This document shows positions 1 to 64,000 of a stretch of DNA of 64,000 nt, in pieces (within the stretch, counting starts at the first letter, position 1; every line of letters begins with the position of its first letter). A program made the translations under genes and the position numbers. The stretch comes from Peteryoungia algae. GTDB lineage: Bacteria > Pseudomonadota > Alphaproteobacteria > Rhizobiales > Rhizobiaceae. The notes under the pieces were generated by a model, which saw only the letters and a list, made by a program, of their open reading frames with translations, was not told the origin of the DNA and did not search any database. The DNA lies in contig NZ_CP128477.1 of assembly GCF_030369675.1 (NCBI RefSeq), positions 2,046,001 through 2,110,000 on the forward strand. The letters run 5' to 3'.

Positions 1-590
1 GCCGCTGGAAGGCTGTCTTCTATCTCGGCATCATGCTGCCCCTCTGGTCGAGCTACCTCGTCAAGGTCTATGCCTGGAAGCTGATCCTCGCCAAGGAAGG
101 CATCCTCACCTGGATCTTCGCCAAGCTGCACCTCACCTGGCTGCTCGACGGATTGCTCGCCATCCCCGTTATCGGCGGCAATTCGCTGTCGATCAGCTAT
201 CTCGGCACCTTCATCGTCTTCGTCTATGTCTGGCTGCCCTTCATGATCCTGCCCACCCAGGCAGCGCTGGAACGTGTGCCGGGCAACCTGATCGAAGCAT
301 CAGGCGATCTTGGTGCAGATTCCCGCCAGACCTTCCGCCATGTGCTCTTTCCGCTGGCGCTGCCAGGCATTGTCGCGGGCTCGATCTTCACCTTCTCGCT
401 GACCATGGGCGATTACATCATCCCGCAGATCGTTGGCACCTCGCGCCTCTTCATCGGTCAGGCCGTCTATGCCCAGCAGGGGACAGCCGGCAACATTCCG
501 CTTGCTGCCGCCTTCTCGGTGGTTCCGATCGTCATCATGGGCATTTACCTCACCATCGCCAAACGCATGGGGGCCTTCGATGCGCTCTGA
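1..590 (+). CDS. ydcU: ABC transporter permease, putrescine/spermidine type (5' truncated)
   Basis: The reading frame is open from the first bases, so the gene begins upstream of the window. It is the inner-membrane permease of a PotB/YdcU-type polyamine importer. Hydrophobic segments alternate with the cytoplasmic EAA loop, visible as [20 protein letters not shown], which contacts the ATPase. It overlaps the next permease by 11 bp. The order permease, permease, aminobutyraldehyde dehydrogenase matches the E. coli ydcU-ydcV-ydcW segment. The symbol rests on that order and on family resemblance; the exact amine is inferred. Confidence 0.85.
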
Positions 591-1395
591 CCGCTCCCAG
601 TCCGCAGGCCTGTCGCTGAAACTCGCGGCCGGCGCAGGCCTCGCCTTCCTGCACCTGCCGATCCTCCTGATTTTCGTCTATGCCTTCACCACCGAGGAGA
701 AGAGCTTCCAGTGGCCGCCGCCGGGCTTCACCACGAAGTGGTTCGCCGTCGCCTGGAACCGCCCGGATATCTGGGAAGCGTTGACGCTTTCGGTGAAGGT
801 CGCGAGCATCGCCACCGTCATTGCCATGGTACTTGGCACGCTCGCAGCCGCCGCCGTCGCCCGCACCAAGTTCTTTGGCCGCGAAGTGGTCTCGCTGCTC
901 GTCATCCTGCCCATTGCGCTTCCCGGCATCATCACAGGCATTGCGCTGCGCTCTGCCTTTTCGCTGGCGGATATCCCTTTCTCCTTCTGGACGATCATCC
1001 TCGGCCACGCGACCTTCTGCGTCGTCGTCGTCTACAACAACGCCGTCGCCCGCTTTCGCCGCACCTCCGGTTCACTGATCGAGGCCTCGATGGATCTCGG
1101 CGCCGACGGCTTCCAGACCTTCCGCCATGTGATCCTGCCGAACATTGCAACAGCCCTCCTCGCCGGCGGCATGCTCGCTTTCGCCCTGTCCTTCGACGAG
1201 GTCATCGTCACCACCTTTACCGCCGGCCAGCAATCGACCCTGCCGATCTGGATGCTGGAAGAACTGATCCGCCCGCGCCAGCGCCCCGTCACCAATGTCG
1301 TGGCGATGATCGTCGTGATTGTCACCTTCCTGCCGATCCTGGCCGCCTACTATCTGACTCGCGATACTGACCAGATCGCGGGCAGCGGCAAATGA
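580..1395 (+). CDS. ydcV: ABC transporter permease, putrescine/spermidine type (PotC/YdcV-like)
   Basis: A second inner-membrane permease of 271 aa, the usual PotC length. I place the start at the ATG at 580 (MRSDRSQS), which overlaps the end of the first permease; longer readings run back into that gene and are unlikely. A first membrane segment lies at about residues 12-32, and the EAA loop reads [20 protein letters not shown]. It pairs with the preceding permease to form the channel. The ATPase and substrate-binding protein must lie upstream of the window. Confidence 0.88.
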
Positions 1396-1465
1396 TAAAC
1401 CACCGGCACCGAGCCGCTTCCAACGCCCGGTCTCGCAATTGAAGTCTGATAAAAGGGAGAACGAC

Positions 1466-2890
1466 ATGGACACCCAGATGCTGATCGGCGCCAAGTTCGA
1501 AGCTGGCACAGAGACGGACGAAAAGATCCTGAACCCCAAGACCGGCGACACAATCGTCGATCTCCCGGAAGCCTCGCTTGCCCAGGTCGAGGCGGCCGTC
1601 GATGCCGCCGAAGGCGCATTCGTCTCCTGGTCGCAGACGACACCCGCCCAGCGCGCCGGTTACCTGCTCGCCATTGCCGATGCGATCGAAAAGGATGCCG
1701 CCGGTTTCGCCGCGCTCGAAAGCCTGAACTGCGGCAAGCCGATCAACGCCGTCCTGAACGATGAAATCCCGGCAATCGTCGATTGCTACCGCTTCTTCGC
1801 CGGCGCGATCCGCACCTTGCAGGCGCCGGTGTCAGGTGAATACCTGCCTGGCTTCACCTCGATGATCCGCCGAGATGCCGTCGGCGTCATCGGCTCGATC
1901 GCACCCTGGAACTACCCGTTGATGATGATGGCCTGGAAGCTGGCACCCGCGCTTGCCGGTGGCAACACCATCGTCTTCAAGCCCTCCGAGCAGACGCCGC
2001 TGACGGCCCTGAAGCTCGCCAAGGTCATGGCCGACATCCTGCCGGAAGGCGTGGTCAATGTCATACTCGGCCGCGGCGAAAGCGTCGGCAATGCACTGAT
2101 CAATAACCCAAAAATCCAGATGCTGTCGATCACCGGCGATATCGCCACCGGCAAGAAGGTAATGACGGCAGCCGCCAAGACGGTGAAGCGCACCCACCTC
2201 GAACTCGGCGGCAAGGCGCCCGTCATCGTTCATGACGACGCCGATATCGATGCCGTCGTCCAGGCCATCCGCACCTTCGGCTTTTACAATGCCGGCCAGG
2301 ACTGCACCGCTGCCTGCCGTATCTATGCGGCCGACAAGATCTACGACCGTTTCGTCGCCGATCTCGCGAGCGCCGTCTCCACGATCAAGTTCAATCAGGC
2401 GGATGATGCCGAAAACGAAATCGGGCCGCTGATCTCCAAGCGTCAGCGCGACCGCGTCGAAAGCTTCGTCACACGGGCTGCCGAACACAAGCACATGGAG
2501 GTCGTCACCGGCGGCAAGCTCGGCTCCGACAAGGGTTTCTTCTACACGCCCACCGTCATCGCCGGCGCCAGCCAGGACGACGAGATCGTGCGCCGCGAAG
2601 TCTTCGGTCCCGTGGTTTCCGTCACCCGCTTCACCGAAGCCGAACAGGCCGTCGCCTGGGCCAATGATAGCGATTATGGCCTTGCGTCTTCCGTCTGGAC
2701 CAAGGACATCTCTCGCGCTATGCAGACCGCCGCCAAACTCCGCTATGGCTGCACCTGGATCAACACCCACTTCATGCTCTGCAACGAAATGCCCCATGGC
2801 GGCATGAAGCAGTCGGGTTATGGCAAGGACATGTCGGTCTATGCGCTGGAAGATTATACGACCGTGCGCCATGTGATGATCGCGCACTAA
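1466..2890 (+). CDS. patD: Gamma-aminobutyraldehyde dehydrogenase
   Basis: An NAD-dependent aldehyde dehydrogenase of 474 aa, the same length as E. coli YdcW/PatD. It would oxidise 4-aminobutyraldehyde, formed from putrescine, to GABA. The start at 1466 follows an AGGGAG ribosome site. The catalytic glutamate sits in LELGGKAP (residue 246) and the nucleophilic cysteine in GQDCTAACR (residue 280). The cofactor region includes APWNYPL and FKPSEQTP. It lies 70 bp after two polyamine-type permeases, so import and catabolism are probably coupled. Betaine aldehyde dehydrogenase is the main alternative in this family. Confidence 0.88.
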
Positions 2891-3037
2891 GTTCCGTGGG
2901 GGCCTGCGGGGCGAGAAGGGTGGGATTTCCGATTGCGAAATCCTGCCCTTCAACGGCGCGGTTTACCCTGACATGGCAAATCGGTGGCGGGGACAAAACG
3001 CCGCCGATATAATGGCGCTCCAAATCAGGAGCCATGT

Positions 3038-3478
3038 ATGCGCCATCAGATAACCTTGAAGATCCTGACATCCGTCATCGGGATCGCCAGCGCAAGCATC
3101 GTTGCTCATGCCCAGCAACCGCAAGTCATCCCCGCTCCCGACATCGACGGCGGCGGGACCTTGATGGACACCTATCTCTGGCATGTCCGCGGCCTGCCCC
3201 CCGGTCAGCGCCTCGCCGTCCATTCCGGCGCCGGTCCGAACTTCCGCGTCATCCATGCACTCGACGAGGGCGAGCCGATCGAGCGACTGTCCTGCAGAGA
3301 CAGCCGTGGCGGCTATTGGTGCCGTGTCGCGACCGTCGACCTTCCCCGCATCTCGGGCTGGGTCGATGGCCGCTTCCTGCTCGAGGAGGCAGGCTTTGCA
3401 CCGCCGGACGACATGCGCAACCCCTCGTTCGAGCCGGAAATCATCATCGATCCCTTCCCGAGGCCGAGAAGGCCCTGA
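3038..3478 (+). CDS. Secreted SH3-domain protein
   Basis: 146 aa. The start at 3038 (MRHQITLK) is preceded by CAGGAG and gives a clean signal peptide ending near AHAQ (about residue 24). The middle carries a bacterial SH3-like fold: LAVHSGAGPNFRVIHAL, then a short spacer and the typical YWCRVAT and SGWVDGRFL strands. The tail is proline-rich and acidic. Such proteins bind periplasmic or peptidoglycan ligands; no specific partner is visible. It converges on the GFA gene that follows. Confidence 0.75.
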   Translation: MRHQITLKILTSVIGIASASIVAHAQQPQVIPAPDIDGGGTLMDTYLWHVRGLPPGQRLAVHSGAGPNFRVIHALDEGEPIERLSCRDSRGGYWCRVATVDLPRISGWVDGRFLLEEAGFAPPDDMRNPSFEPEIIIDPFPRPRRP

Positions 3479-3494
3479 GCCCTCCGGCTCCGCT

Positions 3495-3887
3495 TCAATC
3501 CTCCTCCCGCCCCTCGCCGGGCCGGTCTCGCTCATGCCGCCGTTCCACCGGGAACTCCGGCAACCAGCTCTCCCGTCGGATCGTCCAGAGCTCGTAGCTC
3601 GGCCGGAATTGATTGACGGCGTCGAGAGCCCCGAGATGAAGCTCCACTTCCGCACCGTTGCGATTGAAAACCCGCGATCCGCAGGTCGGGCAGAAGTAGC
3701 GGCCCTCATACATCCGCACCGCACCCGTGATCCTCACATGCGTGTCCGGATAGATCGCCGCAGCGTAGAAAAGGGCGCCGTGATACTTCCGGCAATCGAG
3801 GCAATGGCAGATGCCGACACGATCCGGCTCGCCCTCTGCCTCGAACCGCACCTTGCCGCAAACGCAACCGCCTGTGATGTTCGCCAT
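3495..3887 (-). CDS. GFA family zinc-binding protein
   Basis: 130 aa starting at MANITGG (3887), behind GGGAGGAG. The zinc-binding cysteines of the GFA/CENP-V fold are visible: CVCGKV, CHCLDCRK and CPTCGSRVF. The founding member was described as a glutathione-dependent formaldehyde-activating enzyme, but most homologs have no proven reaction, so I annotate only the fold. The C-terminus is highly charged. A second, divergent family member lies at 57026-57442. Confidence 0.82.
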   Translation of the reverse strand: MANITGGCVCGKVRFEAEGEPDRVGICHCLDCRKYHGALFYAAAIYPDTHVRITGAVRMYEGRYFCPTCGSRVFNRNGAEVELHLGALDAVNQFRPSYELWTIRRESWLPEFPVERRHERDRPGEGREED

Positions 3888-3980
3888 CTCCTCCCTCCGT
3901 CTCTGCTCGCCGCACAAGAAATGGCCGCAGCTTTCGCCACGGCCATCATCAAACTCGAAATTGTCGGATCGGTTGCCTGA

Positions 3981-4937
3981 TCAGGCAGCCAGCGCCTTTG
4001 CGATCTGGCCGCGCAGGGTTCCGAGATCCTTGGCGAAGCCGCGAATGCCTTCGGAGAGCTTTTCGGTCGCCATGGCATCTTCGTTCATCGCCCAGCGGAA
4101 GGCCTTCTCGTCGAGCGAGACCAGCGGCTCTGCCTTTGCCTTTTCCGGCGAAAGCACACGCGGCAGGTTACCATCGGTCGCGTTCAGCTCGTCGAGCAGC
4201 TGCGGGCTGATCGTCAACCGGTCGCAACCGGCCAGCGCCTCGATTTCGCCGGCATTGCGGAAGGAGGCGCCCATGACGATCGTGTTGATGCCATTCGCCT
4301 TGTAATAATCATAGATGGCGCGCACCGACACCACGCCCGGATCGGTTTCCGACGTGTAGTTTTCGCCCGTCGACTTCTTGTACCAGTCGAGGATGCGGCC
4401 GACGAAGGGCGAGATGAGAAACACCTTGGCCTCGGCGCAGGCAATCGCCTGGGCCTTGGAGAAGAGCAGCGTCAGATTGCAATCGATGCCTTCCTTCTGC
4501 AGCACTTCGGCGGCGCGAATGCCTTCCCAGGTGGAGGCGAGCTTGATCAGGATGCGATCCTTCTCGATGCCACGCTCCTTGTAGCCGGCGACGATCTGGT
4601 GCGCCTTGTCGATCGACGCCTGCGTGTCGAAGGAAAGGTCGGCATCGACTTCGGTCGACACGCGGCCCGGAACGAGCTCGGCCAGGGCCGCACCGACGGA
4701 GATGGCCATGCGGTCGGCAATCGCGCCGATCACGGCCTCGTCCTGGCCACCCTTGGCCTTGCCCCAGGTGATCGCTTCCTCGAATGCATCCTTGAAGGCG
4801 TCGGTGCCGAGCGCCTTCAGAACGATCGAGGGGTTGGTGGTGCAATCGACCGGCTTCAGGCGGCGGACGGCCTCGATATCGCCGGTATCGGCGACCACGG
4901 TTGTCATGGAACGAAGCTGTTCGAGTTTCGAGGTCAT
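3981..4937 (-). CDS. tal: Transaldolase
   Basis: 318 aa, the length of E. coli TalB. It transfers a dihydroxyacetone unit between sedoheptulose-7-phosphate and glyceraldehyde-3-phosphate in the pentose phosphate pathway. Visible motifs are DCTTNPS near the N-terminus, [11 protein letters not shown], the Schiff-base lysine segment [12 protein letters not shown], and MGASFRN. The start is placed at MTSKLEQ (4937). The gene is divergent from a SorC-type sugar-binding regulator, with paired operator-like palindromes between them, so expression is probably tied to a sugar or polyol. Confidence 0.93.
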
Positions 4938-5034
4938 CGGGTCATCCTTCGGCTGCGCGGAAAGGGTTGGAGACCGGCATCCGGATGTCGGTCTCGTTGC
5001 CCGGACTATCACCGTCAGAAGATGGCAAAGTCAA

Positions 5035-5066
5035 GACATATGTCCTTTGAATTTGACATAAGTATC
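5035..5066. promoter_or_regulatory. Two operator-like palindromes between tal and the SorC-type regulator
   Basis: A perfect palindrome GACATATGTC (5035-5044) is followed by the imperfect GACATAAGTATC (5055-5066). Their centres are 21 bp apart, about two helical turns. They lie in the only shared promoter region of the divergent pair and are good candidates for binding sites of the regulator that starts at 5114. Confidence 0.5.
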
Positions 5067-5113
5067 ATTGAAACGGATAGTGGGGTCTGGAACTTCCCGA
5101 TACGAGAGAGATC

Positions 5114-6094
5114 TTGGCCAAGCTCCGACGCGACACCCATTCGAGTACCACGGATGCAGCCGCGCTGCGCATCCGCGCCGCCTGGCTCTACTACAACGAG
5201 GGCCTGACACAAAAAGACGTGGCCGATCGGCTCGGTGTGAGCCGCTCGACGGTCATCCGCATGCTGGACGAGGCGCGAAAGCGCGCCGAGGTGCAGATCT
5301 GGATCAGCGATGGGGTCGCCGATTGTGTGGACCTCGCCGTCCGGCTGGAAAAGGCCTATGGCCTCGACGAGGCGGTTGTCGTGCCGTCGCCCGCCACGGA
5401 AGACGCCGCCTCGATCGCCAAGGCCGTCGGACTGGCACTGGGGCAATTTCTTGCGGAGGTCATCACCAATGACATGACGATCGGCGTCGGCTGGGGCCGC
5501 ACCATGACCGCCTCGCTCGCCGCCTTCCGGTCGCCGGCCCGGGAGAACTGCAAGGTGGTCTCGCTGCTCGGCGGCATCGTCGCGGTGCGCCAGACAAACC
5601 CGATCGACTATACCTGGCGGCTGGCGAGCCAGCTCGGCGCCGAATGCTACATGTTCCTGGCACCACTTCTCGTCGATTCCGTCGCCACGAAACGCGCGTT
5701 GATCGAAGATTGCGGATTGAAGGCGATTTACGACCTCGCCGAAAATCTCGACCTCGCCATCGTGTCGTGCGGGGATATCGGCCCACATTCCACCTCCCTC
5801 TCCGAAGGCTTCATCAGCCACCAGACGCTGTTGGAACTGGTCGACGCCGGCTGCGTCTGCGACACGATGTTCAACTTCCTCGACGCGGACGGGAACTCGG
5901 TCGCCCATCCGATCAACGAGCGGGTCATGTCGGTCGATTTGGACACGCTGAAAAAGGCCAAGCACATTGTATTGTCCTCAGGCGGCGCCCATCGCGCCAA
6001 GGCCATCAGGGCGACGATCCGGCGGATCGGCTGTAATACGCTGATCACCGATGAGGCGGCGGCGCGGGAGTTGCTGGGGTTGGCGGCGGAGTAA
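5114..6094 (+). CDS. Sugar-binding transcriptional regulator, SorC/DeoR type
   Basis: 326 aa, read from a TTG at 5114 with GAGAGA upstream. An N-terminal helix-turn-helix (GLTQKDVADRLGVSRSTVIRML, about residues 31-52) is followed by the SorC sugar-phosphate-binding domain (TIGVGWGRTM, VVSLLGGI, SCGDIGPHS). These proteins respond to a phosphorylated sugar or polyol. The neighbour is transaldolase, transcribed the other way, which makes local control of pentose or polyol metabolism likely. The effector cannot be read from the sequence. Confidence 0.85.
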   Translation: MAKLRRDTHSSTTDAAALRIRAAWLYYNEGLTQKDVADRLGVSRSTVIRMLDEARKRAEVQIWISDGVADCVDLAVRLEKAYGLDEAVVVPSPATEDAASIAKAVGLALGQFLAEVITNDMTIGVGWGRTMTASLAAFRSPARENCKVVSLLGGIVAVRQTNPIDYTWRLASQLGAECYMFLAPLLVDSVATKRALIEDCGLKAIYDLAENLDLAIVSCGDIGPHSTSLSEGFISHQTLLELVDAGCVCDTMFNFLDADGNSVAHPINERVMSVDLDTLKKAKHIVLSSGGAHRAKAIRATIRRIGCNTLITDEAAARELLGLAAE

Positions 6095-6166
6095 GTCGCC
6101 CACTCGTCACCGAAGCTGCGCGGCAGATGTCGCTCCACCTCCATCGCATCATGCGCCACACCCCGA

Positions 6167-6458
6167 TCAGTTCCGGCATGACCTGTCGATAGAGTACGAA
6201 GTGCCGCGGCCGGCGAACAATTCCGGTTGGATGGCGCGCATGATCGCGGCTGTGGCGTCGATGGTAGATTTGCATCCCAGGCCCAAGCTCAGGCCGTGGC
6301 ACGCCAGTTCGAGACGGCGAGATCCGAGAGAACGGTGACGCAGAAACTCGTAGCGGACTAGCGCGTCCGCCGAAGTCAGCATGATCGAAGCGAGCGGACT
6401 CGGCCAGACTGTCGATCCGGTGGCTGACGTTGTCGGGGAGTTCAACCGTGTTGCGCAT
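6167..6458 (-). pseudogene. Frameshifted ribbon-helix-helix protein
   Basis: From the ATG at 6458, behind GAGAGGA, the frame reads MRNTVELPDNVSHRIDSLAE, a typical ribbon-helix-helix start. After HADF the frame breaks. The expected continuation ADALVRYEFLRH appears in another frame and runs to a stop at 6167. Loss of two bases (or gain of one) between DF and ADAL explains it. The remaining tail matches nothing I know. Sequencing error is possible, but no intact copy is seen nearby. Confidence 0.55.
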
Positions 6459-6502
6459 GGCTCATCCTCTCACAGAAGCAGCCATCAGAAAGGCGCAGCG
6501 CC

Positions 6503-7387
6503 TCACCCCTTCCCAGCCTCCCAGCCGAGCATCGCCCGCTTGCGCGTCAGCCCCCAGTGATAGCCAGTCAACGCGCCACTCTTGCCGAGCGCCCGGTGGC
6601 ACGGCACGACAAACGAGATCGGATTGCGGCCGACGGCGGCACCCACGGCACGGCTCGCGGTCGGCTGACCGATCTTCTGCGCGATGTCGGAATAGGTGAC
6701 GGCCTTGCCAAGCGGGATCTGGAGAAGGCTTTCCCAGACGCGGATCTGGAAGTCGGAGCCGATCAGCACGACGCGCAAGGGTTCCTCAGCCGACCAGCGT
6801 TCCGGGTGGAAGACGCGCGCTGCATACGGTTCCGTCGTACGCACATCCTCGACATAGTGTGCATTCGGCCAGCGTTGCGCCATGTCGTCGAAACAGGCAA
6901 CCTCGCCGCCCGCATCAGCAAAGGCAAGGCCGGCGAGACCGCGCTCCGTGATCATCACGAGCGCCAGCCCGAAAGGCGACGGGTGATAGCCATAGCGGAT
7001 GGTGAGACCGGCGCCGCGCGCCTTCCATTCGCCCGGGCTCATCGCCTCATGCGTGACGAAGAGATCATGCAGCCGACCCGGCCCCGAAAGGCCCAACTCC
7101 AGCGATGTCTCGAGCAGCGGCAGTTCTTCCCGACCGAGCAGCCGCTTGGCATGGTCGAGCGTCACCGCCTGCAGGAAGGCCTTCGGGGAAAGGCCCGCCC
7201 AACGCGTGAATGTCTTTTGCAACTGGGTCGGTGATTGCCCCAGCCGTTCGGCGATAACCTCGAGTGCCGGCTGGCTCTGATAGTCGAGCGTCAGCATCTC
7301 GATGACCTGCCGCACGGTCTCGTAGTCAGAGCCGTCCGGCGTAACGTCGGTGCTGCGCGAAAGGTCGATCTGCTGGGCAAGCGTCAT
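6503..7387 (-). CDS. AraC-type regulator fused to O6-methylguanine-DNA methyltransferase (Ada-like)
   Basis: 294 aa. The first 110 residues are an AraC-type helix-turn-helix (VIAERLGQSPTQLQKTF); the C-terminal half is the suicidal DNA repair methyltransferase, with the acceptor cysteine in VVPCHRALGKSG and the preceding NPISF. The N-terminal zinc methylphosphotriester domain of E. coli Ada is absent, so it cannot sense phosphotriesters by that route. It probably repairs O6-alkylguanine and may still act as a regulator. It is shorter than Ada (354 aa). Confidence 0.88.
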   Translation of the reverse strand: MTLAQQIDLSRSTDVTPDGSDYETVRQVIEMLTLDYQSQPALEVIAERLGQSPTQLQKTFTRWAGLSPKAFLQAVTLDHAKRLLGREELPLLETSLELGLSGPGRLHDLFVTHEAMSPGEWKARGAGLTIRYGYHPSPFGLALVMITERGLAGLAFADAGGEVACFDDMAQRWPNAHYVEDVRTTEPYAARVFHPERWSAEEPLRVVLIGSDFQIRVWESLLQIPLGKAVTYSDIAQKIGQPTASRAVGAAVGRNPISFVVPCHRALGKSGALTGYHWGLTRKRAMLGWEAGKG

Positions 7388-7467
7388 GGCGAAATCCTCA
7401 ATCTCATCAGGACTTCACCACGGGACGGCATCGGATGCCACCCGTTTCTTGCGTGGTGTCTGACCGT

Positions 7468-7962
7468 TCAGATCCGCTGCCTGGCTGTCGCCAATGCACC
7501 CTTGAAAGCCTTGGCGAAGCTTTCGCGATCATCGGGATTGAGGAAGGAGCCGACATCCGTCTGCCGCCCTTCTCCCGCAACCGCCATGGAGGTGATGCCG
7601 AATTCCTCATGCCGTCGCACGAAGAAGCGCGCCCAGAGCGTTTTGTAATTATGCTGGGTCATGCGGCCCGTAGGCGTGAACTTGCGGATCGAAAGGCTCG
7701 TGCGCGACACCGTGACTTCCTCCCGGGCGCGGGCGTCGCGGTAGTTCAGCCAGAAGGCGCCGTAGAGCAGCAGGAAATCGATCCCGAAGAACAGGCCGAT
7801 CGGCCAGGCCCCGGTCACCATGAAAAAGATCGCATGCACAAGGCACACAGTCCCCGTGATCGCAAACAGGATGCGATAGCCCCTGCGGCCGAGCGACCGA
7901 TAGGGTGTCAGTTCCGCTGCGAAAATCGGCTGGTCCGCCGCCTGCTCGAGATTGCCTTCCAT
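7468..7962 (-). CDS. DUF2244 membrane protein
   Basis: 164 aa starting at MEGNLEQ (7962); a GTG one codon earlier is possible. Two adjacent membrane helices lie at about residues 31-70 (GYRILFAITGTVC, WPIGLFFGIDFLLLYGAFWL). A basic, strand-rich cytoplasmic domain follows with the family motif FTPTGRM. The function of DUF2244 is unknown. It is divergent from endonuclease III with only 25 bp between starts. Confidence 0.8.
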   Translation of the reverse strand: MEGNLEQAADQPIFAAELTPYRSLGRRGYRILFAITGTVCLVHAIFFMVTGAWPIGLFFGIDFLLLYGAFWLNYRDARAREEVTVSRTSLSIRKFTPTGRMTQHNYKTLWARFFVRRHEEFGITSMAVAGEGRQTDVGSFLNPDDRESFAKAFKGALATARQRI

Positions 7963-7987
7963 CACTGCGCCCGACTATAGGTTTTCC

Positions 7988-8767
7988 ATGACTCTATCGA
8001 AGACGAAATCCAGCACCCAAACCTTGAAAAAGTCAAATACCGCGACCCGCCGCAAGCCAGCGGCACGCCGTCGCACCGCTTACTCAAAGGCGGAACTGGA
8101 AGAAATCTTCCGCCGCTTTTCGATCCAGCGGCCAGAGCCCAAGGGCGAGCTGGAACACGTCAATCCATTCACGCTCGTCGTTGCCGTGGCCCTCTCGGCC
8201 CAAGCGACGGACGCGGGCGTAAATAGGGCGACACGCGCCCTCTTCAAGGTGGCAGACACCCCGGAGAAGATGCTCGCGCTTGGCGAGGAAAGGGTCCGTG
8301 ACTACATCAAGACGATCGGGCTCTACCGCAACAAGGCGAAGAACGTCATCGCGCTTTCCCAGAAGCTGGTGGATGACTTCGGCAGCGAAGTGCCGCGCAC
8401 CCGCGAAGAGCTTGTGACCCTGCCCGGCGTTGGCCGCAAGACCGCCAATGTCGTGCTGTCCATGGCCTTCGGCATCCCGACCATGGCGGTCGACACGCAT
8501 ATCCTGAGGATCGGCAACCGCATCAAGCTCGCGCCCGGCAAGACGCCTGACGAGATCGAAGACATTCTGATGCGGATCATCCCCGAGCAATATCTCTTCC
8601 ACGCCCATCACTGGCTGATCCTGCATGGGCGCTACTGTTGCAAGGCGCGGCGCCCCGAATGCGAGCGCTGCGTGATTGCCGATATCTGCAAGTCACCGGA
8701 AAAGACGGTGGACGTGCCGGCCCCGCTTGTCGAACTGCCGCCGCAGGCGATCAACGCAGTCGAGTGA
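7988..8767 (+). CDS. nth: Endonuclease III
   Basis: 259 aa, read from the ATG at 7988 (MTLSKTKS). It is a DNA glycosylase/AP lyase that removes oxidised pyrimidines. The helix-hairpin-helix LPGVGRKTANVVL holds the catalytic lysine, and VDTHILR holds the catalytic aspartate. The C-terminus carries the [4Fe-4S] site with spacing C-x6-C-x2-C-x5-C. A basic N-terminal extension of about 35 residues precedes the core, common in rhizobial homologs. It converges on the CysZ-like gene, 3 bp away. Confidence 0.95.
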   Translation: MTLSKTKSSTQTLKKSNTATRRKPAARRRTAYSKAELEEIFRRFSIQRPEPKGELEHVNPFTLVVAVALSAQATDAGVNRATRALFKVADTPEKMLALGEERVRDYIKTIGLYRNKAKNVIALSQKLVDDFGSEVPRTREELVTLPGVGRKTANVVLSMAFGIPTMAVDTHILRIGNRIKLAPGKTPDEIEDILMRIIPEQYLFHAHHWLILHGRYCCKARRPECERCVIADICKSPEKTVDVPAPLVELPPQAINAVE

Positions 8768-8770
8768 CGG

Positions 8771-9484
8771 TCAACGGACGAGCGACCCGTGCCGTGCGGT
8801 CAGCGCCTTGTGCAGGTGGACCATGAGGCCGGCTGCGAAAAGCGGCGTGAGCAGGTTGAGGATCGGTACGGCGAGGAAGCCGGCAATCAACAGGCCGGCC
8901 ATGAACACCGTGCCGGAATGCCGTGACCGGAGCAGCTTGGCCTCTTCAACGCTACGGAAGCGCATGGCGGCAAACTCGAAGAATTCCCGGCCGAGCAGAT
9001 AACCGTTCACCAGGAAGAAGGCGAGAATGTTGATCCCGGGGATGAAGAGCAGCATCAGCGCGAAAAGATTGCCGACGATGACCACCCCGAAGAACTTGAT
9101 CGAGGCGATGATCGCTTGGCCCATCGGCATTGCCGTGCCCGGCGGATCATTCGGGTAGTCCCGCTTCTCGACCACTTCGGCCACATCGTCGAGGAAGAGG
9201 CCCGCGATGATCGCGGTCACGGGCGAGAGCAGCAGGGCCAGTCCAAGTGCCAAACCGATGCTGGCGAGGATCCCGAAAATGAGGGTCAGCCAGCCGGCCC
9301 AATCCGGAAGCTCGGGAATGAAACCCTGAAGCAGTGGCATGATGAAGGCGATGAAGCTCTCTCGCAGCCCGAACCAGAGGCCGATGAGCACGAGAATCGT
9401 CAAGCCCAGCGTCTTCCAGAAGACGCTCCGCGTCTCGGGTGCGAACAGGTTGCGCAAGGACAAGGCGGCAGCGTCGAAAATCAT
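8771..9484 (-). CDS. CysZ/EI24-like membrane protein
   Basis: 237 aa, starting at MIFDAAAL (9484) behind GGAG. Four or more long hydrophobic stretches are visible (TLGLTILVLIGLWFGL, LTLIFGILASIGLALG, FGVVIVGNLFALMLLF, MAGLLIAGFLAVPIL). The layout fits the EI24/CysZ family, which includes sulfate permeases. There is no sulfate gene nearby, so the substrate is unproven. Confidence 0.72.
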   Translation of the reverse strand: MIFDAAALSLRNLFAPETRSVFWKTLGLTILVLIGLWFGLRESFIAFIMPLLQGFIPELPDWAGWLTLIFGILASIGLALGLALLLSPVTAIIAGLFLDDVAEVVEKRDYPNDPPGTAMPMGQAIIASIKFFGVVIVGNLFALMLLFIPGINILAFFLVNGYLLGREFFEFAAMRFRSVEEAKLLRSRHSGTVFMAGLLIAGFLAVPILNLLTPLFAAGLMVHLHKALTARHGSLVR

Positions 9485-9547
9485 CCGGGTCTCCTTCATC
9501 TGTCGCTGTGATGTAGGAGACCGAAGCCCCCGCTGCAATGCGGGGCG

Positions 9548-10339
9548 TCAGCCGAGACGATAGAGGCCCGGCCGCCGGTCAATCAGATAGGGATTCTGCG
9601 CCTTCGCATCGTCATAGGCTGTGGGATCGATCTCCGCGACCAACAGCGTTTCGCGCATGCCGGCCCGGGCCAGTTCGTCACCGTCAGGAGCGAGGATCAC
9701 CGAACGTCCGCCATAGGACAAGCCATTTTCCGTGCCACAGAGATCGGCATATACGAGGAAGACGCCGTTCTCGAAGGCGCGTGTCGGCACAACCGTATCG
9801 GCGACCCGCCGGCTGATGATGCCCTCAGGCAGCGCCGTCGGCACCAGGATCAGTTCGGCGCCGGCAAGCGCCAGCGTCCGTACATTTTCGGGAAACTCGA
9901 CATCGTAGCAGATCAGCATGCCTGTCTTGATGCCATTCAGATCAAAGACATGCGCGGCCTCCGAACCCGGTACGAAGGCCTCCCTTTCCGCCTCGCCATA
10001 GAGATGGCTCTTTCGATAGAACTCCGTGCTGCCGTCGGGTCGGACGAGCACCGAGGAATTGAACACCTGACTGCCGTCACGCTCCGGAAAGCCGGCGCAG
10101 ATCGCAAGCCCGCAATCAGCGGCAATCTCGGTGAGCGCTTCGATGATCGACCCGTCACGCCCTTCCGCGACCTTCTCGAACGCAGCACCCAGCGCATAAC
10201 CGCTGGTGCCGAGCTCGGGCGTCACGAGGAGCTCAGCTCCCATTTCCGCTGCCGCAATGGCCGCCTGTGCAATCTTGCCGATATTGCCCGGGACGTCGCC
10301 CGAGAGCGGTTGCATTTGATAGAGCGAAATCAGCATCAT
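9548..10339 (-). CDS. Carbon-nitrogen hydrolase (nitrilase superfamily)
   Basis: 263 aa, starting at 10339 or one codon later. The Glu-Lys-Cys triad is visible: the glutamate in VTPELGTSGY, the lysine in FYRKSHL and the cysteine in MLICYDVEFPE. It hydrolyses a C-N bond of an amide or carbamoyl substrate in the cytoplasm. The sequence resembles aliphatic or (R)-amidases more than nitrilases. No operon partner indicates the substrate. Confidence 0.85.
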   Translation of the reverse strand: MMLISLYQMQPLSGDVPGNIGKIAQAAIAAAEMGAELLVTPELGTSGYALGAAFEKVAEGRDGSIIEALTEIAADCGLAICAGFPERDGSQVFNSSVLVRPDGSTEFYRKSHLYGEAEREAFVPGSEAAHVFDLNGIKTGMLICYDVEFPENVRTLALAGAELILVPTALPEGIISRRVADTVVPTRAFENGVFLVYADLCGTENGLSYGGRSVILAPDGDELARAGMRETLLVAEIDPTAYDDAKAQNPYLIDRRPGLYRLG

Positions 10340-10494
10340 GCACCTGTATGCCACGGAGGTTGAAACCAAAGGTTAGAGCCGCTTGCCTAGCGGAGGCAAG
10401 CGGCAACTCCAAGGCAGACGAAGAGCAGTTGCCTTTCTCGTCTTCAACCTTATCTTCAGGCAATGGAACACGTAATCAAAGCCGACCTCTTCTG

Positions 10495-10983
10495 ATGGCC
10501 TTTATCGTCACGGGCGCCATCGCCTTGCTGCTGATCGAGCTCTTCCTCAGGCGCCGCCCTTGGGCGATTGCGCTTACCGCATTCGTCGCCGTCGTTGGTA
10601 CGGCCGTCTGGCTCTTCAGTGCCGATCAATCTCGCCAGCAGCAGAATGCAGTCTCCGCCGTGACAGTAACGGTAGCCGCTGACCCGACGGTCTGTGTGGA
10701 TCCGCAATTGCCGATCGCTGCAACCATCACCAATGCGTCGGGCCAAGCAGTCAACCGCCTGTCCTTCGATCTGATCGGACGAGAGCCGGAAGAAACGCGC
10801 GTCGCCTATCGCGGAACCCTTCGCCACAACGGGCCGCTCGCGCCTGACGAAGCCATGACGCGGTGTTACGCTCTGCTCTTTCACGGGTTCGCCCATCCAC
10901 GTCCCCAGATCGTGGATGCGACGAAATACGAATGGACGGCGCATGTCTCTCTGGTCGGCTTCGGCGAGGCACCGGTCGAGTGA
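10495..10983 (+). CDS. Hypothetical membrane-anchored protein
   Basis: 162 aa from the ATG at 10495. Two hydrophobic helices lie near the N-terminus (about residues 1-17 and 22-41), followed by a domain with beta character and two cysteines (TVCVDPQL, MTRCYALL). The pattern suggests a periplasmic immunoglobulin-like domain held to the inner membrane. I do not recognise the family. No clear ribosome site precedes this ATG; a TTG at 10429 is an alternative start. Confidence 0.55.
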   Translation: MAFIVTGAIALLLIELFLRRRPWAIALTAFVAVVGTAVWLFSADQSRQQQNAVSAVTVTVAADPTVCVDPQLPIAATITNASGQAVNRLSFDLIGREPEETRVAYRGTLRHNGPLAPDEAMTRCYALLFHGFAHPRPQIVDATKYEWTAHVSLVGFGEAPVE

Positions 10984-10995
10984 TCGACACCGACG

Positions 10996-12831
10996 CTATA
11001 GCCGAACGAGATGCCCCTCGGCCACCTGTCGGTACTCGCGCACCGGCGGCTGGTAGCCGACGGGCCTGATCGGGCTCTTGATCTCGTCAATGGATAGGTT
11101 CCGCTTCAGCTTGCGCCGCGCAGGATCCGGCACCGGCACGGCAGCCATGAGCTTCTTCGTATAAGGATGCTGCGGATTTTCGAAGACGGCCTGACGGGGG
11201 CCGATCTCGACAATCTCACCAAGATACATCACCGCCACCCGGTGGCTCACCCGCTCGACGACGGCCATGTCGTGGCTGATGAACAGATAGGCGAGGTTGA
11301 AGCTTTGCTGCAGATCAAGCAGCAGATTGCAGACCTGAGCCTTGATCGAGACGTCGAGCGCCGACACGGCCTCGTCCGCCACGATGATTTTCGGATCGAG
11401 CATCAGCGAGCGGGCAATCGCGATGCGCTGACGCTGGCCGCCCGAAAACTCGTGCGGATAACGCGGCATCATGTCGGCTGAAAGCCCGACGCGCTCCAAA
11501 AGATCCGCAGCCTTGTCCCGCGCCAGCGCCCTCGAGCCCAGCTTGTGCTCGACAAACGGCTCCATGACGGCGTGCCCGACACTCATGCGCGGATCGAGGC
11601 TCGCAAAGGGATCCTGAAAGACCATCTGGATGCTGCGACGCATCGTTCTGAGCGCCGCCTGGTCGAGACTTCCGACATCCTGTCCATCGACGGCGACCTG
11701 GCCGGAAGTCGGCTCGACCAGACGGGTGATCGATCGACCCGTCGTGGACTTGCCACAACCCGATTCGCCGACCAGCGACAGGGTTTCTCCCGGCCGCAGA
11801 TCGAAGGAAACGTTTTCGACAGCATGCACGGCCCCGCTCTTGCGACCGAGAATACCCGAACGGATGTCGAAACGGGTCGTCAGGTTCTTCACCTCCAGGA
11901 GCGGGCGGCTACCGTGTACGGGCACGCCCGCCTCTGCTTCCGGGATCAGTGTGGCCCCGGTATTGATGTCGATCACCGGAAAGCGCATCGGCCGCTCGCG
12001 CCCGCCCATTGATCCGAGCTTCGGCACCGCCGAAAGCAGGGCGCGCGTATAGGGATGATGGCCACGATTGAAGATGTCGTCGGTTGTTCCGGTCTCCACC
12101 GCTTCGCCGCGGAACATCACGATCGTCCGGTCGGAGACCTCGGCGACGACACCCATGTCATGGGTAATGAAGAGAACGGCCATGCCCTCCTCATCCTGCA
12201 GCGTCTTGATGAGATCGAGGATCTGACCCTGGATGGTGACGTCGAGCGCCGTCGTCGGCTCATCGGCAATGAGAAGCTTGGGCCGGGAGGCGAGTGCCAT
12301 CGCGATCATCACACGCTGGCGCATGCCGCCGGAAAACTGATGCGGATATTCGTCGAAGCGGCTCGCGGCGTTCGGGATGCGCACGCGATCAAGCAACCGC
12401 AGCACCTCCGTCTTGGCCTCGGCATTGGAAATGTCGCGATGACAGGTAATCGCTTCGGCGATCTGCTTTCCGATCGGGAAGATCGGGTTGAGCGAGGTCA
12501 TCGGCTCCTGGAAGATCATCGCGATCTGATTGCCGCGCACCTGACGCATCTGCTCGCCATCGAGCGTCAGCAACTCGCGGCCCTCAAGCTTGACGCTGCC
12601 CTCGAGGCGGCTCGTCAACTGCGGCAGAAGCCGCATGATGGACAGAGACGTGACACTCTTGCCAGACCCCGATTCGCCGACGATCGCAACCGTCTCGCCG
12701 GCCGCGATGTCGAGGTTCATGTTGCGCACCACCGAGCGCCATTCGGTCCCGATCCGGAACGAGGTTGTCAGCCCTCGAACGGACAGGACCGGCAATTCAC
12801 TCGTCATCGTATCCTGTTCCACAGCAGCCAT
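10996..12831 (-). CDS. Dual ATP-binding protein of a peptide/dipeptide ABC importer
   Basis: 611 aa with two complete ATPase domains in tandem (DppD-DppF type, as in GsiA). Each half has a Walker A ([16 protein letters not shown]), a signature ([18 protein letters not shown]) and a Walker B ([24 protein letters not shown]). The second domain ends with the oligopeptide-type tail ([10 protein letters not shown]). It would power the permeases at 16149-18078, which lie on the other strand beyond the divergent promoter region at 14042-14365. It is probably co-transcribed after the M20 hydrolase. Confidence 0.92.
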
Positions 12832-12877
12832 ATCCCGTTTCCCCGTTTTTCTTGTCTGTCGAGATTTGGTCGTTGGT

Positions 12878-14041
12878 TCAGGCAGCGAGCGCCGTTTCGG
12901 CGAGTGTCACCCAGTAGCTGATGCCATAGGGAATGATCTCGTCGTTGAAGTCATAGGCCGAGTTGTGGAGGTTCGCCGTATTGCCGTTGCCGATGAAGAC
13001 GAAGGAGCCCGGCCGCGCTTCCAGCATGTAGGAAAAATCCTCCGCGCCCATGGCAGGCGGAAAGGCGTCGCTGACGGCATGATTGCCCGCCACCTTGCGC
13101 ATGATGTCGAGTGCAAATTCGGTTTCGGCCTCGTGATTCATCGTCACGGGGTAACCGCGATGATAGCGAAACGTCGCCTTGGAACCCATGGCCATGGCCA
13201 CGCCTGAGGCGATCTCGCCGATGCGGGTCTCCGCCATATCGCGGGTCTCCGGCAGGAGCGTGCGCACGGTGCCGGACAGCGTCACAGCGTCGGGAATGAC
13301 ATTATAGGCATCGCCGCCGTGGATTTTGGTCACTGTAACCACGACCGAACCCAGAGGGTCGGTCTCGCGGGACGCGATCGACTGCAGCGCCACGACCACC
13401 TGCGCGGCCGCCAACACTGGATCGACGCTCTTGTGCGGCTGGGCGGCATGGCCGCTGCGGCCCTCGATGACAATGTCGAACTGGTCGGCCGCAGCCATCA
13501 CCGAACCCTTGCGGGTGGCAAATGTACCAACCGCCATGCCGGGATGGTTGTGCATGCCGTAGACCTGCCTGATGTCGAAGGTCTCCATCATGCCGTCGGC
13601 GACCATTTCGCGGGCACCACCGCCACCTTCTTCGGCCGGCTGGAAGATGACGGCAATCGAACCCCGGAAATTGCGCGTCTCGGCCAGATATTTGGCCGCG
13701 CCAAGCAGCATGGCGGTGTGACCGTCATGACCGCAGGCATGCATCTTGCCGGGCGTCTTGGATGCCCAGGACTTGCCCGACATCTCGTGGATCGGCAGCG
13801 CATCCATGTCGGCACGAAAGCCGAAGACCGGGCCATCGCCACGACTGCCCTTGATGAGGCCGACCACCCCAGTGCGGCCGATTCCGGTCTTCACCACGTC
13901 GCATCCGAACTCCTGCAGCTTCTCCGCTACGAAGGCGGCCGTGCCATGCACATCGAACAGGAGTTCCGGGTTCTGGTGCAGATGGCGGCGCCACTCAGCG
14001 ACCTCTGGCTGGAGTTCGCTGGCGCGGTTGAGCACTGGCAT
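12878..14041 (-). CDS. M20 family amidohydrolase (hippurate/N-acyl-amino acid hydrolase type)
   Basis: 387 aa starting at MPVLNRAS (14041). It is a di-metal aminoacylase-type enzyme that cleaves N-acyl amino acids or short peptides in the cytoplasm. Metal-binding motifs are visible: FRADMDALP, KMHACGHDGHTAMLLG, PAEEGGGGA, and the C-terminal MGAEDFSYML. It sits directly upstream of the dual ATPase and divergent from the matching binding protein, so the imported substrate is probably also its substrate. HipO-like amidohydrolase is the best family match. Confidence 0.88.
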   Translation of the reverse strand: MPVLNRASELQPEVAEWRRHLHQNPELLFDVHGTAAFVAEKLQEFGCDVVKTGIGRTGVVGLIKGSRGDGPVFGFRADMDALPIHEMSGKSWASKTPGKMHACGHDGHTAMLLGAAKYLAETRNFRGSIAVIFQPAEEGGGGAREMVADGMMETFDIRQVYGMHNHPGMAVGTFATRKGSVMAAADQFDIVIEGRSGHAAQPHKSVDPVLAAAQVVVALQSIASRETDPLGSVVVTVTKIHGGDAYNVIPDAVTLSGTVRTLLPETRDMAETRIGEIASGVAMAMGSKATFRYHRGYPVTMNHEAETEFALDIMRKVAGNHAVSDAFPPAMGAEDFSYMLEARPGSFVFIGNGNTANLHNSAYDFNDEIIPYGISYWVTLAETALAA

Positions 14042-14365
14042 GAAATGACCTCTTATTTTCTCGTTGTTCCCCGCAGGATTTCGCGCATACTGTGCAGCGA
14101 TGCGTAGCTTTGGCAAGCCGCAAAATTCCGTCTTGCATGGAAAATAGGCTTGTGTTTACATGGCCTAAATTTTAGCCAACCCGACAGAAGCGCAGCTGTC
14201 CGGGAACGTCCGCCGCGACTCCGAAATTGCGCCATTACCTGAAAATTTTTCCAAGAATACCAAGACGATAGGTGGTTGACATTTGGCGAACAGGCTGGCC
14301 ACATCGCGGGCCGGCAGATCGGATCACCATCATGCCTGCAAACAAAAATAATGGGGAATGAGCAC
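14042..14365. promoter_or_regulatory. Divergent promoter region of the peptide uptake system
   Basis: A 324-bp gap between the M20 hydrolase (leftward) and the substrate-binding protein (rightward). It is locally AT-rich around 14130-14180 and 14235-14275 and carries no credible gene. It must hold promoters for both arms. I could not identify a known operator. Confidence 0.45.
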
Positions 14366-16072
14366 ATGATTGCACGTAAACTGATGCTGGCGGCGTCCGC
14401 TGCCGCCTTCGCGCTGACAGGCGCGCCGGCCATGGCCGAACGGGGCACCGATGGCGACCTGAAGATCATCTTCTGGCAGGCCGTCTCGACGATGAACCCG
14501 TATCTGTCCGGCGGCACCAAGGAAGTCTATGCCGCCTCGATGGTCATCGAGCCGCTGGCCCGCTACGACGAGACCGGCAACCTGGTCCCGATGCTGGCCA
14601 CCGAGATCCCGACCGTTGAGAACGGCGGCGTCTCCGAAGACCTGAAGAGCATCACCTGGAAGCTGAAGCCCGACCTCAAGTGGTCCGATGGCTCGGCCGT
14701 GACCGCCGAAGATGCGATCTTCACCTGGAAATACTGCACGGCCCCGGATGGCGGCTGCGCACAGGGCGCCTATTTCGAGGGCGTCTCCAATGTCGAGGCT
14801 GTCGACGCGTCCACCATCAAGGTCTCCTTCGCCGAAGCCAAGCCTTATCCCTACAGCGCCTTTGTCGGTGCTCAGTCTCCGATCATCCAGGCAGCGCAGT
14901 TCAAGGACTGCCTCGGTGCAAAGGCACCGGAATGCACCTCTGCCAATTTTGGTCCGATCGGCACCGGCCCCTTCACCGTCAAGGAATTCAAGCCGAACGA
15001 CGTCGTGACCTTCGAGGCCAACGGCAATTACCGCGATGCAGCCAAGCCCGCCTTCGCCTCGGTCACCCTGAAGGGTGGCGGTGATGCCGCATCGGCTGCT
15101 CGCTCGGTTCTGGAAACCGGCGAATTCGACTATGCCTGGAACATGCAGGTCGAGCCTGAGATCCTTGAACAGATGATGGCCGCCGGCAAGGGCAAGATCG
15201 AAGTCGCCTTCGGCACCCAGGTCGAGCGTATCGACATCAACCCCTACGGTGTCGATGCCTCCCTCGGCGACAAGCGCTCGACCAAGGAAGCCGGCCCGCA
15301 TCCGGCCCTCTCCGACCCGGCCGTTCGCCGCGCGCTGTCGATCGCCATCGACCGCGAGATCATCGACGAAGCCGGCTATGGCCCGAACGGCCAGCCGACC
15401 TGCAACATCCTGCCCGCTCCGGATATCTATGTCTCGACCGCCGTCGACTGGTGCCTGAAGCAGGACATCGAAGGCGCCAACAAGCTGCTTGATGATGCCG
15501 GCTGGGCCATGGGCTCGGATGGTGTGCGTGAAAAGGATGGCGTCAAGCTATCCTTCCTCTACCAGACCTCGACCAACTCGGTTCGCCAGGGCACCCAGGC
15601 CCTCGTGAAGGACATGTGGAGCCAGATCGGTGTTTCCGTCGAACTGCGCAACATCTCGGCCAACGTCTTCTTCGGCGGCGATCCGGCATCTCCGGACACG
15701 TTCCAGAAGTTCATGGCCGACGTTCAGATGTACACCAACAACTTCGACGGCACCGACCCGGAGAAGTACATGGCCGGCTGGATGTGCGACAAGATCCCAA
15801 GCCCGGCCACCGGCTGGCAGGGTGAAAACATCGTCCGCTACTGCAACCCGGAATATGACGCTCTCGTCAAGCAGCTCGGCACCACCGGCAAGCTCGAAGA
15901 TCGTGCTGCCATCGCCAAACAGCTCAACGATATGCTCTCGAACGACGTCGCACAGATCCCGCTCATCCATCGTGGCCAGCCCTCGGCTGTCAACAACACG
16001 CTGCTCGGCGTCAAGATGAATGCCTGGGACAGCGAACTCTGGAACGTCGCAGACTGGTCTCGCGCGAAGTAA
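14366..16072 (+). CDS. Peptide ABC transporter substrate-binding protein (SBP_bac_5)
   Basis: 568 aa from the ATG at 14366, behind GGGGAATGAG. A signal peptide (MIARKLMLAASAAAFAL, cleavage after AMA) exports it to the periplasm. Family features include WKLKPDLKWSDGSAVTAED and the later DPAVRRALSIAIDR. Four or more cysteines are spread through the mature chain. It delivers oligopeptides or similar ligands to the two permeases downstream. A strong terminator-like hairpin follows its stop codon by 5 nt. Confidence 0.9.
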   Translation: MIARKLMLAASAAAFALTGAPAMAERGTDGDLKIIFWQAVSTMNPYLSGGTKEVYAASMVIEPLARYDETGNLVPMLATEIPTVENGGVSEDLKSITWKLKPDLKWSDGSAVTAEDAIFTWKYCTAPDGGCAQGAYFEGVSNVEAVDASTIKVSFAEAKPYPYSAFVGAQSPIIQAAQFKDCLGAKAPECTSANFGPIGTGPFTVKEFKPNDVVTFEANGNYRDAAKPAFASVTLKGGGDAASAARSVLETGEFDYAWNMQVEPEILEQMMAAGKGKIEVAFGTQVERIDINPYGVDASLGDKRSTKEAGPHPALSDPAVRRALSIAIDREIIDEAGYGPNGQPTCNILPAPDIYVSTAVDWCLKQDIEGANKLLDDAGWAMGSDGVREKDGVKLSFLYQTSTNSVRQGTQALVKDMWSQIGVSVELRNISANVFFGGDPASPDTFQKFMADVQMYTNNFDGTDPEKYMAGWMCDKIPSPATGWQGENIVRYCNPEYDALVKQLGTTGKLEDRAAIAKQLNDMLSNDVAQIPLIHRGQPSAVNNTLLGVKMNAWDSELWNVADWSRAK

Positions 16073-16077
16073 TGCCA

Positions 16078-16117
16078 CTGGCGCCGCGCCTGCCTTCACC
16101 GGCAGACGCGGCGCCAG
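16078..16117 (+). terminator. Terminator-like hairpin between binding protein and permeases
   Basis: An 11-bp perfect outer stem (16078-16088 with 16107-16117), one mismatch, a 5-bp inner stem and a 6-nt loop, followed by CATTTTTC. It sits inside the operon, 5 nt after the binding-protein stop. It probably terminates part of the transcripts or stabilises the upstream mRNA, giving excess binding protein over permease. Confidence 0.75.
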
Positions 16118-16148
16118 CATTTTTCAGTGACAGTCTGGAGACCAGCCG

Positions 16149-17159
16149 ATGTTTACCTTCACCGTCCGGCGACTGCTGTTCGCAGTCCCGACGCTACTGG
16201 CCATCAGTTTCATTATTTTTGCCCTGCTCGATCTCTCCCCGGGCGACCCGCTGAGTGATCTGCCGCTGACCATCCCACCGGAAGTGCGCCAGCAGATCCG
16301 CGACGCCATGGGTCTCGATCAGCCTTTCATTATTCGCTACATGAAATGGCTGCAGCAGTTCTTCATCAATGAACCGCTCAACATCTTCGAACAGATCACC
16401 GGTCTCACCGTCGGCTCCGGCGAGCGCATGCGCGTTCTGTCCTGGGCGACACGCAGCCCTGTGGTCGACCTGATCGTCCAGCGCCTGCCGCAGACGCTCT
16501 GGGTCGTCGGCCTCTCCTATCTTTTCGGTGTCCTGATCGCGATCCCGATCGGCGTCATCTCCGCCTATCGCCAGTATTCCTGGTTCGACCAGATCGGCAC
16601 TTTCGTCTCGATGGTCGGCTATTCCGTGCCGACCTTCTTCACCGGCGTCCTGCTGATCGTCATTTTCTCCTCCTGGCTGCAGTGGTTTCCGTCGATCTAC
16701 GACACCACGCTGGTGGTCGACAGCTGGTCGAGTTTCGTGCTGCAGGTGAAGCAGATGTTCCTGCCCGTGCTGGTGCTGACGCTCTTCAATGTCTCGCAGA
16801 TCAGCCGCTTCGTGCGCGCCTCCATGCTCGACAATCTGCACATGGACTATGTCCGCACGGCGCGCGCCAAGGGCGTGAAGGAAAAGGTCGTGCTCCTCGT
16901 GCATGTGCTGCGCAACAGCCTGATCCCTGTTGTCACCGTCATCGCACTCGGTGTGCCCACGATCTTCTCCGGCGCCATCATCACCGAACAGGTCTTTCGC
17001 GTGAACGGTCTCGGCCAGCTTCTGATCACCGCGATCCAGGGCGCCGACATCCCGCTTGTCCAGACGCTGACCTTCATCTTCGCGATCCTGATCGTGCTCT
17101 TCAACCTAATTGCCGACGTACTCTACGGCATACTCGATCCGAGGATCCGCTATGAGTGA
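16149..17159 (+). CDS. Peptide ABC transporter permease, DppB type
   Basis: 336 aa. The N-terminal segment RRLLFAVPTLLAISFIIFALLDL is the first helix, typical of DppB/OppB. The insertion between helices 1 and 2 is long, and the EAA-like loop reads YVRTARAKGVKEKVVLLVHVLRN. The family signature GLGQLLITAIQGADIP lies near the C-terminus. It overlaps the second permease by 8 bp. Together they form the inner-membrane channel served by the binding protein at 14366 and the dual ATPase on the other strand. Confidence 0.92.
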   Translation: MFTFTVRRLLFAVPTLLAISFIIFALLDLSPGDPLSDLPLTIPPEVRQQIRDAMGLDQPFIIRYMKWLQQFFINEPLNIFEQITGLTVGSGERMRVLSWATRSPVVDLIVQRLPQTLWVVGLSYLFGVLIAIPIGVISAYRQYSWFDQIGTFVSMVGYSVPTFFTGVLLIVIFSSWLQWFPSIYDTTLVVDSWSSFVLQVKQMFLPVLVLTLFNVSQISRFVRASMLDNLHMDYVRTARAKGVKEKVVLLVHVLRNSLIPVVTVIALGVPTIFSGAIITEQVFRVNGLGQLLITAIQGADIPLVQTLTFIFAILIVLFNLIADVLYGILDPRIRYE

Positions 17160-18078
17160 TGCTGCAATCGCAACCACGCCGTCGCCACAGACGAGACCTC
17201 AGAGCGGCGCCTTCTGGCCCATGCTCTGGCGCCAGTTTCGCGCCCATCCGGGCGGCGTCGCCGGCCTGATCGTTTTCGTCTTCATCGTCGCCGCCGTCTT
17301 CATCGGCCCTTACATCCACACGATCGACCCGAACAAGATCGATATCCGAGCCAAGAACCAGGGCCCATCCCTGCTCCATCCCTTCGGCACGGACAATCTC
17401 GGAAAGGACATGCTGGCCCAGGTTCTGGCCGGCGGACAGATCTCGCTGGCCGTTGGCATGGCGGCCATGGCTCTGGCGCTCCTGGTGGGAACGCTGGTCG
17501 GCGTGTTCTCGGGCTATTCCCGAAAGCTCGACGGCCCGCTGATGCGCCTGACCGACCTCTTCCTGGCACTGCCGCTCCTGCCGCTGCTGCTTGTCATCAT
17601 CATGCTCTTCCGCGACACGCTGCGCGCGGCCTTCGGCCCGGAAACCGGCATCTTCATCCTGATCGTCTTCGTCATCGGCATCACCAGCTGGATGCACACC
17701 GCCCGAATCGTCCGCGGCGACGTTTTGGCGATCAAGAGCCAGGAATTCATCCTGGCGGCCAAATCGAGCGGCATGCGCGAACACCGCATCATCATCAAGC
17801 ACATCCTGCCCAACGTGATGTCCTCGATCATGGTCTCGGCGACGCTCGGCATCGCCACCGCCATCATCACCGAATCCGCGTTGTCATTCCTCGGCCTCGG
17901 CTTCCCGCCCGACTTCCCCACCTGGGGCCGTCTCCTTTTCGACGGTGCCAACTTCCTGCAGATCAACCCCTCCCGCGTCATCTGGCCGGGCCTGGCGATC
18001 TCGCTGACGGTGTTGAGCGTGAATTATATCGGCGATGCGATCCGCGATGCGCTGGACCCGAAGGCGTTGAAACATTGA
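17152..18078 (+). CDS. Peptide ABC transporter permease, DppC type
   Basis: 308 aa from the ATG at 17152, overlapping the first permease. The DppC pattern is clear: the cytoplasmic N-terminus followed by helix 1 (GLIVFVFIVAAVFIGPYI), then HPFGTDNLGKDMLAQVLAGG, the EAA loop FILAAKSSGMREHRIIIKH, and ITESALSFLGLG. It completes the rightward arm of the peptide uptake system. A perfect palindrome follows the stop. Confidence 0.92.
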   Translation: MSDAAIATTPSPQTRPQSGAFWPMLWRQFRAHPGGVAGLIVFVFIVAAVFIGPYIHTIDPNKIDIRAKNQGPSLLHPFGTDNLGKDMLAQVLAGGQISLAVGMAAMALALLVGTLVGVFSGYSRKLDGPLMRLTDLFLALPLLPLLLVIIMLFRDTLRAAFGPETGIFILIVFVIGITSWMHTARIVRGDVLAIKSQEFILAAKSSGMREHRIIIKHILPNVMSSIMVSATLGIATAIITESALSFLGLGFPPDFPTWGRLLFDGANFLQINPSRVIWPGLAISLTVLSVNYIGDAIRDALDPKALKH

Positions 18079-18083
18079 GAAAC

Positions 18084-18105
18084 AGCGGGCGCTCTAGCGC
18101 CCGCT
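18084..18105. terminator. Palindromic hairpin between convergent genes
   Basis: A perfect 10-bp inverted repeat, AGCGGGCGCT / AGCGCCCGCT with a 2-nt spacer. It lies between dppC-like (rightward) and the PAP2 gene (leftward) and contains the PAP2 stop codon. There is no T-run, so termination strength is uncertain. Confidence 0.5.
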
Positions 18106-18795
18106 CGGACTTCCCAGCATCCACCTTGCCACGAACCAGCTCCCACACGCCCATACAGTTCCCGCCGCCCAGCCACCGAGAACGTCAGTCGGGTAATGCA
18201 CGCCGAGATAGATGCGGGACAAGCCGATGATGAACGTCAGAAAGACGGCGACCAGCGGAAAGAAGTAGCGCAGCGAAGGCCTGTCTTCGAGGCGTGACAG
18301 CATGGCGCCGAGCGTCAGATAGGTGATGGCGGACAGCATGGCATGGCCGCTCGGGAAACTCATATCGGTCACCTCGACCAGATGCTGAACCACTTCCGGT
18401 CTCGGCCGGGCGATTCCGAGCTTCAACGCACTGCTCAGAGCCCAGCCCCCGAGAATCGAGACGGTAACGAAGGCAGCGGTGCGGAATTTGCGGCGGAGCG
18501 CGAGGTAGATCACGACCAACGTGACCAGCAGCGCCAGCACGGTGACCCCGCCGAGAGCTGTAATGTCCACCATCATCTTGGTGAGCCAGGCGGGTCCGGC
18601 CGGCATGGCCGGATCGGTGGCATCCCGCAGCATCAAGAGCACGCCCTCGTCGAACGCCCGCGTCTCGCCCTCGAGAACCTCGCCCGTGAGTTCAAACAGG
18701 AAATAAGCGACAAGGGCTGCGACCAGCGCCGTCAGCCAGACACGCTTTTCCGCAACCGAGGCGATGCGGGTGAGATGGTGCTTAAGATGGATCAT
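18094..18795 (-). CDS. PAP2 family phosphatase
   Basis: 233 aa starting at MIHLKHHL (18795). It is an integral membrane phosphatase of the phosphatidic acid/undecaprenyl-pyrophosphate class. All three active-site motifs are present: KLGIARPRPE, FPSGHAM and SRIYLGVHYPTDVLGG. Six hydrophobic stretches alternate with these. The lipid substrate is not known. An in-frame ATG at 18843 lacks a ribosome site. Confidence 0.88.
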   Translation of the reverse strand: MIHLKHHLTRIASVAEKRVWLTALVAALVAYFLFELTGEVLEGETRAFDEGVLLMLRDATDPAMPAGPAWLTKMMVDITALGGVTVLALLVTLVVIYLALRRKFRTAAFVTVSILGGWALSSALKLGIARPRPEVVQHLVEVTDMSFPSGHAMLSAITYLTLGAMLSRLEDRPSLRYFFPLVAVFLTFIIGLSRIYLGVHYPTDVLGGWAAGTVWACGSWFVARWMLGSPSGR

Positions 18796-19184
18796 CGGCG
18801 AATAGGTCCTGATCGATAACTTGGGCTCTACATCGCGTCGCAAGGCGCGTGCGTCAACCGAGACGCGGGAAGCAAATGTGGGCGGGTCCCGGTTGTTCCA
18901 TCAACTCGTTGAGCCTCCTTCGTGGTTCCGTCTGGAAAAGGTGGCACGCCCCATAGGCTGAGCACGGTCTTCGCCCATGATCCTCCGCCTCCCCGCAAGG
19001 GCAGAAAGTGGCACATGCAGTACCCGTTCGGCCTTCCTCCCGTTTGAGGGGGAGATGGTGCCGGCAGGCGGGATATGGGGCAAACGCCGGGAGCGCCCGC
19101 GCTGACTGCATGCCAACATCGAACCACATGCTTGATCTTCTCTCCCACCCCCGCCACTCTCCGCCCACCCACCGGAGACTTTCC
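18796..19184. other. Intergenic region between the PAP2 gene and the P1 peptidase
   Basis: About 390 bp without a credible gene. It contains the P1 peptidase ribosome site (CCGGAGA near 19172) and a GC-rich, repeat-like block around 18980-19080. Confidence 0.4.
19037..19086. repeat. Rhizobial-type intergenic repeat fragment
   Basis: CTCCC, a short loop, then GGGAG, followed by ATGGTGCCGGCAGGCGG. This resembles the short GC-rich palindromic elements scattered between genes in Rhizobiaceae. A related-looking pattern (TTTCCCCACAAGGGGCG) occurs near 20228. Assignment is from memory of the pattern, without copy counting. Confidence 0.35.
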
Positions 19185-20183
19185 ATGCCCCCAGGCCCCC
19201 TGAACCTCCTCACCGACATCGACGGCCTCTCCGTCGGCCATGCGACCGACCTTGCCCTCGGCTCCGGCGTGTCGGTCATCCTCTTCGACGAACCGGCGAC
19301 TGCCTCCGGCACGGTGCTCGGTGGCGCACCGGGCGGGCGGGATATGAGCCTGCTCGATCCCTCGATGACCGTGCAGCAGGTCGATGCCTTCGTGCTTTCG
19401 GGCGGCTCGGCCTTTGGGCTGGATGCGGCAGGCGGGGTGCAATCGGGGCTGAGAGCAGCAGGCCGCGGCTTTGCCGTCGGGACGATGCGGGTGCCGATCG
19501 TGCCACAGGCGATCCTGATGGACCTTCTGAACGGCGGCAATAAGGACTGGGGTCTGCATGCCCCCTATCGCGACCTCGGTTACCAGGCCTTCCTCAATGC
19601 GGAAAACGGCGCCTTCCCGCTCGGCACGGTCGGTGCGGGCACGGGAGCGACGACCGCGAACTTCAAGGGCGGCCTCGGCTCGGCCAGTGCCGTCTCGTCG
19701 TCAGGCCACACCATCGCAACAATCGTTGCCGTCAATGCCATGGGATCGGTGGTCGTGGGCGATGGCCCGCAGTTCTGGGCAGCCCCCTTCGAGGAGGGAC
19801 AGGAATACGGAGGCCTCGGCCAGCCTGCGCGTGTCAGCGCGGAAGACCGAGCCCTGAACATCAAGGGCCTGCGGTTGACGGCAACGACGATCGGCGCCGT
19901 GGTCACCGATTGCGCCTTGTCGAAGGCTGAACTGCACCGGCTATCGATCTCCGCCCATGACGGCCTGGCCCGCGCCGTTCTCCCCGCCCACCTGCCGCTC
20001 GACGGCGACACGATGTTTGCCGCCTCGACGGGCAAGCGCGAAAGCAATGGTGCCGCCGACCTGATGGAACTCTGCCATCTCGCGACACTGGTGACAGCGC
20101 GGGCGATTGCGCGCGGGGTGTATGAGGCCGCAGCGCTGCCCTATGCCGGCGCGCAACCAGCCTGGCGCGACAGGTGGGGATGA
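19185..20183 (+). CDS. P1 family peptidase (DmpA/BapA-like)
   Basis: 332 aa from the ATG at 19185. The family comprises self-cleaving aminopeptidases of the N-terminal-nucleophile class. Visible landmarks are GLSVGHATD near the N-terminus, VLSGGSAFGLDAAGGV, GTVGAGTGATTANFKGGLG and the nucleophile-like turn TIGAVVTDCALSKAE at about residue 230. Members cleave N-terminal D- or beta-amino acids from peptides. No operon partner gives the substrate. Confidence 0.85.
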   Translation: MPPGPLNLLTDIDGLSVGHATDLALGSGVSVILFDEPATASGTVLGGAPGGRDMSLLDPSMTVQQVDAFVLSGGSAFGLDAAGGVQSGLRAAGRGFAVGTMRVPIVPQAILMDLLNGGNKDWGLHAPYRDLGYQAFLNAENGAFPLGTVGAGTGATTANFKGGLGSASAVSSSGHTIATIVAVNAMGSVVVGDGPQFWAAPFEEGQEYGGLGQPARVSAEDRALNIKGLRLTATTIGAVVTDCALSKAELHRLSISAHDGLARAVLPAHLPLDGDTMFAASTGKRESNGAADLMELCHLATLVTARAIARGVYEAAALPYAGAQPAWRDRWG

Positions 20184-20416
20184 TCTCTTCTACCCATCAC
20201 CCTGAGGGACCCGACAGTGCTTGGCCGTTTCCCCACAAGGGGCGAAGACGCTGCCCCCAAGACTTTCGTCCGCCCCACCCTTGACCCAAGTCAAGGACAA
20301 CCCACCCTCCACCACGGAGATTGCCCGCCAAGGTTGGTCATGTCTTTGACGCAGAGCAGCCGCAGGAACAACGGATCGGAAGGGAGGCCGGTCGGACAAT
20401 GGAAGATGAAGGCGAC

Positions 20417-21781
20417 ATGGAAAGACCTGTTCTCACCAACCGCACCTTCGACGAGTTGAAGCTTGGCGATGCTGCGAGCATGACACGCATCATCGGCCCA
20501 GATGACATCGAGCTGTTTGCAGCCCTGTCCGGCGACAACAATCCGGCGCCGCTCGGCCAGTCGCTGATCCCGGCCGGCATGATCTCGGCAGTCCTCGACA
20601 CCCGCCTGCCCGGTCCGGGCACCGTCTATCTCGGCCAGGATCTCGAATTCTGGAAGGATATCGCGACCGGCGACCGGATCACTGCGACCGTCACGCTGAT
20701 GACCAAGGAAAGCGACGGCCGCACGCTTCTCTTCGACACGCGCTGCGTCAACCAGCATGGCGAACCGGTACTGGCCGGCAAGGCACGTGTCCGCGCGCCG
20801 GAGACCCGCATCAGCTGGTCGGAAAATACAGTGCCCGGTGTTTCGCTTCAGCGCCATGACCGCTTCGACGCCATCGTTGCGGAAGCCCGCAGCCTGCCGA
20901 TGGTCAAGACTGCGCTCGTCCATCCCTGCTCGCCGGAAGCAATCGAGGCAGCCGTGGAGATCCGCGACGAAAACCTGCTCGACCCGATCCTGATCGGTCC
21001 CGAGCCCAAGATCCGCAAGGCGGCCGAACAGGCCGGCATATCCATCGACGGCTTCGAGATCCTCCACGCCGAACACAGCCATGCCGCTGCAGCACTCGCC
21101 GTCGAACTTGCCGTCGCCGGCAAGGTCAGTTCTGTCATGAAAGGCAGCCTGCATTCGGACGAGCTTTTGGGAGCGGTCGTCGGCAGCGGCTCGGGACTGA
21201 AGACCGAGCGCCGCGTCAGCCATGTCTATGTCATGGATGTGCCTGCCTATTCCAAGCTCCTGATCGTGACGGATGCCGCGATCAACATCGCCCCGACGCT
21301 CGAACACAAGCGCGACATCTGCCAGAACGCCATCGATCTCATGCATATGCTGGGGGTCCCTGATCCGAAGGTTGCCGTGCTTGCGGCCGTCGAGACGGTC
21401 AACGACAAGATGCCGGCAACCCTGGAGGCAGCGGCGCTGACTGTCATGGCAGCGCGCGGCCAGATCAGGGGCGCCAAGGTCGACGGCCCGCTCGCCTTCG
21501 ACAATGCGATCAGCATGGAGGCCGCCCGCACCAAGGGCATCATCTCCCCCGTCGCCGGCGACGCCGACATCCTGCTGGTCCCGGATCTCGAAGCCGGCAA
21601 CATGCTGGCCAAGCAGCTCCTCTATTTTGCCAATGCCGATGCCGCAGGCCTCGTGCTCGGCGCCCGCGTGCCGATCATCCTGACCAGCCGCTCGGACAGC
21701 CTGCGTGTCCGCATTGCGTCAGCAGCACTGGCCAAACTCGTCGCAGCCAGACGTGCGGCAGCACTCGGACCGATGGCATGA
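20417..21781 (+). CDS. MaoC-like domain fused to phosphate acetyltransferase; hydratase site incomplete
   Basis: 454 aa from the ATG at 20417 (20399 also possible). The first 135 residues resemble the MaoC hot-dog domain, with LPGPGTVYLGQDLEF clearly visible. The rest is a phosphotransacetylase-type domain (GSGSGLKTERRVSHVYVMD, VAGDADILLVPDLEAGNML) that interconverts an acyl-CoA and an acyl phosphate. In the hydratase half the motif reads SGDNNPAPLG, so the usual catalytic histidine (NPxH) is missing and the stretch up to the GM turn is about 15 residues shorter than usual. Its stop overlaps ackA by 4 bp. Confidence 0.85.
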   Translation: MERPVLTNRTFDELKLGDAASMTRIIGPDDIELFAALSGDNNPAPLGQSLIPAGMISAVLDTRLPGPGTVYLGQDLEFWKDIATGDRITATVTLMTKESDGRTLLFDTRCVNQHGEPVLAGKARVRAPETRISWSENTVPGVSLQRHDRFDAIVAEARSLPMVKTALVHPCSPEAIEAAVEIRDENLLDPILIGPEPKIRKAAEQAGISIDGFEILHAEHSHAAAALAVELAVAGKVSSVMKGSLHSDELLGAVVGSGSGLKTERRVSHVYVMDVPAYSKLLIVTDAAINIAPTLEHKRDICQNAIDLMHMLGVPDPKVAVLAAVETVNDKMPATLEAAALTVMAARGQIRGAKVDGPLAFDNAISMEAARTKGIISPVAGDADILLVPDLEAGNMLAKQLLYFANADAAGLVLGARVPIILTSRSDSLRVRIASAALAKLVAARRAAALGPMA

Positions 21782-22953
21782 ACCAGAAACTGCTGCTGAC
21801 CTTCAATGCCGGCTCGTCGACGGTGAAGATGGGCATATTCGCCCTGGAAACTGGGGGAGCAAGACGTATCGGCAAGGGTGTCATCGACTTCCGCGCCGAG
21901 CCGCTGACCTTTCATCTGGTCGAGGGACCCGCCGTCTTCGACGTACCGCTGGTCGCAAGGACCGATGATCTCCTGCACGACGTGCTGGAAGAGGTCTTCG
22001 ATTGGCTCAGCGAACACTACGATCTCGACGCAGTCTTCGCAGTCGGCCACCGCGTCGTGCATGGCGGAGATCTCTTCGCGGATGCCGTCAAGGTCGATGA
22101 CACAAGCCTTGCCGGCATTGAGAGCCTGGTAACGCTGGCGCCGCTGCATCAGCCGCAGAACCTGCGGCTGATCCGCGCCATCACCGAACTGAAACCCGGC
22201 ATGCTGCAAACGGCGTCCTTCGACACCGCCTTCCATCGCACACAATCCGATACCGTCCGCCGCTTCGCCATCCCACGCGCCTGGTTTGACAAGGGCGTCA
22301 AGCGCTACGGCTTCCACGGCCTGTCCTATGCCTATATCGCCGGCGCCTTGAACCGGCTGGAACCGCAGACGGCCGGCGGCCGGGCGGTCGTTGCCCATCT
22401 CGGTTCGGGTGCCAGCCTCTGCGCGCTGGAACACGGCTCGAGCCGCGACACCTCCATGGGCTTTTCCACCATTGATGGCGTGCCAATGGCCACCCGCTCG
22501 GGCGCAATTGATCCCGGCGTGCTCTTCCATCTGATCGACGCCCATGGGCTGAGCGTGAAACAGGTGGAGGAAATGATCTACAAGCAGTCCGGCTTGCTCG
22601 GTCTCTCCGGCATCAGCGCCGACAGCCGGGCGCTGCTCGAGACACCTTCGAAAGCGGCCTGCGAGGCGATCGATGTCTTCACGTTTCGCATAGCGGGCGA
22701 AGTGGCGCGGCTCGCAGCCTCGTTGGGCGGTCTGGACACACTGGTCTTCACGGCCGGCATCGGCGAGAACCAGCCGGCAATCCGCCGCTCGGTCGTAGAG
22801 CGCCTGCGCTTCCTCGGACTTCAGCTCGACGGCGAAGCGAATGACCGCAACGAAGCCGTCATCTCGCGCGAGGAAAGCCGGGTGAAGATCCGCGTGATCG
22901 CAACCGACGAGGAACAGGTGATCGCCGACGACTGCCTGAGACTGCTTGGCTGA
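21778..22953 (+). CDS. ackA: Acetate kinase (or propionate kinase)
   Basis: 391 aa. It makes ATP and acetate from acetyl phosphate, in partnership with the upstream phosphotransacetylase domain; the two genes overlap at ATGA. Family motifs are TFNAGSSTVKMGIF at the N-terminus, VGHRVVHGGDLF, RYGFHGLSYAYI, VVAHLGSGASLCAL, TMEG-like FSTIDGVPMATRSGAIDPG and FTAGIGEN. Propionate as substrate is possible, given the propionyl-CoA genes elsewhere in the window. Confidence 0.9.
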   Translation: MNQKLLLTFNAGSSTVKMGIFALETGGARRIGKGVIDFRAEPLTFHLVEGPAVFDVPLVARTDDLLHDVLEEVFDWLSEHYDLDAVFAVGHRVVHGGDLFADAVKVDDTSLAGIESLVTLAPLHQPQNLRLIRAITELKPGMLQTASFDTAFHRTQSDTVRRFAIPRAWFDKGVKRYGFHGLSYAYIAGALNRLEPQTAGGRAVVAHLGSGASLCALEHGSSRDTSMGFSTIDGVPMATRSGAIDPGVLFHLIDAHGLSVKQVEEMIYKQSGLLGLSGISADSRALLETPSKAACEAIDVFTFRIAGEVARLAASLGGLDTLVFTAGIGENQPAIRRSVVERLRFLGLQLDGEANDRNEAVISREESRVKIRVIATDEEQVIADDCLRLLG

Positions 22954-23033
22954 AAAGATCCGCCGCATCTGACACCAAAGCGTCATGAAACGCGCCTAGA
23001 GACGCTTCCACGAGAGCGGATGGAGATGCGGTC

Positions 23034-24227
23034 ATGCTGAGGCAGACGGATGCGACAGGTGAAGCCATTGAAGCGGCACGCGACGAGGTACTGATCCTCT
23101 CGAATGCTCGGGTCGTGACACCAGATCATGTGCTGCACGGCTCGGTGGTGGTCAAGGACGGCAGGATCCTGGAGATACACGAAGGCGCGTCATACCACAC
23201 CGCCGCACTCGATTTCGGCGGCGACTACCTCCTGCCCGGCCTCGTCGACATCCACACCGATCACTTCGAGAAGCATCTCTATCCGCGTGCCCATGTGCGC
23301 TGGGATTTCATGCGCGCGGCCCTCGCCCATGACGCCCAGATCATCGGCGGTGGCGTCACGACCGTCTTCGACAGCCTTTGCGTCGGCGCGACCACCGACA
23401 ATCCCGAACGCGCCGAGATCCTGACACCGATGATCGAGGCGCTGGAACAGGCACAAGCCGCAGGCATGCTGCGCGCCGAACATCTTGTGCACCTGCGCTG
23501 CGAGCTGACGGATCCGGTGACCCCGCAATTGACGGCCGACAATATCGACCGGGACATCGTCCGCGTCATCTCGGTCATGGAGCACCTGCCCGGCATCCGC
23601 CAGAGCCGTGATATCGAGGCTTATGTCGCAAGAGCCTGCAAGTCGACGGGTGAAAGCCCGGAACTGGTTCGTGGAAAGATCAAGGTCCTGGTCGCGGAAA
23701 AGAGCCATATCGCCGCGACCACCCGGCCGGATATCGTCGCCCTTGCCCGCGCGCATTCCATGCCACTGATGAGCCACGACGACACCGACGTCGCGCATAT
23801 CGAGGAAGGCATCACCGAGGGTGTGTCCATTTCGGAATTCCCCTGCTCGATGGAAGCAGCGCAAGCGGCAAGGGCAGCGGGGATGTCAATCGTTGCCGGT
23901 GCTCCGAACCTCGTGCGCGGCGGCTCCCAATCCGGAAACATCGCCGTGCGCGACCTCTTGGCAGCAAGGCTCGTCGATATCCTCGCCTCCGACTACGTCC
24001 CCCGCTCCATGCTCGATGCGGCCTTCATGATCTCCGCCGATCCGGGCCTCGACTACGATCTGCCAAGCGCTGTCGCCATGGTCACGCGCAGTCCGGCCCT
24101 TGCCGGGAACCTGCCGGATCGCGGCGCTATCGAGGCAGGCCTGAAAGCCGACCTGATCCGCGTCGGCCTGCAGGATGGTCACCCCTTCGTCAAATCGGCC
24201 TGGCGTTCGGGCCACCGCGTCGCCTGA
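23034..24227 (+). CDS. phnM: PhnM-like alpha-D-ribose 1-methylphosphonate 5-triphosphate diphosphatase
   Basis: 397 aa. It is an amidohydrolase-superfamily enzyme which in the C-P lyase pathway removes pyrophosphate from ribose methylphosphonate triphosphate. The PhnM signature is strong: LPGLVDIHTDHFEKHLYPR with the metal histidines, GGGVTTVFDSL, LMSHDDTD, and the terminal ASDYVPRSML. No other phn gene is next to it; it lies alone between ackA and a leftward dipeptidase. It may be a paralog with a different substrate. Confidence 0.85.
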   Translation: MLRQTDATGEAIEAARDEVLILSNARVVTPDHVLHGSVVVKDGRILEIHEGASYHTAALDFGGDYLLPGLVDIHTDHFEKHLYPRAHVRWDFMRAALAHDAQIIGGGVTTVFDSLCVGATTDNPERAEILTPMIEALEQAQAAGMLRAEHLVHLRCELTDPVTPQLTADNIDRDIVRVISVMEHLPGIRQSRDIEAYVARACKSTGESPELVRGKIKVLVAEKSHIAATTRPDIVALARAHSMPLMSHDDTDVAHIEEGITEGVSISEFPCSMEAAQAARAAGMSIVAGAPNLVRGGSQSGNIAVRDLLAARLVDILASDYVPRSMLDAAFMISADPGLDYDLPSAVAMVTRSPALAGNLPDRGAIEAGLKADLIRVGLQDGHPFVKSAWRSGHRVA

Positions 24228-24247
24228 CGGAAGGCGCGCCCCGACGC

Positions 24248-25300
24248 TCACTCGTGCCAGGCGGAGCCCAGCACCCTCAGCCAGTTTTCCCGACAGATCT
24301 TGTCGAGCTCGGCCGGACCGTAGCCGCGCTCCGTCAGGGCCGTAACCAGTCGCTGGTTGCCGGCTGCGTCGCCGATGACGTTAGGGATCGTTGCACCGTC
24401 GAAATCCGAGCCGAGCGCAACACAATCTATCCCCATGCGGTCGACGAGATAGTCGACATGGCTGATCATCGTTGCAAGCGATGTGTCGGCATCGTCACGG
24501 CCATCGGGCCTGAGCATGGTGACGGCATAGTTCAAACCGACAAGGCCATGGCTTGCCTTGATCGCGTCCATCTGCCGGTCGGTCAGATTGCGGGCGACGG
24601 GTGTCAGCGCATGCACGTTGGAATGGCTGGCGATCAATGGCTGGTCGCTGAGACGCTCGACGTCCCAGAAACCTTTCTCTGTGATATGGGCAAGATCAAT
24701 CAGGATACCCAGCCGGTTGCAGGCACGTATCAGATCTTCGCCGGCCCGTGTCAGACCCGCGCCTGTATCGGGCGAACTCGGATAGGCAAAGGGGACGCCG
24801 TGGCTGAAAATATTGTTGCGGCTCCACACCGGCCCGAGCGACCGAAGTCCGGCAGCGTAGAAAACCTCGAGCGTCTCCAGATCCGCATCGATCGCCTCGC
24901 AGCCTTCCATATGAAGTACAGCCGCGAACACGCCGTCCGCCATGGCTTGCCGGATCTCGGCCGTGCTCCGGCAGAGCCGCCAGCTGCCGTCTTGATCCAG
25001 ACGGTGGGCAATCGCCGCCATCTGCAGCGCAATGTCGAGCGATGACGTCCGTTCGAGCGGCGGATCGAGCGGTGTCACATAGTGCCCGTTCGCATCCGGC
25101 TCACGCAGGCTGAAGTCATGCGGCGATGGGATATAGATTGCGCAAAGGCCACCGGCGAGCCCGCCACGTTTGGCGCGGGGGGCATCGATGTGGCCGGCGC
25201 TGGTCCCGTTGCGGAACTCGGCAACGGGATTGCGGCCCTCGTTTCGACTGCGCCAGAGGCGAAGGAGAACATCGTTGTGACCGTCGAATACGAGATTCAT
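24248..25300 (-). CDS. Membrane dipeptidase (M19 family)
   Basis: 350 aa starting at MNLVFDGHND (25300). It is a zinc-dependent dipeptidase of the renal-dipeptidase fold. Metal-binding residues appear in DGHNDVLLRL, MEGCEAIDADLE, and the later LIDLAHITEKGF and IASHSNVHAL; the C-terminal half has VALGSDFDG. It is 138 bp downstream of an amidase on the same strand, and may be co-transcribed with it. Substrates can include D-amino-acid dipeptides. Confidence 0.9.
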   Translation of the reverse strand: MNLVFDGHNDVLLRLWRSRNEGRNPVAEFRNGTSAGHIDAPRAKRGGLAGGLCAIYIPSPHDFSLREPDANGHYVTPLDPPLERTSSLDIALQMAAIAHRLDQDGSWRLCRSTAEIRQAMADGVFAAVLHMEGCEAIDADLETLEVFYAAGLRSLGPVWSRNNIFSHGVPFAYPSSPDTGAGLTRAGEDLIRACNRLGILIDLAHITEKGFWDVERLSDQPLIASHSNVHALTPVARNLTDRQMDAIKASHGLVGLNYAVTMLRPDGRDDADTSLATMISHVDYLVDRMGIDCVALGSDFDGATIPNVIGDAAGNQRLVTALTERGYGPAELDKICRENWLRVLGSAWHE

Positions 25301-25438
25301 GAAGGCTGATCCAGAAATGACATCCGGGCAGTGGAACCGGACGGGGAGGAATGGAGGGACGTCAGAGCAAAACTTTCGGAATCGTTTGACGAAATCATGT
25401 CGCGCTTCAGGTCGCACGGCAACTTCTCGTGCAAGACG

Positions 25439-26863
25439 TCAAGACAGGGCTGGAACGCGCGTAAGCCAGTCGGTGGCAGCCTCATAGGCCGCAGCGACAG
25501 AGAGTACGGCAGCATCGCTCCTTGGCGGCCCGATCAGCTGGAACCCGTTGGGCAGGTCCTCGGCTGAGAAGCCGGCCGGCAATGCGGCCACCGGAAGCCC
25601 GGCCATGCTGGGGCCGATCACCACCTCCATCCAGCGATGATAGGTATCCATGTGCCTGCCGGCGATCTCGCGTGGCCAGGGAATTTCGGCGTCGAAGGGG
25701 AATACCTGCGCGGCCGGCGCGACGAGATAGTCGAAGCGCTCATAGACCTTCATGACAGCCTGATACCAGGCCGTCCGGACGGCCGAGGCCTCGTAGACAT
25801 CAGCTGCCCTGATGCGCAGACCGGCTCGAACCTCATGGAGAATCTCCGGCTTGAGCGAGCCTCGCCTGCCAGGGTCTTCGTAATAGTCCCGCATGCTTCC
25901 GGCGGTGAAAAAGCTGCGCAAGGTCGTCCAGGCCCACCAGAGCCTTTCCATATCGAAATCGATTTTGACGGGCTCGACGGCGTAGCCGAGGCTTTCGAAC
26001 ACGGTAAGCGCCTTTTCGTTCAGCGCCAGCACACCAGGCTCGAAGGAAAGATGTCCGCCGAAATCGCCGAGCCAGCCGATCCGTCCGCCCTTTGCCGCAC
26101 TGTCCCGGTCGAGGCGGAGCGGTCCGCTCTCGAATGACGCCGGATCACGCGGATCGAACCCGGACTGGACGTTGAGGAGTGTAACCACATCCTCGACAGA
26201 GCGCGCCATCGGCCCGAGCGTCGCAAGTTGGTTGAGAAAGGCGTCACGCCCGGGCAGCGCCGGAATGCGCCCGAAACTCGGCCGGAAGCCTATGACATTG
26301 TTGAAGGCCGCCGGATTGCGCAGCGATCCCATCATGTCGCTACCGTCCGCGATGGGCACGAGACGCGCCGCCAGCGCTGCCGCTGCCCCGCCGCTGGAAC
26401 CGCCGGCCGATCGCCTCGTATCCCAGGGATTGCGCGTAACACCGAAAACCGGGTTGTAGGAATGGGAGCCGAAACCCCATTCCGGCGTGTTGGTCTTGCC
26501 AATGATGATGGCGCCGGCTGCACGGATGCGCGCAACCTGGATGTCGTCAAAATCGGGCACGTAGTCGTGGAAGAGCGGTGAGCCATAGGTACAGAGAATG
26601 CCTTTGGCCTCGCTCAAATCCTTGATCGCAATGGGTACGCCATGCAGCGCGCCACGAGCAGCGCCCTGCCTTCGCTCCACATCCTTGGCCCGGGCTTCGG
26701 CGAGCAGCACATCACGCGTTCGCAAGCTCACGAGAGCATTGATCCTGGGATTGAGCCGGTCGATTCTGTCGAGACAGGAGAGCATGACCTCTTCGACCGT
26801 CAGCCGTCCCTCGTCGAGGGTCTTGAGGAGGTCGGTCAGGCACAGGGAGATCGGATCGGACAC
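25439..26863 (-). CDS. Amidase (amidase signature family)
   Basis: 474 aa. The Ser-cisSer-Lys machinery is visible: the lysine in GVPIAIKDL and the glycine/serine-rich stretch SAGGSSGGAAAALA, followed by IADGSDMMGSLRNPA. The usual GSDxGGS is GSDMMGS here, a small deviation beside the cis-serine loop. It hydrolyses a carboxamide in the cytoplasm. It is divergent from a polyamine-type importer, which suggests the imported compound or a product is an amide. Confidence 0.9.
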   Translation of the reverse strand: MSDPISLCLTDLLKTLDEGRLTVEEVMLSCLDRIDRLNPRINALVSLRTRDVLLAEARAKDVERRQGAARGALHGVPIAIKDLSEAKGILCTYGSPLFHDYVPDFDDIQVARIRAAGAIIIGKTNTPEWGFGSHSYNPVFGVTRNPWDTRRSAGGSSGGAAAALAARLVPIADGSDMMGSLRNPAAFNNVIGFRPSFGRIPALPGRDAFLNQLATLGPMARSVEDVVTLLNVQSGFDPRDPASFESGPLRLDRDSAAKGGRIGWLGDFGGHLSFEPGVLALNEKALTVFESLGYAVEPVKIDFDMERLWWAWTTLRSFFTAGSMRDYYEDPGRRGSLKPEILHEVRAGLRIRAADVYEASAVRTAWYQAVMKVYERFDYLVAPAAQVFPFDAEIPWPREIAGRHMDTYHRWMEVVIGPSMAGLPVAALPAGFSAEDLPNGFQLIGPPRSDAAVLSVAAAYEAATDWLTRVPALS

Positions 26864-27297
26864 GCATGGCTCCGTTAAAAGGGACGAGCAGATCGGGCAG
26901 TTCGAGACGATGGGCTTGCCAATGCGGCCGTGTCAAGCTTCGGGCCGAGCGCTCCATGCACCCCTGCCATGCAGATCGGAAAATCTTCCAGACCGGCCAA
27001 AATAAAAATGGTCAAACGACCAAATTAGAGGCAACATGCCCCAAAAGAAGGTGATGCGGGTCTCGTCGAACCGCATGACCGAAATACGGGAACATCGACG
27101 AAATCAGGCGAAAGCCGGCAGTTGTCCCTCAGGAGACAGCATTGTGGGCTCCGTCAAAAGGGAGAGATCAGCATGCCCGAAAGCTGGCACGCCACTTGCG
27201 TGATACCACCTGCGCCACCCCTGGAACGGCAGCCTTTTGCCGGGCCCTGGGGCGAACGAAGCCTATCGCGCACAATCCGAACGCCAGGGGGCACAGC
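26864..27297. promoter_or_regulatory. Long divergent intergenic region between amidase and pot-type operon
   Basis: 434 bp without a credible gene. It contains an AT-rich stretch near 26998-27030 with the inverted repeat TGGTC-AAAC-GACCA (27009-27022), which is a plausible operator. AGGGGG at 27285-27290 is the ribosome site of the ATPase gene. Confidence 0.45.
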
Positions 27298-28398
27298 TTG
27301 AGTTCCGCATCTGACAAGGCAGCCATCGAAATCCGCGGCGTCAGCCGCATCTACGGAACCGGACACGACAAGGTCACTGCACTCGACGGGATCTTCCTCG
27401 ACATCAGGGAAAACGAGTTCTTCACGCTGCTCGGCCCGTCCGGTTGCGGAAAGACGACTCTTCTGCGCTTGATCGCCGGCTTCGATTTCCCCACGACGGG
27501 CGGAATCCTCCTCCACGGCGAGGATATCGCGCCCCTTCCCCCCTTCAAGCGGCCGGTCAACACCGTCTTCCAGTCCTACGCGCTTTTCCCGCACATGACG
27601 GTTGCCGACAATATCGGCTTCGGCCTGAAGATGCTCGGCAATCCCAAGGCCGAGGTCGAGGCGCGGGTCGCCGAGATGCTCGACCTCGTACACATGACCG
27701 AGATGCGCGACCGGCAGGTGAGCCAGATCTCCGGTGGCCAGCAGCAGCGTGTGGCGCTCGCCCGCGCATTGGCCCCGAAGCCGAAGGTCCTGTTGCTGGA
27801 CGAACCCCTGTCGGCGCTGGATTACAAACTTCGGAAGGAAATGCAGATCGAATTGAAGCGGGTCCAGGCCGAGACCGGGATCACCTTCATTTTTGTCACC
27901 CATGACCAGGAAGAGGCGCTGACCATGTCGGACCGCATCGCGGTCATGTCGGCGGGCAGTCTGCGCCAGGTGGGTTCCCCCTGGGACATCTATGATCGTC
28001 CGGCCGAACGCTTCGTCGCCGACTTTATCGGCGAGTCGAATTTCCTAGAGGTCGAGGTTGCCTCGGTCACAGGCGACCGGGCAAGCGTTCGTCTGCGCTC
28101 CGGACGAGAAATCCCCGCGACTTTTCCCGAAGGCACCACGCCGAAAGACAAGGTGACCATCGTCATCCGGCCGGAGCACGCTGAAATCGTTGATCCGACG
28201 GATGAGGCCACATTGAAAGGCGTCATCGAAAACGTCGTCTATCTGGGAACGGACACGAACATCACTGTGCAGCTCGAAGGCGGATCGCTCTTCACCGTCC
28301 GCCAGCAGAACAGTCGAAGTGGCAGTTGCGGCCGGACCGAAGGCCAATCCGTCGGTATCCTGGTCAGCGACGATGTCGCGCAGATCCTGAAGGATTGA
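27298..28398 (+). CDS. potA: Polyamine-type ABC transporter ATP-binding protein (PotA-like)
   Basis: 366 aa read from a TTG at 27298 with AGGGGG upstream. Longer readings from 27142 have no family similarity. Walker A ([11 protein letters not shown]), the signature ([16 protein letters not shown]), Walker B ([12 protein letters not shown]) and the C-terminal TOBE segment ([10 protein letters not shown]) are all present. It energises the two permeases that follow. The symbol reflects family and operon order, not a proven polyamine substrate. Confidence 0.9.
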
Positions 28399-28400
28399 GC

Positions 28401-29324
28401 ATGAGCGCGATGAAAACGGCCCCCGAAAGCGCCAGATCACGCGACGTCAAGAACCGCTGGTTGCTGAGCCTTCCCGCGCTTGCGATCATCTTCGTCGCAG
28501 CCCTTGGTCCGCTCCTCGTGATGGTCCTCTACTCCTTCCTGGAGAAGGGTGATTATGGGGATGTCAAATTCGGCATTTTTTCGCTCGAAGGCTGGACCTC
28601 GGTCTTCATGCAACGCGACATTTTCGACGACACGTGGGGCATTGCCGACGCGCATCTGGCGATCTTCTGGCGCTCGATCAAGCTGTCGCTCTACACGACG
28701 ATCCTCACCCTGATCCTCGGCTTCCCCACCGCCTATTTCATTGCGACACGGCCGGCCCGCACGCGCGAGGTCTGGGTCTTCCTGATCACCATTCCCTTCT
28801 GGACAAACCTCCTGATCCGCACCTTTGCCATGCAGCAGGTGATCCGCAACGAAGGCATTCTCAACAATCTGCTGATCTGGCTCGGCATCATCGATACGCC
28901 GCTGCAGATCATCTATACCGATACCGCCACCCTTCTCGGGATGACCTATGTCTATCTGCCGCTGATGGTGCTGCCGCTCTATGCCTCGATCGAAAAGCTC
29001 GATTTCCGGCTGGTCGAGGCCGGATACGACCTCTATGCCAACCGCCTGCAGGTGCTCAGGCGGATCGTCATTCCTCTGGTAAAGCCTGGCCTGATCGCCG
29101 GCTCCATCCTGGTGTTCATTCCGTCGCTTGGCGCTTACGTTATCCCGCGCGTTCTCGGCGGCGGCAAGAATCTGATGCTCGGCAACCTGATCGAACTGCA
29201 GTTCGGTGCCGGTCGCAATTGGCCCCTGGGGGCTGCCATGTCGATCACGCTGATGGCGCTCGTCATGATTGCCCTGCTCTTCTATGTCCGCAACGCGGCA
29301 AGGTCGGGGGTGCGTCATGGCTGA
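28401..29324 (+). CDS. potB: Polyamine-type ABC transporter permease (PotB-like)
   Basis: 307 aa from the ATG at 28401, 2 nt after the ATPase stop. Six membrane segments are recognisable, starting at WLLSLPALAIIFVAALGPLLVMVLY. The EAA loop reads VEAGYDLYANRLQVLRRIVIPL. An extended periplasmic loop after helix 1 is typical of PotB. It overlaps the next permease by 8 bp. Confidence 0.9.
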   Translation: MSAMKTAPESARSRDVKNRWLLSLPALAIIFVAALGPLLVMVLYSFLEKGDYGDVKFGIFSLEGWTSVFMQRDIFDDTWGIADAHLAIFWRSIKLSLYTTILTLILGFPTAYFIATRPARTREVWVFLITIPFWTNLLIRTFAMQQVIRNEGILNNLLIWLGIIDTPLQIIYTDTATLLGMTYVYLPLMVLPLYASIEKLDFRLVEAGYDLYANRLQVLRRIVIPLVKPGLIAGSILVFIPSLGAYVIPRVLGGGKNLMLGNLIELQFGAGRNWPLGAAMSITLMALVMIALLFYVRNAARSGVRHG

Positions 29325-30126
29325 ACGTCGTTTCGACATCCGCTCCCAGCCCGGCTTCGGCATGATTGCGCTCTTCACCTTCTTCGCGCTCTACCTGCCG
29401 ATCGCCACGCTCGTCGCCTATGCGTTCAACGCGAATGACTCGCTGTCGACATGGGGAGGCTTCTCTCTGCGCTGGTTCGCATCGGCCCTGGACAACGACG
29501 CCGTGCAGGCTGCCGCCATGCGTTCGATCATCATCGCGCTCTGGGCGGCAGCGCTTGCAACTGTCGCTGCCACCATGGCGGCCCTTGCAACCACGCGCAC
29601 CGAGCCCTATCGGGGACTGACCGCCAAATATGCCGTCATCAACCAGCCCCTGATGATCCCGGAAATCGTTACCGCGGTCGCGCTTCTGATCGTGTTTTCG
29701 CGCATCAAGGTCTGGACCGGTTACTCCGGTCTTGGCTATCTGATTCTGGCGCATACGGCCTTCTGCATCCCCTTCGCCTATCTGCCCATCCGGGCGCGAC
29801 TGGAAAGCATGGACCTGACGCTGGAGCGCGCGGCCGCCGACCTTTACGCCACGCCGTGGCAGGCCTTCCGCTTCGTGACACTTCCGCTTCTGCGGCCTGC
29901 CATCATTGCGGGCTTCATGCTCGCCTTCGTCATTTCGCTGGATGACGTCGTCATCACCGAATTCGTCAAATCCGGCGGGCAGGACACGCTGCCGACCTAC
30001 ATGCTCGGCCAGATCAGGCGCGAAACGACCCCGGAGATCAATGCCATCGCCACGATCTTCCTTGCGGCCTCCACCGTCCTGATCGTGATCTTCTTCTTTA
30101 TCAACCGCCGCAAGCCACAAGCATAA
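29317..30126 (+). CDS. potC: Polyamine-type ABC transporter permease (PotC-like)
   Basis: 269 aa from the ATG at 29317. The first helix is GMIALFTFFALYLPIATLVAYAF, and the EAA loop is ERAAADLYATPWQAFRFVTLPL. SLDDVVITEFVKSGGQDTLP is a conserved PotC feature. It forms the heterodimeric channel with the preceding permease; the binding protein gene follows 27 bp later. Confidence 0.9.
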   Translation: MAERRFDIRSQPGFGMIALFTFFALYLPIATLVAYAFNANDSLSTWGGFSLRWFASALDNDAVQAAAMRSIIIALWAAALATVAATMAALATTRTEPYRGLTAKYAVINQPLMIPEIVTAVALLIVFSRIKVWTGYSGLGYLILAHTAFCIPFAYLPIRARLESMDLTLERAAADLYATPWQAFRFVTLPLLRPAIIAGFMLAFVISLDDVVITEFVKSGGQDTLPTYMLGQIRRETTPEINAIATIFLAASTVLIVIFFFINRRKPQA

Positions 30127-30153
30127 CGACAACCAAAAAGAGAGGAACGGAGA

Positions 30154-31194
30154 ATGACTATGAAATGGACGACGACCACGGCCATAGCCGCCATCTCGGT
30201 GCTGAGTTTCGCAGGTGCGGCTTCTGCCGCCGGCGAGCTGAACATCTACAACTGGGGCGACTATACCAGCCCGGAACTGATCAAGAAGTTCGAGGAAAAG
30301 TTCGACGTCAAGGTGACGATCACCGACTATGACTCGAACGACACGGCCCTGTCCAAGGTTCGCGCCGGCGGCCACGGCTTCGACATCGTCGTGCCCTCGG
30401 CCAATTACATTCCCATCTGGGTGAAGGAAGGGCTTCTGCTCGAAGCCCGGCCGGACCAGATGGAAAACTTCAAGAATGTCGATCCGCGCTGGGTCGACGT
30501 ACACTGGGATCCGGGCCGCCACTATTCCGTTCCGTGGCAGTGGGGCGTGACCGGCATCGGCGTCAACACCAAGTTCTATAGTGGCGACATCAACACCTCG
30601 GCCATCTTCCTCGATCCGCCGGAAGAGCTGGTCGGCAAGCTGAACGTCGCACCTGAAATGAACGACGTTCTCTTCGCCACGATCAAGTATTTCGGCGGCG
30701 ACTGGTGCACGACGGACAAGGACGTGCTGCTCAAGGTGCGTGACAAGCTGGTTGAAGCCAAGGGCAAGTGGCTGGCCATGGACTACAGCGTCACCGACAA
30801 GCTGCCCACGGGCGACTATGCCGGCGTCTACTACTGGAACGGCGCAATCATGCGGTCACGCCTGCAGAATGCGGACGTCAAGTTCGGCTATCCGAAGGAA
30901 GGCTATCCGGTCTTCATGGACAGCGTCGCCATCCTCAAGGACGCCAAGAACGTCGACAACGCCAAGGCCTTCATGAACTTCATCATGGACCCGGAAAACG
31001 CGGCGATGATCTCGAATTTTGCAAAATACGCAAACGGCATCACCGGTTCGGAAGCGTTCATGCTGCCGGAAATGAAGGATGCACCGGAGCTGGTCATACC
31101 GGCGGAATTCGAAAGTGCCGGAGAATTCTTGCAGAGCTGCGAACCCGAAGTACTGCAGCTCTACACCAGGATCTGGACCGAAGTTCAGAAGTAA
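30154..31194 (+). CDS. potD: Polyamine-type periplasmic binding protein (PotD/PotF-like)
   Basis: 346 aa with a signal peptide (MTMKWTTTTAIAAISVLSFA, cleavage after ASA). The mature protein opens with ELNIYNWGDYTSPELIKKFEEK, the PotD/PotF hallmark, and has aromatic residues that often line the amine pocket (VPWQWGVTGIG, YYWNGAIM). It captures the substrate for the PotABC-like channel. The downstream amide-hydrolase genes suggest an acylated or otherwise modified amine may be the ligand. Confidence 0.9.
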   Translation: MTMKWTTTTAIAAISVLSFAGAASAAGELNIYNWGDYTSPELIKKFEEKFDVKVTITDYDSNDTALSKVRAGGHGFDIVVPSANYIPIWVKEGLLLEARPDQMENFKNVDPRWVDVHWDPGRHYSVPWQWGVTGIGVNTKFYSGDINTSAIFLDPPEELVGKLNVAPEMNDVLFATIKYFGGDWCTTDKDVLLKVRDKLVEAKGKWLAMDYSVTDKLPTGDYAGVYYWNGAIMRSRLQNADVKFGYPKEGYPVFMDSVAILKDAKNVDNAKAFMNFIMDPENAAMISNFAKYANGITGSEAFMLPEMKDAPELVIPAEFESAGEFLQSCEPEVLQLYTRIWTEVQK

Positions 31195-31224
31195 CCTCGA
31201 TCCGACAATCGAATTGACACGAAC

Positions 31225-31245
31225 GGGAGGGCCGATGGCCCTCCC
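31225..31245 (+). terminator. 9-bp hairpin after the binding protein gene
   Basis: GGGAGGGCC (31225-31233), loop GAT, GGCCCTCCC (31237-31245): a perfect 9-bp stem 30 nt after the potD stop. There is no T-run. It may stabilise potD mRNA or attenuate read-through into the hydrolase genes. It also buries an ATG at 31235 that could be taken as the start of the next gene. Confidence 0.55.
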
Positions 31246-31264
31246 GCAGCTGGAGCATACCCGG

Positions 31265-32446
31265 ATGACGACCCAGTTTGCCGAAACCTATGGTTTTGAG
31301 AGAAGTGCCGTGACGCTCGCCACATGGCGCACGGCCCCTTTCAGCCGCTTCAGCTTCGGCCATGCCGGAGAAGTCGTTCCGAGCGCCATGATCGAGGCAA
31401 CCGCCGAGACCACCGAAGGCGCGCCGGTCACGTCCGGCTTGCTGCATAAAAAGCTTGGCGAAGGTCTGGCCGGACAGCAGGATGTCGGTGCCTATCTCGG
31501 TTATGCCCATACCGACGCTTTCGTCCTGATGAAGGCGGGTCGCATCGTCGCAGAACACTATGCGCCGCATGCCGGCATCGACCAGCGCCATCTCGTCTTT
31601 TCGATCAGCAAGTCACTGACGGCCCTTGTCATTGCGACACTCGAAGCCGACGGGCTGATGGACCCGCAGGCCGAGGTCACAAGCCTGCTGCCCGAGGCCG
31701 CCGGCTCCGCCTATGGTGACTGCAAGATCCGCGACGTGCTCGACATGCGCGTCAGCCTGGCCTTCGACGAAGCCTATCTCAACACCGATGGCGCCTATGC
31801 CCGCTATCGCCGCGCAACGCTCTGGAACCCGGCCGATCCATCCCGGCCGGATGAAACCTTGCTGGCCTTCCTGCTGACGCTGAAAAAGGACGCTCATGCC
31901 CATGGCGGCGCGCATTTCTATGCCTCGCCCAATTCCGACCTGCTCGGGATCCTGATCGAGCGCGCAACCGGCGAGCGTTACGTCGACGTCCTGTCGAAGC
32001 GCCTGTGGAAGCCGCTCGGCGCGAAGAACCACGGCAGCGTAACCGTCGATGCCGAAGGCACCGCACGGGCCGCCGGTGGCATTTCGGTCACCGCTCGCGA
32101 CCTCGCCCGCGTCGGCGAGATGCTGCGGAATGGCGGCATGGTCGACGGCCGGCGCATCATCCCCGAAACCTGGCTCACCGACATGCTCACCGCCGGGGAC
32201 CACGAGGCCTGGGTGGATGGTGAACCGAACTTCTTCCCGAATGGTCGCTACCGCAGCCAGTGGTACCAGTCCGGCGAGACCGACGGAGCCTTCTGCGCGA
32301 TCGGCATCCATGGCCAATGGCTCTATGTCGACCCCTCCCATGAGACCGTGATCGTCAAGCTCTCCTCGCAACCCAATCCGCTCGACGACGAACTGAAACA
32401 CGACAATTTCGCCTTCTTCCGCGCGCTTTCTGCGCTGGATCTCTGA
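31265..32446 (+). CDS. Serine hydrolase of the beta-lactamase family (class C-like)
   Basis: 393 aa from the ATG at 31265 (MTTQFAET) with GGAG upstream. The ATG at 31235 would put start and ribosome site inside a hairpin. The catalytic SxxK is in VFSISKSLTALV, and a YxS-like element in HFYASPNSDLLG. No signal peptide is visible, so it probably works in the cytoplasm as an esterase, amidase or peptidase (EstB/DmpA-like use of the fold). Its place between a polyamine-type importer and two amidohydrolases suggests it acts on the imported compound. Confidence 0.82.
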   Translation: MTTQFAETYGFERSAVTLATWRTAPFSRFSFGHAGEVVPSAMIEATAETTEGAPVTSGLLHKKLGEGLAGQQDVGAYLGYAHTDAFVLMKAGRIVAEHYAPHAGIDQRHLVFSISKSLTALVIATLEADGLMDPQAEVTSLLPEAAGSAYGDCKIRDVLDMRVSLAFDEAYLNTDGAYARYRRATLWNPADPSRPDETLLAFLLTLKKDAHAHGGAHFYASPNSDLLGILIERATGERYVDVLSKRLWKPLGAKNHGSVTVDAEGTARAAGGISVTARDLARVGEMLRNGGMVDGRRIIPETWLTDMLTAGDHEAWVDGEPNFFPNGRYRSQWYQSGETDGAFCAIGIHGQWLYVDPSHETVIVKLSSQPNPLDDELKHDNFAFFRALSALDL

Positions 32447-32457
32447 CGAAGGCCCTA

Positions 32458-34152
32458 ATGGAAATGCCCATGGCCCAGACCGCTGAACTGATCATCACCA
32501 ATGCCCGCGTCCTCACCATGGACCCGGATCGCCCGACGGCCGAAGCCGTGGCTGTGGCCGGCAACCGCATTCTTGCGGTCGGGACAGCGTCGGAAGTCGA
32601 AGCCCTGGCTAGCTCCGCCACCCACAGGCTTGACGCGCAAGGCGCCACTGTCATGCCGGGCTTCAACGAAGCCCATATGCATATTTTCCCAGGCTCCGTC
32701 TCGCTCAGACAATTGAACCTGCATGGCATCCAGGGCTTCGAGGCGCTGAAATCCGCGATCCTCGCCTATGCGGAGAAGAACCCGCAGGAGCCGCTTCTGA
32801 TGGGATTTTCCGCAGATTACTCGATCATCTCGTTGACCGAGCCCTGCACCCGCCACCACCTCGACGCCATCCTCCCCGACCGCCCCTTCATGATGTTCGC
32901 GCCCGACCATCACACCGCCTGGGCCAACACGGCCGCACTGAAGAAGGCCGGCATACTGGAGGGCAAGGATGTCGGTGTCGGCAACGAGATCGTCATGGGC
33001 GCGGATGGCCTGGCAAACGGCGAATTGCGGGAGGGCAATGCCTTCGGCCCGGTCTCGGCGCTCGCTTCCACCGGCGGCCGCGAAGAACTCGGCATGGTAA
33101 CCGGCATGGACCCCGAGAATGTCACGCCGGAGCAGTTCGCGCTCGACCGCGCGATCCTGAAAGCCGGCCTCGACTACTGCGCCTCCTGGGGCGTCACTTC
33201 GATCCAGAATTTCGACGGCAATCACTATCAGCTGCGCCTGATGCGCGATCTGGAACTGGCCGGCGAACTTTCCTGCCGCATCCGTATCCCCTATCACATG
33301 AAGAATTTCATGGCACTTGAGGACCTCGACAAGGCCGCAAGCTGGAAGGCGGAATTTTCAACCGACATGCTCCGCGGCGATTTCGTCAAGGTCTTCATGG
33401 ACGGCGTCATCGACAGCCAGACCGCCTACATGCTCGACGGCTATGGCGACCGTCCCGGCTACACCTATGAGCCGCTGTTTACGCCGGAAGCCTTCAACGC
33501 GATTGCGACCAAAGCCGACGCGCTCGGCCTGCAGGTGGCCGTCCATGCCATCGGCAGCGCCGCGATCCGCCAGACGCTCGACGGCTACGAAGCCGCCGTG
33601 AAGGCGAACGGCCCGAAGGACAATCGCCACCGCATCGAGCATATCGAGGTAATCCACCCCGACGATATCTCCCGCTTCGCCAGCCTCGGGGTCGTCGCGT
33701 CCATGCAACCCGTGCATTATCCCGGCGGCACCTGTTTCCCGGCCGAGCCGACGATCGACAAGATCGGCGAGGATCGCTGGGAATATGCCTATGCCTGGCG
33801 CACGATGAAGAATGCCGGTGCAACGGTCGTCTTCGCCTCGGACTGGCCCGTCTCCCCGGTCTCACCCTTCCAGTGCATTCAGGACGCCATGACCCGCAAG
33901 CCATGGAAGGACGGCCTCCCCGACGAACGCTTCACCCTGCAGGAATCGCTGGAGGCCTATACGGCGATCGGGGCCTGGGTCGAGTTCATGGAAGATCGCA
34001 AGGGTCGCCTGAAACCAGGTTTCCTCGCCGATATCGTCATTCTCAACACCGATATCGAAGCCGTGGCACCGGATGCGATCATGGATACGGTGCGCGCCGC
34101 CGTCACCATCTGCGACGGCAAGATCACCTATCAGGCGCAACAGCAGGCCTGA
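32458..34152 (+). CDS. YtcJ-like amidohydrolase, copy 1
   Basis: 564 aa from the ATG at 32458 behind GAAGG; the ATG at 32470 aligns with the start of its neighbour and is an alternative. It is an amidohydrolase-3 family metalloenzyme: GFNEAHMHIF holds the first metal histidines, then VAVHAIGSAAIRQ, HRIEHIEVIHPDD and FASDWPVSP. No signal peptide is present. It is a tandem paralog of the next gene. These enzymes hydrolyse amide or imide bonds; the substrate is not known. Confidence 0.88.
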   Translation: MEMPMAQTAELIITNARVLTMDPDRPTAEAVAVAGNRILAVGTASEVEALASSATHRLDAQGATVMPGFNEAHMHIFPGSVSLRQLNLHGIQGFEALKSAILAYAEKNPQEPLLMGFSADYSIISLTEPCTRHHLDAILPDRPFMMFAPDHHTAWANTAALKKAGILEGKDVGVGNEIVMGADGLANGELREGNAFGPVSALASTGGREELGMVTGMDPENVTPEQFALDRAILKAGLDYCASWGVTSIQNFDGNHYQLRLMRDLELAGELSCRIRIPYHMKNFMALEDLDKAASWKAEFSTDMLRGDFVKVFMDGVIDSQTAYMLDGYGDRPGYTYEPLFTPEAFNAIATKADALGLQVAVHAIGSAAIRQTLDGYEAAVKANGPKDNRHRIEHIEVIHPDDISRFASLGVVASMQPVHYPGGTCFPAEPTIDKIGEDRWEYAYAWRTMKNAGATVVFASDWPVSPVSPFQCIQDAMTRKPWKDGLPDERFTLQESLEAYTAIGAWVEFMEDRKGRLKPGFLADIVILNTDIEAVAPDAIMDTVRAAVTICDGKITYQAQQQA

Positions 34153-34177
34153 GCGCAACATGACCGAAAGGACACCG

Positions 34178-35857
34178 ATGACCGCGATTGCCGACATGGT
34201 CATCCTCAACGGCCGGGTCCGCACCATGGACGACAGCCAGGAGGTCGCCGAAGCCGTGGCAGTCTCCGGCAACCGCATCCTGGCTGTTGGCAGCAATGCC
34301 GAGATCTCTTCGCTGGCCGGTCCTTCGACGCGCCATATCGACGCCCGAGGCGGCACGGTCATGCCCGGCTTCAACGAAGCGCATATGCACATTTTCGGCG
34401 GCTCGGTGGCGTTGGGTGAGCTCTCGCTCTTCGGCGTCAAAGGGTTCGATGCGCTGTCTCAAGCTGTGACCGCCTATGCCGCCGCCAATCCGCATCTGCC
34501 TTTGCTTGTCGGCCAATCGACCGACTACACCATCCTCTCCGAAGAAGAGCGCGTCACCCGCCATCATCTCGACCGCATCATCTCCGACCGTCCGCTGCTG
34601 CTGGTCGCGCCGGACCGCCACACTGGTTGGGCAAACACCATTGCCTTGCACATGGCCGGTATCCTTGAAGGACGCGATGTCGGCGTCGGCAACGAGATCG
34701 TCATGGGCGAAGACGGACTGGCAAACGGCGAACTGCGTGAAACCAATGCCATGCGACCCGTCGCGTCGATGAGCGTGACGGGTGGCCGCGAGGGGTTGGG
34801 CGTCGGCACGGGCGGAGAGCCGGAAGCGGTGACGGCGGCAGAACGCGCGCGCGACATCGCAATCCTGAAGAATGGGCTTTCCTACTGCGCCTCGCTCGGC
34901 ATCACCTCGTTCCAGAACATGGACGGCAATCTCTACCAGCTGGAAATGCTGGAGGAGATCGACAAGACCGACGGCCTGCCGGTGCGCGTGCGCATGCCCT
35001 TTCACATGAAGAATTTCATGCCGCTCTCCGACCTCACCGACAAGGCGGTTGCCTGGCGAGCGCGCTTCGACAGCGACAAGCTGCGCTGCAACTTCGTGAA
35101 GCTGTTCATGGACGGCGTGACGGAAGGCGAGACTGCCGCCTTTGTCGACGACTATGCGCACAAGCCAGGCTGGAAAGGCGAACCGCTCTTCTCCGCCGAA
35201 CATTTCGGCCAGGTGGCCGTTGAGGCGAACCGCCTCGGCCTGCCCATTGCGGTTCACGCCATCGGGGACGGAGCTGTGCGTTTGGTCCTCGATGGCTATC
35301 AGGCCTCGATTGACGCCAATGGCCCACGCGACAACCGCAACCGTATCGAACATATCGAGGTCGTTCATCCCGACGATATCGCGCGCTTTGCGACGACCGG
35401 CACCGTCGCCTCGATGCAGCCGACCCATCCTCCCGGATCCGCCGGCCTACCGCTCGAACCCTATCTCACCTTTATCGGTCGCGGACGTTGGCCTTATGCT
35501 TTCGCCTGGAAGACACTGGTCGATGCTGGCGCGAAAATCGTCTTCGCCACGGATTGGCCCGTCTCGCCGCTACCACCGCTTCATTGCATCCGCGATGCGA
35601 TGACACGCAGACTTTGGGACGACGACATGCCGGACCACCGACTGAGCCTTGACCAAACACTCGCCGCCTACACGAAGACGAGCGCCTGGGTCGAGTTCAT
35701 GGAAGACCGGAAGGGCATGCTGAAGCCGGGATATTACGCGGATATCGTCGTCTTGACCGGTGATATCGCAACCGTGGCCAGCGAGGAGATTGCAAACCTC
35801 AAGGTGGCTCTGACGATCTGCGATGGCAGGATCACACACAAGACACAGTCGGCATGA
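34178..35857 (+). CDS. YtcJ-like amidohydrolase, copy 2
   Basis: 559 aa from the ATG at 34178 behind AAAGGA; 34160 is an alternative start. It shares the full architecture of copy 1 (GFNEAHMHIFGG, VGVGNEIVMGEDGLANGELRE, IAVHAIGDGAVR, FATDWPVSPLPPLHC) and clearly arose by tandem duplication followed by divergence. Retention of both suggests two related substrates or successive steps. Its stop overlaps the TetR start at ATGA, so the regulator is the last gene of the operon. Confidence 0.88.
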   Translation: MTAIADMVILNGRVRTMDDSQEVAEAVAVSGNRILAVGSNAEISSLAGPSTRHIDARGGTVMPGFNEAHMHIFGGSVALGELSLFGVKGFDALSQAVTAYAAANPHLPLLVGQSTDYTILSEEERVTRHHLDRIISDRPLLLVAPDRHTGWANTIALHMAGILEGRDVGVGNEIVMGEDGLANGELRETNAMRPVASMSVTGGREGLGVGTGGEPEAVTAAERARDIAILKNGLSYCASLGITSFQNMDGNLYQLEMLEEIDKTDGLPVRVRMPFHMKNFMPLSDLTDKAVAWRARFDSDKLRCNFVKLFMDGVTEGETAAFVDDYAHKPGWKGEPLFSAEHFGQVAVEANRLGLPIAVHAIGDGAVRLVLDGYQASIDANGPRDNRNRIEHIEVVHPDDIARFATTGTVASMQPTHPPGSAGLPLEPYLTFIGRGRWPYAFAWKTLVDAGAKIVFATDWPVSPLPPLHCIRDAMTRRLWDDDMPDHRLSLDQTLAAYTKTSAWVEFMEDRKGMLKPGYYADIVVLTGDIATVASEEIANLKVALTICDGRITHKTQSA

Positions 35858-36516
35858 TGGGCGAAACAAAACCGAAAACACGGACAAAAACTGCCTTAAC
35901 CGGCGCCACGCGCAAGGGCGTCGAAACGCGCAACAGGATCATCAAGGGTGCGCGCGAGGCTCTGGAACAGGGTGGAATGGAAGCGCTCACCACACGCCGC
36001 ATCGCCGCCTCGGCCGGGGTGAAGCTCGCAACGCTCCACTACTACTTCGACAGCAAGGAAAGCCTCTTGCTCGCTGTGCTCGAAGATCTGATCGCGGACA
36101 TGGAGGTCACCTATCGCCAGGACGTCGCACTGCCCGAAGCGCCCGAGGACCGCGTTGAGGCTCTGATCCGCGCCAGCTGGCGCTATATCCAGCGCACCCG
36201 CAACAAGCAGATCTCCCAGACGGAACTGACCCTCTACGCGCTGCGCACCAAGGGCTCGGAATGGCTCGCAGCCCGCCAGTACAACGCCTATATCGACTTC
36301 TACGGGCACCTCGTCTTCGTCGATGACCGGGATGAGGACCTGCGCCGGATCGGCAGAGCCGTCGCCCGCCAGATGCTGATCGGCATCGACGGCATCATTC
36401 TGCAAAGTTACGCATTGCAGGACCTCTCTGCCTCGAACGATGACATCGAGGCCCTGATCACGGCGATGCGCGGCTACCTCCGCCGTCTGTTGGTCGAACG
36501 CGACAAGGCGCGCTAG
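35854..36516 (+). CDS. TetR/AcrR family transcriptional regulator
   Basis: 220 aa. The N-terminal helix-turn-helix reads MEALTTRRIAASAGVKLATLHYYFDSKESLL. The rest is an all-helical ligand domain. It is translationally coupled (ATGA) to the tandem amidohydrolases and is the obvious candidate to control the potABCD-hydrolase operon. It converges with the fuconolactonase-like gene with a 4-bp overlap. Confidence 0.88.
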   Translation: MMGETKPKTRTKTALTGATRKGVETRNRIIKGAREALEQGGMEALTTRRIAASAGVKLATLHYYFDSKESLLLAVLEDLIADMEVTYRQDVALPEAPEDRVEALIRASWRYIQRTRNKQISQTELTLYALRTKGSEWLAARQYNAYIDFYGHLVFVDDRDEDLRRIGRAVARQMLIGIDGIILQSYALQDLSASNDDIEALITAMRGYLRRLLVERDKAR

Positions 36517-37352
36517 CCGAGCTGCCAGAGCTGCCTGGCATTGCCGGAGAAAAGCCTGTTCTTCTCTTCCACCGTGCAGCCGTGCAACAGCGCTTGCGTC
36601 GTCGCGACCCAGGTTGAAAGCCCGCCGCCAAGCGTGCAGACCGGCCAGTCCGAACCCCAGATCGCCCGGCCGAAACCAAAGGCGCTGATCGTGTGCTCGA
36701 AATACGGCTTGAGGTCTTCGAGTGTCCAGTTGTCGAGATCGCCATAGGCCGGGATACCGGAAATCTTCACCAGAACATTGTCCCGTTTCGCAATCTCCGT
36801 GATCCCCGTCTTCCAGACATCGTAACCATGGCCCTTGATGTCGGGCACGCCGCAGTGGTCGAGAACGAAGGTGACATCAGGAGCAAGATCGATCAGCGCG
36901 TTTGCCTTGTCGATCTGGTGCGGCAGCATGCAAAGGTCGAAGGTGAGGCTCGTCCCGGAAAGCCGCTTGATGTTCTCCCGGAACAGCGCCCCCTCCGAGA
37001 CATCGTCGGGCACCACATGCAGCACGCGGCGAAAACCCTTGACGAAGGGATTGGCCTGCTGCGTCTCAAGATAGGAAGCAAAGCCCGGGTCTTCCGGCCG
37101 ACAGGATGCAATCACGCCACGCAGCAAACTGCCCGGCTCACGCGACAGGTCCTCGACCATCCTGGTTTCGGCTGGAATATCATCGGGCCTGACATCCACT
37201 TCCATGTGCAGCACTGAGGAAATCCCGAGCCGCGCTGCTTCGCTGATGTAGCGTTCATAGGTGAAATCGGCATCCAGCGGCGGCACGTCCTGCAACCAGG
37301 GATAGGACAGGCGATCACGGTAGATGAGATGTAGATGGGTATCGATGATCAT
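36513..37352 (-). CDS. Amidohydrolase-2 family lactonase (L-fuconolactonase-like)
   Basis: 279 aa from the ATG at 37352, behind GGAGGGG; a longer TTG start at 37391 would overlap the IclR gene. The TIM-barrel metal motif is MIIDTHLHLIY, with VLDHCGVPDIKG and AIWGSDWPVCTLGG later in the chain. This family (COG3618) includes L-fuconolactonase and related sugar lactonases. With the nearby SDR and FAH-family genes it fits a non-phosphorylating deoxysugar pathway. 2-Pyrone-4,6-dicarboxylate lactonase is an alternative. Confidence 0.8.
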   Translation of the reverse strand: MIIDTHLHLIYRDRLSYPWLQDVPPLDADFTYERYISEAARLGISSVLHMEVDVRPDDIPAETRMVEDLSREPGSLLRGVIASCRPEDPGFASYLETQQANPFVKGFRRVLHVVPDDVSEGALFRENIKRLSGTSLTFDLCMLPHQIDKANALIDLAPDVTFVLDHCGVPDIKGHGYDVWKTGITEIAKRDNVLVKISGIPAYGDLDNWTLEDLKPYFEHTISAFGFGRAIWGSDWPVCTLGGGLSTWVATTQALLHGCTVEEKNRLFSGNARQLWQLG

Positions 37353-37387
37353 GTCTGGCCCCTCCGAAGGCCGTTTCAGCGGATCCG

Positions 37388-38185
37388 TCAATCCGGCAAG
37401 GCATCACTGACGATACCTGCCCCGGCAAGATCGGACAGACGTTTTGCCGTCTCGCAAAGGCTGAGAATGGTGGTGTCGATGTCAGCGGCACCCGGCGTGT
37501 TGATCAGCGTGATATAGGGAACCGTCAGTGCAGCAATCGCAGTGCCGTCGGCGCTGACGATCGGCGCAGAAAGGTTGATGACACCCGCCGTCTGGGCGCT
37601 CGGCATCATCTCGTAGCCGCGCTGGCGGATCTGCTCCAGCCGCGCCTCGAAGGTTTCCGTCATCCGTCCCTCCGGTCCGCCGCTTCCGACATGTTCGGCA
37701 ACCATCATCGCCCGCAGCTCCGGACTGCGGAAGGCGAGCAGCACGTGGCCGGATCCGGTATCGAACAGCCCCATACGCGAACCGACACGGATCGAGATAC
37801 CCCAGTAACCTGGGGCCTCCTGCTGGGCAATGACAACGGGATGGCCCCGGTCATAGACCACGATATGGTTTGCCTGCTGGGTTGTTTCTCCAAGCTTGCG
37901 CATCAGGGGCGTGGCGAAGGAGGCAAGCCGCCGCGTCGGCGCATGCATCTGCGCTAGGCCGAAGAGCTTGAGCGTCAACAAGTAGCGGTCGCCCTCCAGC
38001 CGCGCGACGTAGCCGCGCCGCACCAAGCGGTCGAGCATGCGGTAGAATTCATTCGGGCTGCGCTCGAGCCGCTTGGCAATTTCCGCCTGGCTCAATCCCC
38101 CATCGACGCCCGCGAGCAGCTCGAGAATGTCGAGCCCCTTGTCCAGTGCCGGCGCTCGGTAGCGATCCCGATCCAGGTCATTCAC
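37388..38185 (-). CDS. IclR family transcriptional regulator
   Basis: 265 aa from a GTG at 38185 with AAGGAGA upstream. The winged helix at about residues 15-70 (GLSQAEIAKRLERSPNEFYRMLDRLVRRGYV) is followed by the IclR effector domain (IRVGSRMGLFDTGSGHVLLAF, INLSAPIV). It sits between the lactonase gene (same strand, downstream) and a divergent SDR-FAH operon, so it probably controls both. Confidence 0.88.
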   Translation of the reverse strand: MNDLDRDRYRAPALDKGLDILELLAGVDGGLSQAEIAKRLERSPNEFYRMLDRLVRRGYVARLEGDRYLLTLKLFGLAQMHAPTRRLASFATPLMRKLGETTQQANHIVVYDRGHPVVIAQQEAPGYWGISIRVGSRMGLFDTGSGHVLLAFRSPELRAMMVAEHVGSGGPEGRMTETFEARLEQIRQRGYEMMPSAQTAGVINLSAPIVSADGTAIAALTVPYITLINTPGAADIDTTILSLCETAKRLSDLAGAGIVSDALPD

Positions 38186-38239
38186 GCATTTCTCTCCTTG
38201 AAGTCTGGCGACTGGCCTTGACGTTCATGAATAAATGTT

Positions 38240-38281
38240 TTGCATATGAATGATGCTCGCATCGAGAGATCGAATATGCAA
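38240..38281. promoter_or_regulatory. Inverted repeat in the IclR/SDR promoter region
   Basis: TTGCATAT (38240-38247) and ATATGCAA (38274-38281) form an 8-bp inverted repeat separated by 26 bp, between the divergent IclR and SDR genes. It is a candidate operator for the IclR protein. Confidence 0.45.
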
Positions 38282-38335
38282 GGGGTCGTTTGACGCGGGA
38301 GGGAAGACAGTGGATCGGCTGGAGGAGCCAAGAGG

Positions 38336-39070
38336 ATGAACCTACCCCTTGATAACAAGCATGTGCTGGTGACAGCAGCCGGCCAGGGCATCGGGCGCGC
38401 GAGCGCGCTCGCCTTCGCGCGCGCCGGAGCAACAGTGGTCGCGACCGATATCAACATGGATGCGTTGGCAAGCCTCGCCGGTGAAACCGGTATCACGACG
38501 CACCGGCTTGACGTCCTGGATGACGATGGGGTCAAGGCTCTCGTCTCGCAAAGCGGTCCCTTCGACATACTGTTCAACTGCGCCGGCGTGGTCCACGGCG
38601 GGACTGTGCTAGACATGGCCGACAAGGATCTCGACTTCGCCATCGACCTCAACGTCCGTGCCATGATCCGCACCATCAGGGCAGTGCTGCCAGCCATGCT
38701 CGAACGTGGCGATGGATCGATCATCAACATGTCTTCGGTGGCGAGTTCGATCAAGGGTGTGCCGAACCGCTTCGCCTACACCGTCACCAAGGCCGCCGTC
38801 ATCGGCTTGACCAAGTCGGTCGCCGCCGACTACGTGACGCAAGGCATTCGCTGCAACGCCATCTGCCCGGGCACCGTCGAAAGCCCGTCGCTTCAGGACC
38901 GCATGCGCGCCCAAGGCGATTATGACGCCGCCCGTGCCGCCTTCATCGCCCGCCAGCCCATGGGGCGGCTTGGCACCCCGGAAGAAATCGCCGACCTCGC
39001 CGTCTACATCGCCGGCGCCACCTATACCTCCGGTCAGGCCTTCGCCATCGACGGCGGCTGGACCATCTGA
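38336..39070 (+). CDS. SDR family dehydrogenase (2-keto-3-deoxy-L-fuconate dehydrogenase-like)
   Basis: 244 aa. A classical short-chain dehydrogenase: TAAGQGIGRASALAFARAG is the NAD(P) loop, LFNCAGVVH the NAG-type motif, and the catalytic serine, tyrosine and lysine appear in NMSSVASS and YTVTKAAV. Length and wording resemble the 2-keto-3-deoxy-L-fuconate dehydrogenases of L-fucose catabolism. The FAH-family gene downstream would cleave the resulting diketo acid. The sugar assignment is inferred from context. Confidence 0.85.
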   Translation: MNLPLDNKHVLVTAAGQGIGRASALAFARAGATVVATDINMDALASLAGETGITTHRLDVLDDDGVKALVSQSGPFDILFNCAGVVHGGTVLDMADKDLDFAIDLNVRAMIRTIRAVLPAMLERGDGSIINMSSVASSIKGVPNRFAYTVTKAAVIGLTKSVAADYVTQGIRCNAICPGTVESPSLQDRMRAQGDYDAARAAFIARQPMGRLGTPEEIADLAVYIAGATYTSGQAFAIDGGWTI

Positions 39071-39166
39071 ACAATGCCAGGAAAAGTGTGAAGCGGTTTT
39101 CCGCCCGGTATTGCGAACAAAAGACACTGAGCGGCTGGGCCGCGACTTTCGGAAAGGAAAAAGACC

Positions 39167-40009
39167 ATGAAACTCATGCGCGTCGGCCCGCTTGGCCAGG
39201 AAAAGCCGGCCATCCTCGACAAGGAAGGCAAGATCCGTGACCTCTCCGCCCATGTCGCCGATATCGGCGGTCATACCATCTCACCGGAAGGCCTGGCAAA
39301 GATCGCCGCGATCGATCCGGCTTCCCTGCCGGAAATTGCCGCCGACCGCATCGGCGCCTGTGTCGCCGGCACCGGCAAGTTCATCTGCATCGGGCTGAAC
39401 TATTCCGACCACGCGGCAGAAACCGGCGCTGCCGTGCCGCCGGAGCCGGTCATCTTCATGAAGGCGACCTCGGCCATTTGCGGTCCGGATGACGACGTGC
39501 TGATCCCGCGCGGCTCGGAAAAGACCGACTGGGAAGTCGAACTCGGCGTCGTCATCGGCAAGACGGCAAAATATGTCTCGGAAGCCGATGCCATGGATTA
39601 CGTCGCCGGCTATTGCGTCTCCCACGACGTTTCCGAACGGGCTTTCCAGACCGAGCGCGCCGGACAGTGGACCAAGGGCAAGTCCTGCGACACCTTCGGC
39701 CCGATCGGCCCCTGGCTCGTCACCAAGGACGAAATTTCCGATCCGCAGAACCTCAAGATGTGGCTCTCGGTCAATGGCAAGATGATGCAGGACGGCTCGT
39801 CGAAGACCATGGTCTACGGCGTCGCCCACCTCGTCTCCTACCTCAGCCAGTTCATGAGCCTGCATCCCGGCGACGTCATCTCCACCGGCACCCCTCCGGG
39901 CGTCGGCCTCGGCATGAAGCCGCCGCAGTTCCTCAAGGCCGGCGACGTGGTCGAACTCGGCATCGAGGGGCTCGGCACGCAGAAGCAGACGTTCAAGGCG
40001 GATGTCTGA
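39167..40009 (+). CDS. Fumarylacetoacetate hydrolase family protein (2,4-diketo-3-deoxy-L-fuconate hydrolase-like)
   Basis: 280 aa. FAH-fold motifs are clear: CIGLNYSDHAAETG, EPVIFMKATSAICGPDD, DWEVELGVVIGK, and GDVISTGTPPGVGLG. The family hydrolyses C-C bonds of beta-diketo acids or acts on related keto acids. Beside a fuconolactonase-like protein and an SDR of the KDF dehydrogenase type, cleavage of 2,4-diketo-3-deoxy-L-fuconate to pyruvate and lactate is likely. Ureidoglycolate lyase is a common mis-annotation for this family. Confidence 0.87.
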   Translation: MKLMRVGPLGQEKPAILDKEGKIRDLSAHVADIGGHTISPEGLAKIAAIDPASLPEIAADRIGACVAGTGKFICIGLNYSDHAAETGAAVPPEPVIFMKATSAICGPDDDVLIPRGSEKTDWEVELGVVIGKTAKYVSEADAMDYVAGYCVSHDVSERAFQTERAGQWTKGKSCDTFGPIGPWLVTKDEISDPQNLKMWLSVNGKMMQDGSSKTMVYGVAHLVSYLSQFMSLHPGDVISTGTPPGVGLGMKPPQFLKAGDVVELGIEGLGTQKQTFKADV

Positions 40010-40028
40010 ACCCCGAACGTGATCACCG

Positions 40029-40059
40029 GACCCCGCCCATTTGGCGGGGTCTTGCGTTT
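40029..40059 (+). terminator. Rho-independent terminator after the FAH gene
   Basis: GACCCCGCC (40029-40037), loop CATTT, GGCGGGGTC (40043-40051), then TTGCGTTTC. It starts 20 nt after the stop of the SDR-FAH operon. Confidence 0.8.
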
Positions 40060-40070
40060 CTGGGCCGAAC

Positions 40071-40101
40071 ACAGAAAAAGCCGGGCGTCACCACCCGGCT
40101 T
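40071..40101 (-). terminator. Rho-independent terminator of the outer-membrane protein gene
   Basis: Read on the minus strand: AAGCCGGG, an 8-nt loop, CCCGGCTT, then a run of T. It lies about 40 nt past the stop of the barrel protein. It is nearly identical to the hairpin at 40933-40958. Confidence 0.8.
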
Positions 40102-40139
40102 CTGTTGCGGTCCTGACTTGCCACACACCTGAGCGCGGA

Positions 40140-40850
40140 TCAGAATCTGTAGTTCACGCCCACCCGGATCAGATGGCTCGACGGGTCCGACTCGTAGCTG
40201 TCCAACGGGCTGACCGTGCCCAGAGGCGACGTACGCTTGGCATAATCGGTGTAGAGATACTCGGCCTTGAAGCTCAGCGCGTCGGTCATCGCATATTCCG
40301 CACCAACGCCGGCGACATAACCGAAATATGTCTGCTGGTCTTCGCCCTCGATCGCACCGACGATCGGGTCGACGCCACCATTGCCCTCGGCGACGGCAAG
40401 ACCGCCCGTCACGTAGAACAGCGTCCGGTCCATGGCGACGCCGACGCGCGCACGCGCGGTGCCCTGCCAGCCAAGCTCGTAGCGGCACGTCTGCGACGGG
40501 AAACCCGCACATGCCTTGTCACCTTGGACCTTGGCCCAGGAAACATCCGCTTCGACGCCGTAGACCATGTTGCCGCTCTGGACGTTGTAGCCTGCGGTCA
40601 CGCCGACAAGGCCGCCGCGCAACGGGGTCTCGGAAAAGAGCGTGCCGGATCCGGTCTGTGTTTCCACTTCGCCGACCGCGCCGCCACCGACGACGCCAAC
40701 ATAGCCGCCGCTCCAGTCGTGAATGATATCGGCAACCGCACCTTGTGGCGGGAGCGGCCGGGGCGCATCAACCGAACCGAGATCGGCGGATGTCGCAGTC
40801 GTGGCAATTAAGCCGACGGAAAGACTAGCAAAAATGAATTTGGTGCTCAC
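40140..40850 (-). CDS. Outer-membrane beta-barrel protein
   Basis: 236 aa from a GTG at 40850 (VSTKFIF), chosen because AGGAG stands 5 nt upstream; an upstream start at 40877 lacks this. A signal peptide ends near TATSADL. The mature chain is an eight-strand-type barrel: WSGGYVGVVGGGAVG, alternating strands, and a C-terminal phenylalanine (VGVNYRF) recognised by the Bam machinery. It resembles the porin-family 25-31 kDa surface antigens of rhizobia and Brucella. One cysteine pair (CAGFPSQTC) may form a disulfide. Confidence 0.85.
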   Translation of the reverse strand: MSTKFIFASLSVGLIATTATSADLGSVDAPRPLPPQGAVADIIHDWSGGYVGVVGGGAVGEVETQTGSGTLFSETPLRGGLVGVTAGYNVQSGNMVYGVEADVSWAKVQGDKACAGFPSQTCRYELGWQGTARARVGVAMDRTLFYVTGGLAVAEGNGGVDPIVGAIEGEDQQTYFGYVAGVGAEYAMTDALSFKAEYLYTDYAKRTSPLGTVSPLDSYESDPSSHLIRVGVNYRF

Positions 40851-40932
40851 GAAAACTCCTGCGGTCACACTCGCCACCAGTTAAGCGACACATGGTTAAC
40901 GCCCGGTTTCGTCAGCAACCTTTGCAAGAAAA

Positions 40933-40958
40933 AAAGCCGGGCACTACCACCCGGCTTT
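40933..40958 (-). terminator. Rho-independent terminator of the pnt operon
   Basis: On the minus strand: AAAGCCGGG, an 8-nt loop, CCCGGCTTT, continuing into a run of seven T. It follows the pntB stop by about 25 nt. Confidence 0.82.
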
Positions 40959-40981
40959 AAAGAGCAGAACTGATCCGAAGC

Positions 40982-42484
40982 TTACTTGATCAACGGCAGG
41001 ATGCTGTCGATCGACTTTTTCGCGTCGCCGTAGAACATCCGCGTATTCTCCTTGTAGAACAGTGGGTTCTCAATGCCGGAGTAGCCGGTGCCCTGGCCGC
41101 GCTTGGAAACGAAGACCTGCTTGGCCTTCCAGACTTCCAGGACCGGCATGCCGGCGATGGGTGAGTTTGGATCTTCCTGGGCAGCCGGATTGACGATGTC
41201 GTTCGAGCCGATGACGATCGCGACATCCGTCTCGGGGAAGTCCTCGTTGATTTCGTCCATTTCCAGAACGATGTCGTAGGGCACCTTCGCTTCCGCAAGC
41301 AGCACGTTCATGTGACCCGGCAGACGACCCGCGACCGGATGGATCGCAAAGCGCACGGTCTTGCCGGAGGCCCGCAGCTTGCGGGTCAGTTCCGACACCG
41401 ACTGCTGCGCCTGCGCCACCGCCATGCCGTAGCCCGGGATAATGATCACCGAGTCCGCGTCGTTGAGTGCATTGGCGACACCATCGCCATCGATCGCGAT
41501 CTGCTCGCCCGTCACCTCCATCTGCGGTCCCGTCGTGCCGCCGAAGCCGCCGAGAATGACCGAGATGAAACTGCGGTTCATCGCCTTGCACATGATGTAG
41601 GAAAGGATCGCACCCGACGAACCCACCAGCGCGCCGACAACAATCAGAAGGTCGTTCGACAGCGAAAAGCCGATGGCCGCCGCCGCCCAGCCGGAATAGC
41701 TGTTGAGCATGGAAACGACGACCGGCATGTCGGCGCCGCCGATACCCATGATCAGATGGTAGCCGATGAAGAGCGCCAGAAGCGTCATCAGGATCAGCGT
41801 CCAGCTGCCGGCGCCATTAAAGTAGAGCACCAGCAGGATCAGGGAGCCGAGGGCGGCACCGGCATTCAGCATATGACCGCCCGGCAGCTTCTTCGCCTTG
41901 CCGTCGACCTTGCCGGCGAGCTTGCCATAGGCGACGACCGATCCGGTGAAGGTGACCGCACCGATGAAGACGCCGAGGAAAACCTCGATCTTGAGGACGG
42001 CGATTTCAGGCCCCGTCTTCTCGGCGATTTTCAAGGCGAACCCGGTGAAGTCCTTGAAAAGCTCGGTGTGCCCGGCCTGCATGGCACAGGCAACCGCATT
42101 GACGGCGGGATCGCAAAACGCGATGCCGGCTTCGGTGAGCGCACTGGCGATGCGCCACATCTCGATCTCGGCATTGAAGCCGATGAAGACGGCGGCCAGA
42201 CCGACCAGAGAGTGCATGGCAGCGACGAGCTGCGGCATTTCGGTCATCTGGACCCGCTGGGCGACGACCCATCCGATCCCGCCGCCAATGGCGATCATGA
42301 GGACAGAGATGAACCAGTTGCCGGCACCGGGACCGAGAAGGGTCGCAACGACCGCGAGCCCCATGCCGACGATGCCGTACCAGACGGCGCGCTTGGCGCT
42401 TTCCTGACCCGAGAGCCCGCCGAGCGACAGGATGAAGAGAACGGCTGCGACGACATAGGCCGCTGTGGTGAATCCATATTCCAT
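40982..42484 (-). CDS. pntB: NAD(P) transhydrogenase subunit beta
   Basis: 500 aa. It is the membrane and NADP(H)-binding subunit of the proton-translocating transhydrogenase, which uses proton motive force to make NADPH. The N-terminal two thirds carry many membrane segments, ending around residue 300; the C-terminal domain III has [15 protein letters not shown] and [21 protein letters not shown], with [10 protein letters not shown] near the end. It lies 21 bp after pntA. Confidence 0.95.
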
Positions 42485-42505
42485 GTGTGTGTCCCCTCCC
42501 CTAAC

Positions 42506-44083
42506 TCAAGACTTCTGGAACATGGCGAGCATGCGCCGCGTCACCATGAAGCCACCGAAGATGTTGATGCCGGCCATCAGGATCGACAGCGCCGCGAGGA
42601 TGATCACCAGGAGGTTCCCCGATCCGATCTGCATGAGGGCGCCGAGGATGATGATCGAGGAAATGGCATTGGTGATCGCCATGAGCGGCGTGTGGAGCGA
42701 ATGGCTGACATTCCAGATGACCTGGAATCCGACGAAACAGGCGAGCACGAAGACGATGAAATGGCTCATGAAGCTGGCAGGTGCAAAAAGACCGGCAAGC
42801 AGGATCAGCGCGCCACCGCCGGCGAGCATCGCCACCTGGTTGCGGGTCTGCATTTTGAAGGCGGCACTTTCCAGCGCCCGCTTCTCGTCAGGCGTGAGTT
42901 CCTTCACCTTTTCCTTCGGCTTGGCAGCTGCGATCGCCTGGATCTTCGGTGGCGGCGGCGGGTAAGTAATTCCACCATCCTTGGTGACGGTCGCCCCACG
43001 GATGACGTCGTCTTCCATATTGTGGACCGGCACACCGTCCTTGCCGGGCGTCAGATCCGTCATCATGTGGCGAATATTGGTCGAATAGAGCGTAGATGCC
43101 TGTGCGGCCATGCGGCTTGGGAAGTCGGTATAACCGACGATGGTCACGCCATTGTCGGAGACGATTTTCTGGTCGGCAACGGTGAGGTCGCAGTTGCCGC
43201 CGCGCTCGGCGGCAAGGTCGATGACAACGGAGCCCGGCTTCATCGCGGCAACCATATCTGCGAGCCAGAGCTTCGGCGCATCACGACCGGGGATCAGCGC
43301 CGTGGTGATGACGATATCGATTTCGGGCGCCAGTTCGCGGAACTTTGCGAGCTGCTTTTCCCGGAACTCCGGCGAGGACGGAGCGGCATACCCTCCCGTT
43401 GCGGCCCCATCCTGGGCAGCTTCGAATTCGAGATAGACGAACTGCGCCCCCATGCTCTCGATCTGCTCGGCGACTTCAGGACGAACGTCGAAGGCATAGG
43501 TGATGGCACCGAGCGAGGTTGCCGTCCCGATGGCGGCAAGACCGGCAACGCCCGCACCGATCACCAGAACCTTGGCCGGCGGCACCTTGCCAGCAGCCGT
43601 CACCTGGCCGGTGAAGAAGCGGCCGAAATTGTTGCCCGCCTCGATCACGGCGCGGTAGCCGGCGATGTTTGCCATCGACGAAAGCGCGTCCATCTTCTGG
43701 GCGCGCGAAATGCGCGGCACCATGTCCATGGCGACGACGGTCGCACCCTTGTCCTTGGCCTGCTCGAGCAGAGCCGAATTCTGGGCCGGATAGAAAAAGG
43801 AAATCAGCGTCTTGTCGGGACTGAGGCGATCGACCTCCGAAGTCTCGGGCGGGCGCACCTTGGCAATGATGTCGGCCGTTTCAAACAGGGCAGCGGCTGT
43901 CTCCACCACGGTCACGCCGGCGGTACGATAGGTATCGTCCGAAAAGCCCGCCGCCTTTCCGGCGCCGCTCTCGATCACACAATCATAGCCGAGTTTCTGC
44001 AACTGGACGGCGCTATCAGGCGTCATCGCGACGCGGGCCTCGCCGGCATAAATTTCCCTTGGCGATCCGATCTTCAATCCCAT
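42506..44083 (-). CDS. pntA: NAD(P) transhydrogenase subunit alpha (fused form)
   Basis: 525 aa. It carries the NAD(H)-binding domain I ([41 protein letters not shown]) joined to four C-terminal membrane helices, the one-piece E. coli arrangement. Many alphaproteobacteria split this into pntAA and pntAB, so the fused form is a small surprise here. It forms the enzyme with pntB downstream. Confidence 0.95.
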
Positions 44084-44279
44084 CTCCCCAACTCCGTTTG
44101 AACGGGTTCAACCACTGTCCCTCGTCTAAAGCCGAAGGACGCTCCGGTCGCGGACACGAACAGAAGTAAGGCCCCCTGTCTAGTCCAGCAGGCGAAGCAT
44201 ATGACGGTTTTCGATCAGGAGGCGACGGCTTTAAACGATTTTTGTTGCGATGCACACGAACGGCTCGGGCGGCAACCAT

Positions 44280-44304
44280 GGAACAATTCGATCTGCTTCC
44301 TGTT
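44280..44304 (+). promoter_or_regulatory. EcfG-type promoter of the first DUF1328 gene
   Basis: GGAAC (44280-44284), a 16-nt spacer, then TGTT (44301-44304), close to the alphaproteobacterial stress consensus GGAAC-N16-CGTT. It ends 29 nt before the ATG. Confidence 0.7.
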
Positions 44305-44333
44305 GTCTGAGGGAACAACGCAAGGAGACACAC

Positions 44334-44498
44334 ATGCTGCAATGGATCCTCATTCTTCTTCTCATCGCCGCAGTCGCGAGCCTTCTCGGCTTTCGCGGTG
44401 TGGCCGGCGCGTCCGCCGGCATTGCGAAGATCCTGATTTTCATTGTCCTGATCGTCATGATCATCGCGCTGTTTACGGGCGTGATCATCGTCGCGTGA
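44334..44498 (+). CDS. DUF1328 small membrane protein, copy 1
   Basis: 54 aa from the ATG at 44334, with AAGGAG upstream. Two membrane helices flank the family turn [18 protein letters not shown]1328 (YtjA) proteins are small inner-membrane proteins of unknown function, often stress-induced in rhizobia. An EcfG-type promoter lies just upstream. A second copy is at 46771-46935. Confidence 0.85.
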   Translation: MLQWILILLLIAAVASLLGFRGVAGASAGIAKILIFIVLIVMIIALFTGVIIVA

Positions 44499-44520
44499 CG
44501 CCGATTTCATCGACAGCAGG

Positions 44521-44554
44521 AAGCCCGCAACGCCAACCGCGTCGCGGGCTTTTG
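44521..44554 (+). terminator. Rho-independent terminator after DUF1328 copy 1
   Basis: AAGCCCGC (44521-44528) pairs with GCGGGCTT (44544-44551) across a 15-nt loop, followed by TT. Confidence 0.65.
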
Positions 44555-44573
44555 AATATTGAAAGGCGCTGTT

Positions 44574-45329
44574 TCAGATAAAGGGTCTGACGCGAGCTTC
44601 CTCGGGCTTCCATTTGGCGAGATCCTGAAGCCCCGCCGGATCCAGCACGTCACAACCACGATCGCGCCACCGGATAAGTCCCCGATCCGCAAGTTTCTTC
44701 AGCGTTTTGTTGGTGTGCACGATGGACAGGCCGAGCGTATCGGCAAAGTGCATCTGGGTCACCGGAACATGCCGGTGATTGTCCCCGAGTATGCCGGCGC
44801 TCATCCCTCGGTCAAACAGGAAAGCCAGCAGATAGGATGCTCGTTCCAGTGCCGAACGACGGCCGATACTGAGCAGGTGTTCGTCGAGAATGGATTCTTC
44901 ACGCGCTGCAAGCCACGTCAGATCGAAGCTGAGCCCGGGATGAAGCTCGAACAGGGAAAACAGCCGGCTTCGTTCGAAGACGCAGAGCGTCATCGGCGTC
45001 AAAGCCTCCACCGAATGCTGCATCTCCGCCATGACCGCACCCTGCAGGCCGACCATGTCTCCCGGCACGACATAATTGAGGATCTGCCGACGCCCGTCCT
45101 CGAGGATCTTGTAGCGGAACCCCCACCCAGCCAGCACCGTGTAGAGATGGGCGCTTCGCGCGCCTTCGGCGAGCACGGTGGTGCCGGTATCGGCGAGCAG
45201 TTCCCCGCGCTTGAAGGTCGAGACAAATTCCAGTTCCGAATCGGAGAATGGCCTGAAACGCCTCATGTGTCGCAAGGGACATTCGAAACAACTGACCCTG
45301 GTCGGATTTTGGCGTGGTTCGATTGCCAT
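44574..45329 (-). CDS. Crp/Fnr family transcriptional regulator
   Basis: 251 aa from the ATG at 45329 (AGGTGATCCC upstream). An N-terminal CxxCP (SCFECPL) precedes the cyclic-nucleotide-type beta-roll (LYTVLAGWGFRYKILEDGRRQILNYVVPGDMVGL). The DNA-binding helix-turn-helix is VTQMHFADTLGLSIVHTNKTLKKL. Only one cysteine pair is visible in the N-terminus, fewer than the four ligands of classical oxygen-sensing FNR. It is divergent from the degenerate receiver gene. Confidence 0.88.
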   Translation of the reverse strand: MAIEPRQNPTRVSCFECPLRHMRRFRPFSDSELEFVSTFKRGELLADTGTTVLAEGARSAHLYTVLAGWGFRYKILEDGRRQILNYVVPGDMVGLQGAVMAEMQHSVEALTPMTLCVFERSRLFSLFELHPGLSFDLTWLAAREESILDEHLLSIGRRSALERASYLLAFLFDRGMSAGILGDNHRHVPVTQMHFADTLGLSIVHTNKTLKKLADRGLIRWRDRGCDVLDPAGLQDLAKWKPEEARVRPFI

Positions 45330-45450
45330 GGGATCACCTCGTTTGTCTGCCAGTGTGTTCCTTATGGAACAACAGGACTTCGACATGTCTTTTTTAAATG
45401 ACGTTGATCAGGTGGCACCTCATAAAGCGTCCCTGACAAAAGGAAAATTT

Positions 45451-45813
45451 ATGAGCCCAGCGCCGCTCCGTGTTCTCGTTGCAGAGAACCAGTATCTGAT
45501 CGCGATGGAGGTGGAGCGGTTGCTTGGCGAGACTGTACCATGTGAGGTGACGATAACCCCATTGGCGCATCTTCGCGAAACATTGGCCAGAGAAAAGTTT
45601 GATGTGGTGATCGTGGAAGCCGTTCTTGCGGAATCCGAGAACGTTGAGCGAACGCGCGCCATCATCGATGCCGGCGCCCGACCGGTCTTTTTGTCGTCCT
45701 ATGATCACGTGGCGGCCAAGGGCACAGTGGTCTCTGCCCATCCAGTTGTGCCAAAACCGCCGCAATCCGAAGAACTGGCTGCGGCGGTCTTTGAAGCGGC
45801 GCATCATCGCTGA
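45451..45813 (+). CDS. Degenerate single-domain response regulator
   Basis: 120 aa from the ATG at 45451 (AAAGGAAAATTT upstream); an earlier ATG at 45364 is possible. A receiver fold is recognisable: RVLVAENQYLIAMEVERLL, FDVVIVEAVLAE, PVFLSSYDH and VPKPPQSEEL. The phosphoacceptor aspartate of strand 3 is glutamate (E56), and the acidic pair of strand 1 is reduced to one residue; the serine and the lysine remain. It cannot be phosphorylated in the normal way and may act as a permanently 'on' partner. It converges on ecfG. Confidence 0.75.
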   Translation: MSPAPLRVLVAENQYLIAMEVERLLGETVPCEVTITPLAHLRETLAREKFDVVIVEAVLAESENVERTRAIIDAGARPVFLSSYDHVAAKGTVVSAHPVVPKPPQSEELAAAVFEAAHHR

Positions 45814-45816
45814 TCC

Positions 45817-46383
45817 CTAGACTGCAAACGCCTTCTTGATCACTGCAGAACTGTGGGAATCGGGGCCATAGTCGCCCTCGCCGCTAACGCCGAGGATTTC
45901 CTGCAGCTTGTTGCGCGCGCGATTGATACGGCTCTTGATCGTACCGACGGCGCAACCGCAGATTTCGGCAGCTTCCTCATAGGCAAAGCCCGATGCACCC
46001 ACGAGGATGATGGCTTCACGCTGGTCGCTCGGCAGCTGGTCGAGTGCGCGCTTGAAATCCTGCAAGTCGAGCGACCCATATTGCTGCGGATGCGTCGACA
46101 GCTGCGAGGTGAAAATACCGTCCGTGTCGGACACTTCACGGCCGCGCTTGCGCATCTGCGAATAGAATTCGTTGCGCAGGATGGTGAACAGCCAAGCCTT
46201 CATGTTCGTGCCCGGCTCGAAATGGTCCTGCTTGGCCCAAGCCTTCATGATCGTATCCTGCACCAGATCATCCGCAACATGATGACGTCCGGTCAGAGAA
46301 ACGGCAAAGGCGCGAAGATTTGGCAGTGCTGCCAGAAGGTCGCGCTTGAACGAGTGGTCGGTCGACTGATCGCCAACGGTCAT
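45817..46383 (-). CDS. ecfG: General stress ECF sigma factor EcfG
   Basis: 188 aa. Region 2 is DDLVQDTIMKAWAKQDHFEPGTNMKAWLFTILRNEFYS and region 4 is LPSDQREAIILVGASGFAYEEAAEICGCAVGTIKSRINRAR. This matches the ECF15/EcfG (RpoE2) group that directs the alphaproteobacterial general stress response. It overlaps nepR at ATGA. Under non-stress conditions NepR holds it; phosphorylated PhyR sequesters NepR. The promoter in front of nepR has the EcfG consensus, so it should be self-activating. Confidence 0.93.
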   Translation of the reverse strand: MTVGDQSTDHSFKRDLLAALPNLRAFAVSLTGRHHVADDLVQDTIMKAWAKQDHFEPGTNMKAWLFTILRNEFYSQMRKRGREVSDTDGIFTSQLSTHPQQYGSLDLQDFKRALDQLPSDQREAIILVGASGFAYEEAAEICGCAVGTIKSRINRARNKLQEILGVSGEGDYGPDSHSSAVIKKAFAV

Positions 46384-46589
46384 CGAGCAGTGTCCTTGAT
46401 GCGGTTGTCTTCACCGGCCTGGCGTTCCGCCATATCCAGCCGCTCGAGAAGCTGGAGAAACCGGTCCGGTATCCCCTCCTCCTCTACCGATTGATAGAAT
46501 TCGCGCAATTGCGCGGAGACACCTGGATGAAACGCCGCCAGTCCAGGCAGGCCGTTCGAGACAGGCGCTTTCTTCGAATGTTCTGTCAT
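46380..46589 (-). CDS. nepR: Anti-sigma factor NepR
   Basis: 69 aa starting at MTEHSKKA (46589). The core reads LREFYQSVEEEGIPDRFLQLLERLD, the two amphipathic helices that grip EcfG regions 2 and 4. The short N-terminal tail is disordered, as usual. Its stop overlaps the ecfG start by 4 bp, giving the conserved nepR-ecfG order. A second NepR-like gene lies at 50757. Confidence 0.9.
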   Translation of the reverse strand: MTEHSKKAPVSNGLPGLAAFHPGVSAQLREFYQSVEEEGIPDRFLQLLERLDMAERQAGEDNRIKDTAR

Positions 46590-46623
46590 TGGGTCCAACG
46601 GGTTTGATACAGTATGGCCTGAC

Positions 46624-46648
46624 AACGCCTCGAATCCTAGAAGGTTCC
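46624..46648 (-). promoter_or_regulatory. EcfG-type promoter of nepR-ecfG
   Basis: On the minus strand, GGAAC (46648-46644), 16 nt, CGTT (46627-46624): an exact consensus. The -10 ends 35 nt before the nepR start, making the sigma factor operon autoregulated. Confidence 0.85.
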
Positions 46649-46715
46649 GTGGCGAGGAAGTTTTTTGAACGCATTCCGGCACTTGCCCTCAGGCTGGCGA
46701 AACCCGGGTCAGGAT

Positions 46716-46740
46716 GGAACAAAGCCTCAGATCCGACGTT
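46716..46740 (+). promoter_or_regulatory. EcfG-type promoter of the second DUF1328 gene
   Basis: GGAAC (46716-46720), 16 nt, CGTT (46737-46740): an exact consensus, 31 nt before the ATG at 46771. Confidence 0.85.
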
Positions 46741-46770
46741 CTTCCGACATCGAAACAGGGAGAACCAAAC

Positions 46771-46935
46771 ATGCTTTATTACGCCCTTGTCTTTCTCGTA
46801 GTCGCCCTCATCGCAGGTGTTCTCGGCTTCGGTGGCATCGCAGGCGCTTCCGCCGGCATCGCCAAGATCCTTTTCGGCATCTTCATCATCCTTTTCCTGA
46901 TCTCGCTCGCCATGCGTCTGTTCCGTCAGGCGTGA
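46771..46935 (+). CDS. DUF1328 small membrane protein, copy 2
   Basis: 54 aa from the ATG at 46771 with AGGGAG upstream. It has the same two-helix layout as copy 1, with the turn [15 protein letters not shown]. It is divergent from nepR-ecfG and driven by an exact EcfG promoter. A strong hairpin follows 20 nt after the stop. Confidence 0.87.
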
Positions 46936-46954
46936 TAGGAAGAGAGGATCATGA

Positions 46955-46990
46955 AAAGAGGCCGTGCCCAAGGGCGCGGCCTCTTTCTAT
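46955..46990. terminator. Rho-independent terminator after DUF1328 copy 2
   Basis: AAAGAGGCC (46955-46963) pairs with GGCCTCTTT (46978-46986), extended by an inner stem, then CTATTTG. It can serve both the rightward DUF1328 gene and the leftward small-protein pair ending at 47005. Confidence 0.75.
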
Positions 46991-47004
46991 TTGAGAATGC
47001 AAAA

Positions 47005-47196
47005 TCAGATGAGGATCCAGATCAGCGCGGCAAACAACAGCACGAGAATGACACTGAGCGTTGTGACCGTAAACGCGCCATACCGGGGAGGAACCTGAGA
47101 TTCGAGATCCAGATCCAACCCGGCCTGTTGCGCGATATGACGGTTTTGCGCGTCGATACCGGGCGCCTCGGAGGGTGTCGAAGTGGGTGAATTCAT
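47005..47196 (-). CDS. Small C-tail membrane protein
   Basis: 63 aa from the ATG at 47196 with GGAG upstream. A polar, disordered N-terminal half is followed by one C-terminal helix (FTVTTLSVILVLLFAALIWILI). The start overlaps the stop of the 114-aa gene at ATGA, so the two are co-translated. I do not recognise the family. Through the shared promoter it belongs to the stress regulon. Confidence 0.65.
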   Translation of the reverse strand: MNSPTSTPSEAPGIDAQNRHIAQQAGLDLDLESQVPPRYGAFTVTTLSVILVLLFAALIWILI

Positions 47197-47537
47197 CGCA
47201 TTGCTCCATACCGTTCAGCGGGGATGGGTGGCACCAGAGCCAAAGCCTGGGCTTGAGCCTGACCTCCCGAAGCGGCGGGGCCGTCGAGAGCGGCAAGTTT
47301 TTCGGGACTGATGGTCTGACGAATGCTGCGCCCCGCAACGAGATCAGCGGCGACCGGGAAACAATCTCCATAGATCACGTCAGCCATGGCCTTCGCGCGC
47401 TGAAGTTCCATTGGCAGCGCCTGATAGCAAGCTTCATCGGTATCGTAAGAAATGACAGCGACCGGATCCTGCAGACAAGTGGTGTCTTGGGGATGGCAGG
47501 CCACAATGACCAGTAGGGCAGCCATGCTATTCATCAT
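47193..47537 (-). CDS. Small exported protein with an EcfG promoter
   Basis: 114 aa from the ATG at 47537 with GGAG 5 nt upstream. A short hydrophobic start (MAALLVIVACHP) may be a signal or lipoprotein-like leader. Four cysteines (CHP, TCLQ, ACYQ, DCFP) could pair in the periplasm, and the C-terminus is alanine/proline-rich. The family is unknown to me. It is first in a two-gene operon behind an exact EcfG promoter. Confidence 0.7.
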   Translation of the reverse strand: MMNSMAALLVIVACHPQDTTCLQDPVAVISYDTDEACYQALPMELQRAKAMADVIYGDCFPVAADLVAGRSIRQTISPEKLAALDGPAASGGQAQAQALALVPPIPAERYGAMR

Positions 47538-47561
47538 CGGTCTCCGTGTTACTTAAACGTT

Positions 47562-47586
47562 AACGCAGAGACTTGGCAGAGGTTCC
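47562..47586 (-). promoter_or_regulatory. EcfG-type promoter of the two small-protein genes
   Basis: On the minus strand, GGAAC (47586-47582), 16 nt, CGTT (47565-47562): an exact consensus ending 25 nt before the ATG at 47537. Confidence 0.85.
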
Positions 47587-47629
47587 GGTTGGGCCTCCAG
47601 GTAGAGCCCCACCCTCGATCAGAAGTGGA

Positions 47630-48691
47630 TCAGGAGTGGATCAGGGCGTGAATGAACCTCAGCTTGTTGAAAACAGGTTCGGACAAAACGAAGGGATAGA
47701 GATCCGGCTGCCCCATGCTGCGATTGATACTGTTGATCGCAAGCGTGAGCGGCACCCAGGCGCGAATGAGCGCCTCAGTCCTCTCGACGGTATAGCTGTC
47801 GAAGGTGCGCTTGAGTTCGACTTCCGGCATGTCGGCTTCGATATCGGGGTTCGTCCTCAGCCCGAAGGCATCGGCGGTGTCCAGTGCGTCGACGATATGG
47901 AAGTAATGGGCAAAGGTCTCTGCAAAATCTTCCCACGGGTGACTGGCCGCATAAGCAGAAATGAAGTTGTTCTCCCAGCCAAGGGGAGGCCCTTCCGCAT
48001 AGTGCCGCTTGAGCGCTGCGCCATAGTCCTGGCGCTCGTCGCCGAACACGGCGCGGCAGGCATCGAAAGCACCGCGATCGCGCACGAGCACGTTCCAGTA
48101 ATAATGCGCCACCTCATGGCGAAAGTGACCCAGCAGCGTGCGAAACGGTTCACCCAGCGCCACACGCCGCGCTTCCCGCTCGGCATCGGAAGCCTCTGCG
48201 ATGTTAAGTGTGATCAGACCTTCGGAATGGCCGGTCAGCACCGGCCCCTCGCCTCCCACCGCAGTGTCATCCGCCAGAAATTCAAAACCGAGCCCGCTTT
48301 CGGGAGCAGCGGTCCGCGTGGTGATCGGCAGCCTGAAGCGGAGAAGCGAATAGAAGAGGCCGCGCTTGGCGAGTTCAATTCTTTGCCAGTTATGAAGGTT
48401 TTCCGGCAAAGACAGGTCTGGAATTGTCACATTGTGCCGGCAAGCGACACAGAAACCGCTGTCGTCACCGTCATCGACGAGCCAGTTGCATCCCCCGAGC
48501 GCGGCATTCGCGCAAGGGCGGACAGGATCTGGTAGAACCTCGCCACGATCGAGGACATGTGTGCCCGACGCGTCCAGCGCCACCATGTCGAGCGCCGCCG
48601 GCCGAAAAGCCAGGCGAGCACCGCATGTGACGCAGCCGTCGTTTTCGAAATGCACGACATTGGCGCAATTGCTGCAGCTGAACAGGCGCAT
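47630..48691 (-). CDS. Putative zinc-binding metallopeptidase (Peptidase_Mx type)
   Basis: 353 aa starting at MRLFSCSNC (48691). A zinc ribbon opens the chain (CSNCANVVHFENDGCVTCG), a second cysteine cluster follows (GFCVACRHN), and the metal-protease motif HEVAHYYW appears near residue 205, with the distal glutamate region DFAETFAHYFH. The family is annotated only by fold; no substrate is known. It follows the HWE kinase by 46 bp on the same strand and may share its transcript. Confidence 0.8.
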   Translation of the reverse strand: MRLFSCSNCANVVHFENDGCVTCGARLAFRPAALDMVALDASGTHVLDRGEVLPDPVRPCANAALGGCNWLVDDGDDSGFCVACRHNVTIPDLSLPENLHNWQRIELAKRGLFYSLLRFRLPITTRTAAPESGLGFEFLADDTAVGGEGPVLTGHSEGLITLNIAEASDAEREARRVALGEPFRTLLGHFRHEVAHYYWNVLVRDRGAFDACRAVFGDERQDYGAALKRHYAEGPPLGWENNFISAYAASHPWEDFAETFAHYFHIVDALDTADAFGLRTNPDIEADMPEVELKRTFDSYTVERTEALIRAWVPLTLAINSINRSMGQPDLYPFVLSEPVFNKLRFIHALIHS

Positions 48692-48737
48692 GGAATCGTT
48701 TTCTTTCAGGTAGACGCCGGACCTGGCGCGGGCAGGG

Positions 48738-49727
48738 TCAGTCGAAGATTTCGAGGGGGAAGCGCAATTCGTACCGCACGCGGCCATCGCTCAATTCATG
48801 CCTGGCCTCACCATTGACCGAGGATGGCACGACGCGTTCCAGAACGGTGCTGCCGAACCGTGCGGCCTTGGCCTCTTCATCAGCGCGAGGCGTGAAGGGT
48901 TCGGTCCAGATGATCACGACCGCCGGGCCATTCTTCGTATCAATCTTTTCGCAGGAAACCTCGATGGGCTGGCGTCGCTGCAGGAAGTCCCCGTGACTGA
49001 CCGCATTGACGACAAGCTCATGCAGGGCAAGCCCGATATGCAGCGAAGCGTTCGGGGTCAGCAACACATCGTCGCCGGAAACCTTCACGAGATCGGCATT
49101 CTCCTGAACATAACGGTCGACCTGCTGCTTGAGCAGATCGCGGAAATAGGCCCCACGCCAGCTCGAATCGGTGATCAGATCCTGCGACTGCGAAAGCGCA
49201 TGCAGCCGTCCACGGAACTTGCCCAGGAACATGTCGAGCGTGCCGGAGTAACGCGCCGTCTGCGAAGCGATGCTCTGGATGATCGCGAGCAGGTTTTTCG
49301 AGCGGTGGCTGACTTCGCGCAACAGGGCACGCAACAGTCTCTCACGACGCCGATCCTCGGTACGGTCGATCACCACGGTGATGAGGTGCAGGTCGTGATC
49401 CGTCATTTCGACCATGCGACAGCGGAACTCGAAGAAGGTATCGTCGCCCGCTTCGATTTCCAGCTCCGCCCGGTCCCCAGCCTTCACCAGTCCGGATTTG
49501 AGATCGGCCAGCTTTTGGCCGATCTCGGGTCCGAAGACAGCACTGTCGGAAGGGATTGTGCCGGGCGCCAGGCGCCAGCGGGCCGGCAATGATGTGATGC
49601 ACACATAAGTCCCGTCCTTATCCTGGAGGATAAGGCTGGCGCCCATGTCGATGAGCGCGGTTATGAAGAACTCCCGCAGCTGCTCGTCGCCGCGCTGAGG
49701 TTCAAACCATGTCAGTCGATGTACCAA
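48738..49727 (-). CDS. PAS-HWE family sensor histidine kinase
   Basis: 329 aa from a TTG at 49727 with GGAG upstream. A PAS-like sensor (about residues 20-130: MGASLILQDKDGTYVC, VVIDRTEDRRRER) is followed by the HWE/HisKA_2 dimerisation helix REVSHRSKNLLAIIQSIASQT with the phosphorylated histidine, and the ATPase segment ALHELVVNAVSHG. No membrane helix is present, so it is cytoplasmic. Position next to phyR makes it the likely kinase or phosphatase of PhyR. Confidence 0.88.
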   Translation of the reverse strand: MVHRLTWFEPQRGDEQLREFFITALIDMGASLILQDKDGTYVCITSLPARWRLAPGTIPSDSAVFGPEIGQKLADLKSGLVKAGDRAELEIEAGDDTFFEFRCRMVEMTDHDLHLITVVIDRTEDRRRERLLRALLREVSHRSKNLLAIIQSIASQTARYSGTLDMFLGKFRGRLHALSQSQDLITDSSWRGAYFRDLLKQQVDRYVQENADLVKVSGDDVLLTPNASLHIGLALHELVVNAVSHGDFLQRRQPIEVSCEKIDTKNGPAVVIIWTEPFTPRADEEAKAARFGSTVLERVVPSSVNGEARHELSDGRVRYELRFPLEIFD

Positions 49728-49810
49728 GTGTCCTGCTCCGCCGTGTTCGGCTTACTGGCCCGGCGGGCAGCATGGCGCTGCAACCTCGCCCTTCAATCCC
49801 CATTCTGAGT

Positions 49811-50605
49811 TCAAGCCCGTTCTGTCACACGCTCGTTGAAGAACAGCGCCTGGCTGATCAAGGCCTTGACCATGTCGGGATTGAACGGCTTGGTCACGAG
49901 GAAGGCGGGCTCCGGTCGCTCGCCAGTCAGAAGGCGCTCCGGGAAAGCCGTGATAAAGATGACCGGGATGGTATCAACCTTGAGGATGTCATTGACCGCA
50001 TCGATGCCGGACGAGCCGTCGGCAAGCTGGATGTCGGCCAGCACCATCTTTGGGCTGGTCCGTTTGTAGAGGTCGACGGCTTCGGCATGCGTTCGGGCGA
50101 TGCCGGTGACCCGATGACCGAGATCCTCGACCATTTGCTCGATATCGAGCGCAATCAGAGGCTCGTCCTCGATGATCATGATATCGGTTGCGACCTGCCG
50201 GGAGATCTCCATCGACGCCTCGTTGAACAGGGCGTTGAATTCGCTTTCGCTGACACTGAGAATGGCGGCTGCCTCGTTTGTGGAGAAGCCTTCGACAGTG
50301 ATCAGAAGGAATGCGTGACGCGCACGTGTCGGCACCGATGCGAGATTTGCTGCGGCGCGCTTTTCCCACGCAAACGGCGAGGTGATCGGGGGAAGCTCGA
50401 CCTTCGTGGAATCATAGATCGTCACGAACAGCTTGTAGAGGGCCACGCGATCGTCGCCGGTATCCGGGAAGATCGAGATGTCGGCAATGAGCGCTTCCAG
50501 AACGGCGGCGACATAGGCATCCCCGGATGTCTGCGAGCCGGTGACGGCGCGCGCATATCGCCTCAAATAGGGAAGATGGACAGCGACGCGGGCAGTAAGG
50601 GACAT
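49811..50605 (-). CDS. phyR: Anti-anti-sigma response regulator PhyR
   Basis: 264 aa from the ATG at 50605. The N-terminal half mimics an ECF sigma factor (LPYLRRYARAVTGSQ, TRARHAFLLITVEGFSTNEAAAILSVSESEF); the C-terminal half is a receiver with IIEDEPLIALDIE, the phosphoaspartate in MVLADIQLADG, and KPFNPD. When phosphorylated it takes NepR away from EcfG. It has an exact EcfG promoter and is divergent from the second NepR-like gene. Confidence 0.95.
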   Translation of the reverse strand: MSLTARVAVHLPYLRRYARAVTGSQTSGDAYVAAVLEALIADISIFPDTGDDRVALYKLFVTIYDSTKVELPPITSPFAWEKRAAANLASVPTRARHAFLLITVEGFSTNEAAAILSVSESEFNALFNEASMEISRQVATDIMIIEDEPLIALDIEQMVEDLGHRVTGIARTHAEAVDLYKRTSPKMVLADIQLADGSSGIDAVNDILKVDTIPVIFITAFPERLLTGERPEPAFLVTKPFNPDMVKALISQALFFNERVTERA

Positions 50606-50649
50606 GCAGTTCTCCAATCGATATGGAACAAGGTGCGGACTCGGTTGAA

Positions 50650-50674
50650 AACGTGGCTCCTGCAAAAAAGTTCC
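50650..50674 (-). promoter_or_regulatory. EcfG-type promoter of phyR
   Basis: On the minus strand, GGAAC (50674-50670), 16 nt, CGTT (50653-50650): an exact consensus. Its -35 forms one arm of an 11-bp inverted repeat (50664-50674 and 50683-50693) whose other arm is a GGAAC on the plus strand. Confidence 0.85.
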
Positions 50675-50682
50675 GGCCGTGT

Positions 50683-50708
50683 GGAACTTTTTTACATCCA
50701 AAATCTTA
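50683..50708 (+). promoter_or_regulatory. Possible divergent EcfG-like promoter of the second NepR gene
   Basis: GGAAC (50683-50687) followed after 17 nt by CTTA instead of CGTT. The -35 is perfect but the -10 is poor. It is back-to-back with the phyR promoter. Confidence 0.35.
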
Positions 50709-50756
50709 TAGGGGTAATTCTCACTAGGCCTAGAAAAACAATGGAACCGATTGACC

Positions 50757-50951
50757 ATGGCTGAAGGCCCCGCGGACAAGCTGGCTAAACCGAAAAAAAA
50801 GCCCTCCGAAGCACAACGCCAGAACGCCAATGCGATGATCGCCTCGAAGCTGCGAGGCTATTATGACGGCATCATCGATGAGGGAACGCCCTCTCATCTG
50901 CTCGATCTCCTGGAACGGTTGCACGACGCGGAATCCAAGACGACGAAATAG
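50757..50951 (+). CDS. Second NepR-like anti-sigma factor
   Basis: 64 aa from the ATG at 50757. The core LRGYYDGIIDEGTPSHLLDLLERLHDAE is recognisably NepR, but the usual PDRF between the helices is PSHL, and the N-terminal tail is lysine-rich. It is divergent from phyR, where many rhizobia place nepR, while the nepR-ecfG pair sits 4 kb away. It may compete with NepR for EcfG or PhyR, or serve another sigma factor. Confidence 0.82.
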   Translation: MAEGPADKLAKPKKKPSEAQRQNANAMIASKLRGYYDGIIDEGTPSHLLDLLERLHDAESKTTK

Positions 50952-50966
50952 TCACGCAGACAAAAA

Positions 50967-50999
50967 ACGGCCAGAGCCTTGCGGCCCTGGCCGTGTAAT
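50967..50999 (+). terminator. Rho-independent terminator after the second NepR gene
   Basis: ACGGCCAG (50967-50974) pairs with CTGGCCGT (50987-50994), with an inner GCC/GGC stem, followed by GTAATTTT. It can also serve the leftward holin-like gene ending at 51013. Confidence 0.75.
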
Positions 51000-51012
51000 T
51001 TTCGTTCGGCTA

Positions 51013-51462
51013 TCAGTCGTCACGTCCGTCACGACCAACACCCTGCATTTTGGCTACGCCGAAGACGAGCGCGGCAATCGCTGCGGTGGTCAGCAAGGAT
51101 CGTCCCTTCATCATTCCAGGAACGCCCGCGAGGAGTTGCAAGGTCATCGGATCCGGCAGCTGCGACTTCGCGGCGCGGCGTCGCGCCTCCATCCGGCGTT
51201 CGGTCGCCTTGTTCATGGCCTGAATCACGAGAATGACGATGACGCCACACATGGCGGTCAGACCGGCGATGATCAGTGCGGCATAGATCGCCCCAAGTTC
51301 ACCGGACAGGTAGATCCCGAGAGCCAGGAGCAAAGCCACGTAGGCGGTGAGCGCCAGAATGCCGACAATCGCGCCCCCGATGAGGGAGCGCGTGATCCGG
51401 GTGGCCGTCGGCTGTACCTTGCCGAAGGCAAGGACGCCGAGATGTCTGAAGAGTGGCAGCAT
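51013..51462 (-). CDS. Holin-like superfamily III membrane protein (DUF1469-type)
   Basis: 149 aa. Two long central helices (IVGILALTAYVALLLALGIYL, IYAALIIAGLTAMCGVIVILVIQ) are followed by a basic stretch (ERRMEARRRAAK) and a weaker helix. Such proteins commonly travel with DUF883/ElaB proteins, as here, 2 nt downstream of one. They are probably envelope-stress proteins, not phage holins. The EcfG promoter at 51863 should drive both. Confidence 0.75.
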   Translation of the reverse strand: MLPLFRHLGVLAFGKVQPTATRITRSLIGGAIVGILALTAYVALLLALGIYLSGELGAIYAALIIAGLTAMCGVIVILVIQAMNKATERRMEARRRAAKSQLPDPMTLQLLAGVPGMMKGRSLLTTAAIAALVFGVAKMQGVGRDGRDD

Positions 51463-51464
51463 GA

Positions 51465-51818
51465 TCAGCGCCGGGTGAGCAGTGCGAGCACGTAGCCGAC
51501 GCCGGCTGCAATGGCGAGCGACTGGAACGGGCGTGCGTGCACATAGGCTTCCAGATCTTCCTCGACATTGGCGATGCCCTCGCGGGCGCTGTCGACATAT
51601 TGCTGAGAGGTCTCGCCAGCCTGGCGGATCTTGCTGGTGCCGAACGACGCCATGGTCTGCGTCAGCGCGGCGATATCGCGGCGAAGGGCTTCCAGATCGG
51701 CCTGGATGTCCTCGCTGGTGGCGCCACCGACGGTGTCGGCTTTCGCTTCGATCCGATCGGCGAGGTCGTTCGCCTTGCTCTCTACCTTGTTGCCGGAAGC
51801 GCTCGGTATCTGGGCCAT
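51465..51818 (-). CDS. DUF883/ElaB-like protein
   Basis: 117 aa from the ATG at 51818 behind AAGGAT; a start at 51833 has no ribosome site. A long amphipathic coiled coil (IQADLEALRRDIAALTQTMA, IANVEEDLEAYV) ends in a C-terminal glycine-rich helix (SLAIAAGVGYVLALLTRR), the ElaB/YgaM pattern. ElaB-type proteins tether ribosomes to the membrane in stationary phase in E. coli; whether this one does is unknown. It is first in a two-gene operon under an EcfG promoter. Confidence 0.82.
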   Translation of the reverse strand: MAQIPSASGNKVESKANDLADRIEAKADTVGGATSEDIQADLEALRRDIAALTQTMASFGTSKIRQAGETSQQYVDSAREGIANVEEDLEAYVHARPFQSLAIAAGVGYVLALLTRR

Positions 51819-51862
51819 GGGGATATCCTTCATTCGTTCAATCGATTGCTGTTCCCCTCAGC

Positions 51863-51888
51863 AACGCCGAGCGCGGGGCGAGTGTTCC
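51863..51888 (-). promoter_or_regulatory. EcfG-type promoter of the DUF883-holin operon
   Basis: On the minus strand, GGAAC (51888-51884), 17 nt, CGTT (51866-51863). The spacer is one base longer than in the other sites. Confidence 0.75.
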
Positions 51889-51959
51889 ACCGGTCCCCAA
51901 TATATTCTCGGAAGCCTCGTTCTGGGGCGCACGAGCCCCTACCACCCGAAGATGGCGAA

Positions 51960-51984
51960 GGAACTTCCGGGGGCAGCCGGCGTT
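51960..51984 (+). promoter_or_regulatory. EcfG-type promoter of csbD
   Basis: GGAAC (51960-51964), 16 nt, CGTT (51981-51984): an exact consensus ending 53 nt before the ATG at 52038. Confidence 0.83.
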
Positions 51985-52037
51985 TCCAGACCCGAGGACA
52001 CCGAGCCTCGACAAACACCAGACACGGGAGATTTCCG

Positions 52038-52235
52038 ATGAATTGGAATGAGATCGAAGGCAATTGGGAGCAGTTCAAGGGCAAGGCCCAGACCCAGTGG
52101 GGCAAACTGACGGGAGACGATCTCGACGTCGTCGCCGGCAAGCGCAAGGAACTGTCTGGCAAGATCCAGGCAGCTTACGGCAAGACCCAGGAAGAAGCCG
52201 ACCGCGAAATCGACGACTGGATCGCCCGCAGCTAA
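52038..52235 (+). CDS. CsbD-like stress protein
   Basis: 65 aa from the ATG at 52038, with CGGGAG upstream. The family pattern is complete: MNWNEIEGNWEQFKGKAQTQ, WGKLTGDDL and YGKTQEEADREID. CsbD proteins are small, hydrophilic and induced by general stress; their molecular role is unknown. An EcfG promoter lies upstream and a strong terminator follows. Confidence 0.92.
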   Translation: MNWNEIEGNWEQFKGKAQTQWGKLTGDDLDVVAGKRKELSGKIQAAYGKTQEEADREIDDWIARS

Positions 52236-52256
52236 GACCATCCAGCTTTAGTTGGA

Positions 52257-52290
52257 AAAGACCCGGGGTCTCTGGCCCCGGGTCTTTCGC
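52257..52290 (+). terminator. Rho-independent terminator after csbD
   Basis: AAAGACCCGGGG (52257-52268), a 7-nt loop, CCCCGGGTCTTT (52276-52287): a perfect 12-bp stem. It can act in both directions and also ends the leftward oxygenase gene at 52296. Confidence 0.85.
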
Positions 52291-52295
52291 TGCGT

Positions 52296-53153
52296 TCAGT
52301 TGGCAGTCGTCGTCGCCCCGTAGGTCACACCCTTTTCCTTCAGCCAGCGGCGATAGGCGATCGAGGATGCATCTGCCCGTGTCGGGATTTCCTTGCGCGG
52401 CTCAAGTGGCAGGAGCACCGGCCGCTGGTTTTCCAGAATGATCCGGTCCTGCAGGAAGATCATCTGCTGGAAATGGATGAGCTCTGTCGTCGTCGACACG
52501 TCGTCGATCAGATACATGATCGGATGTGCCCGGCAACGGCCCGGATCGAGCGGCTGGACGAAGAGGCCGATGACATCCCAGCGATTGGCCGCATTCGGGC
52601 AGGTCTTGTAGAGGATCGTCGTAAACGGCGTCATCACCCGGTACATGTATTGCGTGGCAATCCCATCCTGCGCGGACAAGGCGGCCTGTGGCTGGAAGAA
52701 GGTGCAGTTCGTCGCCCAGACCTCGTCCTCCTCACGCCGGATCTCGACGTCATAGCTCTCCACTTCCGTGTGCGGCTCAGCGCCAAGCACATCCGTATGC
52801 ACGAACGGGAAATGCGCCATGTCGAGAAAATTCTCGACGATCCGCAGACCGGACGCCTTCACCGTCACCACGCCGCAAGGGACGTAGCGGCGATCTGGCT
52901 CGTCGGCCTCGGGCAGCGGAAAGATCTCACGCTCCGGCTGGCCGAGCGTCGCCCAGAGAAAGCCGAAGCGATGACGGATCGGCAGCGCATGAGGACGTCC
53001 TTCCGCAAAGACCTCGATCCCCCCGTCCGCCTGTTTGACGACTGTTAGATCCGTTCCGAGCAGCCGGTTGCCCGACACCCCCACCGGAATGACCGTCTCG
53101 GTATCGAGCACATACCATTGGTCGAGCGAAGCCTTGTCAATTCCGTCCTGCAT
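52296..53153 (-). CDS. Rieske-oxygenase-like protein lacking the Rieske cluster
   Basis: 285 aa. The N-terminal strands (DQWYVLDTETVIPVG, NRLLGTDLTVVKQADGG) and the whole C-terminal catalytic domain of a ring-hydroxylating oxygenase alpha subunit are present, including the iron-binding NFLDMAHFPFVH (Asp-x2-His-x4-His, with the bridging aspartate) and FLQDRIILENQRP. The segment that should carry CxH and CxxH is absent: EVFAEGRPHA runs straight into LPIRHRFGFLW. The frame is intact. A detached Rieske protein is encoded divergently at 53549. Substrate unknown. Confidence 0.8.
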   Translation of the reverse strand: MQDGIDKASLDQWYVLDTETVIPVGVSGNRLLGTDLTVVKQADGGIEVFAEGRPHALPIRHRFGFLWATLGQPEREIFPLPEADEPDRRYVPCGVVTVKASGLRIVENFLDMAHFPFVHTDVLGAEPHTEVESYDVEIRREEDEVWATNCTFFQPQAALSAQDGIATQYMYRVMTPFTTILYKTCPNAANRWDVIGLFVQPLDPGRCRAHPIMYLIDDVSTTTELIHFQQMIFLQDRIILENQRPVLLPLEPRKEIPTRADASSIAYRRWLKEKGVTYGATTTAN

Positions 53154-53270
53154 GGATCAGTCTTTCCTCTGGAGCAGGGGAGAAAGCACTTGAACCCCTA
53201 TCTCGTCGCCCGCTAGATTGCCCAAAAATTAGAGCGCGCACAATTGCAAGGCAACACTGATCCCCATCCG

Positions 53271-53552
53271 ATGACGCCGAAGACCGGCGAGACGACGGTC
53301 GGCTTCACCTTTTCCGGTAGGCTGGAACCGGCTGGTTTCATCGCCTTTGCCGAGCACCGCGCAGCACGACTGTCGCTCGGGCTCGCTATCAGCGCTTGCG
53401 ACAAAGAGCACTGTCGCCTGACCCTGTCAGGACCGGAGGCGCTGATCGACGCCTTCGAGATGGCCGCAAGCCTCGGCCCCTATGACAGCATCGTGCTCGA
53501 CGTGACCCGTTTCTCTCCGTCAAAAGACACGCCCGAAAAGGCCCCATCATGA
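53271..53552 (+). CDS. Degenerate acylphosphatase-like protein
   Basis: 93 aa from the ATG at 53271; a TTG at 53244 is possible. The pattern SGRLEPAGFIAFAEHRAARLSLG, LTLSGPEALIDAFEMA, LGPYDSIVLDV follows the acylphosphatase fold (strand-helix-strand). The catalytic arginine of GxxQGVGFR is missing, and no clear active-site asparagine follows, so it is probably not an active acylphosphatase. Its stop overlaps the Rieske gene at ATGA. The fold call is by eye. Confidence 0.55.
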   Translation: MTPKTGETTVGFTFSGRLEPAGFIAFAEHRAARLSLGLAISACDKEHCRLTLSGPEALIDAFEMAASLGPYDSIVLDVTRFSPSKDTPEKAPS

Positions 53553-54220
53553 CATCAGCTTCTGCCTGGATCCCCGTTGCTCTCTCCGCCGACATCGAAG
53601 CCGGCACCTCCGCGGGCACGCTCGTCAACGGCGAGGAACGCGTCGTCTGGCGCGACGAGAAGGGCGAAATACATGTCTGGGAGGACCGTTGTCCGCATCG
53701 CGGCATGCGCATGAGCTTCGGCTTCGTGCGCGGCGACCACATCGCCTGCCTCTATCACGGCTGGCGCTACGATACCGGCGGACAGTGCCGCCACATTCCG
53801 GCCCATCCCGATCTGGAGGTGCCCAAGACCATCAAGGTCCCGACCTTCGCCGCCATCGAACGCGCCGGCATCGTCTGGATGGCGTGTGAAGGCGCCGACC
53901 CGGCCAGCCTCGCCGGATTGCCGGGAAGCGGCGAACCGGTCCGCAGCCTCTTCCTCGAACTGTCAGCAAATGCGGCGCTGCTGGCGGTGACGGCAGCCCC
54001 GCCCGAAGGGTATCGTCCCGTTCCAGGGGCTTCCGGCACGGTGACCCTGCAAGGCAATGAGGGGAGCGTGTTGATCGCTGCCCAGCCCCGCGATGCCGGA
54101 CGGACAGCCTTGCACATCACGGTGTCCGACGACACCTCCGCTGCCACCCGCCGCAGCCTCGCGCTCTGGGCTGCCGACCTGCGCAACCGCATCGAGGCTC
54201 AGGCCATGGAGGCGGCATGA
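53549..54220 (+). CDS. Stand-alone Rieske [2Fe-2S] domain protein
   Basis: 223 aa. The cluster site is complete: CPHRGMRMSFG to ACLYHGWRYD gives Cys-x-His-x16-Cys-x2-His, the oxygenase-type spacing. After about residue 120 the sequence does not match an oxygenase catalytic domain: it has a short alanine-rich tail and no His-x4-His motif. It sits in a gene set divergent from an oxygenase that lacks exactly this domain, so it may supply electrons to it. A ferredoxin role is the simpler alternative. Confidence 0.82.
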   Translation: MTSASAWIPVALSADIEAGTSAGTLVNGEERVVWRDEKGEIHVWEDRCPHRGMRMSFGFVRGDHIACLYHGWRYDTGGQCRHIPAHPDLEVPKTIKVPTFAAIERAGIVWMACEGADPASLAGLPGSGEPVRSLFLELSANAALLAVTAAPPEGYRPVPGASGTVTLQGNEGSVLIAAQPRDAGRTALHITVSDDTSAATRRSLALWAADLRNRIEAQAMEAA

Positions 54221-54846
54221 TGATCAAACTTTACGACTACCACCTCGACGAAAACGGCTTTCGCGTCCGCCTCCTCCTCTCCATGCTCGGCCTCGCCGTC
54301 GAGACCGTTGCCGTCGACAAGGCACCGGGCCGCGAGCAGGAAAAGCCGCATATGCTGGCGCTCAACCCGACCGGCACGCTGCCTATCCTCGAAGACGGAG
54401 AGGTCAGGCTCTTCGGTACAGCCGCAATCCTTGCTTATCTTGTTCGCGCCCACGCGCCGGATAGCCCCTGGCTGCCGGCAGATCCCGCCGATTTCGGTCG
54501 TGTCCAGCAATGGCTGGGCTTTTCCGGCCGCGAGCTGAAGCCCGCAATCGACGCCCGCGAGGCGGCCCTCTTTACCTCGGAAGGCGCAAGCGACTGCGAC
54601 CTCAAGGCCGCGCGCAAAGCCTTCCGCATCATGGAGGAGCACATGACGCTGCGGCAGATCGACGGCGCAGGCTGGTGTGTCGGCGACACCCCGACGCTTG
54701 CGGATCTCGCGCTTTTACCGAGCTTTGCGCTCTCGCGCGACTGCGGCATCGATCACGATGAATATCCCGCACTTCGTCGCTGGCTGCGCCGCTTCCGCGC
54801 ACTACCGGGCTTCATCACCATGCCAGGCGTACCGGATTACCACTGA
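54217..54846 (+). CDS. Glutathione S-transferase family protein
   Basis: 209 aa. Thioredoxin-fold N-terminus (KLYDYHLDENGFRVRLLLSMLGL), the glutathione-site turn LNPTGTLPIL and the SNAIL-like FGTAAILAYL are visible; the C-terminal helical domain ends with GDTPTLADLALLP. It overlaps the Rieske gene by 4 bp, so it is in the same operon. The substrate is unknown; conjugation of, or protection from, oxygenase products is a reasonable guess. Confidence 0.88.
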   Translation: MMIKLYDYHLDENGFRVRLLLSMLGLAVETVAVDKAPGREQEKPHMLALNPTGTLPILEDGEVRLFGTAAILAYLVRAHAPDSPWLPADPADFGRVQQWLGFSGRELKPAIDAREAALFTSEGASDCDLKAARKAFRIMEEHMTLRQIDGAGWCVGDTPTLADLALLPSFALSRDCGIDHDEYPALRRWLRRFRALPGFITMPGVPDYH

Positions 54847-54905
54847 CCTGCCTTGATGGCAGAGATCAGAGCGGCTAGGTCGGGGAACCAGCAGGGAGGT
54901 CCGCC

Positions 54906-55862
54906 ATGATCCGCATCGTCTTTCTCGACCGGGATACGCTGTCGCCGGAAACTGTGGTTCGCGCGCCCGCGATGCCGCATGAGATGGTGGTGCATGACCG
55001 GACTGCCCCGCACGAAGTCGCCGAACGGATCCGCGACGCCGATGTCGTCATCACCAACAAGGCTCCTGTACGAGCCGAGGCGCTGGCGGGAGCCTCGAAA
55101 CTGAAGCTGATCGCCGTCTCCGCCACCGGCACCGACATTGTTGACCTCGTCGAAGCCAAGGCACGCGGCATCGCTGTCTGCAATATCCGGAACTATGCCA
55201 GGCACACCGTCCCTGAACACACATTCGCGCTGATGCTGGCCCTGCGCCGCTCGATCCTGCCCTATCGCCAGTCGGTGATCGAGGGACGCTGGCAAGAGGC
55301 GGCGCAATTCTGCTATTTCGATTATCCCATCGCAGACCTCGGCGGCTCGACGCTCGGCATCATCGGCCACGGCACGCTCGGCCAGTCGGTCGGGAAGATC
55401 GCCGAAGCCTTCGGCATGACGGTGCTGGCCGCCGGCCGTCGCGGCGCGACTGATCTGAAACCCGGCCAGACCGCCTTCGACGAGGTGATGGAGCGCGCAG
55501 ATGTGATCACCCTGCACTGCCCGCTGACGCCAGAAACGCGCGGCGTGATCGGCGCCCGCGAATTCGCCCTGATGGCGCGCAAACCGCTCCTCATTAACAC
55601 CGGTCGCGGTGGGCTCGTCGATGAACACGCCCTCGAACAGGCGCTCGACAAAGGCCAGATATCAGGCGCCGGCTTCGACGTGACGGACGGCGAACCGCCC
55701 GCGCCCGATAGCCCGATGATGCGAATTGCGAACCGTGAGAACGTCATTCTCACCCCGCATGTCGCCTGGGCAAGCCGCGAGGCAATCCAGGCGCTGGCCG
55801 ACCAGCTGATCGAGAACATCGAGCTCTTTCTGGCGGGAACCCCACGCAATCTCGTGACCTGA
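54906..55862 (+). CDS. D-2-hydroxyacid dehydrogenase (glycerate dehydrogenase-like)
   Basis: 318 aa. NAD-binding loop LGIIGHGTLGQSVG, catalytic arginine in NTGRGGLVDE, glutamate in DGEPPAPDS and histidine in LTPHVAWASREA. It reduces a 2-keto acid such as hydroxypyruvate or glyoxylate to the D-hydroxyacid. It follows the GST by 59 bp and is probably in the same transcript. Confidence 0.9.
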   Translation: MIRIVFLDRDTLSPETVVRAPAMPHEMVVHDRTAPHEVAERIRDADVVITNKAPVRAEALAGASKLKLIAVSATGTDIVDLVEAKARGIAVCNIRNYARHTVPEHTFALMLALRRSILPYRQSVIEGRWQEAAQFCYFDYPIADLGGSTLGIIGHGTLGQSVGKIAEAFGMTVLAAGRRGATDLKPGQTAFDEVMERADVITLHCPLTPETRGVIGAREFALMARKPLLINTGRGGLVDEHALEQALDKGQISGAGFDVTDGEPPAPDSPMMRIANRENVILTPHVAWASREAIQALADQLIENIELFLAGTPRNLVT

Positions 55863-55933
55863 TCCTGCTATCGCAGCCCTTGCCCTTTCTCAGCGACGCA
55901 TGTCTAACTCTCTCAAAAGACAGGGAGGACGGC

Positions 55934-57007
55934 ATGCGCTATCTGGAGGCGGATTATCAGGGCAGTGAGATCCTGACGGCAAGAAAAGGTGCGCTCGGGC
56001 TAATTGCGCTCAACCGGCCCCGGGTCCTGAACAGCCTGTCACACGACATGATCCTGGATTTCGGCAAGGCGCTCGACACATTCGAGGCCGATCCACACGT
56101 CGCGGCCGTGCTCATCACTGGCGAGGGCGAACGCGGCCTCTGCGCCGGCGGCGACATCCGGATGTTCTACGAGAGCGGCAAGGCCGGTGATGGCAAGGCC
56201 TCCCACTTCCTCAAGGCCGAGTACCGCCTGAATGCGCGTATCGCCGGCTTCAAAAAGCCCTATGTCGTCGTCATGGACGGCATCACCATGGGCGGCGGCG
56301 TTGGCGTCTCCAGCCACGGCAGCCACCGCATCGTCACCGAAACGACGAAACTCGCCATGCCCGAAACCGGCATCGGCTTCTTCCCCGACATCGGCGCCAC
56401 CTGGCTGCTCTCCCGCGCATCCGGCGAACTCGGCACCTGGATGGGGCTGACTGGCGAGGCGGTGAACGGCGCGGATGCCATCACCGCAGGCTTTGCCGAC
56501 TGGTATGTCCCGCAGGACCGGGTGGCCGAACTCCTGGAACGGATCGCCGCCCTGCCCGCCCCGGCGCTGGCTCAGTCGATCGCCTCGACGATCCGCGATT
56601 ACACGGTGGACGGCCCGGAAGGCATCTTCTGCGAAGGCCGTGACATGATCGACCGCTGCTTCGGTTTCGACACCGTCGAAGAGATCATCGCCGCTCTCGA
56701 AAAGGAAGGCGGAGACCTTGCCGCCAAAACCCTCACCGCCATGCGCGCCAAGTCGCCGACCAGCCTGAAGGTGGCGCTCAAGATGCTGCGCGAAGCGCGC
56801 CATTCGACGGATCTCGAAACCTGCCTCGAACGCGAATTCGCCGGCACCTGCCAAGTGGTCAAGGTGCCCGATTTCTATGAAGGCATCCGCGCGGCGATCA
56901 TCGACAAGGACAGGAACCCGAAATGGTCCCCGGCGACGCTCAAGGATGTGAAGCCGGAGAGTGTAGACGCGTTCTTTCTGAAAAGGCGTGAGCGACTCTT
57001 CGGCTAG
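55934..57007 (+). CDS. 3-hydroxyisobutyryl-CoA hydrolase
   Basis: 357 aa from the ATG at 55934 behind AGGGAGGAC. Crotonase fold with the hydrolase-type long C-terminus: GLIALNRPRVLNSLSHDM, GLCAGGDIRMFYESG (oxyanion glycines), MDGITMGGGVGVSSHG and MPETGIGFFPDIGATWLLSR. The length and PETGIGFFPD motif distinguish it from enoyl-CoA hydratases. It acts in valine degradation, which can feed propionyl-CoA to the pcc genes further right. Confidence 0.9.
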   Translation: MRYLEADYQGSEILTARKGALGLIALNRPRVLNSLSHDMILDFGKALDTFEADPHVAAVLITGEGERGLCAGGDIRMFYESGKAGDGKASHFLKAEYRLNARIAGFKKPYVVVMDGITMGGGVGVSSHGSHRIVTETTKLAMPETGIGFFPDIGATWLLSRASGELGTWMGLTGEAVNGADAITAGFADWYVPQDRVAELLERIAALPAPALAQSIASTIRDYTVDGPEGIFCEGRDMIDRCFGFDTVEEIIAALEKEGGDLAAKTLTAMRAKSPTSLKVALKMLREARHSTDLETCLEREFAGTCQVVKVPDFYEGIRAAIIDKDRNPKWSPATLKDVKPESVDAFFLKRRERLFG

Positions 57008-57025
57008 TCGGCCGTAGCTCGGCTC

Positions 57026-57442
57026 TTACTGGCCGGGAGGCATGCGCTCGAACCTCGTCAGGGTCGGGTCAATGCAGTCCCATGGCTGGGCGGAGGCGGT
57101 CCAAGTGACGAACTGAGGTGCATATCGCTCCGGTTCGTCGAGGCTTGCCGCTCTAACAGAAAATATCTGAGGAGCATCGGGGAAGACCAGAAAAACCGGT
57201 GATCCGCAGACCGGGCAGAAGCCGCGGCGTTTGCGCGTTCCGCCATCTCCGACCAGATCCCAGGTCTGAGCCTCGCCCTCAAGCTTCACCTCGGCACCAG
57301 CGAAGACCACATGCGACGCATGGCCGGTTCCGCTGTCCATCTGGCATTGCCGGCATTGGCAATCGACCATGGCGACAGGCTCACCGATCACTTCATAACG
57401 CACGGCTTTGCAGGCGCATCCGCCACGAAAGGGCTTGGACAT
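57026..57442 (-). CDS. GFA family zinc-binding protein
   Basis: 138 aa starting at MSKPFRGG (57442), with CAAGGAG upstream. Zinc cysteines are in GGCACKAV, DCQCRQCQ and FCPVCGSPV. It is related only by fold to the protein at 3495-3887. Formaldehyde-glutathione chemistry is the textbook label, but it is unproven for this subgroup. Confidence 0.83.
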   Translation of the reverse strand: MSKPFRGGCACKAVRYEVIGEPVAMVDCQCRQCQMDSGTGHASHVVFAGAEVKLEGEAQTWDLVGDGGTRKRRGFCPVCGSPVFLVFPDAPQIFSVRAASLDEPERYAPQFVTWTASAQPWDCIDPTLTRFERMPPGQ

Positions 57443-57486
57443 CGCTGTACTCCTTGTTTGATGACGCAGTTTGAGTGAAGGCACCC

Positions 57487-57951
57487 CTAATCGGGTTGCC
57501 GGATTGTCGCTTCGAGGCGCGGCACGACCACGTTCCAGCCGTCTCCCATATTGCGGAAGGCAACCTCGTTCTTCGGAAGCTCGAAACCGGAATGAACGAG
57601 GCGCACACGGGTGCCGTCTGCCACCGGTTCCAGAGTCCAGGTCACGACCGTATCCAGCTTCGATCCATAGCCCGGATTGGAGGCATCGCCGCCACGCCAG
57701 GCATGGGAAAAACGCCGGTTTTCAATCACCTCCAGCACTTCGCATTCAATGGTGCCATCCCAGGCGCCGGCCGGCTTGGTCTGGTAGCTGAAGCGATTGC
57801 CGACAACCGGCTCAAAGCCTTTCGGCTCCATCAACCAGCGCGCCATGATCTCGCCCGAGGTCAGGGCACGCCAGATGACATCAGGCGCATGCGGAAAAAA
57901 CTCGTCAACGACGATCTGCTGTCGAGAAGAAACGTGAGCGGCGTCGGTCAT
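57487..57951 (-). CDS. SRPBCC/AHSA1 domain protein
   Basis: 154 aa. The hydrophobic-cavity fold is recognisable: IVVDEFFPHAPDVIWRALTSGEIMARWLM, CEVLEVIENRRFSHAW, VVTWTLEPVADGTRVRLVHSGF. Such proteins are regularly encoded with an ArsR-type repressor, as here with a 4-bp overlap. The ligand is unknown. Confidence 0.87.
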   Translation of the reverse strand: MTDAAHVSSRQQIVVDEFFPHAPDVIWRALTSGEIMARWLMEPKGFEPVVGNRFSYQTKPAGAWDGTIECEVLEVIENRRFSHAWRGGDASNPGYGSKLDTVVTWTLEPVADGTRVRLVHSGFELPKNEVAFRNMGDGWNVVVPRLEATIRQPD

Positions 57952-58277
57952 GGGTCGATGTCCTTGAGAAGGGTGCGGAGATTGCCGAAGCGCTCCCGCC
58001 AGAAGACGCCGTAATGACTCATCCAGTCGAACAGGGGTTCGAGACCTTCCGGGCGGACTCGGTAAAAGGTGCTCCGCCCTTCCGGACGCTCGACGACGAG
58101 CCCGGCCTGCTTCAACGTCTTGAGATGTTGGGAGATCGCGCCTTGCGTGACCCCGCTGCCCCGGGTCAGTTCGACCACGGTGATTTCGCTCGTATTGGCA
58201 ATGCGCTCATAGATGCCCCGCCGGGTAGGGTCGGCGAGTGCGCGCATGACGGTGTTGACGGCTGTTGTTTCGATCAT
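57948..58277 (-). CDS. ArsR family transcriptional regulator
   Basis: 109 aa. Winged helix: LADPTRRGIYERI, ITVVELTRGSGVTQGAISQHLKTLKQAGLV, RPEGRSTFYRV. The metal-binding CxCxxC of classical ArsR is absent. It heads the two-gene unit with the AHSA1-type protein and probably represses its own promoter. Confidence 0.9.
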   Translation of the reverse strand: MIETTAVNTVMRALADPTRRGIYERIANTSEITVVELTRGSGVTQGAISQHLKTLKQAGLVVERPEGRSTFYRVRPEGLEPLFDWMSHYGVFWRERFGNLRTLLKDIDP

Positions 58278-58359
58278 GAGAAATCATTAGCACGGACTAT
58301 TTGATGAGTCAACACTAATGATTTTTGACTACCCCTCTGCACAAGCTGGGGTAGGATGC

Positions 58360-59769
58360 TCACTCAATCTCATACGGCATCGGGTTCCTGACCCGGTGAT
58401 CCACCACCAGCTTCCGCTTCAGCGGCGGCACGGCGCGGCTGGTGCATTTGACGCGCTCGCAGATCCGGCAGGAAATGCCGATCGGGTCGAAGGCGCCGCG
58501 ATTGCTGAGGTCGAGGTCGTCGGCATAGACGAAGGCGCCGGCATAGGAGATCTCGCAGCCGAGCGCCAAGGCATAACGCGGATTGGCGGCGCGGAAGCCG
58601 GCGGAGCCTTTCGACACCTGGGTGGCAATGCAGAGATAGCGCACGCCATCGGGCGTTTCCGCCGTCTGGCGGATGATCCGGCCGGGCGTCTCGAAGGCCT
58701 GGTGCGCATTCCACAGCGGACAGGCCGCCCCGAAGCGGGCGAATTGCAGGCGCGCGGCACTGTGCCGCTTGGTGATATTGCCGGCCCGGTCGATGCGGGC
58801 AAAGAAGATCGGCACGCCCTTGAGGCCCGGCCGCTGCAGGGTCGAAAGCCGGTGGCAGACCTGCTCCAGCGAGGCCTCGAAACGGGCGGCGAGCAGTTCG
58901 ATATCGTGGCGCAGGTCGCGCGCGGCGGTAAGGAAGCTACGATAGGGCAGGATCAGCGCCCCGGCGAAATAGTTGTAGAGACCCATGCGACAAATCTCGA
59001 CCGCCTCTTCACTGCGGAAATTCGCCTGTTTCAGCACCTGGTCGATCTTGGTGGCCGCCGCCAGCTGGGCGATCTGGATGGCGATCTGGAAATCGCGGGT
59101 CGGAGCGGATGCATAGCGGCTGACGGTCAGGATGCGCCCCACCGGATCAAAGCGGCGGATCGCCTCGTCGCCGGCCTCGCCGCGCACCACGCGCACGCCG
59201 TGTTTCGCTTCAAGATGACCTGAAAGTGCTGCGTAATTCTCCCCCTCCCCGAGCGTCAGATCGTCGGCCAGTTGCTCGGCGGCGAGGTCGAGATCATGGA
59301 TGTAATTGTCGACGAAGTGGAAGAAGTCGCGCACCTCGTCATAGGGCGTCACCTCCTGGCTGGGCGCTGCCCCCAGCCGGTCGTCGAGGCTCGCCAGCTG
59401 CTCGTTGCCACGCCTGTAGGCCTGATGCGCTGCAATCAGCGCATGGGCAAATCCCGGCGCATTCTGGGTCACGAGCTTCAGCTCCTGCAGGCTCGGCGAA
59501 TAGGTCTCGAACAGGGGATCGGAAAGCGCCTCCGTCAGCGCCGACAGCAACCGGTCGTTCTGGCCCGACGACAGCTCGGTGATGTCGATGCCGAACTTTT
59601 CCGCAAGAGACAGAAGTACAGAGGCCGAGACCGGGCGCTGATTGTTTTCGATCTGGTTGAGATAGCTGGTGGAAATGCCGACCATGTCGGCAAACTGCGC
59701 CTGTGTGGCCCCGTTTGCCTGGCGGATGTCGCGGACCTTGCGGCCGATGAAGAGTTTCCCGATGGCCAT
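58360..59769 (-). CDS. pccR: XRE-family short-chain fatty acyl-CoA regulator (PccR-type)
   Basis: 469 aa starting at MAIGKLFIGR (59769). An N-terminal XRE helix-turn-helix (GATQAQFADMVGISTSYLNQIENNQRPVS) is followed by an ImmA/IrrE-like middle region and a C-terminal cysteine set (GISCRICERVKC). This is the PccR/MccR/RamB pattern, in which acyl-CoA state is sensed to control propionyl-CoA assimilation. It is divergent from pccB, and TTTGCAAA-like repeats sit directly upstream. Confidence 0.87.
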   Translation of the reverse strand: MAIGKLFIGRKVRDIRQANGATQAQFADMVGISTSYLNQIENNQRPVSASVLLSLAEKFGIDITELSSGQNDRLLSALTEALSDPLFETYSPSLQELKLVTQNAPGFAHALIAAHQAYRRGNEQLASLDDRLGAAPSQEVTPYDEVRDFFHFVDNYIHDLDLAAEQLADDLTLGEGENYAALSGHLEAKHGVRVVRGEAGDEAIRRFDPVGRILTVSRYASAPTRDFQIAIQIAQLAAATKIDQVLKQANFRSEEAVEICRMGLYNYFAGALILPYRSFLTAARDLRHDIELLAARFEASLEQVCHRLSTLQRPGLKGVPIFFARIDRAGNITKRHSAARLQFARFGAACPLWNAHQAFETPGRIIRQTAETPDGVRYLCIATQVSKGSAGFRAANPRYALALGCEISYAGAFVYADDLDLSNRGAFDPIGISCRICERVKCTSRAVPPLKRKLVVDHRVRNPMPYEIE

Positions 59770-59799
59770 TTCGCAAATTCGCAATTTTCAATTTGCAAA
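59770..59799. promoter_or_regulatory. PccR-like binding repeats between pccR and pccB
   Basis: Three TTTGCAAA-like elements: TTCGCAAA (59770-59777), TTCGCAAT (59778-59785) and TTTGCAAA (59792-59799). In Rhodobacter, PccR binds paired TTTGCAAA sequences. The repeats begin immediately upstream of the pccR start codon, so they could control both genes. Confidence 0.7.
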
Positions 59800-59902
59800 T
59801 TCATAAATCCACAGATGCACCTGTTCAACCGTTTTCTTCTGCGGCACAGTGGAATAGGTGTCACATCAAGGCTCAGAAGCCAGAAGACCTTCGGGAGGAC
59901 TT

Positions 59903-61435
59903 ATGCTTACAATCCTGGACCAGCTCGAAGCCCGCCGCAAAGAGGCCCGCCTCGGCGGCGGCGAAAAGCGAATCGCCGCCCAGCACGGCAAGGGCAAGCT
60001 GACCGCCCGCGAACGCGTGGAAGTCCTGCTCGATGAAGGGTCCTTCGAAGAATACGACATGTATGTCACCCATCGTTGCGTGGACTTCGGCATGGCCGAG
60101 CAGAAGGTGCCGGGCGATGGCGTCGTCACCGGCTGGGGTACGATCAACGGCCGCCAGGTCTATGTCTTCTCCCAGGATTTCACCGTGCTCGGCGGCTCGC
60201 TGTCGGAAACCCATGCCCAGAAGATCTGCAAGATCATGGACATGGCGATGAAAGTGGGAGCGCCGGTGATCGGCCTCAATGACTCGGGCGGCGCCCGCAT
60301 CCAGGAAGGTGTCGCCTCGCTTGCCGGTTATGCCGATGTCTTCAAGCGCAATGTCGATGCCTCGGGCGTCATCCCGCAGATCTCCGTCATCATGGGCCCC
60401 TGCGCCGGCGGTGCGGTCTATTCGCCCGCCATGACCGATTTCATCTTCATGGTGCGGGACTCATCCTACATGTTCGTCACCGGCCCCGATGTGGTGAAGA
60501 CGGTCACCAACGAGATCGTCACGGCGGAAGAACTGGGCGGCGCCTCCACCCACACGAAGAAATCCTCCGTCGCCGATGGCGCCTATGAGAACGACATCGA
60601 GGCGCTCGAACAGGTCCGTCTGCTCTTCGACTTCTTACCCCTCAACAACCGCGAAAAGCCGCCGGTCCGCCCGTTTCACGATGATCCGGCCCGCATCGAA
60701 ATGCGGCTGGACACGCTGATCCCCGACAGTTCCAACAAGCCTTACGACATGAAGGAGCTGATCTACGCGCTGGCGGATGAAGGCGATTTCTTCGAGATCC
60801 AGGAAGCCTTTGCCAGGAACATCATCACAGGCTTTATCCGCATGGAAGGCCAGACGGTCGGCGTCGTCGCCAACCAGCCCATGGTGCTCGCCGGCTGCCT
60901 CGACATCGATTCATCGCGCAAGGCCGCCCGCTTCGTCCGCTTCTGCGATGCCTTCTCGATCCCGATCCTGACGCTGGTCGACGTGCCCGGCTTCCTTCCC
61001 GGCACCGCCCAGGAATATGGCGGCGTCATCAAGCACGGCGCCAAGCTCCTCTTCGCCTACAGCCAGGCGACGGTGCCCATGGTAACCCTGATTACCCGCA
61101 AGGCCTATGGCGGTGCCTATGACGTCATGGCCTCCAAGCATATCGGCGCCGACGTCAACTACGCCTGGCCGACCGCCGAAATCGCCGTAATGGGCGCGAA
61201 AGGTGCTGCCGAAATCCTCTACCGTTCGGAACTGGGCGATGCCGAGAAGATTGCCGAGCGGACGAAGGAATACGAAGTCAACTTCGCCAACCCCTTCAAG
61301 GCGGCCGAGCGCGGCTTCATCGACGAAGTGATCATGCCGCACTCCTCCCGCCGCCGCATTGCCAGGGCATTCGCCAGCCTCAGGAACAAGCAGGTCGGCA
61401 CCCATTGGAAGAAGCACGACACCATCCCGTTGTGA
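59903..61435 (+). CDS. pccB: Propionyl-CoA carboxylase beta subunit
   Basis: 510 aa from the ATG at 59903 behind GGGAGGAC, the normal PccB length. It is the carboxyltransferase subunit that makes methylmalonyl-CoA from propionyl-CoA. Landmarks are [45 protein letters not shown] and [21 protein letters not shown]. It is divergent from the PccR-type regulator. The alpha subunit may start at the right edge of the window. Confidence 0.96.
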
Positions 61436-61445
61436 GGGGCCGACA

Positions 61446-62078
61446 ATGACCTCCAGCTTTGCCGTGAGAGCATTCGCATCGTTTTTGTTATTGGGTACCC
61501 TAGTGGCAGACCTGTCGATGGCGCAACCGACCGAAGTGGAGATGGTCCACATCGATCCTAGTCAAATCCAATCTCTGGTCGTGCCCCCATGGGAAAGACC
61601 GACGAATGACAAAACGAGAGCATGGGAAGATAGTGTTCTAGCATCTGTCACCGATGAGTTTGGTGGGGACTTCAGGAAAGCAGCTGGTGCGGCAGCAAAC
61701 AAAGGGTTCCAAGCTCTGGATGAGCTGGACTTCGCTTCGGCTTCGAAAGCTTTTAGCGAGGCGGCCGTGCTCGACCCCAAGAGCCCTTACCCATACATTG
61801 GTTTTGTAGACATCTATCGTTTGATGAACCAGTTGGAAAAGAAGGAATTTTGCCTACAAGCCGCTATCGACCGTAGTGAAAGACAAAGAGCAGCGCTGAT
61901 CATGATCGGAACCCACCTGGGGATCGATGGTGATTACGGGAAGGCTGTGGAGTTCTTTAACTCGGTGTTGGAGCTTGACGCCAAGGATCAAGGGGCTCAC
62001 CTGATGCTGGCGAAGACATATCGACTTCTCAAAGATCCCGAGCGAGCCGAGTATCACGAACAGCGTGCGAAAGAGTGA
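61446..62078 (+). CDS. TPR-repeat exported protein of atypical composition
   Basis: 210 aa from the ATG at 61446, with GAGGGG upstream, only 10 bp after pccB. A signal peptide (VRAFASFLLLGTLVADLSMA) precedes helix-turn-helix repeats of TPR type (ASKAFSEAAVLDPKSPYPYI, YGKAVEFFNSVLELDAKDQGAHLMLA). The gene is visibly less GC-rich than its neighbours and uses more A/T third positions, which suggests later acquisition. No known link to propionyl-CoA metabolism. Confidence 0.72.
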   Translation: MTSSFAVRAFASFLLLGTLVADLSMAQPTEVEMVHIDPSQIQSLVVPPWERPTNDKTRAWEDSVLASVTDEFGGDFRKAAGAAANKGFQALDELDFASASKAFSEAAVLDPKSPYPYIGFVDIYRLMNQLEKKEFCLQAAIDRSERQRAALIMIGTHLGIDGDYGKAVEFFNSVLELDAKDQGAHLMLAKTYRLLKDPERAEYHEQRAKE

Positions 62079-62126
62079 GCGGAAGTCGTCTTCGACCCTT
62101 CGTGAACCAAGGAACAGAGGCAATCC

Positions 62127-63038
62127 ATGACCGAGACAAAATTCCCGCCCGAGAAGAACCTGCCCGCTGGCTACGTGCCGCCGAAGGTCTGGACCTGGGA
62201 GCCTGGCAATGGCGGCGCCTTTGCCAATGTCAACCGTCCGACCGCGGGCGCGCAGACCGAGACCGAACGCCCGGTCGGAAAGCATCCGCTGCAGCTCTAT
62301 TCGCTCGGCACGCCGAACGGCCAGAAGGTGACGATCCTTTTGGAAGAGCTGCTGGCGGCTGGTCACGAGGGCGCGGAATACGATGCCTGGCTGATCAATA
62401 TCGGCAAGGGTGACCAGTTTGGCTCGGGTTTTGTCGAGGTCAATCCGAACTCCAAGATCCCGGCCTTGATGGACCATGCCCCGAAGGACGGCGGCAAGCC
62501 GATCCGCCTGTTCGAATCCGCCTCGATCATGACCTATCTGGCGGAAAAATTCGGCGCCTTCCTGCCGTCGGAAACCCGTGCCCGCGCCGAGACGCTGAAC
62601 TGGCTGTTCTGGCAGATGGGCTCGGCCCCCTTCCTCGGCGGCGGTTTCGGCCATTTCTATTCCTACGCGCCGATGAAGATCCAGTATGCCATCGATCGCT
62701 ATGCGATGGAGGTGAAGCGCCAGATGGATGTGCTGAACCGCCACCTCGCCGACAACGAATTCATGGCCGGCAAGGACTACACCATCGCCGACATGGCGAT
62801 CTGGCCCTGGTACGGCCGTCTTGCCCTGCACGGCGCCTATGACGATGCCGGCACTTTCCTGTCGGTCGACGAATATGAGCACGTCCAGCGCTGGACCAAG
62901 CAGCTCGCAGCACGCCCGGGTGTGAAGCGTGGCGCCATGGTCAACAAGACCTCCGGCCCGCTTTCCGAACAGCTGCATGAACGCCACGATGCCCCCGACT
63001 TCTTGACGAAGACGCAGGACAAGATCGCTGCGGCGTAA
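62127..63038 (+). CDS. yghU: YghU-type glutathione S-transferase / disulfide-bond oxidoreductase
   Basis: 303 aa. The nu-class GST pattern is present: a long N-terminal arm (GYVPPKVWTWE, FANVNRPTAG), then LYSLGTPNGQKVTILLEELL, VNPNSKIPALMDH and LFESASIMTYLAEKFG. YghU proteins bind two glutathiones and reduce disulfides. It lies in the pcc gene string between the TPR gene and two unknown paralogs. Confidence 0.9.
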   Translation: MTETKFPPEKNLPAGYVPPKVWTWEPGNGGAFANVNRPTAGAQTETERPVGKHPLQLYSLGTPNGQKVTILLEELLAAGHEGAEYDAWLINIGKGDQFGSGFVEVNPNSKIPALMDHAPKDGGKPIRLFESASIMTYLAEKFGAFLPSETRARAETLNWLFWQMGSAPFLGGGFGHFYSYAPMKIQYAIDRYAMEVKRQMDVLNRHLADNEFMAGKDYTIADMAIWPWYGRLALHGAYDDAGTFLSVDEYEHVQRWTKQLAARPGVKRGAMVNKTSGPLSEQLHERHDAPDFLTKTQDKIAAA

Positions 63039-63047
63039 GGAGAGACC

Positions 63048-63425
63048 ATGCCGAGCTTGCCCGACATGACCAAACATCGCGGTTTCCCCGGCGGTATGCC
63101 GGGGACCGGTGTGCAATTCACCATCCGCCGCGCCAATCCGCGTGGCGTGACCCCCATCAAGGCCTTTCCCCGCAAGGCACGGCCCGGCACCAAGGAACAC
63201 CGGATCGACGCGGCCTTCCTGCATGCGCTCTGGCACCATTTCGGCGCGGAACCCTTCGAGCGCGGCAATCTCGATGCCGCACGCCTGAGCCTTCTCTTCG
63301 GGCGCGAAGTGATCCCCGCCACCAAGGAGTTCGACCCGCTCTCCTACGAGGCCATGCTCGTCATCGACGAAAAGGTGGCGCGCAAGAGCTTCCCCGAATC
63401 CTTCGACGACGTGTTCGAGGTGTAA
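63048..63425 (+). CDS. Unknown conserved protein, tandem paralog 1
   Basis: 125 aa, 9 bp after yghU. It shares a clear pattern with the next gene: KHRGFPGGMPGT, QFTIRRANP, LHALWHHFGAEPFERGNLD, LFGREVIPA and FDPLSYEAMLVIDE. No signal peptide or membrane helix is present, so it is cytoplasmic. I do not recognise the family. Position in the pcc string suggests a link to acyl-CoA carboxylation, or simply co-transcription. Confidence 0.75.
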   Translation: MPSLPDMTKHRGFPGGMPGTGVQFTIRRANPRGVTPIKAFPRKARPGTKEHRIDAAFLHALWHHFGAEPFERGNLDAARLSLLFGREVIPATKEFDPLSYEAMLVIDEKVARKSFPESFDDVFEV

Positions 63426-63429
63426 CGCC

Positions 63430-63843
63430 ATGGCAAAAGATCCGCTCATGCCGAAACACCAGGGCTTCCCACTCGGGCTGCCTGGAACGCAATGGCAATT
63501 CACGATCCGCCGGCCGAACCCCAAGGTCACGCCACTCACCAACTGGCCGCGCCACCGGACCATGGATCCGACGGTAGCACTGGCCGACCTCGGATTCATG
63601 CAGGCGCTCTGGCAGTTCTTCGGCACGGAATCCTTCGAGCGCGGCAACCTCGACGGCGAACGCCTCTGCCGCCTGTTCGGTCGTGAAATCATCGCCGCCG
63701 AACGCGGATTTGATCCGCAATCCTACTTTGCCAAGCTGAAGATCAACGAGCAGCTGGCGCGCAAGAACTTCCCGGAAGCCTTCGGCGACGTGAAGAACGA
63801 GCAGAGCGTGGCGAAGGGCTTGAAGAAGAAGGCGCAGGAATAG
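63430..63843 (+). CDS. Unknown conserved protein, tandem paralog 2
   Basis: 137 aa, 4 bp after paralog 1. Shared positions include KHQGFPLGLPGT, QFTIRRPNP, MQALWQFFGTESFERGNLD, LFGREIIAA and FDPQSYFAKLKINE. The C-terminus is extended and lysine-rich (KGLKKKAQE). The tandem pair clearly arose by duplication. The function is unknown; a heteromeric complex of the two is plausible. Confidence 0.75.
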   Translation: MAKDPLMPKHQGFPLGLPGTQWQFTIRRPNPKVTPLTNWPRHRTMDPTVALADLGFMQALWQFFGTESFERGNLDGERLCRLFGREIIAAERGFDPQSYFAKLKINEQLARKNFPEAFGDVKNEQSVAKGLKKKAQE

Positions 63844-63879
63844 CCCGACGTTTGGGATCAATGCTGGGAGAAGGTGGGA

Positions 63880-63978
63880 ATGATGAATTTGACCTGTGAC
63901 AAGTACGTGAGCGCCAAGGCGCTCATCATCGGGGGCGCTGCTCCCGGCGCCATCCCGCCTGCTCAAGCTGCCGAGTGA
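63880..63978 (+). CDS. Possible 32-aa small ORF upstream of the presumed pccA
   Basis: An ATG at 63880 with GAAGGTGGGA upstream opens 32 codons ending in TGA at 63978. The product is alanine/proline-rich with one hydrophobic patch. It may be real or only a by-product of a GC-rich leader; I give it low weight. Confidence 0.25.
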   Translation: MMNLTCDKYVSAKALIIGGAAPGAIPPAQAAE

Positions 63979-63983
63979 CAACA

Positions 63984-64000
63984 ATGATCCAGAAAATCCT
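63984..64000 (+). CDS. Start of a gene cut by the window edge, possibly pccA
   Basis: An ATG at 63984 reads MIQKI before the window ends. Biotin carboxylase/PccA proteins typically open with a similar sequence (M-x-x-KILIANRGE). With pccB upstream, the propionyl-CoA carboxylase alpha subunit is the natural candidate, but only five codons are visible. Confidence 0.4.

Follow-up and report, generated by a model that had tools for sequence, protein, structure and literature searches.

In Rieske oxygenases electrons move between neighbouring subunits, a transfer that is difficult to probe in isolation as long as each chain bears both metals. A 64,000-nucleotide stretch of contig NZ_CP128477.1 from Peteryoungia algae (hereafter the window, always meaning the whole stretch) raises the question of whether the two metal sites can be parted, as two neighbouring, divergently transcribed genes encode an NdmC-like oxygenase subunit with an iron motif and no Rieske cluster (P1) and a free-standing Rieske protein with no iron motif (P2; Table 1). 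A sequence-only reading of this DNA had suggested that the two proteins work together and had named a genome search for co-occurrence as a check. Here, we examine both proteins, their neighbours and their relatives, and weigh what kind of enzyme, if any, they might form.

Two incomplete oxygenase subunits and their neighbours

P1 matches VanA_C in Pfam (E 1.2e-23) and no Rieske family, and its N108, D111, H114, H119 and D236 are invariant in 42/42 aligned sequences; D111 would, from its place in the motif, be the bridging Asp, and D236 is presumed to be the third iron ligand. In a profile alignment of 42 P1 and 41 P2 sequences (Prob 91.7, E 7.9e-7), P1 residues 9-52 pair with the first part of the P2 Rieske domain and residues 53 onwards with its last part, while P2 48-95, the cluster-binding lobe, falls opposite a 48-residue gap in P1. 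Because this gap is flanked by a shared Rieske-fold start and end, the loss of the lobe is clean and in frame. The full iron motif and the cleanly missing Rieske segment that the sequence-only reading had ascribed to this minus-strand gene were thus both borne out.

Table 1. Features of the P1-P2 locus, in positions of the window
Feature	Position	Strand	Basis
P1: cluster-less oxygenase subunit, 285 aa, NdmC-like	52296..53153	-	ORF
P1 D236, presumed third iron ligand	52446..52448	-	invariant 42/42
P1 iron motif N108-x2-D111-x2-H114-x4-H119	52797..52832	-	sequence; invariant 42/42
P1 junction, residues 52-58, cluster-binding lobe missing	52980..53000	-	48-residue gap vs P2, profile alignment
Divergent intergenic region, P1 to P2 operon	53154..53270	.	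gene positions
Small acylphosphatase-like protein, 93 aa; stop overlaps P2 start (ATGA)	53271..53552	+	
P2: free-standing Rieske subunit, 223 aa	53549..54220	+	ORF
P2 Rieske site C48-x-H50 ... C67-x2-H70	53690..53758	+	invariant 41/41
P2 residues 120-223, predicted shrunken catalytic domain without iron motif	53906..54217	+	GxtA structure alignment; profile score
GST-like protein, 209 aa, NdmE-like; start overlaps P2 stop (ATGA)	54217..54846	+	GST domains

Both forms recur in relatives. Among 110 P1 copies, picked by similarity to P1 (window included, some genomes counted twice, matches with <180 matched residues left out), the iron motif was present in 110/110 and the Rieske motif in 0/110, and the reverse held for P2 copies (Rieske motif 98/98, iron motif 0/98). 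None of these 110 P1 copies had an internal stop, but a copy from the class-level survey (G367) carries an internal stop codon, so that not every copy is intact. Against seven close relatives, dN/dS was 0.039-0.067 for P1, suggesting strong purifying selection, and 0.171-0.209 for P2. The oxygenase fold is predicted to be kept in both proteins, with the iron-helix stretch of P1 at low confidence in the single-chain structure model.

P2 matches PF00355 (E 1.2e-24), ends at 223 aa without a reductase domain, and lies 395 bp from P1 with a third small ORF inside the gap, in agreement with the earlier description of a divergent 223-aa protein with a complete Rieske site about 400 bp away. That description had also held that P2 lacks a catalytic domain, of which the absence of the iron motif stands and the absence of the domain does not: in the predicted structure, 217/223 residues align to GxtA 5-289, and the tail is predicted to be a shrunken, metal-less oxygenase catalytic domain. 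Sequence comparisons alone gave a fainter picture. With the tail alone, a first hhalign to P1 gave a weak match (Prob 11%, E 0.0027), and BLASTP reached E 0.045 for its best piece; a larger set gave profile scores against the P1 catalytic part of 29.5 with all P2 tails, 25.7 with the free ones and 33.4 with the fused ones, with at most 15.4 in 40 shuffled controls (column-shuffled, all-tail set), and the tails scored only 13.2-19.0 against the catalytic parts of full-length oxygenases. The structure match is the stronger evidence for the tail as a catalytic domain, and the reading of the tail as an unrelated domain was rejected.

ATGA overlaps at both junctions make the small ORF, P2 and the following glutathione S-transferase (GST)-like gene, which the sequence-only reading did not mention, look translationally coupled, with P1 divergent. 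The small ORF at 53271-53552 has an SLGP-D motif, and its acylphosphatase-like (ACYP-like) gene was matched in 68/80 named loci (the best 80 of 567); PF00708 gave weak matches in 7/12 aligned members (best E 2.8e-4) and none for the window's own ORF. Glu-Ser, a pair belonging to the glutathione site of catalytic glutathione S-transferases and present in the two best PDB matches shown, is replaced by Gly-Thr in the GST-like protein and retained in 1/15 aligned GST-like sequences, so that by this mark the window protein is not a catalytic transferase. Such a replacement is consistent with a function as a scaffold, as has been proposed for NdmE. A D-2-hydroxyacid dehydrogenase gene and a gene for an enoyl-CoA hydratase family protein come next; they accompany the locus only in some relatives, the dehydrogenase being matched in 9/80 named loci (best 80 of 567). 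A reductase was matched neither in the window nor in any of these best 80 of 567 named loci (0/80; contig ends truncate some of them). The genome's best match to the reductase of one relative's locus (L017) lies at 2230228-2231127 (E 9.7e-36), near another, full-length oxygenase that it may serve instead.

Distribution, gene order and phylogeny

Within 199 genomes from the window's family, P1 (match at E <= 1e-20) was found in 43 and P2 matches in 44. In all 43 P1-bearing genomes P2 shared the contig with P1 and lay no more than about 10 kb away, and the 44th P2 match (G030) was a full-length oxygenase with both motifs. Among 289 genomes at class level, P1 occurred in 6 (including G367), each with P2 beside it (6/6); 18 further genomes matched P2 only, weakly (E 1.8e-23 or worse, ORFs of 350-739 aa), and are probably ordinary oxygenases. 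P1 matches in 43/249 genomes at order level comprised 4 full-length proteins with both motifs and 39 split ones, with P2 in 39/39; the 23/398 at phylum level comprised 8 full-length and 15 split, with P2 in 15/15 (the order and phylum samples share some genomes; 56 loci were inspected, which brought in every match that the family survey had not yet covered). A scan of named genomes, from which the best 80 of 567 loci were taken, gave P2 and GST matches in 78/80. The two P2-less loci belong to Mesorhizobium sp. BR1-1-16 and Kaistia dalseonensis, whose genomes hold P2 elsewhere (E 3.6e-53 and 6.9e-58), where it adjoins another P1 copy, 72% identical to the window's; each genome thus carries a single P2 and a pair of P1 genes that lie on different contigs. 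Company without adjacency was thus rejected, as in both candidate genomes another P1 adjoins P2, and no surveyed genome was found to have P1 and P2 with no P1 near P2.

These surveys were brought together in 160 loci: the window, 20 from the family (19 of them from the 43 P1-bearing genomes), the best 80 of 567 named loci, 3 plasmid loci and the 56 from order and phylum, some genomes appearing twice, with 157 distinct P1 and 131 distinct P2 sequences. Cluster-less P1 was present in 147/160, accompanied by P2 in 143/147 and by a GST match in 142/147. For the four split loci without P2 (L087, L091, L135, L119), the gene was located at another place in the same genome or record: L087 and L091 are the Mesorhizobium and Kaistia loci just described, the genome of L135 carries P2 in L134, and in L119 P2 spans the start of a circular plasmid record. 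The annotation of this last P2 is a 136-aa Rieske protein, and it has the Rieske motif and no iron motif; the GST matches at L119 fall into pieces in different frames. L158 lacks only GST. The remaining 13/160 loci hold only a full-length relative with both motifs and gave no GST match (0/13; one of them, L170, is just 5.8 kb), and the GST-like gene is therefore tied to the split state (142/147 split versus 0/13 full-length-only loci). The genome search found the co-occurrence that the sequence-only reading had proposed to look for, with P2 near P1 in 43/43 family genomes and in 143/147 split loci and elsewhere in the four exceptions, which supports its suggestion that the two proteins work together.

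The genes are kept in three arrangements. Arrangement A has P1 divergent from ACYP-P2-GST, in a short form in the window and its nearest relatives and, in many relatives, inside a ~17 kb cluster, several with a second P1, that includes a BMP-type ABC transporter, an adenine-deaminase-like protein, two sulfopyruvate decarboxylase-like subunits, a GMC oxidoreductase and amidohydrolases. In arrangement B, P2-P1-GST form one operon (e.g., R. etli CFN42 p42c, with RHE_RS23310 as P2, RHE_RS23305 as P1 and RHE_RS23300 as GST), followed in two loci (L017, L018) by a separate reductase. Arrangement C, which is the NdmCDE arrangement, combines P1 (two copies in some loci) with a Rieske-reductase fusion and usually GST (e.g., S. 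meliloti 1021 pSymA).

Several loci show variations on these themes. L012 (1753-17427) and its kin have the ~17-kb cluster around two P1 genes and one P2, with a deaminase-like amidohydrolase, a catabolic pathway whose substrate is probably purine-like. L070 combines a single GST and a single P2 with two divergent P1 copies (identity 63% and 40%). On the plasmid locus L188 (NZ_CP036516.1 140000-152258), GST and BMP matches near P2 lie in several pieces in different frames, and this cluster copy may be decaying. The nearest full-length oxygenases (L169-L172, L180-L187; 31-43% identity, both motifs) may show the ancestral single-chain enzyme; BMP-type ABC transporter genes, a type that the split clusters also contain, adjoin them in 10/12 loci.

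For phylogeny, thinning at 72% identity reduced the set of 157 P1 sequences to 44, with some retained deliberately. Two full-length rows (L177, L026) were then dropped, and the tree of the remaining 14 full-length and 45 split proteins placed the split ones, including NdmC, on one side of one branch (support 100/99), and a tree without NdmC and with 16 full-length rows gave the split-side branch an SH-aLRT of 99. The Rieske-side tree, of 56 short rows (123 columns), took the 40 P2 rows from the same loci. In it, one branch (SH-aLRT 91, not starred) set off the full-length rows and another (96) the reductase-fused rows, and the free P2 rows, window included, lay apart, save one. A single free-P2 group was not recovered in this tree (2 changes, one row, L178). 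In L178 the P2-type Rieske domain (~10140-10727, minus strand) is part of an open frame of 627 residues, possibly another fusion, although the locus gave no match to a reductase. Taken from these trees, the split of the oxygenase into two chains likely arose once.

A candidate two-chain enzyme and its rivals

We consider it probable that P1, P2 and the adjacent GST-like protein assemble into one Rieske oxygenase in which electrons pass from the P2 cluster to the P1 iron. In sequence, this view rests on motifs that complement each other, on the one grouping that unites the cluster-less P1 proteins with NdmC, on P1, P2 and GST being found together almost without exception, and on the overlaps between the ACYP, P2 and GST frames; the P1-P2 pairing itself appears well supported on these grounds. 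P1 and P2 would descend from complete oxygenases that lost opposite sites. One published account puts the cluster-iron distance in the Rieske oxygenase ring at about 12 Å between subunits versus 45 Å within a chain (PMC12445004), and another describes a conserved Asp bridging cluster and iron (PMC5033481). Since the working contact is thus one between subunits, a P2-P1 contact would rebuild one working interface, across which P2 would be donor and P1 acceptor, with the invariant D111 of P1 potentially coupling the P2 cluster to the P1 iron. The GST-like protein would be a scaffold, not an enzyme, and P2 is assumed to be reduced by a reductase acting in trans. A shared pathway might, on the other hand, be enough to keep the GST and P2 genes with P1 even if their products make no contact with it. 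As for the substrate, our best guess, by analogy, is an N-methylated purine or similar N-heterocycle, because of NdmC and the purine-type neighbours in relatives' loci; these neighbours are absent from the window, and the two that were searched for have only 33-34% identical relatives, far away, in the window genome.

Could P2 instead diffuse freely as a Rieske ferredoxin and pass electrons to P1, perhaps to other oxygenases too, through transient contacts with no stable hetero-oligomer? We judge this unlikely. Rieske ferredoxins of the naphthalene dioxygenase type are about 100 aa and serve oxygenases having their own Rieske cluster, and they lack a shrunken catalytic domain, whereas P2 has 223 aa, 217 of them aligned with oxygenases; P2 is not a Rieske domain alone, and a plain ferredoxin as its sole description was rejected because it aligns over its whole length with oxygenases. 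A second rival, on which we place very little weight, holds that P1 is no longer an oxygenase (a sensor, binding protein or other iron protein), that P2 serves a different enzyme, and that the neighbourhood was inherited. P1 has indeed lost the centre that normally feeds its iron, and P2 is always found with a P1 beside it, as shared inheritance of a neighbourhood might produce. However, the iron residues and bridging Asp are invariant (42/42), purifying selection appears strong, a functional demethylase subunit shares 51% identity with P1, and P1, P2 and GST are kept together in three different gene orders. An artefact of sequencing or assembly, or a pair of decaying pseudogenes, is negligibly probable: a clean internal deletion may look alike in a single genome, but the same two forms recur in 157 distinct P1 and 131 distinct P2 sequences across 160 loci, with no internal stop in 110 P1 copies and a P1 dN/dS of 0.039-0.067. 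Relatives and purifying selection thus refute a pseudogene or frameshift, though G367 has an internal stop.

Beyond the two-chain oxygenase itself, a bolder account, to which we give even chances, would make one live enzyme of two half-dead oxygenases: after duplication, one copy would have lost the Rieske cluster lobe and the other the iron site, leaving an obligate mixed particle locked by a GST without an active site, in which one Rieske subunit serves two catalytic subunits in the larger clusters, an old and widespread design with NdmCDE as one reductase-fused branch. If the two-chain enzyme is real, donor and acceptor lie on different chains and each can be mutated, labelled or titrated alone, NdmCDE becomes one branch of a broad family (P1 in 43/199 sampled family genomes), and proteins publicly named ring-hydroxylating dioxygenase alpha subunits can be better annotated.

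Comparison with NdmCDE and other Rieske systems

NdmC (P0255, M1EY73_PSEPU), the cluster-less caffeine-pathway N7-demethylase subunit of Pseudomonas putida CBB5, is 51% identical to P1 over 253 residues and, like P1, is an iron oxygenase subunit; a split Rieske oxygenase is therefore already a known kind. NdmCDE, the methylxanthine N7-demethylase, shares with the window locus a Rieske domain on another polypeptide and a GST-like partner. In NdmCDE, which one account calls very unique, the Rieske domain is fused to a reductase (NdmD; PMC4408171). The window has the cluster-less NdmC-related subunit and the GST-like gene and differs in having a free 223-aa Rieske protein in place of the Rieske-reductase fusion, no reductase match in the window and a divergently transcribed P1, and its P2 falls on a different branch from the reductase-fused Rieske proteins of NdmCDE type.

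Against a classical Rieske oxygenase alpha subunit, the two-domain Rieske and catalytic fold is predicted at this locus, and both motifs on one chain are not found. SxtT and GxtA, unlike P1 and P2, have both metal sites on one chain, and the NdmA/NdmB heterohexamer (alpha3 alpha'3) is among the closest known systems. The literature searched, which did not extend to the original NdmCDE paper, gave no recognised description of the free-standing Rieske-partner form or of the other additions named next. What this locus and its relatives add to NdmCDE is a free-standing Rieske subunit, predicted to be a complementary decayed oxygenase, together with a family of wide reach and a GST-like gene that goes with the split state.
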